Assembly: GCA_019321725.1 (NCBI GenBank)
Contig: CM033105.1
Span: forward strand, 10,925,632 to 10,989,631
Source of the DNA: Paulownia fortunei
Lineage: Eukaryota; Streptophyta; Magnoliopsida; Lamiales; Paulowniaceae
DNA: 64,000 bases
Reading direction: 5' to 3'
Position numbers and translations under genes: made by a program. Below the pieces are notes generated by a model. That model made no database searches. It worked only from the letters and a program-made list of their open reading frames with translations, and was not told where the DNA came from. Shown in pieces: positions 1 to 64,000 of this stretch. The stretch's first letter is position 1. Each line of letters begins with the position of its first letter.

Positions 1-277
1 CATATTGGATCAATTTAGATACAACATCCACGTTAATTATATATGATTGACATATAAATATTAATTGCTTTACAACAAGAAGATGAAGTAAGAAATAACT
101 GACTTGTGACTTACCTAAAGTGTTGTCTGTTGAAGATGAATTGCTAAAGGGATCAATTGAGATGGTTTTGGCACATTCAACGAATGGTAGTACTACACTG
201 ATTAGGACATGTGATTTCATCAGTATTAGTGATAAACCTTGAGAGAGAGATTGGCTTGAAATTATTTATGAGGTAAT

Positions 278-386
278 TTGAAAGGATTTGAATCTCTTTA
301 ACTTTAGAGATGGCCTATGATGAACATCTGGAAAAAGAGGTTCCATGTTGTTGACCTCAAATTAGCATAAGATAAGTCTATCAAAT
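278..386 (+). repeat. Degenerate SINE 3' end (Au-like), copy 1
   Basis: The stretch resembles the conserved 3' part of plant Au-type SINEs: a 'gatttgaa..tcttta' block followed by a 'gttccatgt..tgacc' block and a 'gataag' end. A second, better kept copy lies at 2085-2226 in the same orientation. The tRNA-derived 5' half is not recognisable. The match is from memory of the family and is weak. Confidence 0.3.
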
Positions 387-647
387 GGAATTTTGGAGTT
401 GTGAGTTGAGTTACAAACCAACTCAATAAAAGTTCACTATCGTTTTACGTTTGTTTGGTCTACATTTATAAATTGTCCCTGTATTCGATTTCATGGTAAT
501 TGTGACTATGTCACAGTTCATTCTTCATGTTGAAGCTATTATTGGCATGTGGGCATTGTTATCATACGACGATATTGTCATGAGAAAGCTTATTTATTAC
601 CTGCAAGTCATGTCTACTTTGGATTTTCCTAGATACTTCATAAAAAA

Positions 648-1814
648 GGATAATTACATAGTCACCCCCTGGGCGTATTACAGAAACACTCCTACTGTTT
701 CAATAATTACATTTACACCCCATGTCAGTCATATCTTCCTTATAGGTTCCCCTGCTGGTCAACTTGTATTATGGAAAATGTTGATGTCATTATAAATACG
801 TAATGAAAACCCAATTTTCCCCCTGGACATTGTGGTCATGAGTTGATCAATCTTTTTGGACAAAAAATTTTAATCTTGCGCATTTGCGGTGCATGTGATG
901 GTCTAACTGATATTATGAAAAAAATTTCAGGGGGCCTGAAGGTATGTAATTTTTTTCTGGCTATTCCCCTTTCCTTTTCAGTTTTTTATATTTTTTCGTC
1001 CTGTTTTTTTCTTTTATTTGTCTTTTTTTTTTACAGGAGGTTTAAGTGTAATACTTTTTCTTTTTGGCTATTTTTCCTCCCCTTCTCCTCCCAATCTCAA
1101 ATCTTGGCTGTGCCATCTTTATCTGAACCCCTTTGCTGCCACCTCTATCCAAATCCTAGATGAAGCTGCTCTGCCTGCTCCCATCCCCCATCCCAGCCTG
1201 ACCGCTGCCACCCCCATTCCAAACTCTAATTGTGCCTCCCTACCCCCAGCACTAGCTGCAAAACCAGCATCTCCCTCTTCTCCTAGATACTGGTGCAAAA
1301 TCCCTTATTCCGCCTCACCTAACAACTATGCCGCCACTATCTTCTCACATCCCTAATATCCAGCTCCAACCACAACTGCCACTATCTTCTCTCTATGGCC
1401 AAGGTAGAGATGCCAACCCCATAGCAATGAAGAACAAATAGAGAAAGCATGTGTATTTATACATGTACAGTTTTACATATGAAGATCTATATGTACGTAT
1501 ATGTACGCACAACTTATGCATATAATATATATAAATGTATGTATATATATAAGAGAGGGAGGGGGGCAGGGAGGGAGTTTGGTGTAATTATGTTACAGAA
1601 AAAGACCTGTAGGGGTAGTTTGGTCACTTAACTTTCAGGATATCTTGGTCTTTATTCTACTTTTTTTGGATGACTAACGGAGGGTAAGAAGGTCATTTTG
1701 CTGAAATTGTTAACTTTTTGGGTAGTCATTGACAGGGTTGTTAGTGTAATTATTGAAATAGTAGGGGGTGTCTTTGTTTTACGCCAAGCCTCAGGGGTTG
1801 TCTATGTAAACGGC
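648..1814. mobile_element. Mutator-like inverted-repeat element (non-autonomous)
   Basis: About 80 bp at the left (648-728) is an imperfect inverted copy of the right end (about 1735-1814). Both read outward as 'ttacatag', then a C-rich 'cacccc(c)tg', a 'ggcgta' block and a shared 'tttcaataattaca' block. Long terminal inverted repeats with no transposase reading frame fit a non-autonomous MULE. I could not find a convincing 9-bp target duplication, so the exact ends are uncertain. The interior holds a pyrimidine-rich tract (960-1080), an unusually C-rich stretch (1075-1385) and a TA/TG microsatellite (1450-1550). Confidence 0.55.
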
Positions 1815-2084
1815 ATAGGTCTTAATATGTTATATTGGACCAAATATTCACCTCTGAAAAATAGTCGTGGACAAAGTATGGCTGAGATAGGATTTTTTAT
1901 CTGGATTTGTGGTTAATCAAACTAGATGCAGTTGATAATGATCATCTTCAATAGTCAGTTAAATGCTTCATGGATATTTTGGGCTGTCTCCGATGAAGGT
2001 GCAGGATACACAGTTGGAAAAAGTCACGGGACTTGTATTAAATGCAAAGGTAGTGGAAGAGGTCAACCCAAAATCAAGTGGAAT

Positions 2085-2226
2085 GAGGTAACTTAGAAGA
2101 TTTGAACCTTTGTGGCTTAACTTTGGAGATGGTCCTTGATTTGAAGAGTGGAAAGGAAGATCCATGTAGTGGACTGATGCTAGTTTGGGATGAGGCTGGG
2201 GTGAGGCTTTGTTAAGTTGAATTTTA
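2085..2226 (+). repeat. Degenerate SINE 3' end (Au-like), copy 2
   Basis: Contains 'gaagatttgaacctttgtgg', then 'agatccatgtagtgga' and 'gaggctttgtt', which matches the known 3' consensus pattern of Au SINEs (a 'gatccatgtagccgacc' block and a 'aggcttt-gttg' tail). It is homologous to 278-386. It lies about 170 bp upstream of the first NUP205-like exon, probably in an intron. Confidence 0.4.
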
Positions 2227-2395
2227 GACAAGATTAACGTACAGGTTGTTTCTTCACATAATATGATTTCAATGTAGCTGTTGCATTGTTATAACTTCAC
2301 TGTGCTTTATAAGAATGTTGAGCATACACTTTATATTTTACTGTTCTTAGGATACTGTTGGAAATTGCTGCTTTGATTCAAAAACGATTTGACAG

Positions 2396-5300
2396 GTAAA
2401 AGAAACAAAAGAGAAAGCTATGGCTATGCTTAGTCCATACCGCTCTGCTGCCACACATACTCAGATGATTGAAGGCAGTGGCCATTCTCAAGAAACTTAT
2501 GAAATTGGGCAGCAACCTTTTGTCTCCCTTTTGGAGTTTGTGAGTGAAATTTATCAGGTCAGCATGCTATTTCCTCTTCTAAATGCAACATGTTAATTAT
2601 TAAGCGTATTATTTATGGTCTATCATGTGAGTGGGTTTCTGATCTGTGTATGAACTATTTGTAACTGGTCATTCGCTAGCGAATACAGAATTTTCTACAA
2701 AGAATGAAGTAGCTGAACTTCAAATATGAAAAAGTTGTTTATGAGGTCACAATTTACTCAACCTATTGTCATTTTTTTGATACATACCTATCTCTTGATG
2801 TACTGAATATGATCAAGGCTGCCAAAGGTCTCAACTTGGCTTCTACTATTGTATCACTTCAGTTTTGTTCACGATATCATTGTCATATTTGCATAATACT
2901 AGGTATGTTAAGGCATTGATGTGGGGATGTGGAAACCATTTGGTGATGCAGTCACCACTTTGTGGTATTGCAATCTAATGTTTATCCCTGGAAATTATGA
3001 TTTATTTTTTAGTCAGCTTGATTAGATCTTAGTCAATAGTCTTCCTATTCGGTTCAATTAGAACTCAGCCCATAGAATCTTCCTGCCATAGTCATCAAAT
3101 AAGAGTCTATCTGGATCTGTTCTAGTTTTTCCAGAAATAAATCAAATGAGCTCCAGCTCTAATTATTGGAATCATGATGTGTTCATATATATATATCGAT
3201 GCGTCAGTGACACAGCAGTTGTACAGTTCCCCCTGTGATTCAGTTTTGGTTATCCCACCAATTCTATTTTTAGGGTGAATTACCACTACACCCCCTGAGG
3301 TTTGGCCTAAATTCGAATAACCCTGCATTGTTTTGAAAATTACATCTATAACCCCTGACGTTTTTCTTCATTAAGAAACCCCACGTGGAATCGACAAAAT
3401 GACAAATTTACCCTACACTTTCTGTGATTAAAAAATTTCAAAAATAAAAAAAATAACTTATAAAGTTAATGGAACTTTTTACCCCTAACCATACAGGGGG
3501 TCTGTAGTATTTTAATATTATAAGCGCTCTTAATGTAACATATCAAAAATATGTTTGTTTTGACTTTTTTACCCTTGTTTTTAGAGGGACATCTATGGTA
3601 GTTTTGATGTTTTTGCCTTTCACTATCCATGGCGTTATATATGATATTTATATCATAAGGGTGCTAATCTAATGTATGGATTACAATTTTGCAATATATT
3701 GATTGCATGAGTTTTGCTATATTTGAACATCATGTTGGTGTTTTTTGTAAAGTTAAATCTTTTTAATTCTCCAAATTTTACTCCCTTTTTTTTTTTTATC
3801 TACTTCACATTAATATTCCTACCCAATATGAGTATCATTCCATAATATGCGGTCCTGTCGCCACCCTACCTTTGCCATGTCCAATTTTTGCTTATGTAGA
3901 TCCTCTCTTGCGCAGCCGCAGTAGGGGGTGTTCGCTATTTGGTTAACCAGTTGAACTAAACATGAAAATGAAAAATTCGGGTTGAACCAAACTGAAAAAA
4001 ATTGGCCAAAATATTTGATTTAGTTTTCAGAATTGATTCAAAATATAATTTTCATATAGGATTTTTTTTTTAGTATCAGTTAAAAATTCTGAGAAGAAAA
4101 TTTAAATATTTTTAAATACTTTTATTAGTTAGTTGTTATCAAACTTATTTTGTTGACTATTGCCCCTAAATGTTACTCTTCACAAAAAAGTTCATTTTTA
4201 ATCTATCACTAGCTTATAGATAATTCTTATTATATCACTTATTTAGGCATGTGATTCCACTTACTATAGTATACTAGTCATCTTTCCTAAATTTTAACTC
4301 ATTAGCATTACTGTATGAAGTGCTCCATCCATGTAAATGTTGTTAGCAAATGTTGGAAATAATGGAGTGTATATGCAGCATATATTGCAAAGGTTATAAG
4401 CGATCACATTTAAAAATAGTTTAAAATTGTTACAATGGCAACCTGTATTGTTTCATAAATTATAATTACCTCCTTATGCCTGTGAAATTAAAAAACCAGT
4501 CAAAAAAACTTCCCTCTTGCGAAAGGGCATTTTGAAAAACTGTTTGGGTGACGTAAATGTTGGAGGAGCTAAACATCAGAGGGTGTAGATGTAATTTCTA
4601 AGCAACGAGCGGTATTTGTAATTAGGCAAAACCTCGGGGGTGTACGTGTAATTTACCCATATTTTTATCCCACTAAGGTAAATCCGTTACCCTTCTTTCT
4701 CTATTCTGCTCCAATTACCACTTATATTGTGAAAGTTGAACTGGTAAAATCACTCTGCTGAGCATAAACATTATTATTACTAAACCCAACTCCGGTTTGA
4801 AAAAGCTGTAGACTTGCCTTTAAGGGGTCTTAAGCTATTCTCAAGATAGACTTCTGATTTCTTAAGGCTTTCCATTTATTTGGGTGGAAAGAAAGGACAA
4901 ATGCTAGAAAAGTGGATAGTTATAAGTTGTTGGTTTTTGCTGGATTGCTTCTCAGCTTTCAGTATTTTGGGATCATATATAATCTTATTTTTTGGTGCTT
5001 TTGATTACATTTTTTTGGGTTTTGCACCTGAGGATGGGAGGTTCTTGAGGCTCTCAAGTATCTCTAATATCCTATATTTCTCTTCTCAATTTAGAATTCA
5101 GTGGTAATTTTTTTCTTTTTTTTGGGGTGGGGGTGGGGGTGGGGGTGGGGATAATTTAATGCTTAAATGTTCTTGACTTCATGTCAATACAATGACAATA
5201 TGTTTGCTAAGCAAGATTGGGTACAAGTTCTCTCAAGCATTTTAGTATCTTTTACTTTATGGTGTTATTTTTAGATCCTGATATACTGTAACCTAACTGT

Positions 5301-5746
5301 GATACTTTCTCCAGAAGGAACCTGAGCTACTGTCTGGTAATGATGCTATTTGGACGTTTGTGAAGTTTTCTGGTGAGGATCACACTAATTTTCAAACACT
5401 TGTGGCATTCTTGAAGATGCTGAGTACCTTGGTATGTGAAGTGAACCCCCACCACCATTTATGGCTGAAAAGCATTGGAAAAATATTAAGTCAATGCTAT
5501 TTCATTCGTTCGCTTGTTTGGTGTTGCTTCTTCAATTAGGCTTGTAATCCGGAGGGCGCTTCCAAAGTTTTTGAGTTGCTTCAGGGGAAAACATTCCGCT
5601 CCATCGGGTGGAGTACCTTATTCGACTGTTTATCCATTTATGAAGAAAAATTCAAACAGTCTTTTCAGAGTCCTGGAGCAGTATTACCAGAGTTTCAGGA
5701 AGGGGATGCCAAAGCACTTGTTGCATACTTGAATGTTCTAAAACAG
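2396..5746 (+). CDS. NUP205: Nuclear pore protein NUP205-like, partial (3 internal exons)
   Basis: Three exons translate to a segment typical of plant NUP205, the large inner-ring scaffold nucleoporin of the nuclear pore complex. Exon a is 2396-2557 (54 codons; SPYRSAATHT and PFVSLLEFVSEIYQ), exon b 5315-5431 (39 codons; GEDHTNFQTLVAFLKML) and exon c 5540-5746 (69 codons; LLQGKTFRSIGWSTLFDCL, then LPEFQEGDAKALVAYLNVL). All three are phase 0, open throughout, and bounded by AG and GT. Introns are 2,757 bp (hosting a Mutator-like element) and 108 bp. The coding sequence shows no damage, so it reads as part of a live gene whose 5' exons lie outside or are too small to see. No following exon is visible before the N gap at 6290 or beyond it. 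The family name is recalled; the exon boundaries are read directly. Confidence 0.88.
3273..4658. mobile_element. Mutator-like element (MULE/MITE) in NUP205 intron, with 9-bp TSD
   Basis: The ends form inverted repeats of about 80 bp. Left: 'gggtgaattaccac', 'ccccctgaggttt', and 'aaattacatctataaccc'. The right end read on the - strand: 'gggtaaattacacg', 'cccccgaggtttt', and 'aaattacatctacaccc'. Flanks 3264-3272 (ctattttta) and 4659-4667 (atattttta) agree at 8 of 9 positions, the 9-bp duplication expected of Mutator-like transposons. There is no transposase frame, so it is non-autonomous. Around 3930-4010 the interior carries a 'ggttaaccagttgaac' type inverted tract, perhaps an older nested MITE. 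Confidence 0.75.
5124..5150 (+). other. G-quadruplex-forming tract
   Basis: Five runs of four or five G, each separated by a single T, follow a long T/C tract. This satisfies the standard intramolecular G-quadruplex pattern with minimal loops. It sits on the sense strand of the NUP205-like intron, 164 bp upstream of exon b. Confidence 0.8.
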
Positions 5747-6289
5747 GTAAAAATTCTAAACTACATGGTTTAGACTCATTAACTATCTCTTTGGTTACCA
5801 GAGGACAGATATCCAACATATTGCTCTGTGGTTGGAAGTTTCCTGTTTCTATTTTCTATTTTTTTTTTTTTTCAAATGATGCATTCTTAATGAGAATTAA
5901 TTGACTGTCTATGTGCTTAAAGCCATGGTACGTGTTCAAATACTAATGCAGTAAATACTACCAATGTTTTTACTGTACCTTTAGCTTGCAAGTGGCAATG
6001 CCCCATGAGCCATATTATAGCATGTTGTAGTAATGCTGTTTGTTGGATTGGGTCTTATTGGGTTGTGTATAAAATACGCGATCATTTTGAAAGTTTACCA
6101 TGTGATATGACTCATTAAGTCAAGATATGTTAATGAATCGGCATAACTGTATTGTGTCATCCTGTGCCAATCCGCAGCCATGGCCAACTTTAACAATTAT
6201 CTATTTCTTTTATTTGGTGCCTCCACCAAACTGGCTACAACCCGGTGAGCCAACTCCCACCACTCTTCATTCACCACCTATATATTACA
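5747..6289. other. Intron or flank of NUP205-like gene; nothing else recognised
   Basis: Sequence after the donor site at 5747 up to the gap. No further NUP205 exon, RNA gene or repeat was recognised here. Confidence 0.5.
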
Positions 6290-6389
6290 NNNNNNNNNNN
6301 NNNNNNNNNNNNNNNNNNNNNNNNNNNNNNNNNNNNNNNNNNNNNNNNNNNNNNNNNNNNNNNNNNNNNNNNNNNNNNNNNNNNNNNNN
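6290..6389. other. Assembly gap (100 N)
   Basis: Exactly 100 N, the usual placeholder for a gap of unknown size. Left of it is a live-looking gene; right of it is decayed viral DNA. Confidence 0.99.
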
Positions 6390-6774
6390 CTCATAAATAT
6401 AAATATTTAAAAATCAAAATACTGAAATAAATAATTGTTTTGAACATTTTAAAAGTAAATATATTTTAATGCCTTAGATAGTATTTAGTTGAAATATACA
6501 ATTAATTATCAGATATTAGTCTAAGAATAATTAAATATATTATTTTAAATTTAAAAGTATAATTATCAAAGGAAATTAAATAGTTTTTATTTAGAATAAC
6601 TAAAGAATATAAACTTAGGATTTAACTTAATGAGAATTATTTATTGTATATAGTTATATTTAATTTTTAAAATTTAATTTTTTTACTTTTGTAACTAATT
6701 TTTAGCGTAATAAGATAACTTTTAAATATAAATACAAAGTTGGAACATAACTTATAAAATGAGACTGTGAATGT
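6390..6774. other. AT-rich sequence, nothing recognised
   Basis: Very AT-rich flank between the gap and the first pararetrovirus block. No coding or repeat signature was recognised. Confidence 0.4.
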
Positions 6775-6799
6775 TATTTTATATTTATCTTTTTCAACA

Positions 6800-7540
6800 A
6801 TCTGTATTTGTCAAAATCCAGATTTTAAATCAAATTTAGAATTAATAACACATCATGAATTCTTTTTAAAAGATTATATCTATTGGGGATAGGATATCTA
6901 ATCCAATGTAAGACTTTATTTAATAGTTTGTAGTTATTACTAATGTGGGAGTTCCTCTTTCAATTTTTGAATTTTTATTCACATGAAAGACAACACAACT
7001 CCATGGAGAATAACTTTTCCTGATAATATTTTTGTTTAAGAGACTTCCAATCTCTTTTTTACAGTATTCAACATGTTCCTTGTTCATTTGAATAAGACCA
7101 ACGTATTTTCTTTTCATCAAAACCTTTTTCATAAGTTAATTCAATAATATATTTGTTTCTGTTCCAGAAAGCATTAGGCAAATCATTACAGACTCTAGAA
7201 ATAAGAGTTTGTTCAGTATTTTTAATTAATTATTGTAAGGAAGTATTTTTTGAATTGTTTTTCAACATTATTGATTTTTATTTCTTCTTTTAAAAAATTG
7301 ATTTGATTTTCTTTTAAAATCATTTGTTCTTTTAGCAAAGTAATTTCCTTTGTCTGAGGATTTGAAATAAATTTAAACACAATAGTTTGACCATTAATAT
7401 CACAAGAAATACCTTCGGTATTAACATTCATTGGCTGTATTAAATTTAATAAGGGTGTGCCAAGAATGACATTTTGTAAAAGGTTTTTGACCAAAACAAA
7501 TTTTGTTTTTAAACAGATACCTTGAGCAGAGTTTATTCAC
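6800..7540 (-). pseudogene. Pararetrovirus protease/RT fragment, copy A
   Basis: The frame at 7222-7494 carries the C-terminal half of the viral aspartic protease (an 'ILGTP' flap-distal motif) followed by a lysine/glutamate-rich linker. The frame at 6920-7132 is the N-terminal RT segment with 'SPWSC' and 'IERGTP' motifs typical of Caulimoviridae. The copy ends at about 6775, before the RT active site, so it is a truncated duplicate of copy B. Confidence 0.75.
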
Positions 7541-7893
7541 ATAAAAATGGTATTAAATTAACAACCTTTTTTGGATAATAGATATCTTCATCGAAATACT
7601 TATAAATCAGATTAGAGGTTTTACTTTGTAAGTCTTCCTTTTCAAGAAATAACGTTAAATATTTGAATTCATTTTCAATATTTGGAATTCTATTTGGGAT
7701 AGAGGTTTTACTAGTCAATTTATCTTTTGAGGAAAGATTAGAGGTTTCACCTCCTGTTCAGATGTTTCAACAGTTTCTACTGCTTTTCTTTTTGCATCCC
7801 AAAAGTCTAATCTAGTGGAAGGTTTAACCTTCCTTCTCCTCGACCCCTTCTAGTCGTGATATTTGATGATGATTGTCCCCTTTTAGAGGACAT
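7533..7893 (-). pseudogene. Start of a downstream pararetrovirus ORF (possible transactivator region)
   Basis: An ATG at 7893 follows the end of RNase H and opens a basic, Ser/Arg-rich N-terminus. The frame is shifted near 7830 and continues as a Lys/Glu-rich stretch to about 7533. Position after polymerase fits the inclusion-body/transactivator ORF of some genera, but sequence alone does not prove this. Confidence 0.4.
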
Positions 7894-8612
7894 AATTATT
7901 TGTCCAGCAAGAATTCTCTTGTTAAGAAATCAGGAAGGAAATTTAATTCTCCTTTTATGAATTCAATCTTAAAATCAAGTATTGATAAAATAGCTTGCCA
8001 TCTAGCAAATATTTTCTTTGAGGCAATATTTTTAACATCCTTCAGCAAAATTTCTTTTGCAGATTTGCAATCAATTCTTTAAAAAAATTCTTGATTTAAA
8101 AAGTCTTGGAATTTTGAGATACATAAGACAATAGAAAGAAATGTTTTCTTGATAGAAGATTAAAATTTTCTAGGATTTTTCCAAACTCCAGAAGTGAATC
8201 TTACCAATTCTTCTTTGTTAGTATCAAGATTTTTTTTTTGTTTTAAAATCCCTCCATATTCTGACTCAGAAGCATCAGTTTCTACAATTTTATACCAAGT
8301 GGGATTGGCTAATTTTAAACAAGGAACATATTTAGCTCTTGCTTTAATTTTTCCCACTGCTCGTCTGTAATCAATTGTCCAAGCAGATGGATTCCTTTTA
8401 AATATTTCATACAAATTTTTTGTATCAAATGCGAAATTTTTATAATAATCAGAAATATAATTTAAACTTCCAAGAAATCTTTGAAGTTGAGTTTTATCTT
8501 TGATTTCAATAGGAAATTTGTTAGCAAATTCAATACTCCTAATTATAGGAATAGTATTTCCTTGAGATATTTCAATTCCTAAAAATCTAACTTTTATTTG
8601 AAATAATTTCAT
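7890..8612 (-). pseudogene. Pararetrovirus RT C-terminus and RNase H
   Basis: An open frame of 150 codons (8612-8160) covers the end of RT ('FLGSLNYISDYY') and the first RNase H block, with the catalytic Asp in 'ETDASESEYG'. From 8160 to 7890 RNase H continues in broken frames, readable as decayed 'DCKSAK' and 'ARWQA'-like blocks and a 'LPDFLTRE'-like end. It abuts copy B RT upstream and the next ORF downstream. Confidence 0.75.
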
Positions 8613-8619
8613 TTATGTT

Positions 8620-9320
8620 GCACATAAAACTAATCCAGTTTTATCTACAACTTGTAAGAACACATTTAAATGTTTGAAGTGTTGTTCAACATTTTTTGAA
8701 AATATTAAAATATAATCTATATAGACTATTACAAAGTCTAAATAAGGAGTAAATATATCATTCATAACAAGACAAATATAATATATTTGCTATATAATTT
8801 GCTTCAATTCCACCAAACTCAATCAAATTCAAAAGGTGCATTTTTCTAACCAAAAGGCATAACATTCCATTCGAAATGTCCGAAAAGGACAATGAATTCA
8901 GTTTTATATTTATCATTTTTAGCAATCTGTATTTGCCAAAATTCAGATTTTAAATCGAATTTAGAATTAGGAATTCTTTTTAAAAGATTATTTTTATTAG
9001 GGATAGGATATCTAATCCATTGTAAGACTTTATTTAATGGTCTATAGTCCGTTACTAATCTAGGAGTTTCTCTTTCAATTTTTGAATTTTATTCATATAA
9101 AACGCAGCACAACTCCATGGAGAATAACTTTTCCTAATAATATTTTTGTTTTAATAGACTTTCAATCTCTTTTTTACAGTATTCAGCAAGTTCCTTGTTC
9201 ATTTGAATAGGTCTAGCCTTAGTGGGTATTTTCTTTTCATCAAAACCTTTTTTATAAAGCAATTCAACAATATGTTTCTTTTTGTTCCAGAAAGCATTAG
9301 GCAAATCATTGCAGAGTACA
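8620..9320 (-). pseudogene. Pararetrovirus reverse transcriptase, copy B (active site mutated)
   Basis: The N-terminal segment at 9060-9230 matches copy A at 6930-7120. Further on, the catalytic box at 8712-8723 reads Y-I-D-Y instead of Y-I-D-D: the second catalytic aspartate (8712-8714) is a tyrosine codon. Several stops also interrupt the frame, so no active polymerase could be made. Confidence 0.75.
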
Positions 9321-9529
9321 GAAATAGGAGTTTGTTTAATATTTTTGATTTTTTCTTGTAAGGAAGGTTTTTTTTTTAATTGTTTTCAACATTATTAATT
9401 TTTATTTCTTCTTTTAGAAAAAAATGATTTGATATTCTTTTGAAATCATTTATTCTTTTAGCAAAGTAATTTCCTTTATCTGAGGCTTTGAAACAAATTT
9501 AAAGAATATCACAAGAAATACCTTCGGTA

Positions 9530-9900
9530 TTAACTAAGGTATTAACATTAATTTGTTGTATTAAATTTAAGAAGGGTGTGCCAAGAATAACATTTTGTAA
9601 AAGGTTTTTGAACAAAACAAATTTTGTTTTATATAAACATTACTTAGTTTATATTTGATTTCCATTTTAGAACCTTGAGGAGAGTTTAACATTGTTTTTC
9701 CTTTTACCAAATATTTAGTTGGAATTATTCCTTATTGTATGCAGTTAATATCTGCACCACTATATACAAGAGCTACGGTTTCAGATATATATATTCATTA
9801 TTAACAATGAGAATAAGATCAACATACCATTTTTGAAATGTTATGGAATTAACCATAAAGTCATTATCAGATTCGTTATCGCTTTTTGATTTTTCAGGAT
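9530..9900 (-). pseudogene. Pararetrovirus aspartic protease, copy B (catalytic Asp lost)
   Basis: The 'ALV-x-SGAD' box lies at 9750-9773, with tyrosine at 9762-9764 where the catalytic aspartate of the D-S-G triad belongs. The downstream 'ILG' region near 9580 matches copy A at 7460. Stops occur between the blocks. Confidence 0.7.
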
Positions 9901-9913
9901 TTTTATCTTACTG

Positions 9914-9931
9914 CCCCCCCCCCCCCCCCCC
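9914..9931. repeat. Poly-C/poly-G run (18 nt)
   Basis: Eighteen consecutive C on the + strand (G on the viral sense strand), between the viral coat-protein linker and the protease. It probably arose by slippage in an inactive sequence; sequencing error is possible. Confidence 0.9.
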
Positions 9932-9934
9932 ACC

Positions 9935-10570
9935 AATTCTTTAGTAATTAAAGAATTAATTTGTAATTGTTCAATTTGTTGTTTAATTCATTGTACCTCG
10001 CATTTGAGTTCATTAACATCGCATCGAAGGTCTTCTATAGTAATTTTTTTTTAGATTTTCTTTTATAGTCATTACTGACTTGATCAAGAATATCTTTGAT
10101 ATTATACGTTTTTGATTGATAGAAATTTTTATCAGTATTATTTCTGATTTGATTACTGCTTTTAATAGGATTATATTTTAAATTCATAACAAATTGTTCT
10201 ATGATTTTCCTTTTTAAGGAATTATATTCAATTTGTTCAATAATATCAAGAATCATATTGTCTGTTTTACTTAAAATATTACATTTTAAGCTATTTATTT
10301 TCATTACAGCCTTTTGTGGATTATAACATGATTTATTGCAATTTTTATTGCATTCTTGTTCAGATTCACTAGCTACATATTCTCAAGAATGATTAAAATT
10401 TTCAAAATTTTCAGATATTTGATTTAATTCAATATCACTGAAGATATTAAGTAGTTGTTGTTTTAGGCCTTCATCTACAAGAAGTTCAAGAATTCTTCTC
10501 TTTGTTTTACATTTATTGGCATAGTGGCATGGTTTTCCACATTTATTACAGATAACTATCTTTTTAATAG
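9935..10570 (-). pseudogene. Pararetrovirus coat-protein C-terminus with CCHC zinc knuckle and linker
   Basis: About 10508-10560 on the - strand encodes a complete CX2CX4HX4C knuckle (CNKCGKPCHYANKC), the nucleic-acid-binding motif of Caulimoviridae coat protein. A frame at 10035-10304 follows, rich in Lys/Asn/Ile, then a Gln/Leu-rich likely coiled-coil near 9950-10020. Stops lie between these parts. The N-terminal coat and movement-protein regions are absent upstream. Confidence 0.7.
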
Positions 10571-13139
10571 TTTTGTTTTCTTTGAATATAATGAATATTA
10601 ATATAAAATACTAAAATATATTGTTTAAATACAAGATATATATTTTATATACATTACTTGTAGAATTTCAATTGTTTTCTATAGTTATCCATAGAATTTA
10701 AATATTGTACTAAATTATAGTTTTTAAGTACAAAATATATACTTTATATAAATTATTTGTAGAATTTCAATTCTTATTTAAATTATCCATAGAATTAAAA
10801 TATTATATATCTATTTAGATATTTTCACTCCTAGAAAGTATTGTGCGGAGGCACAATGCCACGTTTCGAACCCTTGGACTATGAGAACAGCCACAAGCTA
10901 TCGGAAAAATCCCAAAAGCTTGCAAAGCTAACCCATTGATCTTCTATATAGTCCAATATTTAATTATTGGTATAAAACATATTTACCTCAAAATTATTTT
11001 AATAATTTCAAATCAATATATTTCATCACCCAAATAGACTTTATAAATAATCTAATATCCCTCTGACAATAATTTAAATAAATTATAAATCCTTAAAATC
11101 TAATTCTCTCAAAACATAAACATAATTATGTCAATATTAGTCACTAAATCATAGTAAATTAACAAATTCTCATCATTAAAATTCATCAATCAATTCTAGA
11201 AAATGATAAAAGTATTTAATCTCGAGCTCTTTTTATAGACTTCCTGTACGCCGAGAATTTCTTCATGCATCTAAGTCTCGTTATCTGAAATTTTGTTAAA
11301 AATATTATGAGTACAACCCAATAAATAATCTGATAAAGCAAGCTAGAAAATAATAATATATATTTTTTTAATCAATAGAAAATATCACTTGAGTTCTAAA
11401 AGAGAATGTGTTTGATAATAAAATAATAATTAATTTAAAAAAACACGTAATTAAGAAAATCAACCAATTTCCACATAAAATCCACCATGTAAAACCAAAC
11501 ATATAAGATAACTATAGTTAGAGACAGGTTTAACCCCCTCGACTTATGTTACCAATACAAGCTTAACCCCTCTATTGGGTCACTAGTATAGATTCCCTTG
11601 TAATGGGTTACTGACCAAACTCTTGAATCCAAACTAGTCTCGGTTGTTCCTTTTCCATTCTGGAGTAGCCAGTAATGGATTTGAAAAATACCTCCACATA
11701 CCCACAATTTACAAAGGACCATGTTCACGAAATCACATTTCAATAAATGCTCAGTTTTCGTATTTAAAATCCATAAAAACTCAGATTACTTTTACATTTT
11801 CATAATTCAATGTATATATAAGCTCGTTCGATTCATATTGTGAAAACTACTCACATACCAAAAGTATTATATATATGAGTTTATATAATTAGAAAGTGAA
11901 AGGTTAATCACCTCAACTCCAATAAATCTCCAAATTTCTTTTATGTAAATAAAATTAATATAGAATAATAAATAAAGGTTAATTAATTAAAAAAGATAAT
12001 TTAATTACTCGTATTCAACTTAAAATAGCTTCCACTAATATATTGAACTATACCTGTAACTAGTTGTGTCGAAACGTAACTATTAATAAAGTCATAACGT
12101 CCAAAGTATATTCTGATTAACTCATTACTATCTTACTGAATTTTTCTACTGTCCCACCTAATAATTAAGTAAAAGAAAGACACTGAAGCTAGTAAGCCAA
12201 CTCTATTTCTATACCTGCACTTCTATATTAATTCCAACATATAATTGGAAATGGTATTGTCTTTATGGATAATTAGTGTTGTTCATTATCCCACTAATTC
12301 ACGCATTTAATATTCACAATTTCTATTCCTTATTCCACTAATTCAGGCTTTTAATATTCACACTCTAGGAAAATAGGAATACGGGTCGCCCTATAGACGA
12401 CCTGATCCACATTAAAGTGGTTAAATTAGAGGAGTGGTTTGTATTTGAAATTGAAAATGCATAAACCACCATATAAAAAAACATTCCCATCTCTCATCTT
12501 CATTAACTAACACATGCAAGAGATAAAACCAAAAAAAGAAAGTGTAGAAAATACATCCATTTTCATGCATTGAAGAAGGGCATAATGTTGAAGACATTAT
12601 TGTCATCATTTTTGTCAAGTTGATACTCCAAGTTGAAGTATTTGGATTGTGGATCAAAATATCTTCCATTATGATTGAATTTGGATGAAAGTGAGTCATA
12701 AAATAGAAGAAAACATCATTAATTCAAACATGGTTATAGGTCCGAATTTTTGTAAGTTTCTTGAACTTCCATAACCTAAATTATAGTTAATTTCCGTCAT
12801 TGGTATCAAAGCCATTATGGTTGAATTCCTGATATAATTTGGCTCTATTTTATGTGGCAAAATACTTCATTACATGTCATTAACCATGCAACCCATTTTA
12901 TGAATGCGTGGTGGTTCTTTAATGGCAAATCATGATATGCTTCATATTATGCTGTAATCTTTTACCTAAAGCATGCTTATACATGGTAGATATGATCACA
13001 ATTACACATGTTATTATCTTACAATTGATACAATTATACCTTATTTTGTGATGATTGTGTGTAAGGACTAAAAATGAAGAATGGAGTGAAGATATGGTGA
13101 AAAATAAAAAAAATTGGATAAGGATGAACTTGTGCCGCA
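10571..13139. other. AT-rich intergenic sequence, no gene recognised
   Basis: About 2.6 kb of AT-rich DNA with only short, low-complexity frames. Small items: a perfect 7-bp-stem hairpin (attgtgc-ggag-gcacaat) at about 10839-10856, next to 'ttcgaaccc' on the + strand, which on the - strand resembles a Pol III box B; and a 'gggtcg..cgacc' hairpin near 12384-12402. Neither is enough to call an RNA gene. Confidence 0.5.
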
Positions 13140-13705
13140 ACACCCCTTAGTCTCGCCGCAACTCAAGTAGCTAAAATTGGGTTTTGAGTGTTGAATTCAA
13201 TGGTGATGTAACACCCCCATTTGGTTCCACGACACCAAATGAAGAAGAACTCGCACCGTGACACCCCCCTGGTTGCGTCGTGGTACGAGGGTCCATAATT
13301 GGATAGTGATCAGCATTTTTTCAAGCACCACAACAACCCCATTTGGTGCATTGGTGCCTGAGAAATAGGGGATTTTGTGCCACGACATCTTATCCAGCAC
13401 TGCAGCACTAGTTGTCCAGAATTAAAAAAAATTATGTGTGGAATTTTGAGGGACAAGTGGCCATATAATCCATGCATCAAATCTTTCTTGTTATACACCA
13501 CTACACCCTCACACACCATGTGACACATTATTAGATACATTAATATACATAATTACATCATACAAATGATAGATACACACATGCTTACACATAATTTTCT
13601 TGAACAACACATATATACACAACATTCAACACATAATTCAGTACTCACACATACTCTACACCTAAATTCTCACACACTTTTCCTCTCCACCCAAAATATA
13701 TATTG
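13140..13705 (+). repeat. LTR fragment, same family as the LTR at 61108-62645 (opposite strand)
   Basis: The stretch 13610-13700 ('actctacacctaaattctca', 'ccacccaaaatatata') matches the reverse complement of about 62045-62110, including the spacing. The stretch before it carries CA-rich microsatellite DNA and a 'ggacaagtgg' block also found in that LTR. Truncated at 13706, where another LTR-type sequence begins. Confidence 0.5.
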
Positions 13706-14465
13706 ATAAGTACATATTTTGATATATTTTTGTATCAAATCCTTTATACTTTTCCTACATTATTCTTGTTAATATTTTAGTTTTCTTAATGTATTGTGTT
13801 AGGGAATCAGTGAACAAAAAGAGATAAAAAAGAGCCAAAATAAAATCAAAGAAGACAACATGTTTCGTTAGCAAGTTGGGAGACAATATTTCATTGGATC
13901 AAAGAAGAATCACAATTAGAAGAATCTATTTTTACCTAAGTCCATCATGTATAGATCAAAATATATGCAAGAAATCACTTGGAGTTTGTAAGTGATTGTT
14001 GGACTTGCATTAAATTCAAAATAAGCATGTTTCTAGACTCAGGCCATTTTTTTATTTTAAGCATAACTCCATGTTCAAAAGTCATATAGACTTGATTCTT
14101 ACTTCATTTGAAAGCTAAGAATTAGACCTATAATATTTCTATTGGAAACTCAGGTCAATTTAGCCTTGATTATAACAAAAAATTTGTCTAATTGTGTGTA
14201 TTGGAAATGATCTATCTATACTAGCACATCTCATTAAATCAAGCATAACATTCTCCCTAGTAGCTAGAATTAGGTGATTTAAGTTGAAAAATAAATCTAA
14301 CAGACAAATCTACAACTTTACAGTCAATCATATTTCCAAATTCAGCTAATTACATAGGGCAAATGTGTGACAAAATTTGAATCTGAAAAGAATATGTAAA
14401 TTTATAGCACATCTGAAGTTAATTTGGTTGTGCATTTGGAAATGCCAATTTAGGCACTCTTCTAC

Positions 14466-14473
14466 TATAAATA
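14466..14473 (+). promoter_or_regulatory. TATA box of the LTR promoter
   Basis: 'ctataaataag' lies about 760 bp into the LTR-like sequence, a typical U3/R position. Only the motif and position support it. Confidence 0.4.
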
Positions 14474-14754
14474 AGAACTTTTGGATGACATTTAAGATAT
14501 ATAAAAAAACCCTTAGAGAATGAAAGAAAATTTTATTATTATCTTTCTTTAAACTAAGTTTTGTAATAATAATATAAATTTTCTAGTAGTAATAGAAATA
14601 TATTCTCTAGTTTTTCTTCTGTATTTAGTCTTTTCTACTTTTATTATATTTTTCTAAATTTCATTTAAGTTGAAAAAAAATGGTAAAGCTCTTGATGGAG
14701 GAAGAAGAATGGTTATAAAGGTGCATAATATTTAGGTATATTGTTTTATTATTT

Positions 14755-15115
14755 TATTAAAACCCTCCTTGTTTAGTGGTGATTCTTGATTTATGTATTA
14801 CGAATAGTACAATAAATACTTGAATTCATTTATCTTATTGTATAGTTCTACCCCACAGACTTCTAATATAAAACTTTGATTTGTTGTAGACAAAGGTGTG
14901 CATAAATACTTGATCCCATAAATAGGTATTGGCGTTAAAACCTTTCTTGTTTTGTGGTGATTATTGATTTATATATCTCCAATGGCACAACAAATATTTG
15001 AGTTCATTTAGCTTATTGTACAGTTCTACCCCACTTACTGCTAATATGAAATCTTGATTTATTGTAGATAAAGGTGTGCATAAATACTTGATTCCATAAA
15101 TAAGTATTGATGTTA
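14755..15115 (+). repeat. Tandem duplication, two units of about 180 bp
   Basis: Unit 1 (about 14755-14934) and unit 2 (about 14935-15115) share 'tgtttagtggtgatt', 'gttctacccca', 'aaaggtgtgcataaatactt' and 'ccataaata' in the same order, with scattered substitutions. It lies in the likely R/U5 part of the LTR. Confidence 0.7.
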
Positions 15116-15490
15116 TGAGATAATTTACAAATAGTACGATAATATCAAATTACCTTATTGCATAAGTTATTTGATAATATCTTCCAATTGAAATCTTTAT
15201 TATGTATGGATTCCAGTTGTGGCATTTAAAAGAGGTAAAAAGAATAAATAATCGTTCCTCTATCCAAAACTCAAGAGCGGATCTCTAATCCTCAGTACTT
15301 TTATTACTTTGATTTCTTAGTTATAGTATAATTTTTTTTATATTCTAAACCACATTCAGCCCATCTTTTAAGAAATATAAATCCAAAAACTTCAAACATC
15401 TTTCTTGTGGATTGACCTCGGACTCCTAAGAAATTTATTACTTTACACAACCTACACTTGGGTATGATGTCTCTTATGTTGAATTGCTAA

Positions 15491-16082
15491 TATCTAATGA
15501 GAGGCTTCTACCTTCCGTGGTGCAGATACCTACAATAGAGTTTAAACCAATCCCAAGCCATCTTAAATATATCTGTTTGGGTGATACAAAAAAATAAAAA
15601 AACAAAAATGCAAGTTCCTTAGGAGTGGTTTCTAAAAATTGAGAAGATAAAATTCAATTCATTAAGGATGGACTAAGTAAGGAGTCTCTAGATGATATTC
15701 GATGACTCTTGAGATGCATTCTTGTGGATTTATGCGTCGTGCAATTTTTGATTGATGGAATCACTTTCAGAATGAATATGAGCATTATAGTATTGGCAAT
15801 CTGACATTGAAAAACCTTGTTTGTCAGTTTATAAGAAAATTAGATGGGAAGCTTATCCTTGACCCAATTAAGCCATTACTGAATGTAAAACCAAAGGAAG
15901 ATGTGAGCCATAGTCACAACTACATGTACATTCACGTATAAGTAGCTAATTTTTAAATTTTGTGTTCTTATGATAAAAGAAAAAGATGTGCAATAAATGC
16001 ATTCCCTGTTCACACGTTAATAATTAGCACCGTACTTACTCTATTTTTGCACAACTCACTTTCAAAAGAAAAAGAAAAGAAA
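15491..16082. other. Leader between LTR-like sequence and LOG pseudogene
   Basis: No coding signature. The last 40 bases before the LOG-like ATG are A/G-rich ('aaaagaaaaagaaaagaaa') and may be the copied 5' UTR of the source mRNA. Confidence 0.35.
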
Positions 16083-16705
16083 ATGGAAGTCTCTTCCACT
16101 CGTAAGTTCAATTGTATTTATGTCTTTTGTGAAACCAATTCAAAAAAAAATAGTGAGTTTATAGGGGCAGCCAATAACCTTGGTAGAACTTTAGCATAAA
16201 GAAAAATTCATTATGGGGAGAGTGTTGCTACTTCTGCTCATATAGGAGGAGTCAAAGTTTTAGAAATTATCCCAAAATCTTTAACAATACAAAATATTAG
16301 AGGTATGACCATCGAAGATGAGCTAAAAGTATCACCTATTTAGGACAGAATGCCTAACATGTTAAACAATGCGAATACATTCAACACTTTACCTGGTGGT
16401 TTTGGTACACTGGAGTAATTATTTCAAGTTGTCTCTTGGCACAACTCAACATTTACCAAAAAACTTATAGGTATTCTTAATGTTAATGGTTTCTTTGACA
16501 GTTTGCTATCTTTTATAGATCATGCTGTAGAAAAAGGTTTTATTGCACTGTTTATGAGATGAATTATCATTTTTGCTCCAACACCTGGCCAATTGATTGA
16601 TCAACTTCTAGCATATGTGAACCTGACCCAGCATTGGTTCGTATGGATTGGTCCAATAAGGATAATGGTCGAAAATATAAAATGAATTTGACTCTCAGCC
16701 TGTGA
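16083..16705 (+). pseudogene. LOG: LOG-type cytokinin phosphoribohydrolase, intronless pseudogene
   Basis: Read from ATG 16083, the translation follows the plant LOG family, enzymes that release active cytokinin bases from nucleoside monophosphates in the cytosol. Visible blocks are an N-terminal 'IYVFCE' (family: VFCGS), 'VLEIIPKSL', the signature 'LPGGFGTLE', 'KLIGILNVNGFF', 'LLSFIDHAVEKGFI' and 'IIIFAPTPGQLI'. The C-terminal tail 'PDPALVRMDWSNKD' is reached after a 2-nt insertion near 16615, ending at TGA 16703-16705. The family's 'YGGG..GLMG' nucleotide-binding segment is missing, stops interrupt the frame near 16197, 16340, 16418 and 16560, and the second Glu of PGGxGTxEE is a stop. Plant LOG genes normally have several introns; none is present here, so this is a retro-copy. 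The flanks are retrotransposon sequence. Confidence 0.82.
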
Positions 16706-18445
16706 AATTTATCTTTAATGGTTTCAACTTATAGTGTATATATTATGTTGTTTCAACTTTATTTTCTAATAAGTCTCATTTCAGGTAATATCTTCTAAAC
16801 TCTACTTTCCTATCTATTTTTGACATTGGGGACAATGTTTCAATTACGTTGTGGGAGGGGATAGTTGATATCATGTCTTGTGTGTTCAATGTGTATTTTT
16901 TCAATTTTTTTTTATAAAAAAATTCAAGCGTGTTTTCTTTTGGGGCTGTTGAAACGATGAAAAAGGGTGGTAGAGTAAAGGGTAACTGCAAGACTTTTGA
17001 GACGCTTCCCTATTTTTTTGCATAACATGGCAAGTTTGTGAATTGTCAATTTTTTTTAAGTCGTAAATGCTCTTCCAACTTTAATGATTACAATTAAGCA
17101 CAGATAATGTGGTTTGATTAATAATTGGTGCTATTTTGGACTTTGATATTGTTCTTTAGTTAATATATTTTTGTACTAATTATACTCAAATCTTTTTGCA
17201 CAAACAGTTATGTTATTCGATGTGAAGATAAGTATGTCAACATAGGTAGTTCTTATGCCTCGCTTTAATTATTACTTGAATTTTCGACATGAAGGAGTTG
17301 AGTGTTAAAACCTTTTCTTTTGGTCTGTTGAGGCTAATGACTAATTGAGCACTACTTAAAAAATAATTAAGACATTATGCTTTCTAGCACCATGGTCAAA
17401 TCAGCTTGTTCCCCATGTGATATTCCAAGAGAACATCTCCTAGAGTAAGCCACTTTGAGCCTTTCAATAAACAAGCATTTTTTTGGTAAAAATATCTTCT
17501 TACCTAGCCTAAATACACTATTATGCTACCTTTGTTCTGACAATAATTTGGAGTTTAAGAGACATTCCAATGACAAGATAGGCTTCCAAAAGAAATTTGA
17601 ATTGGAATAGAAGAAAAGTGGGGAGGGGGGATTTTTTTTCTAAAAAAAATAAAATAAAAATTACAAAGTGTTAAAAATATTACGAGTTGTAACTAAAAAT
17701 GAGATGTTGCAAAATTAATAAGAATAATGAGGAGGGGTCCAATTCAATAACAATAGGCCCCAGTCTTGAAATTCATGGAGTATGAGAATTCTTCAATAAT
17801 AAACTCCATATCTCTAACCTCATTAAGTTTTTAGAACATTTGTTGCATCCTATTATTTTATTTTTTACCCACATCACTACCATTTGGCCCTATTATAACC
17901 TTTTTTGAAGACCTTTTTGATTTTGTGTGGGCGTTCGGTGTAGTAGAGATTTATTCCAAAGAAAGAGTCTATGATATTTAACTCTTCTATTATGGATTGG
18001 GTGATGATTTTTGTGAGGTTCTATGGGAATTCACTTATTTGAAGTATGCATGATTTTGTCACTATTGATATTAACTATTCACACACACTTGAGTATGCTT
18101 ATTGTAGAAATGTATTGACTTTTGAATAACTAAGGGTTAGATTCAACACTTGTTTGATTTTATTTCTATATTAATTTGTTGCTTTTTGATAATAATGGTT
18201 AAAAGTTAGTTATTATAGGTGTTTGTAGGTATCATCGCTGGAAACCCTCATGAGACTATAACTAATCCTCTATGGACCATCTAGGGGTTTAATGTCTTGT
18301 TGCATATACTAAATGCAATTGTGATTTCCTACGAAAGTGGATTAACTTAGATTTGTTTTATGCTTACTCGAGGACAAGCAAGGTTACATGTCTATATATG
18401 ATTTAAGAGTATTGGAATGAATTTTGATCGATTAGAAATTGAAAT
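16706..18445 (+). mobile_element. 3' untranslated region of an Athila/Tat-type LTR element
   Basis: Two hallmarks of these elements occur: 'ggggacaatgttt' followed by 'tgtgggaggggatag' (16830-16865), and 'cttactcgaggacaagcaa' (18362-18380), which normally sits just before the PPT and 3' LTR. Between them is A/T-rich non-coding DNA with a G-rich tract at 17618-17635. No 3' LTR follows; Tekay LTR sequence starts at about 18450 instead. Confidence 0.5.
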
Positions 18446-18449
18446 AGAG

Positions 18450-20696
18450 AATGATATTGGAGAAATACTCAAACTGCCAAAATAGCAAAATCTGTTTTGG
18501 TGTGCTGTGAAGGAGACTAAATTAGGGGAGCTAAGTCCAGTAGTTTTGGAAAGAATATAACCTGGTTATCTCTGTGTATATGTTATATAAGTGTGGTAAA
18601 AAGTTGGGAGATGTTGAATACACGTGAGGGTGCCAAAACCATTAATGTCATGAAGTGCGCAAAACTGTTACCGTAGGAAAAATCTGTTTCAGTATGCTGT
18701 GAAGGGAGCTGAACTTAGGAAGCTATATCCGTGAGTTTTATCCATTATATGACATGGTTACATTTTTTTTGATGTTATATAAGTGTGATAAAAATTGGGG
18801 AGTGAATTAATATGTCTAAAGGTGTCAAAATCATCATACAAATTAATGTGGCAGCAAGAAAATGTGAAGTGGTGAATTTGTCCCATTTGTTTCATTAACA
18901 TGTTCCAGCATAGATGTGGTGCATTTGATCTCTAACATTTAGGGAAATATTGTAAGAGTTATAATACATCAATTAAGTGAGGTTAGTATACATTTAAGAT
19001 GTGGAACAAAGGTACGTAGAAGGTTGTATTCGGTTATAGTTTCTAAGTGGTAAGGTTGTTTAGTTAAATTGAGATTCAAGATCTTTATACTACATTAGGT
19101 ATAATGAACTTGTTAATTGAGGATGGTGATTGATATCTTGTATTTTTATTTTACATCTAGGGTTGGGGAGTAATACTTAAGAAACCTAGAAGTAACACAC
19201 AACCGATCAAAGGTAAGTAAAGATGTTGGGTTCGCACAATCTCGCGAAATGTATACGCAGCGGAATTTAAAATTTTTCAAAAACATAAATATATATTATA
19301 TCACATGTAATTATAACGAATCCCGGAACCCTTTCGTGATTATTCTGTTGTGTGTTTTTCTGATAGTTAAAGTAAGAAAGTTTTAAAAACTCTTACCTTG
19401 ATTTGCATTCCGGCTGATGTAGGAATTGAAACGATTCAAATTGTTATCCCTGTATGAAAGTATCTTCATGTTCTTCAATTCAAAGCCCATTTGATTGAAA
19501 TAATTCACTTCTAGGATCCCAAATATTATTCCTCTAATAGTATCTACACTTTGGATGTCTATTCGCAACCGAATCCTATGCTAGTAGTTTTCGATTAGAT
19601 AATTCTATCCCAAAACGATTTTGTTTGAAATAAGAACACACTAACAATTAGTGTTTTAGGTGTTTAATTTATTTCTTAATTCAATAATTAAATCAAGAAT
19701 TAAACTAGATAAAAGGTTGGTGAACTTTTGGAAATTGAAAGGAAATGAGGGACGAATTTTTGAAGATGAAAGAAAACTATTTTTCTTCACAAAAATCTGC
19801 AATAAAATCCCCATAAAAATGTCCAAGAACATTGCCAATAAAGGCTACCACAAGTCCTTTCCATGTAGGAATTTTGTTCCTTTCTTATCTCCAACTCTTT
19901 TAGTAAGTTTCCTTATCCCATGAGAACTTTCCCTTTTCCTTATTACCTCTTAAAAATTGAATTCCCAATTCAACTTTCTCTAAGAATTGGATTCCAAATT
20001 CAATTTCCTAATGAGCTTCCTACAAGATCATACCTAATGGGCCTAGGCCTAAGTAATCAATTAGGCCCTACTTTAATAGATCCAATCAATTAAATTAATT
20101 CATTTAATTAATTAGACTCGAGCATAGCATTTTGAGATGTATGACTTGATATTGTGGATTATTTTTTGACATGCATAATCTTTACTTACTGAGCGTTAAC
20201 TTATATAGTTTATGCATTGTAGGTGAGTCTGGTAATTCTTGATACCATGGACTTACTGGGCAAGCTGTTGGGATTCCTATAGATTTTGAGGATTACTGTG
20301 TTGCGGGCATATTCTAATTTTTACATTCATTATTATTATGTAAATTATTGACTATATATAAAGGGCTACAAGACGTAAAACGTCCTTACTTCTTTCAAAA
20401 GTAAAGGCTATTATTTTTATTTTTGAGTCTCTCGTATTATAACTTTGGAATGTCGTGTCTTATATAACTCTTGAAATTTGATAGTAAATCAGCCTGAGAA
20501 TAGCATGACTGTGATGGGTGTTGTGTTTTTATATAAATAGTGATTTTTCTATATAAAAGGTTATATGTGTGAAAACATTATTTTTCAAAGTGCTACATTT
20601 TACAAAAGTAAATATATATATACACACATGCACACACATGTACTACATTGTCAAAATTATTTCTATACCAATATCTATATTTAGTGTTGGGGGGTG
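18450..20696 (+). repeat. Tekay 5' LTR, left-truncated and interrupted
   Basis: 18450-19222 aligns with 30600-31345 of the 3' LTR (for example 'gggtgccaaaa', 'attaatgtcatgaagtg', 'tgcaaaact'). 20106-20696 aligns with about 31985-32499, including 'cttactgagcgttaact' and the 'ggtgttaca' end. The first ~1.1 kb is missing, and about 640 bp are lost around the truncated LTR insertion. The end is followed directly by gag with no visible PBS. Confidence 0.7.
19224..20105 (-). repeat. Truncated copia LTR, same family as 22928-25021
   Basis: Starts 'tgttgggttcgcacaatctc' and follows the solo LTR at 22928 through 'cggaatttaaaatttttca', 'ggctgatgtag', 'ttttcgatt' and 'taggcctaa'. It stops at about 20105, roughly 40% of the full length. 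The element strand is -, judged from the copia element at 32500-39248. Confidence 0.75.
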
Positions 20697-20704
20697 TTAC
20701 AGAT

Positions 20705-21602
20705 ATGGGTGGACAACTAAGGGCTAAAATGGTTCAACCACAACCTCGAGTAGAACAGGTAGAGATAGTTGGGGAAAAATTCAAAAAACTGAACCCACCG
20801 GTGTTTGAGGATGTACTAGATCCTATAGCTGCTGAAGATTAGTTGAGAACTCTTGAAAATACGTTTCACTACAGTAGAGTTTCAGAAGAAGAGAAAGTGA
20901 TGTGTGCATTATTTAAGCTTCGAGGCAGTGCTGGACATTGGTGGGATACAATGAGAGGCATCGAAGATATCACTATTATGACTTAGGATAGATTCAAAGA
21001 TTTATTTTGAAATAAATACATCACAGCTTCAATTCGTGTAATGAAGATGAATGAATTTATACAACTATGACAAGGAACTATGACAGTTGGAGAACACATT
21101 CGTAAGTTTGAACAGTTATCCAGATTTACCACACATATGGTCAATACTGATGCACTGAAAGTTGAAAGGTTTCTTGAAGGCTTGAGACCAGAGCTATATA
21201 GAGATGTGAATATGGCAGGAATCTAAGGAGTGACATACTCACAAGTTGCTAAGAGAGCTTTAGTGGCAATAACAAGCTGAACTTAGAATTTCTCGTTCTA
21301 GGAGATTCGACGCTAATTTAAGTAAGGATAGGGGCAACGATAGGTTGTAAATGAAAAGAAGAGACCATTTCAAATACTGAATAAAAAATCTAAATTCCAA
21401 CATGGACAAGGGCAACAACAGTAGGATCAGAGTAAGCATACAAAGATTGATCAAGGAAAAGCACCGATGTCGCAACCTACTTGTCCTAAATATGGTGGTC
21501 ACCACAGTGGAGTCTGCCCGATGGAGACTAGAACCTGCTTTGTGTGTGGGAAGGTTGGACATATTGCCAGAGCATGTCCAGATAATCCAAATCCAATAAG
21601 AT
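20705..21602 (+). pseudogene. Tekay gag
   Basis: From the ATG at 20705 the translation gives a chromovirus Gag core: 'FKKLNPPVFE', 'LENTFHYSRVSEEEKV', 'FKLRGSAGHWWDT', 'VGEHIRKFEQLSRF', 'VERFLEGLRPELY', ending in a CX2CX4HX4C knuckle (CFVCGKVGHIARAC) at about 21536-21577. A second, upstream knuckle-like 'CPKYGGHHSGVC' is incomplete. At least six stops interrupt it (for example 20840, 20985, 21008). The N-terminal part of Gag appears to be missing. Confidence 0.8.
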
Positions 21603-21610
21603 AAAAAAAA

Positions 21611-22078
21611 GTGCCAGCTAGGGTCTTTACCATCACTAGATCAAATGCTGAGACGAACCCATCAGTGGTAACAGGTAAATTCTCTGTCTTTGGAACTCCA
21701 GCATTTATATTGTTTGATTCTGGAGCTACACACTCATTTATATCCACTGAGTATGTGAAGAGGCTGGGTAGAGTACCTGATACTGTTGAGGTTAGTTACA
21801 ATGTGATAATCCCTTCTAGAGATTCAAAACAAACTAACCATGTTTTAAGAGATTGTGCTATTCCTATTGAAAATAGAGAACTCTATGCTGATTTAATTGT
21901 ATTGGCCATGAATGACTATGATATAATTTTAGGTATAGATTGGTTGTCAAAGTATCGGGCTATAATAAATTATCTGAGAAAGACAGTAACTTTTCAACCT
22001 CCTAGTGAGGAACCATTCACCTTTATTGGAATCGTACAAAGTTTTAAATTCCCAATTATATCAACATTAAGAGTATAA
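21611..22078 (+). pseudogene. Tekay aspartic protease
   Basis: A 155-codon open frame. It carries the retroviral-type active site 'LFDSGATHSFIS' (Asp codon at 21716-21718) and the 'DYDIILGIDWL' motif near residues 99-109, both standard for gypsy proteases that process Gag-Pol. The 'RKTVTF' block follows. It ends at a stop just before RT. Confidence 0.82.
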
Positions 22079-22108
22079 AGATTATTAGATAGTGGTTGTG
22101 AAGGATAT

Positions 22109-22927
22109 TTGGCAAGTGTTATGAGCATTGAAGAACAACACCATCCTATTCTCAATGAAGTGCCAGTTGTCCAGGAATATCTAGAAGTATTTCCTGATGA
22201 TCTTCCTGGATTACCACCAGACCGTGAGGTAGAGTTTGTCATTGAACTAAATTTAGGAACACATCCAATATCTAAAGCTCTATACCGAATGGCATCAGCT
22301 GAGTTGAAAGAATTGAAGATACAAATACAGGAATTATTAGATAAAGGTTTTTTCAGACTTAGCTTTTCACCATGGGGTGTACCGGTTCTATTTATGTATA
22401 AGAAGGATGGTACAATGCGACTGTGTATAGACTATTGAGATTTAAATAAAGTTACAATCAAGAATAAGTATCCTCTGCCTAGAATAGAAGACTTATTTGA
22501 TCAGCTCCAAGGTGCATCTATATTTTTAAAAATTGATCTGTGGTCTGGGTACCATCAACTAAAAATAAAAGAGAATGATGTCACCAAGACAGTATTTAGT
22601 ACGAGATATGGACATTATGAATTTTTTGGTGATGCCATTTGGGTTGACAAATGCTCCAACAGCTTTTATAGATTTGATGAACCAGGTATTTAAAAATTTT
22701 CTTAATAGATTTGTTATTGTGTTTATTGATGATATCCTGATTTACTCTAGCACAAAAGAAGAGCATGGTGAATATCTAAGAATGGTTTTAGAGATTTTGA
22801 AAGAGAAACAACTATATGCTAAATTTAAGAAATGTGAATTTTGGATTGATCGAGTGGTATTTCTGGGACATATAATATCAGGAGCAGGAATATCTATAGA
22901 TCCAAGTAAAGTAGAAGCTATTAATAG
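22109..22927 (+). pseudogene. Tekay reverse transcriptase, N-terminal two thirds
   Basis: Blocks in order: '[18 protein letters not shown]', 'SPWGVPVLF', '[10 protein letters not shown]' (then a stop at 22436-22438), '[14 protein letters not shown]', '[17 protein letters not shown]', and the catalytic '[10 protein letters not shown]', intact, near 22720-22745. A frame change falls near 22570. Coding continues after the solo LTR at 25027. Confidence 0.85.
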
Positions 22928-25021
22928 TGTTGGTTTCACGCGATCCCGGAAAACGTATACGCAATGGAATTTAAAATTTTTCAAAAACATAAATATACAT
23001 TACATCACATGTAATTAAAACGAATCCCAGAACCCTTTCACGATTATTCAGTTGTACGTTTTCTGATAGTTAAGTAAGAAAGTTTCAGAAACTCTTACAT
23101 TGATTTACACTCCGGCTGATGTAGGGATTGAAACGATTCAAATTGTTATCCTGAATGAAAGTATCTCCATGTTCTTCAATTCAAAACCCCTTTGATTGAA
23201 ATCTGATTCGCTTATAGGATCCCAAATGTTATCTCTCTAACGGTATCCACACCTCGGATGCCCACTTGCAACTGAATCCTATGCTAATAGTTTTCGATTC
23301 GATAATTCTATCCCAAAATAATTTTGTTTAGAATAAGAACACACTAACAATTGGTGTTTTAGGTGTTTAATTTAATTCTTAATTCAACAATTAAATTAAG
23401 AATTAAACTAGATAAAAGGTTGGTGAACTTTTGGAGATTGAAAGGAAATGAGGGACGAATTTTTGGGGATGAAAGAAAACTATTTTTTTTCACAAAAATC
23501 TGCAATTATAATCCCCATAAAAATATCCAAGAAGATTGTCAATCAAGACTATCACAAGTACTTTCTATATAGGACTCTTTTTCCTTTCTTATCTCCAACT
23601 CTTTTGATAAGTTTCCTTATCCCATAAGGACTTTTCTTTTTCCTTATTACCTCATAAAAATTGAATTCCAATTCAACTTCCTCTAGGAATTGGATTCTCA
23701 ATCCAATTTCCTAATGGGCTTTCTACAAGCCTACACCTAATGGGCCCAGGCCTAAATAATCAATTAGGTTCTACTTTAATTGATCCAATCAATTAAATTA
23801 ATTCATATAATTAATTAGGCCCATCTTACTTAATTGATCCAATCAATTAATTAAATATTCCAATTGGGATTCCTAATCCAATTAGGTCCAATCAATTAAT
23901 CTAATTAATTAATTGAATTAATTCCACACTTGAATTAATTTAACCCCATTAATTGATCACATTAATTAATCCAATACCTGGATTAATTTCTAGGCTAGAA
24001 ATAGACTTGTCCAAGTTTTGTGTGTGACCCCTCAGGTTCACTTTAAACTAGTCGTTGGCTCACAACTCTTGTGACTTAGTTGAACAATTAATTGTTCTAA
24101 TTAATTAATCCAATTAATTAATTCTCTTGAAATTAACTCATTAATTCCAAGAATCCACAAGACATGGGAAGCATCTAGTAATGTATCATGACTCCTAGTC
24201 TAAGGTGAATGTGCGAACCTATTTCAATTACGAATACTATGCAAGTATGGTCTTTCTGTCATCTAATCTCTCGATTGAACCTAGGGCATTGATATTGAGT
24301 CGAAACCCTATTAACTAAATAACTATGTTTCCATTCCTAGTAGTTTGATCCAACCTTGGCCAAGGATTTTAGAGTCAAGTATAGTGGAACACATAGGAGA
24401 TTCACCTATTCATCTAGATAGGTGACGAATTCTTTGTTGGCCACTCATTAATCTCCATACATGAAGATGTTACACCCAATATAAACCCCTTGTGATTATC
24501 ATGCAATCGGGAAATACATCAAAGTACAACATGTCATGCACAAGGTTATCATGGTGCCTCAAGTCTAAGGACTAATTTTAGCGCTATCGTAATGAGAAAA
24601 TTCCCATTCGACAATAGAATATTTCCAATTGAAAATTTTCAGATAGGGTTGTTCAGTGTACTTGTTCCCAACAAGCACCCGCATACATGCACTAGTGTTT
24701 CCATACCAATACCTATGGAATGAGGTATCCTCTTTTCGAGCCTGCATCATATGCGCAAGTTTCAACAGGATCAATGATTTTCCATTTCATTAATCCTTAA
24801 CTTGGAATGTTTTAAGATCACAATCTTAGAAGCATATTCCACGATTACCATCATATGCGCAACCATGCCCCATAGCTATGTGTGATCTAAGGATTTTATC
24901 TAATTCTTATGATGAATTTAAGATAAAGATTACCATTTAAATAATATTAATATAAATAAGAATAATTCACAAGAGTATAAGAACAACCAGAACAATTGGC
25001 ACGCCGGGCATTACTTTAACA
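22928..25021 (-). mobile_element. Solo LTR (copia), 2,094 bp, TSD AATAG
   Basis: Starts TGTTGG and ends AACA; flanked by the perfect 5-bp duplication aatag (22923-22927 and 25022-25026). It splits the RT frame exactly between 'PSKVEAI' and the continuation 'EVQSFLGLAGYYRRF'. It is homologous to the complete LTR of the copia element at 37068-39248 in the same orientation. No internal copia region is present, so LTR-LTR recombination removed it. Confidence 0.92.
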
Positions 25022-25026
25022 AATAG

Positions 25027-25447
25027 TTGATTACAACCTACTAATCCTTTAGAAGTACAAAGTTTTTTGGGTTTAGCTGGATATTATCGTAGATTTGTGG
25101 AAGGATTCTCCAAGATAGCTTCTCCTTTGACACAATTAACCAGAAAATGTGTGACATTTAAATGGACGGATGCTTGTGAGAAAAGTTTTCAGGAATTGAA
25201 GAAGAGGTTAACTTTAGCTCTTATTCTTTCTATTCCATCAGTATTGGAGGCTTTGTGGTTTACAGTGATGCTTCAAAAAATGGGTTGGGATGTGTATTGA
25301 TGCAAAATAGTAAAGTAGTTGCATATGCATCTAGACAACTTAAAGAGTATGAGAAGAATTATCCCACACATGATTTAGAGCTTGCTACGGTAGTGTTTGC
25401 ACTTAAGATATGGAGACATTATTTGTATGGTGAGCGATGTGAGATAT
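25027..25447 (+). pseudogene. Tekay RT C-terminus and first part of RNase H
   Basis: 'LEVQSFLGLAGYYRRFVEGFSKIA' (RT thumb) is followed by '[18 protein letters not shown]', then the RNase H blocks '[14 protein letters not shown]' (catalytic Asp), '[22 protein letters not shown]' (catalytic Glu) and '[17 protein letters not shown]'. A frame shift near 25250 separates RT from RNase H. The frame is cut by the second solo LTR. Confidence 0.85.
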
Positions 25448-27724
25448 TGTAATGCCTAATTCTCAATTCTCTCCACATAGCCAATAATAAGCGTCTTGCA
25501 TGAATATGCATCTAATCAATATGCATTATCGAATTATGGCCTACAAATAGCATGATTGCATGAACATGAATAATTGTTAGTATATGCTTTAGTTATGCTT
25601 TAACATGCATTAGTATATGAAATATGAGATCAAACTTTCATTTCTTGATTTAACATATTCCTTAAGTGCCCTTTTTGCAGTGAAAAGTTCAGTATCTCGG
25701 TTAAGGAAAATTGATGTGTTGAATGGCCATGAAATGAATTATTTTTGTTGCACCATACTAGTTATATGCTAAAGTGATTAATTGCCTAAATATTTACTTG
25801 AAATATGTTACATTTGGCTAAGAACTAAAAGTATGCAAAATAGTGCAATTTGATTGGTTGGTTGACTAGGTTGCATAAAACCATTCTAAACCACATTGCA
25901 CTTGATTATAACACCAAAGCATCAATTTTTGTCATTTCCTTAGCCCATGAACATGGATTTTGGCATGAGAAGACACCAAGCATGATGCAACCAATCATCA
26001 CCCTCCACTTACCTCTCTTTGAAAGACCAAAAAAATTATTTTCATCCATATTTCTTGTAGAAGCACCTCAAAAATGACCAGCCTTTATTCTCCTAAGTTT
26101 CTCCCAAATTTCTACACTCTCATACTCACACAAATTGAATTCAATCCATAGAAATCCATAGAACATAAGCTAGAACAAGTTTCCATCATTTTAAGCTTGA
26201 AACCGTTGATTTTGAAGCTTAATTCCAACTTAATCAAGGTATATTCTTTTTCAATGAATTTGTAGTATCTTGGATGGTTACATGTTTTAGTATGCTTTTG
26301 TATGATTGAAAACTTAAGTAAGTTACACTTGAAGCCAAAACCAAGCTAGTTAAGCTAATTTTTAGCAAAATTGATAGTTTTGTGAAATTGTTTAATTTAC
26401 TTGTTTCTATTGATTTTGTAATGCTTATATTATGTTTGGAAGTTTCTTTGAATGATTGAAAACAATAGCAATTAATTTGCTTAATTGAAGGGTACAATTA
26501 ATTTAAGTTAGAACCGAATTTACGTCATATTAATTTGGATTGTGTGCATGTTTTAGGGAATGCCCTAATAATTATATTTGAATTATTAGTTATTTAATGG
26601 CTGTCCTAATGTTTAATGTCTTGAAATAGTAGTAAAATATGGAGTATGCATTGTTTTTAAGGTTATGTAATTGATATGAAGGTGTTTACAAAAGATTGAA
26701 AAGTATATATGAACTTTAACTAGAATAGACTAAATGATTTATAAAAAGGATATTAAATGGTACATGATTTGATAATGTTAGGCCATTAACACATCTTATC
26801 TTCTAAAGAAATTGGTCTTTTCACTTGCCACAAAAATGGACTTGAGGTAAATTGAAGCTTTCATTTGCTGTATCACAAGAATCATATTGTTGATGTTTTA
26901 TTGTGATTTTTATTATTTGTCAAATGATGTAATGTTTGATGCATTTATGGTTCATGAAGCATGAGACTATTAAGAATATAATGAGGTTTTGAAAAGAAAG
27001 TATGGTACTTGATTGATGGTCGGGTAGACAAAGGATGCGGGAGGGACCGGCGGACCTAATAAATGGTGGCAAAACTTGAGGTTGAAAAACTAGTGTAGAA
27101 AAGCCACAATAAATGAGATAGAATACGGCTAATACCTGAGGTTGAAAGACCAAGTATGGAAACCCCGTATTAGTTCTCTTATTGACCAATCATTATGAAC
27201 AGGTTCTGAAAACCACGGTCTATCGCTATTAGTTAGGTACCACACTTCAAGGGCCCTAAAGAATGATTTATGAAAGAAAGTTATTAAATTGAATACTGCA
27301 TTTAATCATTATGTGATTTGTATGTACGCTATTTGTTATTGCATCAGTTTCACCTTACTGAGCTTTTAGCTCATTAGATTCATGTGATGCAGGTGGTAAT
27401 GTACAGGTTTAGAGGTTGACTGAGTCTCCAGAGCAGCTAGACAGAAATTTGTTCATATGCTATGCTTCGAGCTGTTTTGTATCATATTTTGAAAACTTTG
27501 TTTTGTTTTTAAATAAGCCGCTCTGTTATGGTTTTGTAAACAGTTGTACTCAGTTTTGATATATATATATGGTGTGTTTAAAATGATTCAAACTCTTTCT
27601 CTTATAGCTAAAAATGTGAACTTTTATTAAAAACCATAACTCTAGTAATGATAAAAAATTAACATTTCTTGACTTAACTGTATCAACTTGTTTAGGATCT
27701 GCAGTTAGATTAAGGGGTGTGACA
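25448..27724 (+). mobile_element. Solo LTR (Tekay-like gypsy), 2,277 bp, TSD GATAT
   Basis: Starts TGTAATGCC and ends GGGGTGTGACA. The perfect duplication gatat flanks it (25443-25447 and 27725-27729), and the RNase H frame resumes directly after. Near 27355-27395 it shares the 'cttactgagc..ttagct..' module with the Tekay LTRs, so it is a related but different family. It contains a short internal repeat with 'ctgaggttgaaa' near 27075 and 27135. Confidence 0.9.
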
Positions 27725-27726
27725 GA

Positions 27727-27970
27727 TATATACTGATCACAAGAGCTTAAAATATTTCTTCACCCAAAAAGAGTTAAATATGCAACAACGAAGATGGTTA
27801 AAGTTAGTGAAAGATTATGACTGTGTGATCAACTATCATCCTAGTAAGGCTAATTTTGTAGTTGATGCATTAAGCAGGAAATCAACACAAAATACCATAG
27901 TTTTAGCTTTGACTCAGAAACCAGAGTTAATTGAACTACAGAAAATGGATGTAGAAATTGTACAATAGGG
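27727..27970 (+). pseudogene. Tekay RNase H, second part
   Basis: Continues from 25447: '[22 protein letters not shown]' with the third catalytic Asp, '[16 protein letters not shown]' with the fourth. Ends at a stop near 27966, before the integrase linker. Confidence 0.85.
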
Positions 27971-27974
27971 ATCA

Positions 27975-29160
27975 GTGGAGGCCAAATTTACAACTTTGAC
28001 ACTCCAACCGACTTTGATTGATAGAATTCAACAAGGACAACAAGTTGATGAATATGTTACTAAAATGATGAAAGATACGGCTTCAGAAATATTTTTTGAT
28101 TTTCAAATATCGGAGAATGGTATCTTGCAGTTTCAAAAAAGGTTATATGTGCCTAATGTAGACAACATTCGGGAACATATTTTGGCAGAGGCACATTCAA
28201 CACCATATTCAGTGCATCCAGGAGCTACTAAAATATATAGAGATTTGATAACGCATTATTGGTGGCCAGGTATGAAAAGAGATGTTGCTCAATTTATAAA
28301 ACAATGTTTGATATGTCAATAAATAAAGGCAGAACATCAAAGACCAGTAGGACCCTTGCAACTTTTATTTATTCCAGAGTGAAATGGGAAAAAATTACAA
28401 TGGATTTCGTGTCGAGATTACCTAAAACAGTTAAAGGTCACGATGCTATTTGGGTTATCATTGACAGGCTAACTAAATTTGCTCATTTTCTTCCAATATG
28501 TTCCACTTATTCAATGGACTGTTCTGCATAGATATATATACAGGAAGTGGTCAGACTTCATAGAGTACACTATCTATTATTTCTTATAAAGATTCAAGGT
28601 TTTTATCTATATTTTGGAAGAGTTTACACAAGGCGTTGGGAACATAATTATCTTTCAGCACTGCATATCATCCTCAGACTGATGGACAATTCGAGAGAAC
28701 AATACAAACATTGGAAGATATGCTTAGAACTTGTGTATTAGATTTTTGGTCAATGGAGCAAATTTTTACCTTTAGTGGAATTCTCTTATAATAACAGCTA
28801 TCAGTCCACTATTGGAATGGCCCCCTATGAAGCATTATATGGTAGAAAATATAGATCTCCAGTTCATTGGGATGAAGTTGGTGAAAAGAAGCTTTTGGGT
28901 CCAAATATGATTCTAGAAATTACAAAAGTTGTGACACAAATTCGTCAACGAATGCAGACTGCCCAGAGCCGACAGAAAAGTTATGCTGATCAAAGAAGAA
29001 GAATGTTAGAATTTGCAGTAGGAGATCAGGTATTTCTGAAGGTATCTCCAATAAAGGGGATTATGTGGTTTGGAAAGAAAGGAAAGATAAGTCCTAGATA
29101 TATTGGTCCATTTCATATTATTGAGTGAATTAGGAATATTACTTACAAACTCGACCTACC
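27975..29160 (+). pseudogene. Tekay integrase
   Basis: The HHCC zinc-binding region runs 'AHSTPYSVHPGATKIYRDL' to 'CLIC' (about 28190-28320). The catalytic core has 'WEKITMDFVSRLP' (first Asp), a damaged second block around 28580-28600, and a '[11 protein letters not shown]' block with the Glu. The GPY-like C-terminal domain has 'GKKGKISPRYIGPFHIIE'. Frames shift at about 28300, 28530 and 28750. At 28585-28587 a tyrosine codon stands where the 'SDRDPRF' catalytic Asp is expected. Confidence 0.82.
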
Positions 29161-29167
29161 TAGATCA

Positions 29168-29437
29168 ATGTCTCAAGTGCAAAATGTATTTCATGTATCT
29201 ATGTTGAGGAAATATATTGCGAATCTATCTCATATTCTGAAGAATGAACCTATAGAGTTGAAAGAAGATTTGAGTTATGAAGAAAGACCTGTAGAGATTC
29301 TTTTACGAGAGGTAAAACAACTCAGAAATAAAACAATCCCATTGGTTAAAGTATTATGGAGAAATCAATCAATAGAATAAGCTACTTGGGAAAGGGAAGA
29401 TGATATGAAAGTTAAGTATCCAGAACTCTTTCGGTAA
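29168..29437 (+). pseudogene. Tekay integrase C-terminal chromodomain
   Basis: 'NVFHVSMLRKYI' is followed by the chromodomain 'PVEILLREVKQLRNKTIPLV', 'WRNQSIE', 'ATWEREDDMKVKYPELF'. Chromodomains direct chromovirus integration to marked chromatin. One stop at 29378-29380 interrupts it. Together with LTR structure this identifies Tekay. Confidence 0.85.
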
Positions 29438-29460
29438 GTAAATTTCGAGGATGAAATTTT

Positions 29461-29476
29461 AATAAGAAGGGAAAGA
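29461..29476 (+). other. Polypurine tract of Tekay element
   Basis: 'aataagaagggaaaga' lies directly before the 3' LTR start TGTGATACCC at 29477, the expected place for plus-strand priming. Confidence 0.75.
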
Positions 29477-32400
29477 TGTGATACCCAAGCCTCACACTAG
29501 TCACTTGACCAATATGATTCATGCACTATATGCTAATTTGCACTAACATCTATATTGCATCTTTTATAGCATTCTTAATCATTATACCTCCAATGCTATC
29601 ACTTGATGTTAGTAGTTGAGATCCTACAACCTAATTAAATGATTCTATATTTAGATAAGATAACGAATAGATTGATCAATATGGTGGATATTCATAGGTT
29701 GTATGTTATAGTTTTAGAAGTGTTAAAGGTGTCACTAGTAAGCTTATATGATTCGATTCGATTTGATCGAGGTGTTTTAAAGGTATACATCCATAGATTA
29801 ACATACTTAGGATATCGGACATGATATAATGTGATTTAAGTATCATAATACAAGGTTCATATGTGCATGTGATTTAAAAAATAAAAACTAGACAATCATT
29901 TAAGAATCGGATGTCGATCGAATGAACGATTAAGAAATTAAGGCATAATATATTATCCGATCATATGGAGATTAAAGTAGGTTGTACATAGATAAATAAG
30001 TAATGAGAAACACCAGATTAGGGCTGTATAAGGTGTGAAAAATATCAGATTTGAACCACAACTTGACACCTCAACTTTACCACCTCAAGCTTCCACCTCA
30101 AGCTTTCTTCATTTCTATCCTTGAGCCACGACCAAAAACTATTTTCTGAGCTATTTCACTTCCAAAACCTTCATATTTAATGTTATAAATTTCTCTCAAG
30201 TAATTCCAAGTAAAGAAAAAATTGAAGGAAGCAAAGGGAAGTAAGGAGGAGCAAGTTGAATCTAAAATATGTGCATAGATGAGCTTTAATTCATGTTTTT
30301 GATTTAAGTTCTTGAATTGTTTGAGGGTTTATAATTTTTAAAGCTTCTATTATTGATTATAATCATGTTAGGATGTTATTTGTGGTCTTTTAGTTTACAA
30401 AATAAGAATTTTTAGTTGCAAAATCACAATAAAAATCACTAGGGACAGAAAGAGTATACTTGCTGATTTTTTATATTTATGCTTTATATATGTATGATAA
30501 CTTGATTAAAACCTATGTATTTCACCATATATGTATTTATATATGAGTCTAGGTGATGTATATAAGTTTAGAGAGGTTATAAATTGTAACATAGTGTGAT
30601 AATTAAAGAGGTGCTCAAAACTGTCTTCTTGAAATTCAGATTCTGTCCTATGTGAATGGTGCTGGTTTTACATCAATAAATCCATTAGTTTTGGTAGTAC
30701 TTTGACCTGGTTGTCTATTTATATGTTTTATCTAAGTATGGTGAAAATTTGGGAGTGATTGAATGTACTTAAGGGTGCCAAAATCATTAATGTCATGAAG
30801 TGTGCAAAACTATCACGGTAGGAAAACAATCTGTTTCAATATATTGTGAAGAGTGCTGAACTTGGGAAGTTATATCCATGAGTTTTAGAAATTATATGAT
30901 ATTTTTACATTTATATACATGTTATCTAAGTGTGGTAAAAATTTGGGAGTGATTGGATATGTTTAGGGATGTCAACATTATCATGCAACTAAATTGGACA
31001 GCAAGTAAATATGAAAATGTGAATCTGACCTATTTGATAACTTAGCATATTTCAACCTAGACATATTGCTATTGAGTGTTAACAATTAGAACATGATAGT
31101 AGATTTATAATACTTCAACTATATGATGTTTACATGTATCTAAGATGAAAAATTAAGGTGTTGAAGGGACTACATTGGGTTCTAGTTTGTAAAACCTAGA
31201 TAGCTTCGTGTTTAAAGTTTTAGTATGATATTTTATGCTTTTTACTTGCCAAATTGGGAATGGTGCTTGATGTTGGGTAATATTACAGGCTATTTTAGAT
31301 CTAAGATTGGAGGGGAAAATAAATTTAGACTAAGCCACCAACCAAGTGAAAGGTAAATAAAGATTCATTTGCAACTACAATGCATGAACATAGTATGTCT
31401 TGAAGCATTTATACCTAATGTATTGATTATATTAAATTTGACTGAGAGTCTTATGATTCTTGAAACATGTTGAGAGCAAGATGACTTGCATTTCATATTG
31501 AACATACCATTCAGGAGCATTTACATGTGCATGCACGGCTTATGAGTATAGTGGAGGTTCTTGCATGCACGATATGATTTGAGACATGGTTTTTAGAAAG
31601 AAATATATTTTGGTTGGCCACTACTAGTGTACTGAGGCATGCGAGGTGTGCTTATATGATATTTTGGGGTGTCGTGAGTGTTATTTCTCGGAGGATCACA
31701 GGGGTTGACAGGGGGTGTGCCTCTAGTAGTCATGAGAGGGTGGACCACTTGACTGTGCCCTTATTGACTCCACCAGTGGGAAGACTTTTGGAAGATCACA
31801 GGGAAAGACAGGGGTGGACCTCTGGTGATCTCAGGAAATGACCCTTGGACTGAGTCAATTTATTTATGGTCATGTGATTATTGATATTGTTCAGAGCTCT
31901 ATCCGGTGTATAGTAGGTGGGTCAAGGACCCAATAAATGAAGTGATTTTTTAATAAAAACTTTTTTATTTATGAGTACTCAATTTAATACATTTATAGCA
32001 TCATATCTTAGAGTTGAGTTGCATGAGATTTTATATCATACTCTTGTCATACATGATTTTTACTTATTGAGCATTAGCTTATGTAGTTCATGCATTGTAG
32101 GTGATCATGGTGAGACTTGAGACCTCTGGTTTACTGGCTAGCAGTGGAGCTCCTATAGGCTTTCAAAGATCAATGTACTTAGATGACGACCTGTTGGGTT
32201 ATTTTTTGGGCTGTTTTTTATTTTATAGTTATTGTATTATATTAGTGACTTTATCCTGTATATCACTTTCAAAACTCATTTGTGATAGAGAGTTTGGATT
32301 TGTAATGGTTTTGATAGACTTGGTTAATGTTTAATAACTACCTATATATATACAGTGTTCAGGATATGAAAGCACTTTACTTTTATCAATGTTTTGTTGA

Positions 32401-32499
32401 ACTGAGTAGAAAAAAAAGTTTTACACATGCATACGTTCACAAATTATGTTGCACATGTTGTTTATATATATATTTATACATATTGTTGGGAGGTTATGA
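29477..32499 (+). repeat. Tekay 3' LTR (about 3.0 kb)
   Basis: Begins TGTGATACCC after the PPT. It aligns with the 5' LTR remnant over 30600-31345 and 31985-32499, and ends 'ttgttgggaggttatga' where the 5' LTR has 'gttggggggtgttaca'. Downstream sequence is copia RT coding, which fixes the end. About 31690-31830 contains two copies of a 'ggatcacaggg..gacaggg' motif roughly 105 bp apart. Confidence 0.8.
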
Positions 32500-33260
32500 T
32501 ATTATCCCTAGGATAAAAGATACATCTCCCAAGTCATTCATGGAAAACTGATTTGATAACCAAGTCCTCGTTGATTGCAACATTCCTACATCATTCTCAA
32601 TGAGTAGGATGTTATCAATGTAGAGTACAACAAATGTAACTGTACTCCCACTAACTTTCTTGTAGACACATGGTTCATCCGGTTCTTATGAAAGTTAAAC
32701 ATTTTGATCGTTTCATCAAACCGAATGTTTTAACTCCTTGAAGCTTATTTGAGTCCATAAATTGATCTCTAGAGCTTGCAAACCTTTTGCTTGCTCCCTC
32801 TGGATATGAAGCCTTCCGGATGTTTCATATAGATCTCTTCCTTAATGTTTCCATTAAGGAAAGTGGTCTTCCCATCCATTTACCATATCTCATAGTCATA
32901 ATATACAGATATGGCTAGCAGTATTCATGGATTTAAGCATTGTTACTGGTGAAAAAGTTTCCTCATAATTAATTCCTTGCTTCTGAGTATAACATTTTGC
33001 TACCAATCGTGCCTTATAGGTCGCTACCTCTCCATCTACTCCAAGCTTCTGCTTGTAAACCTATTTACAACCAATTGGAACAATTTTCTGTGGTGGGTCC
33101 ACCAAAGTCCATACCTTGTTGGAGTACATAGAGTCCATTTTAGACTGCATAGCTTCTTGCCACTTCTTTGAGTCAATGTCAGACATCGCCTCTCCATAGC
33201 TTCTTGGATGATTATCCAAAGGGAGTTCCTCTTCTTTGTTCTCTAACAACAAATTGTACC
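32500..33260 (-). pseudogene. Copia reverse transcriptase, N-terminal part
   Basis: Read on the - strand: 'SYGEAMSDIDSKKWQEAMQSK', 'NKVWTLVDPP', a decayed 'YEETFSPV' block near 32960, 'PCVYKKVSG', the catalytic region 'VLYIDNILLIEND' (Asp-Asn instead of Asp-Asp), and 'FSMNDLGDVSFILG', which ends at the Tekay border. Several stops and shifts lie between the blocks. Confidence 0.8.
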
Positions 33261-33429
33261 TCTTAGGTACCCTTGTGACCCTTTTAGATCTTCGAAGAGG
33301 TTGTGCTTCAAAGGGTCCAACATCAGCTGGTGTACCAGTTACTGCGTAGTTAGGGTGTTCTATGGTTCTTGAACCTCTTCAAGTTCTACGACATTGTCAC
33401 TTCCATCTGAAAGAAATTCTTTTTCAAGG

Positions 33430-34240
33430 AAGGTAGCATTCCTCAAAATGAACACCCTTTATTCCGTGGCATCATAGAAATAGTATCCAATAGACTCCTT
33501 TGGATACCCCAAAAACTTGCATAAGCTGGATCCCATATCCAACTTATCTCCCATTAGCTGCTTCACATAAGCAGCATACCCCCATACCCTAAGGTATTTA
33601 TAAGATGGTGTTTTTCCACACCACATCTCATATGGTGTTTTTGACACGGTTTTAGATAGTACCCTATTTAATAGGTATGTCATTGTTTTAAGGCATAACC
33701 CCAGAATGAAGAGGTAATGAAGTGAAGCTCATCATAGATCGAACCATATCCGACAAGGTTCGATTCCTGTGTTCTGCAACTCTGTTGAATTAGGAAGTAG
33801 TAAAATGAGTCTACTGTGAGAGAATTCCATTCTCTTTTAGATAATCTAAAAATTATGTGCTTAAGTATTCACCTCCTCGATCAAATCGAAGAGTTTTTAT
33901 ACTTAATCCAGTTTGTTTATCTAGTTCGATTCTGAATTCTTTGAACTTTTCAAATACTTCAAACTTATACCTTAAAAGATACACATAACCATACCTAGAG
34001 AAGTCATCGGTAAATGTTAAGAAGTAGTTAGAGTTTCCACGAGCACTAACATTTAGTGGCTTATATACATCTGTATAGATCAAATCCAAAAGATGCTTGG
34101 CTCGCTCCACTTGTCCAACAAATGGAGATTTGGTTATCTTTCCTTTGAGGTAAGATTCACATGTTGGTAGTTCTTGCTCTTTCATTAGATCAAGCATTTA
34201 TACCAATTTATTAATCATTTTCTCAGAAATATGTCCTAAT
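33430..34240 (-). pseudogene. Copia integrase
   Basis: The frame at 34197-33853 has 'FVGQVERAKHLLDLIYTDV', 'YFLTFTDDFSRYGYVYLL' and 'TLRFDRGGEYLS', the D and D of the copia integrase core. The frame at 33683-33459 has 'MTYLLNRVLSKTVSKTPYE' and 'LRVWGYAAYV', the region after the catalytic Glu. The stretch between (33690-33850) is shifted. Confidence 0.82.
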
Positions 34241-34249
34241 TTTGCATGC

Positions 34250-34660
34250 CACAGACTCATGGAACTATGATTATCTAATTTTTTTTATTTTGTTGAATTT
34301 TAAAAATAGGGTTATGGGGAGTAACAGTATATAAATAATTCGTCAAAGAACCAGAATAGATAAAATTAGAACGTTTGAAAGTGGAACAATTTTCATTCTT
34401 AATGGTAAATCCAAAACCTTCTCTATCCAAAACTGGAGTAGAGATAATGTTCTTAATAATATCCGAAACAAAAAGATAATTGTTTAAAACTATTACATAA
34501 CCATTCTCTAAAGCTAGATTGATGGTCCCTTAGCTAATGCAGCAACTCTTGCTCCATTCCCCATCCTAAGGACTGACTCTCCTCCATCCAGCTTCCTACT
34601 TCTTGCCATCATCTGCAAATCATTGTAGATATGTGAGTCACAACCGATATCTAATACTCA
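34250..34660 (-). pseudogene. Copia protease
   Basis: In broken frames after gag: a 'DIGCDSHIYNDLQ' block, the degenerate form of the copia protease site, then 'LDGGESVLRMGNGARVAAL', 'TINLALENGYVIVLNN' and 'NIISTPVLD'. Stops occur near 34525 and 34285. Confidence 0.7.
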
Positions 34661-35488
34661 AGAAGTATTGTTAACCAACAAGTTAACTTCAATAAAATAC
34701 ATACCTGAACTCTTCAGACTTCCAAGATACTTCTTGCAATTCCTCTTCCAGTGCCCTGGTTTGCCGCAGTAATGACACTTGTCATTGGCTTGAGAATAAA
34801 CCTTTTTGACACTGCCCTTAGCTTTTAGCTTGTTGGGTTTAGAGGAACCCTTTCCTTTCTTCTTTCCTTTCTTGGGCTTTTTAGCCTTTAATCCGGAAGA
34901 AGATCCAACAAGCCGAATTAGCTTGTCCTTTTTCATAGTGGACTCAGCCGTCTTAACATGTTCACAAGCTCAACAACACTAGACTCCATGTTGTGCATGT
35001 TAAAGTTGACAACAAAGGTGTCAAATGATGGAGGCAGAGACTACAACAGAAGATTCGTATAGAGTTAGTTCTCCATAATGACTCCAAGCCTTTCAATAAG
35101 GCCTATCATTTTCAATCCATGATCATGGATTGAAGAGCCCTCAGTCATACGACATCTAAAAAGCTCTTTTGAGATCTGATATCTCCTCTACCGAGTTCTT
35201 TCACAATACAACTCATATAGGTGAATAAGGATTTTATCTCTGCAACTCATTTGATATCGATGTCAGCATGTAGCATCAAGCCTGCAGATTATCGTCAACA
35301 TGACGTAAGTAATCTACATAATCCTCTAAAGTAATATCCTTCCATGGAACCGAAGGTGGCGCAGTGTCGAGGACATATGCCCTCTTCTCCGACTGAAGAA
35401 CTATTTTCAGGTTTCTTAGCTAATCGACAAAGTTAGGTTCAGTTAATTTATTTTGTTCAAAGATTGTTGCAAGTGGATTCTTTGCCAT
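34655..35488 (-). pseudogene. Copia gag with CCHC knuckle
   Basis: The likely start ATG is at 35488 ('MAKNPLATIFEQNKLTEPNF'), a common copia Gag opening in plants. The C-terminal frame 34936-34658 is very lysine-rich and contains a canonical CX2CX4HX4C knuckle (CHYCGKPGHWKRNC) for RNA binding. Several stops interrupt the middle (for example near 35415, 35270, 35215). Confidence 0.8.
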
Positions 35489-37053
35489 TTTAGTAGAATA
35501 ATCTACAAAACATGCACGAAGCAGAAAGTGAGTAAACTATGGAAAAAAACATATTCATTTAATATAAGGTCTTTAATACTAAATGTCTCCAACTATTTTA
35601 TTCGAATTCCATTACCCCTAATGGAATTTCGGAAAATTAAATTTCCTAGTGAGGTTGAGGTCCAATGAAAATATTTCTCACTCCAATTTTATGAGCCCAT
35701 GAAATATTTCTATCGGTAGTCAACTCTTTGACGATTATATCACTATACAACCCTCAAATTTATTTTGCCTCACCTCTTCCTATATACCCCAATTTTATGA
35801 GCACATATGGTATTAAGTGTCAAATAATACCCATCAAACATTCGTGTAGATAGAGTATCAAGATGTCCCACGACTCATGGAAACATAATGATGATTTCAT
35901 CCTATGAGTATCTCAATGCTTGGTAAAGATCATAACTTTCCAACACAAGACCACCCCACGACTCATGGTCAGTGATCAAGTGCGGTAGCGATGGTCATGT
36001 CTCTATCTTTGATGGTAGGCATGGAACGATAGGTCCTACTTAACTTGTCCATTTTTATTTGAAATTGAATTTTTAAAAAATTCTTTTACTTAATTTTAGT
36101 AAATTAAGTGGGGTTTAATTTTATCCAATACCTCATCCTAATTTAAATTATGTTGGTTATTTAATGCATGACATCATAATATCATTTCGCAAGCATAAAA
36201 ATATTAAATAAAATCCTAAGCATGCATCTAATACATATTTAAATAAGTGAATGGTTATGAACCAGTCCTATGCGGTCCATTTGAGCTAAAAATAGACATA
36301 AGGGGTCAGTCTAAGGGTAATAAAATGGAATAGAACCTATTGTATTACATAATTGTATCCCATACAAACACGAGCCTTCTTTGGAACCTCCTTTTTTATT
36401 CTCCTTCGTCTTCTAAAGACAAAGAAAAACTTTACCATCTATTCTACTCTCTTTATAGAAAATAAAATAATTTACATAAATGAAATAAGAGGCTCGCAAG
36501 CCACATTTTAAAACCCAAAAATATTAAATAAAACCAATCACATTGGTCCAATGGCTTATGATCATCCTATCATAATTAACATCATATGTAATTATCAAAA
36601 CATATAAATTTACCAAAATATTAAACGCAATTTTTTTTTAACTTGGTATAATTTTTAATTGCTTGAAAAATGATTTTTCAGAAATAATTAATATTACAGA
36701 AAATAATAATAAAAAAATAGACCCAGAACGACATGACGAGCAGCGCCACTACTGCATGTCCGGCGCGTGCCGGGCGCCTACTGTCAGGCACCAAGAGCCC
36801 GTGCGCGCGCAGGCACCCGCTACCAAGTGGCAGCATGCGCAGCCATCGAGTGTCTAACAACCGACGACCGATTTTATCACCTTGTTTTATTTTTTTTATT
36901 TTCATATTTAAATAATTAAATAAGCAATTAAAATTATTCCAATTAAAAATTTCTAAAAATATGCAACATCAAATTTTACATATTTAACATGAATTTAAAC
37001 AATTTAAAAACATACATTCATAAATTTGAAATTCACTAAATAAGCAAAATTAT
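35489..37053 (-). other. Copia leader with a GC-rich island
   Basis: Untranslated leader between PBS and gag. Most is AT-rich, but 36720-36880 is strongly GC- and CpG-rich ('gtccggcgcgtgccgggcgc', 'gcccgtgcgcgcgc'), unlike anything else nearby. No coding function was recognised; short frames crossing it do not resemble known proteins. Confidence 0.55.
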
Positions 37054-37066
37054 GGCTCTGATACCA
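37054..37066 (-). other. Primer binding site, initiator tRNA-Met type
   Basis: The - strand reads TGGTATCAGAGCC, the standard copia PBS complementary to the initiator tRNA-Met 3' end, one base inside the LTR edge at 37068. Confidence 0.9.
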
Positions 37067-37067
37067 C

Positions 37068-39248
37068 TGTTGGGTTTGCTATAATGGCAGGGGTATATGC
37101 AGCAAAAAATTAATTTTTTTTATCAAACATAAATTTAACCCATTTAATTCAAAAATGATTTTAACGATTGCTCTTATTCAAGTAAATATATAAATAAATA
37201 TAAAATCAGATTGTACATTTCGTGCACTGTAGTTGTTGTAGGGAATAAAGCAATCAATTGCTTATTTTGGAATATCAGAACTCTTAGGGATTCAAGTGTC
37301 TCCCCTCTATCAGGTCCACAATATGGAAGAACAACACCAATCAAAAGGATTCGCTAGTATCCTTTTAATTATTTACTAATCTAAAATCGGAGTAAATTTT
37401 CAAGAACAATAAATATTGATTTTTTAAGTTTTGAAATAATAATATGAATAGAATAACAAGAAACTGATTTTAAACAAAATATTTTTTGCTCAAATTTTCT
37501 GAATTTTTTATATAATTTTCATCCCTCATATATATAGGACTGAAAATTTTAATCCCTTTTCAATTCTTGGAAAGTTTTTCAATTTTGAACTATTTCAAAA
37601 CCTTATCTTGGAAGGATTCCAAATCTTCCAAGAACTCTTCACTTTTCTCTCTCCTATTGTATGTGCACTAATTTGGAACTACATTAATCATCAAAATTGT
37701 CTACATACATTGTTGATATTAATTTAAACTTTTCAAATAATATCAAGATAGATATATATCATATATATATTATAATTATATTTATATATAAATTAAATCT
37801 TTGGCCGATTTTATCCCATAAAATCGGTTACTATATTTATTTATCTATAAATATATTAATTAAATAAATCATATTTGTTTAATTTATTCTCTTCATATTT
37901 TAGTGGGCTTTTTAAGTGATCCACATTAATTTTGGGATTGGACTAAAAAATTCCCAAATCAATTCAATTGATTCAATCCCAATTTAATCAGTCCAATTGA
38001 TTAATTTAATTTACTCCAATTAGGCTTTCTAATCAAATTAGGTCCAATTAAATAATCCAATTACTTAATTGAATAATTTAATTTAACCATAAATTAAGTA
38101 AAACCCTTAATTAATTAATACATCAGTATTAATTAATTAATTTCCAACCATTTGATAAATTCTAAAATTTAGAAATGTTACTTTCCATAAAGATATGTGA
38201 CCCTCTTAGATTCACTACTAAGCTAGTAGTGGGTTTGTAACATTTATAACTTATGAATAACAATTATTCCAATCAATTAATCTAATTAATTAATCCGTTT
38301 GAAATCAACTCCTTAATTCCAAGAACATCACTATCCATGAAAACACCTAGCAAGTAATCATGGCAAACTAGTCTTAGGTAAAATAGTGAGTAAACCTATT
38401 TCAGTTGCGAGTACCATACACGTACGGTCCTTTCGACAACTAATCTCCTAATTGAATCTAGGGTATGGATTATAAGTCGAAACCCTAAATAATTCAATAA
38501 TTGTGATCCCATTTTAAGTTCCATTGATTCTTGATGAATCACGATTCATCCTGCCTTGGCCAAGGTCTTTGAATCACGAACTATGAAAACATAAGAGATT
38601 CTCTTATTTAAAAAGACAAGTGTCGAATTCTATATTGGCCACTGACAAACCGTCATGCACATACATCAGTGCAACACCCAACATACCCCCTTTGTGATTG
38701 TTAAGCAATTAGAAGATATATCAAAGTATTGCATAATGCACATAAGGCTACCATCGTGCCTCAAGTCCGATGACTAATCGTATACTATCGCAACACAAAT
38801 TCTTATTTCGACAGGTAAAGCCTCCAACTAAGAATTTCTTGCTGGTCATGTTCGGTGTACTTATTCCCTAACAAACACCCACATACATGCATTTACGTCT
38901 CTATACTAATGCCAATGGAATGTGACATCCTCGTCTCACGAGCATGCATCATATGTGCGAGTCTTATTGAGCTATTTGATGTACCATCTCAAAAAGCTCT
39001 GGACTCGAAACTTATTTAAGACTAAATCCTTAGAGGCATGTTCCATGATTGCTATCATATGCGCAACCATGGCTCGTAACTAAATTTAGTCTAAGGACTT
39101 TATCTAATGTGCAGAAATAAAAGATGCAAGACATAAGATAAAAAAAATATATTTTTATTAATATGATTCCCAATAAGATTATTTTTACAAAAGCAAAAGA
39201 GTATAATACACTCAATCCAATTGGAGCGTTGGGCATCCTACTCTAATA
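37068..39248 (-). repeat. Copia 5' LTR (2,181 bp)
   Basis: The left edge 'tgttgggtttgc' is adjacent to the PBS; the right edge 'ggcatcctactctaata' corresponds to the end of the solo LTR at 25021 (expected CA changed to TA). It shares the whole layout with 22928-25021, including the 'caattaattaat' rich centre and the 'atatgcgcaaccatg' module. Confidence 0.85.
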
Positions 39249-40860
39249 AGCTCTTGGGAGAAGAGCGTGATTTCTTCAGGAGATGAATTTGAAGATCTTC
39301 AATAGAAGATTGTAAAGATTTCGAGAGAAGGTGATCTACCGTCTAAAGGAATTTCAGCATTAAAGAGAATTCAATATTTCAAGTAGAAGGATACGCTGAA
39401 CAAGTTCAACTAATTGATTTAAAAAATACGACAAAAGTAAGAAGATAGTTTGTTTGTTGTTTAAGTCCAAATTGTTCTCATAACTATTTGAATTAGTAAA
39501 TTATTCAATATTCGAAGATGGCCTCATAAAGTTAGATTATCTAAACCACATAAAAATTACTGAAATCCATTTTTACTTTTTGCCTTTTGTTACAATCTAA
39601 TGTTACAGCATAACAATTGGATCCAAATAAGTTAAAGACGGTAAAAACATTAAAAACAAATCTTTCAACAAGAATATGAAATTATTAGCACCCGAAGGAC
39701 CAAAGATTCTTCTGAAAGTGAAAAAGATAGGAGGGTAGGGGACAATCATTAAAATTGTTACTAAAAACTAGTATAAATCTTAATTAGGATCGTGATTGTG
39801 AATAGCTCTTACACATTTAAAACTAGTTCCTGTTGAAGTCAAGCTAAGAGACTTTAAATAGGAACGTGCATTCTATATTTACGTAAAAGATGGGCTTATT
39901 TGGGACTAACATTTGTAGTAGTATTGCCCAAAATCAGCTATTTGCCTATATATCTGTTAGGTTCTGAGCTGTGCACTGCTATAATGACCTTATGATAATA
40001 AATTGGCAATGCTGGATCATCCAATCAACAAAAAGTAGGAATTGACTCCCTCCATTGATGCATGCTCATAAAGCGGAGCATCTGGTTCTTATCTACTCTA
40101 CTCATTATCATCTCATTTCAAGTGAGTTGTGATGCTTTTCCAAGGAAACCAACCTCTTGTTGTTTGAAATCAAGTGGGACTTCTGATTCAACATCTCATA
40201 GAGATTCTATATATGAATTTTAGGTTGCATTTGGATTTAAAAATTTAAATTTGAATCAATGATTTAAGAGAAATGACTTCAAATAACTTCATATAAGATG
40301 TACCAAAAAAAAATAGTTTAAAAATTTAAAATCCATTGTATCGTTGAGATTATTCAAACAAGTTGAATGGATTTATTATTATAGATTTAAATTCCTTATT
40401 TTCAAATCTGTCAATCTAGTAATTAGCATATTGTCTTAACAAAATACTTATCTAATGCTGGTCCATTTATCTGGTAGTGCCCTTCTTTCTGCTCTTTAGT
40501 AGAAGCATTGGACATTTACAACGCGGGAGAAAAACAATGATGAACTAATCAAATAGCTTTAGACAAATTCTTAAGCACAAAAGAAAGAGATCAGACAAGA
40601 TTGCAGAAAGAGTCGAGATTTCATTAGCAATTCACTCACGCAAGGAGAACAGTATGCACCATACAAATGAAATCCTTCTTGGGGAATGACTAAATGAAGA
40701 ATGCGAGACAAATCCAGTCACCAAACGTGTAACTGAAGATTATTAAAAGTTGGAATGAAAAAGAGAGAGAAAATACGTGAGAAAAAGGGGAAAAAAAAGA
40801 GTAGTTCCAGCATGGGTCTTTAAAGCTCGTAATTGCAACTCTTGTTTCAGTTCAATACCC
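39249..40860. other. Intergenic, no gene recognised
   Basis: AT-rich, unassigned DNA downstream of the zinc-finger gene. About 40225-40423 has the look of a hAT-type MITE ('aggttgcatttggatt' at the left, degenerate at the right), but the right end is too eroded to call. Confidence 0.4.
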
Positions 40861-41689
40861 TTAGATTGCTCCCCCTGGAAAGGGAAAATAGAAGAAAATA
40901 AATACCTTGAGAAGTACACAAGGATGACTAGAAACATAAGAGTAATTCATATATATATATATATGTATATCAGCAATCACATGGGAGATAGCTTACCAAA
41001 ATCTCTAGGTGTCTGGCATTTGAAACACTCCATCCTGCTAGCATAATTGTGCATGCCGCATCCCGGTCTGTCCGTATATTGAAGGGGTCGGTATTAGAGA
41101 TAAACAACTTACAACAGCTAATTAATGATGCTCACTGACTTAATCAAGTGTGTGTGTATATGTCAAATTTGTAATACTTGTCAAATGTGCAAGACCAGTG
41201 GAAGTTCATGATGATAATCTTTAAGATAATCCTTTTTTGAATCATTTCAACGAAACAGTGAGGTTCTGTTTGAGCAATACCTTTGCAAGATAATCTACAA
41301 AGTCATGCTAAAAGGGAAAGACAGAAGTGCTTATTGCTGGCAAGATCAATGTGACGAACAAACCTGGTGCATATCCAGTCACCAGTTTTCCAACCAGGAA
41401 CAGCATCGTATGCATAGCCAGCAGATGCCATCATTCCAGCACCATATCCACAGTAATCCTTTGATGCACAACATCTGTAGCAGCTCGTTCGGCTAGCGTA
41501 GTTATGTGCGCCGCAATTCAGGGCACCACAGTACCAGTCTCCTGCCAACACTTCAGTCTTTTGCATTGCATATGAGGAGACATCAGCTCCGGTAGCGTAC
41601 TTGGGACAGCTGCATCGTTGACACAAGTCACGTTTTTGGAAATTTAGGTGGTGGCATGCAGCACACATCCAATCTCCTTGCCAGCTCAT
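40861..41689 (-). CDS. RanBP2-type zinc-finger protein, three fingers, 136 aa
   Basis: Three exons on the - strand: 41689-41364, 41067-40997 and 40874-40861, with GT-AG introns of 296 and 122 bp and compatible phases, giving 411 nt including TAA. Finger 1 is near residues 5-27 (GDWMCAACHHLNFQKRDLC), finger 2 near 50-73 (GDWYCGALNCGAHNYASR), finger 3 near 103-126, spanning the first intron (GDWICTRPGCGMHNYASR). Each has the W-x-C-x2/4-C-x10-C-x2-C pattern. This matches a small plant Ran BP2/NZF family (for example Arabidopsis At3g15680); such fingers can bind single-stranded RNA or ubiquitin, so an RNA-related role is an inference. The frame is intact. The start is the first ATG and matches the family N-terminus (MSW). 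The last exon codes for only a few residues. Confidence 0.9.
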
Positions 41690-43384
41690 TGTGTCTCTCT
41701 AATATTTTCTGACTTGTGCAAAGCTAATAGTACTGAGAAGAAAGCAAATTATGCATTATGATTTGAGTCTATATACTAGTGCTTTTAACGTGCATCACAT
41801 GAGGCTAAGATGTAGTACTATAAAATAAGCTAGAAAGAAGCACATGAAATGTGATTTATAGCCATCTTAAGGTCTGTTCAATAATGCCAAATTGGTAACT
41901 GAATCAGATGATAATATGCTGAAATCAAAGAGAGGAATCGTTTATTTAGAAGAAAGATTTTTGCTGCATTGATCTATAACTTTGTCCTGACTATGGAAAA
42001 ACAATGGACATCAAATCCCAAACATGACATACACTTGGTGATGCAGAAATTCGATAAGTTTGTTCGCATCATATGGAAAAAAGTCAACTAGGACTGCAAT
42101 ATTGATACGGAAGAGTAGAAACTCAATATGTAGAAGCTTAAAGTCCAGCAAACGTCATCTCACCTCAGTAAAAAATGAAGCAGCAGAAGAAATGAGAGCA
42201 GTATTCACAGGAAGTGGTGCTGATGGGGATGTTCTGCTATTATCTGAAGTTGGTGTTATTGAAGAATGCGCTGATATGGTTTTATATACTACTAATACGG
42301 CCTCTTTTGGGGGACCCTAAACTCTATTTTCATTCTTATGTGAGCTTCAATGGTTTCCTAAATATGGGATTCCAAAGCAGAATTCTGACAGTTTTAGATT
42401 GACAGACAGACCTTTCCTACTTGTCTGCTTTCTTTTGGATGAGGGGACACGAGGAAGAAGAGCTAAAGTTGTGAACTGGTAAGTTGCATGCATACAAGAA
42501 GTTGGTTTCCAAAAATAAGTCGATAATTTCACCTTTTCCATGATTCCCTATGCATTATTATTGAAAAGAGTTTCAAATATTATTCTATATTCTTTGCCCA
42601 TTTCTGGTAAGGCGTTATGAGGGGAAGATGTTATTTGTGAGGTGGGTGGATATTTCACCTTCATATTCACTTACTCGAATAAAAGGAATCAAGAGATTGG
42701 GATGGATGCACGTTTGCTCGCCAATGGCGGCATATGTGGATTACATGTAAGTTGCATCTGTCCCTTTGTTGATGATGATCAGAACTGGCTTGTATGGTTC
42801 CATTTAACGTGGTTCAGGTTAATTCAAAGGAAAATACATGACCGGAGAAAAAGAAAGAAAGTAAAAACATTAAAAATGGGAATCAATTCCTTATAATGCA
42901 TCCATTGACAAATTCCATTCTTTCTTGCATAATATGGTAATATTCCTTCTCTCCGCAATAATTCAATATCCATTTGAAGATGGATGTCCACTAGCATTGT
43001 CGCGTCTCCAACTCACTCTTAAGCACGTTAGTATGCCTGCATGTTTTCTGAGATAGAGCCTTCTTTCAGGTCTATGTAACACCATCTTTTACATGCAATC
43101 AGAATTGCAATAATTCACGTTTGGGATTTCTTGGAACTCATCCCATGCATTTCATGTATTGGAGCTCACCAAGTCAAAAAATAACGTGAAAAGGTATGGT
43201 TAGTCAACAATGTGAACTGCACGAAATTGAGGAAACCAAATCCCAATTAAACAAATACTTTTTGCAATATTAGAAAAATCATACTATCATATAAGAGGAA
43301 AGTCCTGTTTCTGCTTCAGAGTAGATAGGGTATATTCTGCAGAAACTTTTCCTGTCCGACATAATCGGCTAATCCCATTGCTAT
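41690..43384. other. Upstream region of the zinc-finger gene, no other gene recognised
   Basis: Holds presumed 5' UTR and promoter DNA and then unassigned sequence. Short frames (for example 42060-42320) do not resemble any family I know. Confidence 0.4.
41769..41775 (-). promoter_or_regulatory. Possible TATA element of the zinc-finger gene
   Basis: The - strand reads 'tatatag' about 80 bp upstream of the ATG. It is the best of several AT-rich candidates; a 5' UTR intron with acceptor 'ttcttctcag' near 41735 is also possible and would place the promoter further right. Confidence 0.2.
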
Positions 43385-44079
43385 TTTTATGCACTAATTG
43401 AAGAAGGTGTATCCTAAATAACAATCTACTGCTTTTGCTTTCCTCCTCCTTACTGGATCACCTACACAAGACGCTGGAGTGACCCGGCGTAAGAACTCCG
43501 ACGCTCAGATCAGTGGATGTTTTCTCACAAAAGGTTAAAGCAAGTAGAAATATATGTATCTAAGGTATGAAAAGGTATAACCTGCAACATAAAGTGAATT
43601 CCCTTATTTATAGATATCAAACAAGGGTAAAAGATAGATTTCAAACCTTAATTTGTTGTAACAGATTACTGTGTACGTATCAACATTCTCTGATTAACCT
43701 AGAAAAGATTATGTCTTTTTCTAACCATAACCATTTCATCCTGGTTTTTCACGTGAACTTGCCGACCTGGCAATCTGCAGGTCCTTCGATGCTAGATACA
43801 CACCTCCTGCAATATGCTCAATAGGTCATGCTACTCTCACAGCTCGTGCACTAGGCTAATATATCCAACTTACCGAGTTTCCACACAACAAATGGCAGCT
43901 TTGCCTATTAACCTATACCTTAAGTCTTATGGCCCGAGCTGCATAATCTGACCTAACCTACACCACTTTGCCATTTCACTTATAGCTCGAGCTACATCGA
44001 TCTGACCTGATCTAAATCACATTAAGTTTTTTTCTCATAGCTCGATCTACACAGGTCCGACCCAACTTATACCACATCA
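43385..44079 (-). repeat. 3' LTR of the Tat element (695 bp)
   Basis: Aligns end to end with 51933-52629. In element orientation it begins TGATGTGG and ends 'gtgcataa' with the terminal CA eroded to AA. A TATA-like 'tataaataag' (- strand of 43603-43612) is shared with the other LTR. Confidence 0.88.
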
Positions 44080-44096
44080 GCTAGTCCCCCTATTCT
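44080..44096 (-). other. Polypurine tract of the Tat element
   Basis: The - strand reads 'agaatagggggactagc' immediately upstream of the 3' LTR start (TGATGTGG). Confidence 0.7.
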
Positions 44097-44326
44097 GCCT
44101 GACCTACAATCTTTGCTGGATAGACAAAGTACAAAAATATCTTGACTGCTAGGGCTGAAGTGGGTATCTCCTTTTCAAATTCCAACCCTTGGGATTTCGT
44201 GTCTATTATTAAGACTTTAATGCCTAAGTCTTTTCAACTGACTATTCTCTTTCAGCCATACACGTGTCTCTATCTTGCAATCTATGGTTAGGGCTTCTTC
44301 CGCCTCTTCAAGTACCTTCCATCCCC

Positions 44327-44334
44327 TATAAAAG
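44327..44334 (+). promoter_or_regulatory. TATA box on the antisense strand, upstream of the antisense ORF
   Basis: 'cccctataaaaggag' on the + strand is a near-ideal TATA box, 181 bp upstream of the ATG at 44508 that opens the antisense ORF. It points away from the element's own transcription direction. Confidence 0.5.
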
Positions 44335-44507
44335 GAGTTCAATCCTTCTTTTCGCCCTTCTTCTTTTCTACAGATTTCCTTCTCCGGCGACCCATTTTCT
44401 TATTCTTCTGGCAATTCCTTTCCTTTCTTCTTCAATAACCCAAGTTAGTCCTCTACTCTTGCTATTCATTTATTTCTTCATTTTTCTTTACATGCTCGGT
44501 TTATCCT

Positions 44508-44830
44508 TTGATGTCCATTTCTCCTGATTCTCCAGGCCCCCTATCATTTATTCCCCCTTTCCTTCTTCTTGGAATTTCTATCCATGAGCTAGTACGCGAA
44601 TTATCAACCCATCACCCTTCTGAAGTCAGGATGGCCAATTCGGATGACCACCCTGCTTATATTACTCACGCCACTACCCTCTCTGAAACAAGTCTAGCAA
44701 ATCTCAGGAAAAATGCAGGGATACCTGATGAATTTAATGTAGTCCTTCCAAGTCCGTGCAATAGACCTCATAATCAACTGGAGACAGGCCTCAGGTTTCC
44801 CTTGGCTCAAGCATGTCCCAACAAGCATAC
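44508..44830 (+). pseudogene. Antisense ORF of Tat element, N-terminal part
   Basis: An open frame on the + strand, opposite to gag-pol. The block 'ANLRKNAGIPDEFNVVLPSP' followed by 'ETGLRFPLA' matches the opening of the plant 'putative gypsy-type transposon' protein family (PF04195-like), known as an extra antisense ORF in Tat/Ogre elements. Its function is not known. Homology stops near 44830; the C-terminal part is displaced to 46790-47966. A 'ttctcctgattctccag' acceptor-like site lies just after the ATG. Confidence 0.6.
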
Positions 44831-45129
44831 TTATGTCAAGTATGGTTGCCAAATAAAAAATAAAAAACTCTTTCAAACGACAAACTTCCTTTTGCTACAC
44901 AAAACTAGTCTATTCAAAAATCAGGTATCCACGATATATAACACCATTTATCATATGCTGCACTTCAGTGCTGGTGCTCCTTACTTTATTTCTGTTCTCA
45001 AATTGAAAGAGAAAATGAAGCTAAATTTAAGCTTCTATTACAGAAAACACACAACAATTGCATGCTTAAAGCTCCTCCTCAATTCAACTTTTAAGGCAGG
45101 GGAATACTTCCATGTAAACCGCTCAGAGG

Positions 45130-45345
45130 TAAAGTTAACCAACTAGTCTTTCCGCCGCAGCGTGTAATAATCTTTAGGACATGCTTTATTTAAATCTCAA
45201 AAATTAATGCACATTCTCCATTTCCCTTCTGCTTTTGGGACCAAGACAACATTTGACAACCATTCTGGAAATTGGATATCTCTTATATGCCCGACCTCGA
45301 GCAATTTCTCTATCTCCTTCTCAATAATCTTATCCTTCTTAGGAC
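45130..45345 (-). pseudogene. Tat reverse transcriptase, N-terminal fragment
   Basis: On the - strand: 'IIEKEIEKLLEVGHIREIQF', 'EWLSNVVLVPKAEGKWRMCI' style blocks, then 'DLNKACPKDYY' with one stop, the usual start of the RT domain in Tat elements. The catalytic YxDD region and everything after are missing. Confidence 0.7.
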
Positions 45346-45548
45346 CAAAATATCTCTTCTTCTATTTAATATTTACATGTTGGGCCAATATTAAGGTGAT
45401 GTACTGCCACACCTGGATTCATTCCTTCCAGGTCGTGCACAATAATTGAGTTATTCTGTCTACTAACTCCGGACTCTGCTGCATGCCCATACTAGTAGTT
45501 ACTAGTTCTATATTGAGTAATTCCTCATTTGGCTGCACGTGCTCCTGC

Positions 45549-45929
45549 TCAACCGAAGGCCCTTTCACCCATTTTTTTTAATATTTTTAGTGGGGGCTCT
45601 TCTTCTACATTTTGTTCCCTTTTAGCTTTTTTCTGCTCGACTTTCTTGACAGCTTCCACATAATATTTCCTAGCTGAATGCTGATCCCCTCCCACTTCTC
45701 CTATCCCCTCATCCATAGGGAATTTTAATTTCATATGAAAAATAGACACCATTATTTGGAATGTGTTGAGTAAGGGTCTTCCCAAGATGATATTATACGT
45801 AGAAAAAGAGTCTACCACAAAAAATTTAACCATCCCAGTTTTACATATGGGCTTAGTCCCCAAGGACACTAGTAAGATGACTTGACACATGGGATCTACT
45901 ACTCCCCCGCCAAAACCAAACAAGGTCAT
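45549..45929 (-). pseudogene. Tat protease region
   Basis: A 126-codon frame with 'GFGGGVVDPMCQVILLVSLG', 'FFVVDSFSTYNIILGRPLLN' and 'STFHMKLKFP'-like wording, the C-terminal half of the Tat aspartic protease (ILGRP motif). The D-T/S-G active-site half is not visible upstream in frame. A Lys/Glu-rich linker leads to RT. Confidence 0.75.
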
Positions 45930-46379
45930 TTCTACTGGCTATAATGCTCTATCTAGATTTATCTTCTTATACGCTTCATAGAACAAGACACCAACCGAGC
46001 TACTTGTATCATCCATTACTCTAGCCACGTTAAAGTTAGCCATGGTGGCAGTGACAACTAGTGCGTCGTTATGTGGTACCTCTAATCCTCTTGCATCATG
46101 AGGTCCGAATTGAATCATAGGACCTTTGTTAATCTTATGGATCTCCTCTCTTGCATCTTTTGGGGTAGGTCAGGCATATGCTTTCCTAGCTCGATTGGAG
46201 TCCCCATCTATAGGGCCCCCTACTATTATCTAGATGAAACCCCTTAGAGCCTGAGGGTGGTTTTCTCCAAGTGTTGCCACTGCTCTTCCTTTCTTAATAT
46301 CCCTTTCTCTCTAGGTAGGTCGAGCCTTTTTCTATTCAGCCATCTCTTTCTCTTCTTCCCCCTTAACCCAATCATCCAG

Positions 46380-46630
46380 TTACCCCTTTCTTACCATCCT
46401 CTCTATCTTATCTTTTAAATGCCGACACTCCTCTATTGTATGCCCATAATCATTATGAAAAGCACAGAATAGATTAGACTTAAGCTTGGTTGGTGTTGAT
46501 GAGTGATTATAAGGCCATCTTAACCCCTTATGTTTTACATTGGCCATCAAGATATGCACCTTAGGTACTACCAGGGGGGGTAAATTGCCTGGGTTCCCCA
46601 GGTGCAGACAACAGAGGTCATTCATCCTAT
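46380..46630 (-). pseudogene. Tat gag C-terminus
   Basis: Contains 'FCAFHNDYGHTIEECRHLKD' followed by 'KIERMVRKG', the variant knuckle (CX2HX4HX4C) and helix typical of the Gag end in Tat-lineage elements. It lies directly before the protease fragment. Confidence 0.72.
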
Positions 46631-46789
46631 TTTAATTTTCTGACAAACCCTCATACTTCTTTACCATTTTTATCTAAGCCCCAAAGTTGTTTTGCTTTCT
46701 CAGCGCATAGGTATCTTTCTATTTGGCTAATCCTTATAATTCAGCATTCGACATTTACTAACTGTTACTCTTTCGCAGATCAACTGATG

Positions 46790-47966
46790 GAGTCTCGTAT
46801 AATAGTAGCTTATTGAGCTCGAAAAGTAGCTAGAGGGTCAGCTCAACCCGAAGGTCAAGCTTGAGTCCCCCTGACCAGAACACCCCCGGATCAATGGCGT
46901 ATGCCCATTATCCAAGCTTCATCCTTGGCTTCTCAACGACCTCCATCTAACCCCCCACCTTCTACCATAGCTGCTGCACTTACTTCCTCCCATAGCGAGG
47001 AAAGCACCCAGCCTCTGCAGATGGTGGCAGCTTAGGCCCATCTCAACATCCTCGTTTCAATACTCTAACTTTCTTGAATACCTCTTTTTTCACCAGCAGC
47101 TCAGTATTGGAGACACGAGATGGAAAACTCTGTGCTGAATGGCTCTAGGGTATACCAAATTCCATAGATCAACATCTCTTAGGGTCTGTAGATTATGACA
47201 CTTGAGTGGGTTATCCTGTAGATCATGCTTCTAAGTTAATATTCCCTACTTCACTTATTTTTTTTTTTGTTAAAGGTTGAAAATTTTCCAAACCCTATTT
47301 TTCTTAGGCCATTTTATATCTGAGCTCCTTGATGGCCGATCTGTGATATGGATTACCTTCCTCAGAGGAGGAGGAGCTCAAGCAGCAGAATGAAGATCTG
47401 CAATAGCGGTTGCAGCGTACTCAAGTTCGCACGGCCAAGTTAGAAGCGGACCTTGAGATAGCCAAGGGTAAACAGCTTCCTTGGAGAAGAAAGTAGGAGA
47501 AGTGGAATGGGACAAGAATTGGATAGAGTATCAAATGCTGAAGGCTATTGAAGAGGCTTTTATCTCTTGAGCTAAAGGTCATGAGGCAGGGCTCCTTGCG
47601 GGCTGAGCTGAGTGGGCTCAAGAGAAAGCAAAGTTCTTGCAATCTCCAGAGTTTTTCAATCACCTGACCTCTGGGGCATTAGAATACTTGATCCACGGCT
47701 TCACACATTATCTACGTCAAGTTAAGGAGCTAGGATATATTGGCCCGGATCCAAACCTAGACCGAGTTGTCGAAAGTGTTTCTCCACTCCAAGGTGGGTC
47801 TACTCTTGCAGTTGATGTAGTCGATCCTTCAAAACCACCAGCTACGCTAACACCATCCTTGGAAGATCCTTCTGTACACTCAGCTCCTTCTCCTCCAAAT
47901 GCTATTATCCCTCAAGATCTCCCGAATGATCCTGCTATCGATGTTGGAGATGATAGCTCTTCCTAA
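46790..47966 (+). pseudogene. Antisense ORF of Tat element, C-terminal part
   Basis: On the + strand: a broken, Pro/Ser-rich stretch (46870-47035), a Glu/Gln-rich coiled-coil region (about 47360-47630, with stops), then an open frame from 47637 with 'LQSPEFFNHLTSGALEYLIHGF' and an acidic, Pro-rich tail ending at 47966. The 'SPEF..FL..GF' tail is typical of the antisense ORF family in Tat/Ogre elements. It is separated from its N-part (44508-44830) by a gag-PR-RT block. Confidence 0.6.
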
Positions 47967-48284
47967 ATAGAAAATCCACATGATAAGGGTATTGTTCTAG
48001 AGGCCCTCAATGTTTCTGATTATGTGTAGAGTAATCTTGTAAATCTTGTAACAATTTTTCAATAATATTTTTATTTTACCTTTATCACCTTCTTTAAATT
48101 CTGGTTTATCTTTCCAACACCTACAACCTTACAAGTAATTTTCAATAATGAACAATGAATCAAACAAGCACTTCTTATTCAGGCTTTACATCTCTTGTTC
48201 TCAAGAAGTTTTGGTTTCGTAATCGAGTTATGTGTGACCTACCCAAGTTATTTTTTCTTATTTCTAAAAATTGCTTAAAAATAG

Positions 48285-48595
48285 ATGATCCAACTCAACT
48301 GGTCTTGCCTTAGGATTTTTTCTAAATTATTCCCCAATGAGGTCAGTCTCTGCAAACCCTCCAAGGAACCTAAGAAGATCCAGCTCAGTTGGCCTTACCT
48401 TAGGATTTTCTTTCTGAATCATTCCCCAAGGAGGTCGGTCTATACTAACCCTCCAAGGAACCTGAGGAGGTCCAGCTCAACTGGCCTTGCCTTAGGAATT
48501 TTTTTCTAAATCATTTTCCAAGGAGGTCGGTCTCTGCGAACCTTCCAAGAAACCTAAAGAGGTCCAGCTCAGCTGGCTTTGCCTTAGGATTTTTT
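48285..48595. repeat. Minisatellite, about 3.5 units of 90-92 bp
   Basis: Units start near 48287, 48377, 48469 and 48561. Each carries 'gatccagctcaactggcctt', 'gccttaggattttttctaaa', and 'ccaaggaggtcggtct', with a few substitutions between units. It lies between integrase and the antisense ORF, where Tat/Ogre elements often hold tandem repeats. Confidence 0.9.
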
Positions 48596-48639
48596 TCTCT
48601 TCCCGTCTATATAATGGTTCAAGAATTCATTTCATTTCA

Positions 48640-49850
48640 TTTATAAAATTCCAAGATTATACATAGAATTCTTCAAGTTGCAAACATTCCATAGCCTTGG
48701 TATCTTTTTTCCCTGCTCATCCTCTAGGTCATATGCGTCTCCAGCTATATCTTTAGTCATCTTGTAGGGTCCTTCCCAATTTGCCTCTAACTTGCCAATT
48801 TATTTCAAAGCATCTACTCACCGTAGCACTAAATCCTTGAACTGGAAATTTCTTTTCTTGCCTTCCGAGAGTACCCTACCTGAATTCTACTTTTGTACAT
48901 TTCTATCCAAATATATGCCCTTTCTCTTTTTTCATCGATCTTGTCAAATGCTTCCTCATGATCTCATTGTTTTGTTTCTCATCAAAGCTTTGAATTTGGT
49001 AGGTTTCCATCCCAATCTTGATAGGTATAACAACTTCTGATTCATATACTAAACTGAATGGAGTTTCTCCTATTATAGTTCTTGGTGTTGTATGATATAC
49101 CCATAGGACTGAGTGTAGCTCATCCACCCAACCACCTTCAGCTCTGTCCAGCCTGGTTTTGATCCCTTGCAAAATTATTTGGTTGGTTACCTCGACTTGC
49201 CCATTAGCTTGGGTATGGGCTACTGAAGTAAAATGTTGGATGATTTTCATTTTAGTGCACCAGCTCTGGACTTTCTTCCCTTGGAACTGGGTGCATTATC
49301 CGATACCAGGTCACGCGGTGCCATGCGGCATCCCATATCTACATACTATGTTCCCCCACAGAAAATTCATGACCTGTGACTCTGTAGTCTTAGCTATAGG
49401 CTCAGCTTCTACCCACTTACTGAAGTAATCTACTGCCACTATCAAGAATATCCTTTGCCCTGATGCTAGGGGGAAAGGTCCAACAATATAAATTCCCCAT
49501 TAGAGAATAGACAGGTGAGCTCATGACTTTTAGTTCTTCTGTTGGCTTATGTATAAAAGGAGCGTGTTTCTGGAATTTTTCATAGGTTTTGACCAGATGC
49601 TCTGCATATTCCTTTAGTGAAGGCCAGAAGTACCCAGCTCTTGTTGCCTTAGAAGCCAATGTGCGACCTCCACCATAGCTTCCGCATCCTCCCTCATGAA
49701 TTTCTCATAATACATAGCTCCCTCTTATTGTGATAAACATCTCAAGTATGGTGTAGAAAATGCTCGTTTATATAATTAACCATCAATAATGGAAAATCTA
49801 GTAACTCATACCTGAAATCAAGCTGCTTCTCTTTTATTCTGAGGTAGTTT
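48640..49850 (-). pseudogene. Tat integrase
   Basis: On the - strand: a linker with 'FSIIDG' and 'LYKRAFSTPYLRCL', a damaged HHCC region, 'RAGYFWPSLKEYAEHLVKTY', 'HAPFIHKPTEELKVMSSP', then the core near 49250-48903 ('IIQHFTSVAHTQANGQVEVT', 'GETPFSLVYESEVVIPIKIG') and a C-terminal 'NWEGPYKMTKDI'-like block near 48770. Stops and frameshifts are frequent. It begins directly at the junction with the UBP16-like segment. Confidence 0.82.
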
Positions 49851-49855
49851 CCCTT

Positions 49856-51402
49856 CTGACATCAGCTGGCTCAATTCTACCGGTTCGACCTTAGTATCAT
49901 CTACCCTGAGCTAGTTCCCTTACAGATCTTTCACCTATGAGATTTAATGATCGAAAAAAGATACATTGGATGTATCCAAGTGCACAACAACAACATGAAG
50001 CATGTAAAGCGGAGGTATGTCATCAGTCCCAGTCATAAATGGAATCATATCTAGCATTTTCAAAAAAGTGATGCATTTATTAATCTTGCCATAATTTCCC
50101 TCCTAAAATCTCTTCAAGACAATAGTCAAGATATTTGGAGCCTCTTGTATGTTCAATTGCTTCTGTGCTTGAACATATACAACACACCTTGCACATCTAT
50201 ACATGTTCTCCCCATCAAGATCTTCTAAACTAGTGAACTGCATTAGTGCATCCTCCAATGACTCAATCCAACCAAATATCTCCAGGGTAAGATCCATTAT
50301 ATTCTCATACCACTCTGACTCATGGTAACATCTCAAAAATTTAACCTCTGATCTAAGGCATCCTCTAAATGTATGTTGTATAAAAGTCATATCCTGCAAC
50401 CTAGGATTAACAACATTTTCACCACCGAAACCTTCCAAGCATATGGATTGCATTGAGGCCACAAGAAGCTTTAAAAACTCATGAGCATCTTCCTGACTTC
50501 CATCACTAATCTGGGAATTGAGACTTCTAATATACATAAGAAGATTCACAAGTGATAGAGGACTCCCACTTTCTCTCAGCATCATTACAAGCAGCTCAAG
50601 TTCACACATGAGGCACTAATCTTTGGCATATCCAGGTCTAGAATGTGATTAACGAAGAAAATTAATGATCAGAGGCCTTTTGCATGTTAGACAATGCAAT
50701 ACAACATTGGCATAATAACTATTCCCATAATTTACAAGTCCTCTAGGTGTTACATTGAAAACTTCAAATTGAAAACACTTTATAAATTCTTCATAGGGAA
50801 AAATCATCTTCAATTTTCTTCACCTATTGGCACTATCTTCCAATTATTGCTGATGGTCAATTTTTGCTGACTTCTTCATACCCATCATCCTCATGGTTCC
50901 CAGGTTTTCAACCCTATTACTTTCCTGTAAATGGATGTTGTCCTTTATTTTAGCAACTCTTGACTTATTTGCAGTTTGAACTTTTATATTTGTATTTGAA
51001 GACAGTAGTTCTTTAGATGCTTTCACCCTTGATTTTGGAGATTTATGCAGTTTAATTCCATTAGAAATGTGAAATAATCATTGATTTGTTACTCCTTTTC
51101 ATTGAAGTTCTTTCAGAAGACCAATTCAAGCCTTTTGTTTTATCACTGCAGGGGATTCTTTTTTCTGAGCTAAGCATTCTTCTTTTATCAAGTCCATTCG
51201 AGTGTCATACGCATTTGTGCCACTGATTGCTGTAGTTGATGGGTTTAAAATCCCACAATTATGTCCACTATCAAATGCATTTAAACTTTCTCTTCCAGTC
51301 ATGTCACTCTCAAGCAAGGTACCTCTTAGATCACCATCTCCATTCTTAAAATCACCTTCTCTCAAATAAGCATCTCTTGATGACTGAGAACCAATCCCAG
51401 AG
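49856..51402 (-). pseudogene. UBP16: UBP16-type ubiquitin-specific protease, captured intronless copy, catalytic Cys lost
   Basis: On the - strand this reads as a plant ubiquitin carboxyl-terminal hydrolase of the UBP16/18/19 group, which removes ubiquitin from proteins. A linker (51402-50830) leads into the USP domain: 'FPYEEFIKCFQFEVF', the Cys box 'GLVNYGNSYYAN' (50706-50741), then 'CELELLVMMLRESGSPLS', 'GSQEDAHEFLKLLVASMQSI', 'ENIMDLTLEIFG', 'ENMYRCARC', 'EAPNILTIVLKRF', 'VVVHLDTSNVSFFDH' (the His box, followed by stops) and a VDD block. The catalytic cysteine is tyrosine (codon 50715-50717) and stops occur at 50103, near 49935 and elsewhere. UBP genes of this type have many introns; none is seen, so the copy came from spliced RNA. 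It lies exactly between gag and integrase of a Tat element. The N-terminal MYND finger is absent. Confidence 0.87.
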
Positions 51403-51887
51403 ACTTCCTCAGAAAAAGGAATTCCTCTTTTTGCAACCATATTCTTTCCCGCCATTTTCATCTTCACCTCTTTCAACTCATTATGTAAATCTTTTAGCTT
51501 TTTCGACACATCTGGTTCTTTCATTAGTGTTTTACCGTGGCATTCTCTTGTATGACTCTCTTCTGGCCTTTTGGGGCAGAGTTGCTTTTCCAGTACCTCT
51601 GGTGGTGGTGGATTAGCCTCTCTCCTCCTTAAGGTTGCATCCACCACGGTAGTGATCAAACTTGCTAATTGCTCTATAGTAAGTTGGCCGGTATTTTCTA
51701 CTCCAAATTTCGAAGCCAAATTTACACAAGCTACCTCCATGGTTTGAAGTGGTGGAACTCCAGGTGTTACTGGTGGTGGGCTATTATTTTCTCTCCAATC
51801 CTGGACTTTTGGGCCATGATTACACCAGACAATTGGTGGTGGAGCTTCATCGGATGTTCCTTCACCTGGGATTCCTTTTCTTGCCAT
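51402..51887 (-). CDS. Tat gag N-terminus, fused in frame to UBP16-like sequence
   Basis: The ATG at 51887 opens 'MARKGIPGEGTSDEAPPPIV', followed by 'LTIEQLASLITTVVDATLRR', a Lys/Glu-rich helix and 'KRGIPFSEEV', the usual Tat Gag N-terminal layout ahead of the capsid core. At about 51402 Gag homology stops and UBP16-like sequence continues in the same frame to a stop at 51126, giving a 253-codon chimeric ORF (Gag about 1-162, UBP-derived about 163-253). It is open, but the rest of the element is broken, so any product would be a truncated fusion. Confidence 0.7.
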
Positions 51888-51912
51888 TTATCATGCCTTA
51901 ACTCATAAATCC

Positions 51913-51930
51913 TCCCATAGACGGCGCCAA
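51913..51930 (-). other. Primer binding site of the Tat element
   Basis: The - strand reads TTGGCGCCGTCTATGGGA, two bases inside the 5' LTR. Tat elements commonly carry a 'TGGCGCCGTC' PBS of this kind. The exact priming tRNA was not determined. Confidence 0.7.
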
Positions 51931-51932
51931 CT

Positions 51933-52629
51933 TGTTATGCACCGATTGAAGAAGGAGCACCCCAAGTAACAATCTACTGCTTATGCTTTCCTCCTCCTTG
52001 TTGGATCACCTGCACAAAATGCTAGAGTAACCCGACATAAGAACTTTGACACTCAAGTCAGTGGATGTTTCCTCACAGAAGGTGAAAACAAGTAGAAATA
52101 TATATATCTAAGGTATAAAAAAGTGTAACCTGTAACATAAAGTGAATTTTCTTATTTATAGATACCAAACAAGGGTAAAAGAGAGATTTCATACCTTAAT
52201 TTGTTATAACAGATTACTGTACATGTATCCACGTTCTCTGATTTACCTCAGAAAAGATTCCCTATCATTTTCTAATCATAATCGTTTCATCCTGATTTTC
52301 CACGTGAACCTGCCCAACCTGGTGATCTGCAGGTCCTCCGATGCTAGATACACACTTCCTGCAATAGGCTCAACAGGTCATGCCACTCTTACAGCTCGCA
52401 CACCAGGCTAACAGATCCACTTACCGAGTTTCCACACAACAAATGACAGCTTTGCCAATTAACCTATATCCTAAGCCTTATGGCCCAAGCAGTATAATTT
52501 GACCTGACCTACACCACTTTAGTATTTCACTTATAGCCTGAGCTATATCGGTCCAACCTGACCTACATCACATTAATCTTTTGCTCATAGCCCGAACTAC
52601 ATAGGTCTGACCTAACCTATACCACATCA
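51933..52629 (-). repeat. 5' LTR of the Tat element (697 bp)
   Basis: Begins TG and ends CA in both readings (TGTTATGC at 51933, ATCA at 52629). It aligns with 43385-44079 throughout. A TATA-like 'tataaataag' lies on the - strand of 52151-52160, the expected element promoter. Confidence 0.88.
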
Positions 52630-53103
52630 CTAACTATTTTGCGTATTAGAACACAATATTTCAGTATCTACTACTGCTTAAATGGGATGAGTGAAACTAT
52701 TTCTCGATCGAAAATATTCTTAAGCTATTGCATTCTAAGGTAGGTATATTTATCAAGTTGGTACTTTTAAGGTATGATATTGTTGGGCATAATTTGACTA
52801 AGCTCAAAAATATTAAATTTTAGGCAAATAAGGCAAATAGGCCATCAAGGCCCAAAATACCCAACGGACTCACAAGGCCCAAGCAATAAAGAGTGATTAG
52901 GAAAGGTTAAAAAAGTCTGAAAAAAAAAATGGGGTGTTTGGAATTGATGCTTGTACTTGTGCTTCTCTAGAATTTTCTAAAGTTTATTTAAAAGTTGAAA
53001 TGAGGGTTCGGGTTGCTTTTTTCTGCTTATGGTAATTTTATAAATAATCTAAAATTATTTTAGATAATTTTGTCCTCAAATATTTTTCAATATTTTATGT
53101 ATA
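52630..53103. other. Intergenic, nothing recognised
   Basis: Unassigned AT-rich DNA between the Tat element and a Mutator-like element. Confidence 0.4.
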
Positions 53104-54250
53104 GGGTTAAATACTCTTGTACTATTGATTTTGTATCAATCACCCCCCTATACTATTAAAATCTTCAAATATCTCTTTAAACTAATAAAAATTATATTAA
53201 TAAACAAAAATACCCTTGAACTAAATAAAATGTTAAATCTCATATTTTGCACCCTCTAATTAATTTGATCCCATATTTTAATTAACTCTAATTTTATTAA
53301 ATAAATAAATCTACAATTAAATTTAAAATAAATAAATAACAAAATATAATTTTAATTGCATAGAGAAGAGCTATTATTTTTTTAAAAATATATCACATAA
53401 ATTTATATTACTACCATTTTAAATATATTGCTTTAATAAGTAATAAAATTTATGTCAACTTAGTTGATGTTATTTAATGGTATAACTATTTCCACGTGTA
53501 GGTCAAACATATTAACTAATTTAACTTCAATGTGTAGTAATTTATTTTTGAAAGAATTACAAAATATAAAACATAAATATCTTATAATACTCCCCTGACA
53601 ATTAAATATCAATTAATTTGATCCCAAATTCTATTTAGCACTAATTTTCATTTTTGTTTTTCACTCGAAAGTTCTTAATTACATTAATATACTTTATAAT
53701 TTTTTTTATTTTTATTTTCTAATTTTTATTTCCCTTTCTATATAAGTAACTACATGTTGAAATTAGATTTGTTAATATATTTGAGTTGCACATGCACACC
53801 TTACATAATAGAATTATATATACCATTAAGTAATATCCATTTATTTAGCTTTAAATTTATTACTTACTTATTAAAGCTATATATCTAATTTGATAGTAAT
53901 ATAAATTTACGTGACCTAATTTTTTGAATTTAATGTGTCTTCTATGTAACATTAAAGTTATATTTTGCTATTTATTTATTTTAAATTTAATTACAAATTT
54001 CTTTATTTAATAAATTAGAGTTGAATAAAATTTGAGGTCAAATTGATTGACATTTAATTATAGAGGGGGCAAAATTCTATATAATTTATAATAGAGGAAA
54101 AAAAGTTAATTTAATATTTTATAATTCAGGGGTATTGTGGTCCATCAATATAATTTTTGTTGGTTTAGTAGGGTATATAAAGATTTTATTTGTAGAAGGG
54201 GATATTTGATACAAAACCAATAGTATAAAGGGGTAAAATGTATTTAAACC
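53104..54250. mobile_element. Mutator-like inverted-repeat element, 1,147 bp
   Basis: The left end ('gggttaaatac', 'tactattgattttgtatcaa', 'taataaaaattatattaat', 'aaaatacccttgaac') is an imperfect inverted copy of the right end over about 120 bp. Flanks 53095-53103 (ttatgtata) and 54251-54259 (ttatatata) agree at 8 of 9 positions, although the right side is in TA microsatellite sequence. No transposase; non-autonomous. Confidence 0.65.
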
Positions 54251-54870
54251 TTATATATATATATATATATGTATATGTATATATATAAATATATATAAAA
54301 ACATATGTCTATATAAATATGTATTTATATATAACTATAGTATAAATATATATGTAAATATTTATGGTATAAATATACATACATATGTATCTATACATAC
54401 TAATATATTTACACAAATGTACATAAGTGTACCTAATTTATAATTAATTTTAGATATTTTATTATTTAATTGATCACTTATTTAGATATATTAATTATTA
54501 CTCGTAAAAATATTATACTTATTATTTCTATTGTTATTGTTTTTATGTGTACTTTACGTATAAATAGTTTAGTTTAATATATTTGTTCAAACAATATTAA
54601 ATAAATTATAATTTCAAAGTACAAAGGTAATTTAGATTTTCACTCACAAAAATATAATTTGGACCTACTTTTGCAACTTATTTACCAAATACTCATTTCT
54701 ACCTTGTTCTACTTTTTAACAACACTTTATGAACACTCTTTACTTTTGTTTCTCAACTATTTTTTTACTTTTCCCAAATTTAGCACTTTTCTAAAATCAG
54801 AAATTTTATAAATGTTCTCTTAATTTGTTGGAAGCATTTTTGCGTCTCCTAGCTCTATAATAGGTAGGGA
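54251..54870. repeat. TA-rich microsatellite and AT-rich DNA
   Basis: 54251-54420 is mostly (TA)n and 'tatatgta' type repeats; the remainder is AT-rich without recognised content. Confidence 0.7.
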
Positions 54871-54877
54871 ATGAGGG

Positions 54878-55753
54878 CTATATAGATGTTTTTACATCAA
54901 ATAGTAAGAATGATGTTAGGTCAGTAATAAAATCCACGATTGAAGAAGTGGCATGATTTTTACTTTTAGATATGAAATACTCGCTCAGATCATCTGCTTC
55001 AATTTTCATATCATATTCCCACCAATTAGGAGTTGGCATCCATCCATATGTATTAGTTTGACTGTGAGGATAGGGGGCCCACAAGTGCTGATGTGGCGAC
55101 GGGCACATTGACCTAGGATTTGATAAGGAAGAATCATCCTAATCACCAATATTTTTCACCAGACAACATGAATATTCCACATTCAAAACCTTAGACGGAG
55201 CTCCTTCCTCTTTATTCTGAAGCTGTGACCATTCTGAAAAGGGGTCTAATTTGCGGGGATGAGAAAAATAGCCACTGCTTTTGCATTATTGGGTATTGCT
55301 CATTGATATATGGAATTGCTACTATATACAAATAGCTTGTACGTAAAGGTTTTGATAGCAATTTGTTCTTCATTACCAGTGTATTAGTGAAAGAGGATAG
55401 TTTTAAATTTCTATCCAAAACTAATCTAAAAGGCCATTTGATGATTGTGACAATAAAAGCAAGGAATTGGTGGTGGATACCCTTTTCTTTTCTGTCTTGA
55501 CGCGTTTGTTCGATCCTATATGATCACTTATAATTAAGCCAATCCAACCGGAAATAAAACTGGTATTTTCACATTCTTTAATCTTTATAATCATCACTTT
55601 TAAGCCAGTCTCGTGCAACAGACATGGCGCACCAGGGCCAGAAAGAAAAAAAATCACGATGACCAAGTCAGAATAATCAAAACTATATAGAATATTTATC
55701 TGACTGGATATTTGGGTTTTTCTCGGTGAGTCCCTTGTATCACTGTGCTCCAC
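54878..55753 (-). other. Unidentified broken reading frames
   Basis: Three frames read consecutively on the - strand: 55753-55421, 55418-55212 and 55108-54878. In the last one the frame upstream is also readable ('RKLDPFSEWSQLQNKEEGAP') with one stop near 55139, which suggests a decayed coding stretch of about 120 codons ending at 54878. It is rich in Trp/Pro/Tyr ('WAPYPHSQTNTYGWMPTPNW'). I do not recognise the family. It could be a gene fragment or chance. Confidence 0.25.
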
Positions 55754-56291
55754 TTGAGGACCTTAGGTCCATCCTCATCCAAAAGCTTATATGGTGTCAT
55801 CGCGTTTGGCTGTTAATGGATCAGATTTGACATAGATTTGTTGACATTCGATTGGAGTAGGACCAGTATATTGAGGTATGTGCTGCAGTCTAATATGAAA
55901 TTTTTAAAAATTAAATTGTTGGAAATTGAATCGGGTTTAAGACTTTTTACTCAATTAACATTCATATTTGATATGGATTTTAATTTTATAATTTGATTGG
56001 AATTAAGTTTCCTACCAAAATTGAGATTCTTCATTGTGTAGGAAGAGAAATATATGCATATATATCAAATTCCAATCCTTTTGAAATAAGTGAATCAATA
56101 TATTATTCCAAAAAATTCTCTTTCTATAATTCTCTCAATTTTTTTTTTCTCTCAGTCTTTTTTTGGAGCATCACCACAGATATTCAAGGATTTGAGGTGT
56201 TAATTCAGTCAATAACTCTAGTAGTTATTCACCACCAATAAAAAAAGTATGTTCATGGTTTGATCAAAAAGAGGTTGATAGATGAGTTTAA
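55754..56291. other. Intergenic, nothing recognised
   Basis: AT-rich DNA before the TRIM element; a short frame at 55993-56241 is low-complexity and not recognised. Confidence 0.4.
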
Positions 56292-56296
56292 TAAAT

Positions 56297-56390
56297 GATA
56301 AGTGGATCGACAATTCGCTGTGTATAGGTATACCCGATCCACTTATATTTATATGAATATGTGATTTATATTATTGTTAATTTGCTTACA
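56297..56390 (+). repeat. TRIM 5' LTR with long internal inverted repeat
   Basis: Near its start the repeat holds ataagtggatc and, 24 bases later, gatccacttat, a perfect 11-bp inverted pair (arms about 56298-56308 and 56335-56345). Confidence 0.7.
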
Positions 56391-56968
56391 ATAGTATCTG
56401 AGCCAAAATGACTCATTCTCGCAATTTCATTTGATTGAATTTATGGATGTGTATATATTTTAAACGAAAATAAAAATTATTTTTTCAGAAAAGCATAATT
56501 TTTTTTCTATACGTAGATCTTAATGTGTAAATCACGTAGTTAAAATTTGGTGAAAAATAGATGAGCGATTTGTGAGAAAATCTGATTTAAAGTTTGAAAC
56601 CCTTTTATTTCAGGCTCAAAATTGAACCTGTTTATTATTATTTTTGTGTTGTAAAATTTTTATTTTATGTTGTTGAGTATGAAAAGAGGTTCACAATAAT
56701 ATAAAATTTGCCAAAAATGGATTCAAAATGAGTAAGATATGAATTTTTAAATTTTGGTTGAAAAATTCAAGTTCTCGCCGAAAAATTGCACCAGTTGTCA
56801 GAATCTGGCTGGTCGACGATAGAGCGCTGATGTGGCGTTAGGCCACGTGGCGCATAGCTGGCGCTTAGATGGTGCCCTCTAGTTGATGTGGCGTACTGTT
56901 GGTGTGTATTTCAAGGTATGTATTTCTTGGATCATTTTTTGGAGACCATATTTCATCAATTTTAGAGG

Positions 56969-57062
56969 GATATGTGGATCGGCAATCGGCTATATATAGA
57001 TATACCCAATCCACTTATATTTATATGAATATGGTATTCATATTATTTTTAATTTGCTCACA
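56969..57062 (+). repeat. TRIM 3' LTR
   Basis: Homologous to 56297-56390 and ends CA. Its inverted pair is eroded (gtggat / atccac). Confidence 0.7.
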
Positions 57063-57097
57063 TAAATAAATTTATTTAAATCATCGTATCACGCTTG

Positions 57098-59736
57098 TTG
57101 GATTCGCACGATCCTGAATGTGTAATGCAACAAGAAATATCTATTTTAGTACTCTTGCCAACTTTAATTTAATTAGCCAAGTTATTATGTTGTAACATAT
57201 GCTAATTAAGTTAAAATATAGTGTCAAAAATAAAAATCGACTCAAGAATTTTTTACGTGCTTTGAATATAAATATTCCACATGCACAAGATCATACCCTA
57301 CAAATAACAATTCACTAATTCAAATTACAAAATAATTTTATGACTTATTCAAAATAAAGGCTCTCTATTTATAGTTGACATCGTTATTGTATAAATCTAG
57401 CTACATTGTCTAGTGAGATTCCCTTGACTTTGAATCTCAATTGTTGAACTTCTTTCAACAATAAATCACCTTGGATGAAGATTGATCCTTTCTCAAAGAT
57501 TTTCAAACAAATTTCCCAAATAATTGTGCATTTACCACGAAAAGCTCATCTTCTTCTGCAGAAGAGTTTGTTCAAATGAACTTCTCAAAGCTAAATATTG
57601 TGAATTACAGTAAAGCCAAAGTTTAATCACCTTATTTTGCTTTAAGACTCTTTTACATAACATCCTTGAAACCCTAAAACTCATTTACAAATCTTATAGA
57701 TCTTCTCGAAGATTCTTGCCTTATCAACATGATATTCTCCTTATCTCCAATATTCCAAGAATGAAATTGTAAAATAATTTTGAATATTTCTATCCAAAAT
57801 CTCATTGATAATCTTTCATAATTATCATTATAGAATCTCCATGAAATCAAACAAAGTTGTTAAATAATAAATTATTTAAAATTGATAATTTACGAGTGTT
57901 GCAATAGCAAGTCAGCATTTTCAAAAATTCTAACACAGAATCCTTTGAATCAATCTTGTGGTTTCCATCAATACCAACCATGATCCTAACACAATAGAAA
58001 TTAAAAAGTTTTCAATAATTGAAATTAAAAACACATGCTATGTTAATTAAACATATCTGCAAACTCTTGCAATTTGACCAGTTATGCATTTTAATACATA
58101 GTGTTAGAAAGTTTCAAAAACTTTACTTGATTAGCTTTTGACTGAAGATGATGCATGAGATGGCTCAAATCATTGTTGCATTGCAATCATATCGCCAAGA
58201 ATAATTCCTAATCCCTCGGTGTATATTTGATTCGCTTCTAGGATGTCAAGTGATACTCCTTTACTTGTATCCATATCTTGAATGTCCGTGTGCGATTAAT
58301 CCTATAATAGTAGGAAATAACTCTATAATTCTCTCCTAGATTTGAAAGTATGGAATAAAATAAGACTTTGTGTATTTGGTGTATGGGATTTCATTCTTAA
58401 AACAAGAATTAAACTTGATAGAATAGGCAGACAAAATTGGGAATTGGCTAAGGAAGGGGGCGGACTTTGCAACCTTCAAGAACAATTCTTGGAGGAATTT
58501 TCGGAGAGCTTATTGTAGATTTCTGTTGCTGTTTTTACTCAAAGATCTGCTAAAAATTGCCAGCAATGTTCATACATTAAGCCCTCCTTTTGTTGCCCTT
58601 TAATCCCATTCTAAATGGGAATAGATTTCCGACCGTATCTCCAACTCCTTTCATATTTCAAACTCCTAGTGTGAGCACGTGTTTACACTTTATTCTATCA
58701 CACAATGGAAGTAAATCTTATTTAACTCCATGGTCTTACTACAAGCTCACCAAATTGGGATTAAATATTATTAGCTCTAATTTAATTTGTCTCACTGATT
58801 TAAATTCATCTCTTGAGGCTCATTTTAATTAATTAGTCCAATCAATTAATTATTTTATTTTAATTAATTTTTTTAATTTAATTAGATTCAATTAATTGAT
58901 AATTTTGAGCCCAATAATTAATCATTAAGTCATTTAATTCGATACTTGAATTATTTTTTAGAAAGAAATAAACTTTTGGCCAAGTTAGTGTGTATTCCTT
59001 AGGTCCACCATTAAGTTATTAGTGGGCTCACGACTCTTGTGACTTAATTGAATAATTGAATTATTTTTATTAATTAGTTCAATTAATTAATCCTCTTCCA
59101 ATTAGTTCATTATTTCCAAGAACCCTTAAATCAGTGGCAACATCTAGCAACAGACATGAAGACCTAGATATAAGTGAAGTAGAAATTATTTTAATTACTA
59201 TTCTAGTAGTACTCGATGAGGCAATTATATTGGCAACTTTTATACTCTTCTAATAAACAATCATATTCAATTTACACCCTTCATCTTAATTTTTTTATAT
59301 GATAAAGTTCTTAAATCATACATAGCTATAGGGCATGATTACGTATAAAATGACGATCATAGAATATAACTCTATGGCTACGGTCTTAAAGTCAAGGGTT
59401 TATTGAGAATGGACATTGATAAGTCTAATTAAGATTTGCGCATATGATGTAAGTGTTGGAGTAGTGCCCAACATGCCAATTACTTGTTGCTTCTATACTC
59501 TTAGTGTGAACAGTTTTATTCAAAATATATTAATTATATGACTCTTCTTTATCTTCAATTGCATTTAGTCCATTAAATAAAGTTCCTTTATCATACTTAG
59601 CTATGGAACATCATCGCATATATGGTGGCGCTCATGGAATATGCCTCTATGGCTTTGGTTTTAAACTTGCTTTGAGTCGAGAGTTCATCGAGACTGGGCA
59701 TTGATAAGGCTATCAAACTTGCGCACATAATACATG
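57098..59736. repeat. Degenerate copia LTR pieces, partly inverted
   Basis: 57098 begins 'tgttggattcgcacgatcc', a copia LTR edge. About 57975-59230 follows the solo-LTR layout of 22928-25021 in the same orientation, with eroded blocks such as 'gaaattaaaaagttttcaat', 'ttcgcttctaggatgtcaag', 'gggctcacgactcttgtgac' and 'gcaacatctagcaa'. About 59310-59460 and 59590-59730 read as the reverse complement of the 'atatgcgcaaccatg' module (24780-24900), as two copies. The borders between pieces could not be resolved. Confidence 0.5.
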
Positions 59737-61107
59737 TGTTGGGTTCACATAATCACGGAATAGCATACATAACAAAAATTTAAAAATTATCATCAATTGA
59801 AATAAAACATGCACAAATTGATTTAAACATGTAAAGCATATCCCAAATTCATTAACTTTATTCAGTTTGCCTTTCTGATTGCTCGCATAATAATTAAAGC
59901 AAGTGTTTCGCGAATTACATCTAGGGTTTGAAGGAATTTAAATTCCTAATCTTCCTCTTGAATCTTTCATAAGAATTCCCAAACATATTGCCAGAGTGCT
60001 CCAAGTGTATCCCCTATAATATTATCTACACTTCAAGCAAATCCACAAGCCTTGAACCCTTTATAGTGAATTTAATCTCTTTATATTCAATTAGGGAGTA
60101 CAATTTAATTCTAGAATCAATTTGTGATTAAAGAATTAAAATTGTATAGGAATGTATGGAACCATTCTTGATGGAAAGATTTTCTTGCAATTGAGGAAAA
60201 CATAGACACAAGAGAGAAAAAAGAGAGGAGGCTGATTTTTAGCTTCCAAAAGCTCGTACAAGTTCGACCCCTATGGTGTATATTTATACACCCTTGTGTT
60301 GCCTTAATCTAATTAGGAAACCTATTCCTTCCATATCTATCTTGTGTCTTTCTTTCTATCTAACCCATGGCCTTGGACTCTAATCAAATATTAAAGTCTA
60401 GTTAATCGATCTCCATTCTTTAATCAGGTCCAATTTAATTAATTAATCTTATCAATTAATTAGTTCACTCTATATGAACACCTAATCTAAACTAGGACTA
60501 ATTAAATATTCATATTATTTAATTAGATAAGTTAATTTAACTCCTTAAATTAATTTTAGCTCAAGTTAGTTACCCCATTAGTTAACTTAATCTAACATAT
60601 TGGATCACATACTATATTAGAAGTGGATTATCTCAATTTGTGTGACCCTCAACTTAGTGAATAAATTATTATTTTGAATAATTAATTCAATTAATTAATT
60701 TGCTTAAAATTAATTCCTTAATTCTAAAAACTCACAAAACATGGGAGACACCTAGTAGTGCATCATAAATACTTACGTTTGATAAATCGCAAGCAAACCT
60801 ATTTCAGTTATGATTTCTATGCAAATACGGTCCTTCCATCAAGTAATCTCCCGATGAAGTGTAGGGCATTGATTATTAGTTGAAACACAACTTTGAATAA
60901 TAATTATGATTCCATTTCATGACACATTGATCCTTTGATGAATTAATAGAAAACCCCACGACTAATATTCATTGGCTAAGTTCTTCAAGTTCAAGGACTA
61001 TGAAAATATAGGTTTTTCACTTATTTTACTAGATAGGTGATAGATCCTTTGTCGGCCACTCAAAATCTCCCTACACAAAGGCCATACCTTGGTGACCCCA
61101 AAACTGG
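59737..61107 (-). repeat. Copia LTR, truncated, same family
   Basis: Starts 'tgttgggttcacataatcac', with later matches such as 'gtgtgaccctcaactta' and 'acatgggagacacctagtag' to the solo LTR at 22928-25021. It stops at about 61107, where another LTR element has inserted, so the last third is missing. Confidence 0.65.
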
Positions 61108-62645
61108 TGATAACAAACCGCAAGTACACAACATCAACAAGCAATAAAAGAGTGAGTAAAGTATTGTATCCTTAGGAAGGGCATGTGTAAATACTAAATA
61201 TAGATTACCTAGTCTAATGATTATAGTGGTGATTAAATTAATATGTAACAACTACCAAATTTAACAAAAACAACTAAAACCCAATGAGATTGGCAGATTA
61301 AATTCAATACTAATGAGAGTCAAGGCATTGGTTAGCCATCTTATGTGGTTATGAATCAAGCTCAATTGTGATTAGGAATGATGTGGGTTATGTGACGGCG
61401 GGTCTTACTATTGTAATTGGTGCTTTCTCTTGAGTCGGACTAAATCTACCCCTAGTAGGCTATTGATGATATCTCTAGCTACGAGCATCCCACTTAGAGT
61501 GCATTGACCTTTGTGAGTTCCACTAGCTTTCGATTTTCACACCTATGATTACCACACGTGCCCATGCCTATATCTCTATAGGGGTTGGTTTGTGTCATGT
61601 ACTACCTGATCCATTGTTACAATCTCATCTCTCGGTCTTAATTGCAATAATTAAAATCAACTTGAAATTAATCAAATCTCAAAATTCATTAAAGACATAG
61701 TATATGCTCATCATAATAAAAATAACATTCCAATCACAAAATAAGCATCAATTCATAATTCCGTAAGGATGACTTTCCAAGTCTTGACAAAAAATGCTTT
61801 AGTTTATATTAAATTTAAGTAAGCACAAAGTGTTTCCCAACATCATGATTCTTACAAAATTTTCAAATACCAAGTAAAATAAAAGAAGAAATTAAAGTAA
61901 AAGTTTACAACTACTAAGTGATTTTTCACTTCTTCTTCAAAATCTTCAATGCCCAATGACGTTCCTCTACTTCTTGGCTTCAAATCCCAAGCTCTTTGAT
62001 AATGGGTGTGTGTGTTCTTGGTGTAGTGTATGAAGAAATATGGAGAAATATATGTTTTGGGTGGATAAAATATGTGAGAATTCAGGTGTAGAGTGTTGTG
62101 AGGTGTGTATTGTATGATGCAAAGTGTAATGTGTAGTGTGTATAGTATATATACAATAGTATCATATGGGTTATAATGTGTGAGTTGTATCTATTGTATA
62201 TATATCATGAAAGATGCCAAAATCAGCCTTTGGCTGCCACTTGTCACATAAAGAGGCTAGGGAATCATGTTTTATTAAAGTTCACTAGGGATGGGGTGCT
62301 AGAAATTGGGGACCTATACCTACCACTGTATTTTTCTTCTCTTGAACTGGGGATGGGCTCCATAAAATAGGACCTATCCCCACCGCTGTAGTTTTTCTTC
62401 TCTTGAATTGGGGATGGGCTCCAGAAATTAGGACCTATCCCCGCCGCTGTAGTTTTTCTTCTCTTGAATTGGGGATGGAGCGCCAGTAACTGGGATCCAT
62501 TCTCATTTCTTTTTTCTTTTGGCTCATTTTTTCCATTTTGCCCTACACACAAACATGAAAAGATGAGTGCACAAATCTATCAAATATGAAAAAAAATCAT
62601 AATTTGTGTTATTAAAAGTAAATATGTTGAATTATCAGCTTATCA
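61108..62645 (-). repeat. LTR (3' LTR) of an Athila/Tat-type element entering from the right edge
   Basis: On the - strand it starts TGATAAGCTG at 62645 and ends GTTATCA at 61108. Purine-rich 'caagtttggggttagt' (62646-62661, - strand) lies just upstream as PPT. The 'ctttgctcaaggataagcaa' hallmark precedes it. It has internal 61-bp repeats, and its central part is homologous to 13600-13700. Confidence 0.6.
62289..62510. repeat. Tandem repeat, about 3.5 units of 61 bp
   Basis: Units begin 'ggatggg' near 62289, 62351, 62412 and 62473. Each has 'gacctatccccaccgctgta' and 'tttttcttctcttgaattgg' blocks. It gives a repetitive frame on the - strand that I regard as incidental. Confidence 0.9.
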
Positions 62646-64000
62646 ACTAACCCCAAACTTGTCTTTTGCTTATCCTTGAGCAAAGTTATGAATCAAACTA
62701 AGCATAAGCTCATAATTGATCATGAATAACTCAACTTGATCAACCAATATAGTGTCAATAATCTACATTACATACAGGTCTAAACTTGTGTTTTATCAAT
62801 CTAGTCATGAATCTGAACGTGGGTGTGCAGTGTCAAATTCAAGCTTCATGCTTTCATTTTTAGTGAGAACTATACAACCAATAACTCTAATGATTTAAGA
62901 AAAGAGGTTTTAGGTATTCCATAGGCTTGCTTTCCATACACCTTCCCCACTAATGTAGACACAAGCGAACTTAGATCAATAGGACTTAAATATATTTGTA
63001 ACATAAGGCCTATATATTGGCTTACAAAGAAAGAGTAATAATAAACAATGTAAGAGAGCATAAAATGTTGCAAATATAATTTCACTCCCCTTCTTTCTTT
63101 TCAATTTCCCAGTTATCTTCCTCTTATATTCCTCTTTCCTTTAGGATTTATGCTTTTCTTTTCTTTACTTTTTCAACATTTTTTTGTTTTACTTCTTTTC
63201 GTTTCTACATTTTTTTTTTCATAACTCCCAAGGCTTTATTTTTTGTTCTTTTGCCTTCCCAACCCCCAAACTTGTTTCTTTTGATATTCATAGATTGTGA
63301 CGAATTCTATTCACATTACTCTTGCTCATGTACCCGAATGCATTTACTTCCATGCCCAAAACATTTTTATATGACACTAACACCAAATTGTGCACAATAT
63401 GTCATATTAAGCTCTCTATAGGGGCAATCAATAGTTTTTCGGGCTACAAGGGTTAGATATGGTGAGCTACATGAAACGAAGTCGAAAGATGGTCATTCAT
63501 ATGTATTGCACATACCATTATTTGAACAAGGCTTAAAGGGTGCCTAGTGAATCAAAATGTGATCATGGTAGGCTTGAAAGGCATAAACGATTCAAAGATG
63601 GCCTAAATTATTTTCAAGTTTACTATTTATCTAGGATTTCGCCTCAAAGGGTAATCAAACAAGTTGTAGAATACCATAAAATGACCAAAAAAACTTATTA
63701 GGAGCAAAATCCAACACCAATAGCACAAATTCACAAGATTTTGACAGAATGTACTCAATAAAAATTCGTCAATCATGATAGAGATTAAATACACACAAGA
63801 ATCATCATGTTACAAAACTAGCAATCTTTCTTTCCTCTAGACTCTAACAATATCAATTTTCATCATAGGCTATCGGTCATCAAGATAAATCATTCACTCT
63901 CAAACATGAACTTACTTAAGTTTGTCAATAAAACAATGCTTGCTCTCAGACTTTCATCCACACAACATGTAATTCACACACAATATGTAATTCACATTAA
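62646..64000 (-). mobile_element. 3' untranslated region of the same LTR element (runs off window)
   Basis: On the - strand it carries the hallmarks of plant Athila/Tat 3' regions: 'caagtttgggggttgg' (63258-63273) and 'ctttgctcaaggataagcaa' (62667-62686). Otherwise it is T/C-rich and non-coding. The coding part must lie beyond position 64000. Confidence 0.5.

What the first reader, a model, noticed from the sequence alone, without database searches (positions are those of the whole stretch)
49856..51887. LTR retrotransposon with a captured UBP16-type deubiquitinase cDNA fused in frame to gag
The sequence shows a Tat gag N-terminus that at about 51402 becomes an intronless USP gene, which at about 49856 becomes integrase, all on one strand and all between two homologous LTRs. 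The absence of introns argues for capture from spliced RNA during reverse transcription. The resulting 253-codon gag-UBP ORF is open. This is gene transduction by a plant LTR element, much rarer than Pack-MULE capture, and the cargo is a ubiquitin-system protease.
Basis: partly seen in the sequence, partly recalled or inferred. Interest (0 to 1): 0.9.

Follow-up and report, generated by a model that had tools for sequence, protein, structure and literature searches.

The report
Retrotransposon that copied a host mRNA
An old, decayed jumping element in a Paulownia genome carries two pieces of one spliced host messenger RNA (for a ubiquitin-removing enzyme), joined at short matching sequences, which makes it a clear fossil of reverse transcriptase hopping between RNA templates; the captured gene itself is dead.

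Summary
The window lies in a 509-Mb genome that matches Paulownia fortunei. Between two LTRs (85% identical), 49852-51411 copies codons 221-739 of a host UBP15-type deubiquitinase gene. The donor gene (contig C17) matches in 11 exon blocks (85-96% identity); all 10 GT..AG introns between them are missing from the copy, so spliced mRNA was copied. Between the two captures lie integrase, the 3' region and a displaced gag-protease-RT block. Each of the five internal joins lies in 6-10 bp shared exactly with at least one relative of each partner. Copy-donor divergence (K 0.077) is close to half the LTR-LTR divergence (0.158), so capture is about as old as the insertion. The copy decayed without selection: 9 stops, 2 frameshifts, catalytic Cys lost, C>T bias at CG and CHG. 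No other copy with the cargo was found. The 253-codon ORF holds none of the catalytic domain. Most likely: microhomology-guided template switching between element RNA and a co-packaged UBP15 mRNA. New member of a known kind.

The parts
51933..52629 (-). 5' LTR of the element
   Evidence: 85.4% identical to 43384-44079; best other genomic match of the right LTR is the left LTR (40 scored of 537 candidates); sisters in a tree with 23 relatives, support 0.77
51911..51930 (-). primer-binding-site-like stretch just inside the 5' LTR
   Evidence: sequence; the reading as a PBS is from recall of plant Gypsy elements
51402..51887 (-). gag N-terminus (Tat/Retand type)
   Evidence: 61-62% to Paulownia polyproteins P0121/P0122; 39 other genomic matches scored
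51403..51412 (-). junction J1, TGAGGAAGT(C) shared by gag relatives and donor
   Evidence: exact in 14 of 19 gag relatives printed
49852..51411 (-). captured UBP15 cDNA piece A, codons 221-739 of donor, 10 introns removed
49852..49857 (-). junction J2, AGAAGG shared by donor and pol relatives
   Evidence: exact in 4 of 19 pol relatives printed
48695..49857 (-). end of RNase H linker and integrase, degraded
   Evidence: P0124 and P0122 alignments
48283..48598 (.). [quoted passage not shown]
   Evidence: repeated in relatives
46659..48283 (-). pol-3'LTR region with the remains of an antisense ORF (on +)
   Evidence: 46659 to at most 47168 matched by L064, L069, L070, L074, L075 and 47809 upward by L076; 47168-47809 has no match among the loci in hand
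46659..46666 (-). junction J3, TGGTAAAG shared by 3' region and gag relatives
   Evidence: exact in 2 of 5 3'-region relatives and 5 of 8 gag relatives printed
45122..46666 (-). displaced gag (C-terminal) - protease - start of RT block
45122..45133 (-). junction J4, TTTACCTCTGAG (donor) against TCTACCTCAGAG (the one RT relative at hand, L059)
44794..45133 (-). captured UBP15 cDNA piece B: 5'UTR exon joined to the exon with ATG and codons MLEPRET
44794..44801 (-). junction J5, GGGAAACC shared by donor and native 3' region
   Evidence: exact in 3 of 5 3'-region relatives
44080..44801 (-). 3' end of the internal region with the antisense ORF's N-terminal part (on +)
   Evidence: matches L064, L069, L070, L074, L075; recognised as this ORF from recall
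43384..44079 (-). 3' LTR of the element

Best explanation
A Retand-like (Tat, Ty3/Gypsy) LTR element was reverse-transcribed in a particle that also held a spliced host UBP15 mRNA. While copying toward the RNA 5' ends, the reverse transcriptase changed template five times at 6-10 bp matches. The order was: element 3' region; UBP15 mRNA from near its start codon back through its 5'UTR; element RT-protease-gag; element 3' region and integrase; UBP15 mRNA from codon 739 to 221; element gag and 5' LTR. The DNA integrated on contig C1, was probably methylated, and has decayed without selection since. Shown: spliced origin, the donor, order and sense of all pieces, shared bases at the joins, like ages, decay, no other cargo copy found. 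Inferred: co-packaging, one particle, a single cycle, methylation. The cargo encodes no enzyme; a role as a small-RNA source against UBP15 is possible but untested. The confidence given is for capture by template switching with a UBP15 mRNA; for all five switches in one cycle I would say 0.55 to 0.6.
For: A search with 50100-51400 (1301 of the 1560 bases of piece A) found the window, a gene on C17 and a paralog on C7 (3 of 3 candidates scored). 11 exon blocks and 10 introns of 72-453 bp, each with exactly one GT..AG cut that keeps the copy continuous. Piece B matches only window, C17 and C7 (4 of 4 candidates) and lacks a further GT..AG intron of about 2.39 kb. All three inserted blocks are in sense with gag-pol. 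Shared bases at the joins: J1 9-10, J2 6, J3 8, J4 6 (10 of 12 with mismatches), J5 8; a random join between one gag locus and the UBP stretch reaches 6 or more with P 0.002 and 8 or more with 0.00014. Copy-donor K2P 0.0765 against LTR-LTR 0.158, half 0.079. Piece B differs at 10 of 150 in its first exon and 7 of 167 aligned, with 26 gapped positions, in its second. Polarised by the paralog: 85 changes on the copy lineage, 14 on the donor's, 10 ambiguous, in 1512 sites. Synonymous/nonsynonymous/stop 33/70/9 against 28.7/77.0/6.2 expected without selection. C>T or G>A at CG 13/40, CHG 23/110, CHH 36/480; A/T sites changed 25/923.
Against: No target-site duplication was found, so the two LTRs are tied only by being each other's nearest and by weak tree support (0.77). 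The polarised copy-lineage divergence (85 to 95 of 1512, 0.056-0.063) is a little below half the LTR p-distance (0.069, from 96 of 692); within sampling error, but it would also fit a capture somewhat after the LTRs began to diverge. J4 rests on one RT relative with two mismatches in 12 bp. The shared stretches are exact only with some relatives (J1 14 of 19, J2 4 of 19, J3 2 of 5 and 5 of 8, J5 3 of 5), and L069/L070 are near-identical copies. Searches for other copies with J3 or J4 did not complete, so a parent already mosaic for the gag-RT block is not excluded. The genome search skips very common words, so absence of other cargo copies is strong but not absolute.
Confidence: 0.85

Rival explanations
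1. The same template switching but over two or more retrotransposition cycles: one cycle made the mosaic with the displaced gag-RT block and the UBP 5' end, another added the UBP middle part (or the reverse). This overlaps the best explanation and differs only in the number of cycles.
For: Mosaic copies exist in the family: in L015 integrase sequence is joined directly to gag. J3 and J4 could not be searched genome-wide.
Against: Both UBP pieces show like divergence from the donor (112 of 1556; 10 of 150) close to half the LTR divergence. No other copy carries either UBP piece. Of the loci in hand, 5 have the 3' side of J3 and 18 the gag side, none both.
Confidence: 0.25
2. A LINE-made processed UBP15 pseudogene inserted into an existing element.
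For: The copy is intronless.
Against: Two separate pieces of one mRNA in permuted order, each ending inside transcript sequence, so no poly(A) tail; the native gag-to-RNase H stretch (P0122 residues 163-1241) is missing at the site; joins lie in sequence shared with gag and pol, not in duplicated target.
Confidence: 0.03
3. Repair of a break in an already inserted element, with cDNA pieces as filler DNA.
For: Microhomology joins and patchwork are also typical of end-joining repair (recalled). The polarised copy-lineage divergence is slightly below half the LTR divergence.
Against: Cargo is nearly as old as the LTRs; pieces of 0.3-1.6 kb are long for filler (recalled); all three blocks are in sense, 1 in 8 by chance.
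Confidence: 0.08
4. Assembly chimera.
For: No other copy scored carries junction J1 or J2.
Against: Five joins inside one 22.8-Mb contig, no N within 30 bp of any; cargo and LTRs share one decay level, which an assembly error would not give.
Confidence: 0.02

Closest known systems
Maize Bs1 (LTR element with pieces of three host genes; PMC13317346 passages)
   Same: LTR element carrying partial host gene segments; a hybrid chimeric gene is described.
   Different: Bs1 holds segments of three genes and its chimeric gene is reported transcribed and translated; here one mRNA was used twice in permuted order and the cargo is dead.
LTR-retrotransposon retroduplication of NLR and other genes in pepper, potato, tomato, rice (PMC5664825 passages)
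   Same: Spliced mRNA copied between LTRs, multi-exon parent gene identifiable.
   Different: There the set of retroduplicated NLRs tested was under purifying selection; here two fragments decaying without selection, with the joins resolved to the base.
Complex Triticeae LTR elements made by template switching (PMC1950507 abstract)
   Same: Abnormal template switching joins two parent sequences in one daughter element.
   Different: The abstract describes LTR elements as the parents; here one template is a host mRNA.
Tripartite LINE chimeras of Magnaporthe (PMC2104539 abstract)
   Same: More than one template switch in one reverse transcription.
   Different: LINE machinery and double switches; here an LTR element with five joins.
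Retand lineage elements (PMC11963269 abstract and passages)
   Same: Long pol-3'LTR region with antisense ORF, often tandem repeats; LTR size in the range given.
   Different: Host gene capture is not described in the passages I saw.

Membership tests
Retand lineage (Tat, Ty3/Gypsy) | gag-protease-RT-RNaseH-integrase order with Tat-type gag | tested here: inconclusive
   Parts present by homology but in rearranged order because of the mosaic, and most of RT and RNase H are missing
Retand lineage (Tat, Ty3/Gypsy) | long pol-3'LTR region with antisense ORF (TRP28, PF04195) | tested here: inconclusive
   Antisense ORF pieces flank the displaced block, but Pfam gave no PF04195 hit on 44439-45143 nor any family on 47607-47963; the ORF was recognised from recall
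[quoted passage not shown]
   92-bp unit, three copies
Retand lineage (Tat, Ty3/Gypsy) | RT places in the Retand clade | not tested
   Only the first part of RT is present; no tree was made
LTR-mediated retroduplication (retrogene in an LTR element) | intron loss against a multi-exon parent | tested here: met
   11 introns removed
LTR-mediated retroduplication (retrogene in an LTR element) | copy lies between the LTRs, in sense with gag-pol | tested here: met
LTR-mediated retroduplication (retrogene in an LTR element) | target-site duplication around the LTR pair | tested here: not met
   CTAAC on the right; CCCAT, or CTAAT displaced, on the left. The LTRs differ at 96 of 692 sites, so an old duplication may have decayed. 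This touches the intactness of the pair, not the capture
LINE-made processed pseudogene | 3' poly(A) tail and flanking direct repeats | tested here: not met
   both cDNA pieces end inside transcript sequence at microhomology joins
Active UBP/USP deubiquitinase (C19) | intact Cys and His boxes in an open frame | tested here: not met
   GNSCYAN of the donor reads GNSYYAN (that this is the catalytic Cys is recalled); 12 stops in the gag frame from 51128 to 49913

The most novel reading that the evidence does not exclude
A single reverse-transcription event in one particle made five microhomology-guided switches between element RNA and one co-packaged host mRNA, visiting that mRNA twice. That would make this locus a base-resolved record of how plant Gypsy elements package cellular mRNA and choose switch sites (6-10 bp matches), and would suggest that such multi-switch mosaics are common but overlooked in this family.
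Probability: 0.55. Interest if true: 0.55.

Novelty: new member of a known kind. Interest (0 to 1): 0.5.

Why it matters
Gene capture by plant LTR elements is known from catalogues. Here the donor, the spliced template, five joins with shared bases and two matching clocks are all in one locus. This makes template switching with a co-packaged host mRNA directly testable as the route of capture, and shows one fate of such cargo: decay of the methylation type.

Tried and rejected
Rejected: LINE pseudogene, assembly chimera, functional protease cargo (see rivals and membership test). Considered and dropped: that 46731-46666 is gag; a weak protein match suggested it, but DNA relatives show it is native 3' region. 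I first took the 44794-45133 stretch for unknown sequence; it proved to be the UBP15 5' end.

Led nowhere: plasmid collection search (no match). Inference of intron positions from indels in gene models was superseded by the donor DNA. The three papers looked into (passages) gave no exon count for UBP15 itself. Pfam gave no hit on the gag ORF and only a sub-threshold integrase hit. Genome-wide searches for J3 and J4 did not complete; the one for J5 did not complete either, and J5 was then read from loci in hand.

Full report
What is there. The element lies on the minus strand between an LTR at about 51933-52629 and one at 43384-44079, which align over 700 bp at 85.4%. On the minus strand the order is 5' LTR, primer-binding-site-like stretch, gag N-terminus (51887-51402), UBP15 piece A (51411-49852), end of RNase H and integrase (49857 to about 48695), 92-bp repeats (48598-48283), 3' region with antisense ORF remains (to 46659), a displaced gag-protease-RT block (46666-45122), UBP15 piece B (45133-44794), the rest of the 3' region (44801-44080), and the 3' LTR.

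Where it comes from. The protein search gave P. fortunei Pfo_023855 as the best of 684 hits (80% identity, 100% of the query; the best 120 were listed). Apart from the generic name 'ubiquitinyl hydrolase 1', listed names that give a number say 15; names are cut short in the list. The gag and pol searches returned only P. fortunei proteins (4 and 2 hits, one of the 4 being the UBP itself). The window is C1:10925632-10989631 of a 509-Mb genome. Contig lengths of that genome (C17 17753237, C7 24734851, C11 22999143) equal those given for the P. fortunei proteins P0001, P0016/P0121 and P0122, so it is most likely that assembly.

Spliced RNA was the template. Searching the genome with 50100-51400 scored 3 of 3 candidate loci: the window, a gene on C17 and a paralog on C7. 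Against the C17 gene the copy falls into 11 exon blocks of 85-96% identity, 7 of them 92% or more. At each of the 10 boundaries exactly one cut gave GT..AG in the donor and continuity in the copy; the introns are 72-453 bp. A search with 44760-45140 (4 of 4 candidates) hit only the window, two places on C17 and one on C7. The C17 places are a 5'UTR exon (10 differences in 150) and the exon with the start codon (160 of 193 positions identical, 26 gapped), ending after the codons for MLEPRET, with an intron of about 2.39 kb removed. So one mRNA gave two pieces, and its 5' part lies downstream of its middle part.

The joins. J1: gag relatives and donor share TGAGGAAGT, exact in 14 of the 19 gag relatives printed, and TGAGGAAGTC with L020. 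The 39 other gag matches scored (40 of 147 candidates) end within 51406-51402. J2: donor and pol share AGAAGG; of the 19 pol relatives printed, L032, L033, L034 and L039 have it exactly. The 39 others scored (40 of 166) start within 49861-49850. J3: the 3' region (exact in L069/L070, not in L064, L074, L075) and gag (exact in L012, L015, L025, L056, L058 of 8 printed) share TGGTAAAG. J4: donor TTTACCTCTGAG against TCTACCTCAGAG in the one RT relative at hand, L059; 6 bp exact, 10 of 12 in all. J5: donor and native 3' region share GGGAAACC, exact in L064, L069 and L070 of five relatives. Random joins between one gag locus and the UBP stretch reach 6 bp or more with P 0.002, 8 or more with 0.00014, 9 or more with 0.00004 (one million draws). 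I picked the best-fitting relatives, so these P values flatter, but five of five joins in this range is far from chance.

Timing and fate. Copy and donor differ by K2P 0.0765 (84 transitions, 28 transversions in 1556 sites); the LTRs differ by 0.158 (78 and 18 in 692), half of which is 0.079. With the C7 paralog as outgroup, 85 changes fall on the copy, 14 on the donor and 10 are ambiguous in 1512 sites, so the copy lineage itself has 0.056-0.063, a little under half the LTR p-distance (0.069) but within sampling error. The cargo is therefore about as old as the insertion and not older. With the rate 1.3e-8 used in PMC5664825 (passage seen) that is about 6 million years, uncalibrated for Paulownia. 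Changes fit no selection (33 synonymous, 70 nonsynonymous, 9 stop; expected 28.7, 77.0, 6.2 for the same spectrum). C>T and G>A changes hit 13 of 40 CG, 23 of 110 CHG and 36 of 480 CHH sites, against 25 of 923 A/T sites changed, the pattern of deamination in methylated plant DNA (interpretation from general knowledge). GNSCYAN of the donor reads GNSYYAN. The donor's Pfam UCH domain begins at residue 442, so the 253-codon ORF, whose in-frame UBP part covers about residues 221-302, has no catalytic part.

LTR pair. In a tree of the two window LTRs and 23 fetched relatives the two are sisters with support 0.77, and each is the other's nearest at p 0.15 (40 scored of 537 candidates). No clean TSD was found. 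Both fit one old insertion but do not prove it.

Mechanism. Minus-strand synthesis runs from the RNA 3' end toward the 5' end, so the pieces read in that order: 3' region, UBP15 5' end, RT-protease-gag, 3' region and integrase, UBP15 middle, gag and LTR. Every inserted block is in sense, as RNA templates require. J3 takes the enzyme back to a place roughly 400-480 bp upstream of where it had left the 3' region (estimated from L074), as a switch to a second packaged RNA would. Co-packaging and the single cycle are inferred.

Known context. PMC13317346 (passages) reviews capture, Bs1 and abnormal template switching. PMC3726574 (abstract, passages) counts 672 rice and 1,343 sorghum genes in LTR elements. 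PMC5664825 (passages) reports retroduplicated NLR copies in LTR elements. [quoted passage not shown] PMC1950507 and PMC2104539 (abstracts) treat template switching. PMC11963269 (abstract, passages) describes Retand elements. PMC7264820 (passages) notes that transduced genes are usually in sense with gag-pol. Searches bearing on capture by LTR elements, Paulownia and ubiquitin proteases listed no title or abstract start that treats this case; only the listed rows were seen. So the kind is known; this is a new, well-resolved member.

Noticed in passing
   Followed up: yes
45122-46666: A gag-protease-RT block displaced into the 3' region of the same element.
   Followed up: partly
L015:1300-1370 (C6): Another copy of the family in which integrase sequence is joined directly to gag; the join was looked at but its shared bases were not measured.
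   Followed up: partly
L076 (C13:7437500-7445000): A relative with about 1.9 kb inserted between two integrase-region matches.
   Followed up: no
about 44775: Deletion of about 33 bp next to J5 in the antisense-ORF part, compared with relatives.
   Followed up: no
6777-7515 and 8902-9639; 19224-20115 and 22928-23818: Two further pairs of direct repeats, 84% and 88% identical, that may be LTR pairs of other elements.
   Followed up: no
53293-53443 and 53864-54014: Inverted repeat of 151 bp, 81% complementary, about 0.7 kb outside the 5' LTR.
   Followed up: no
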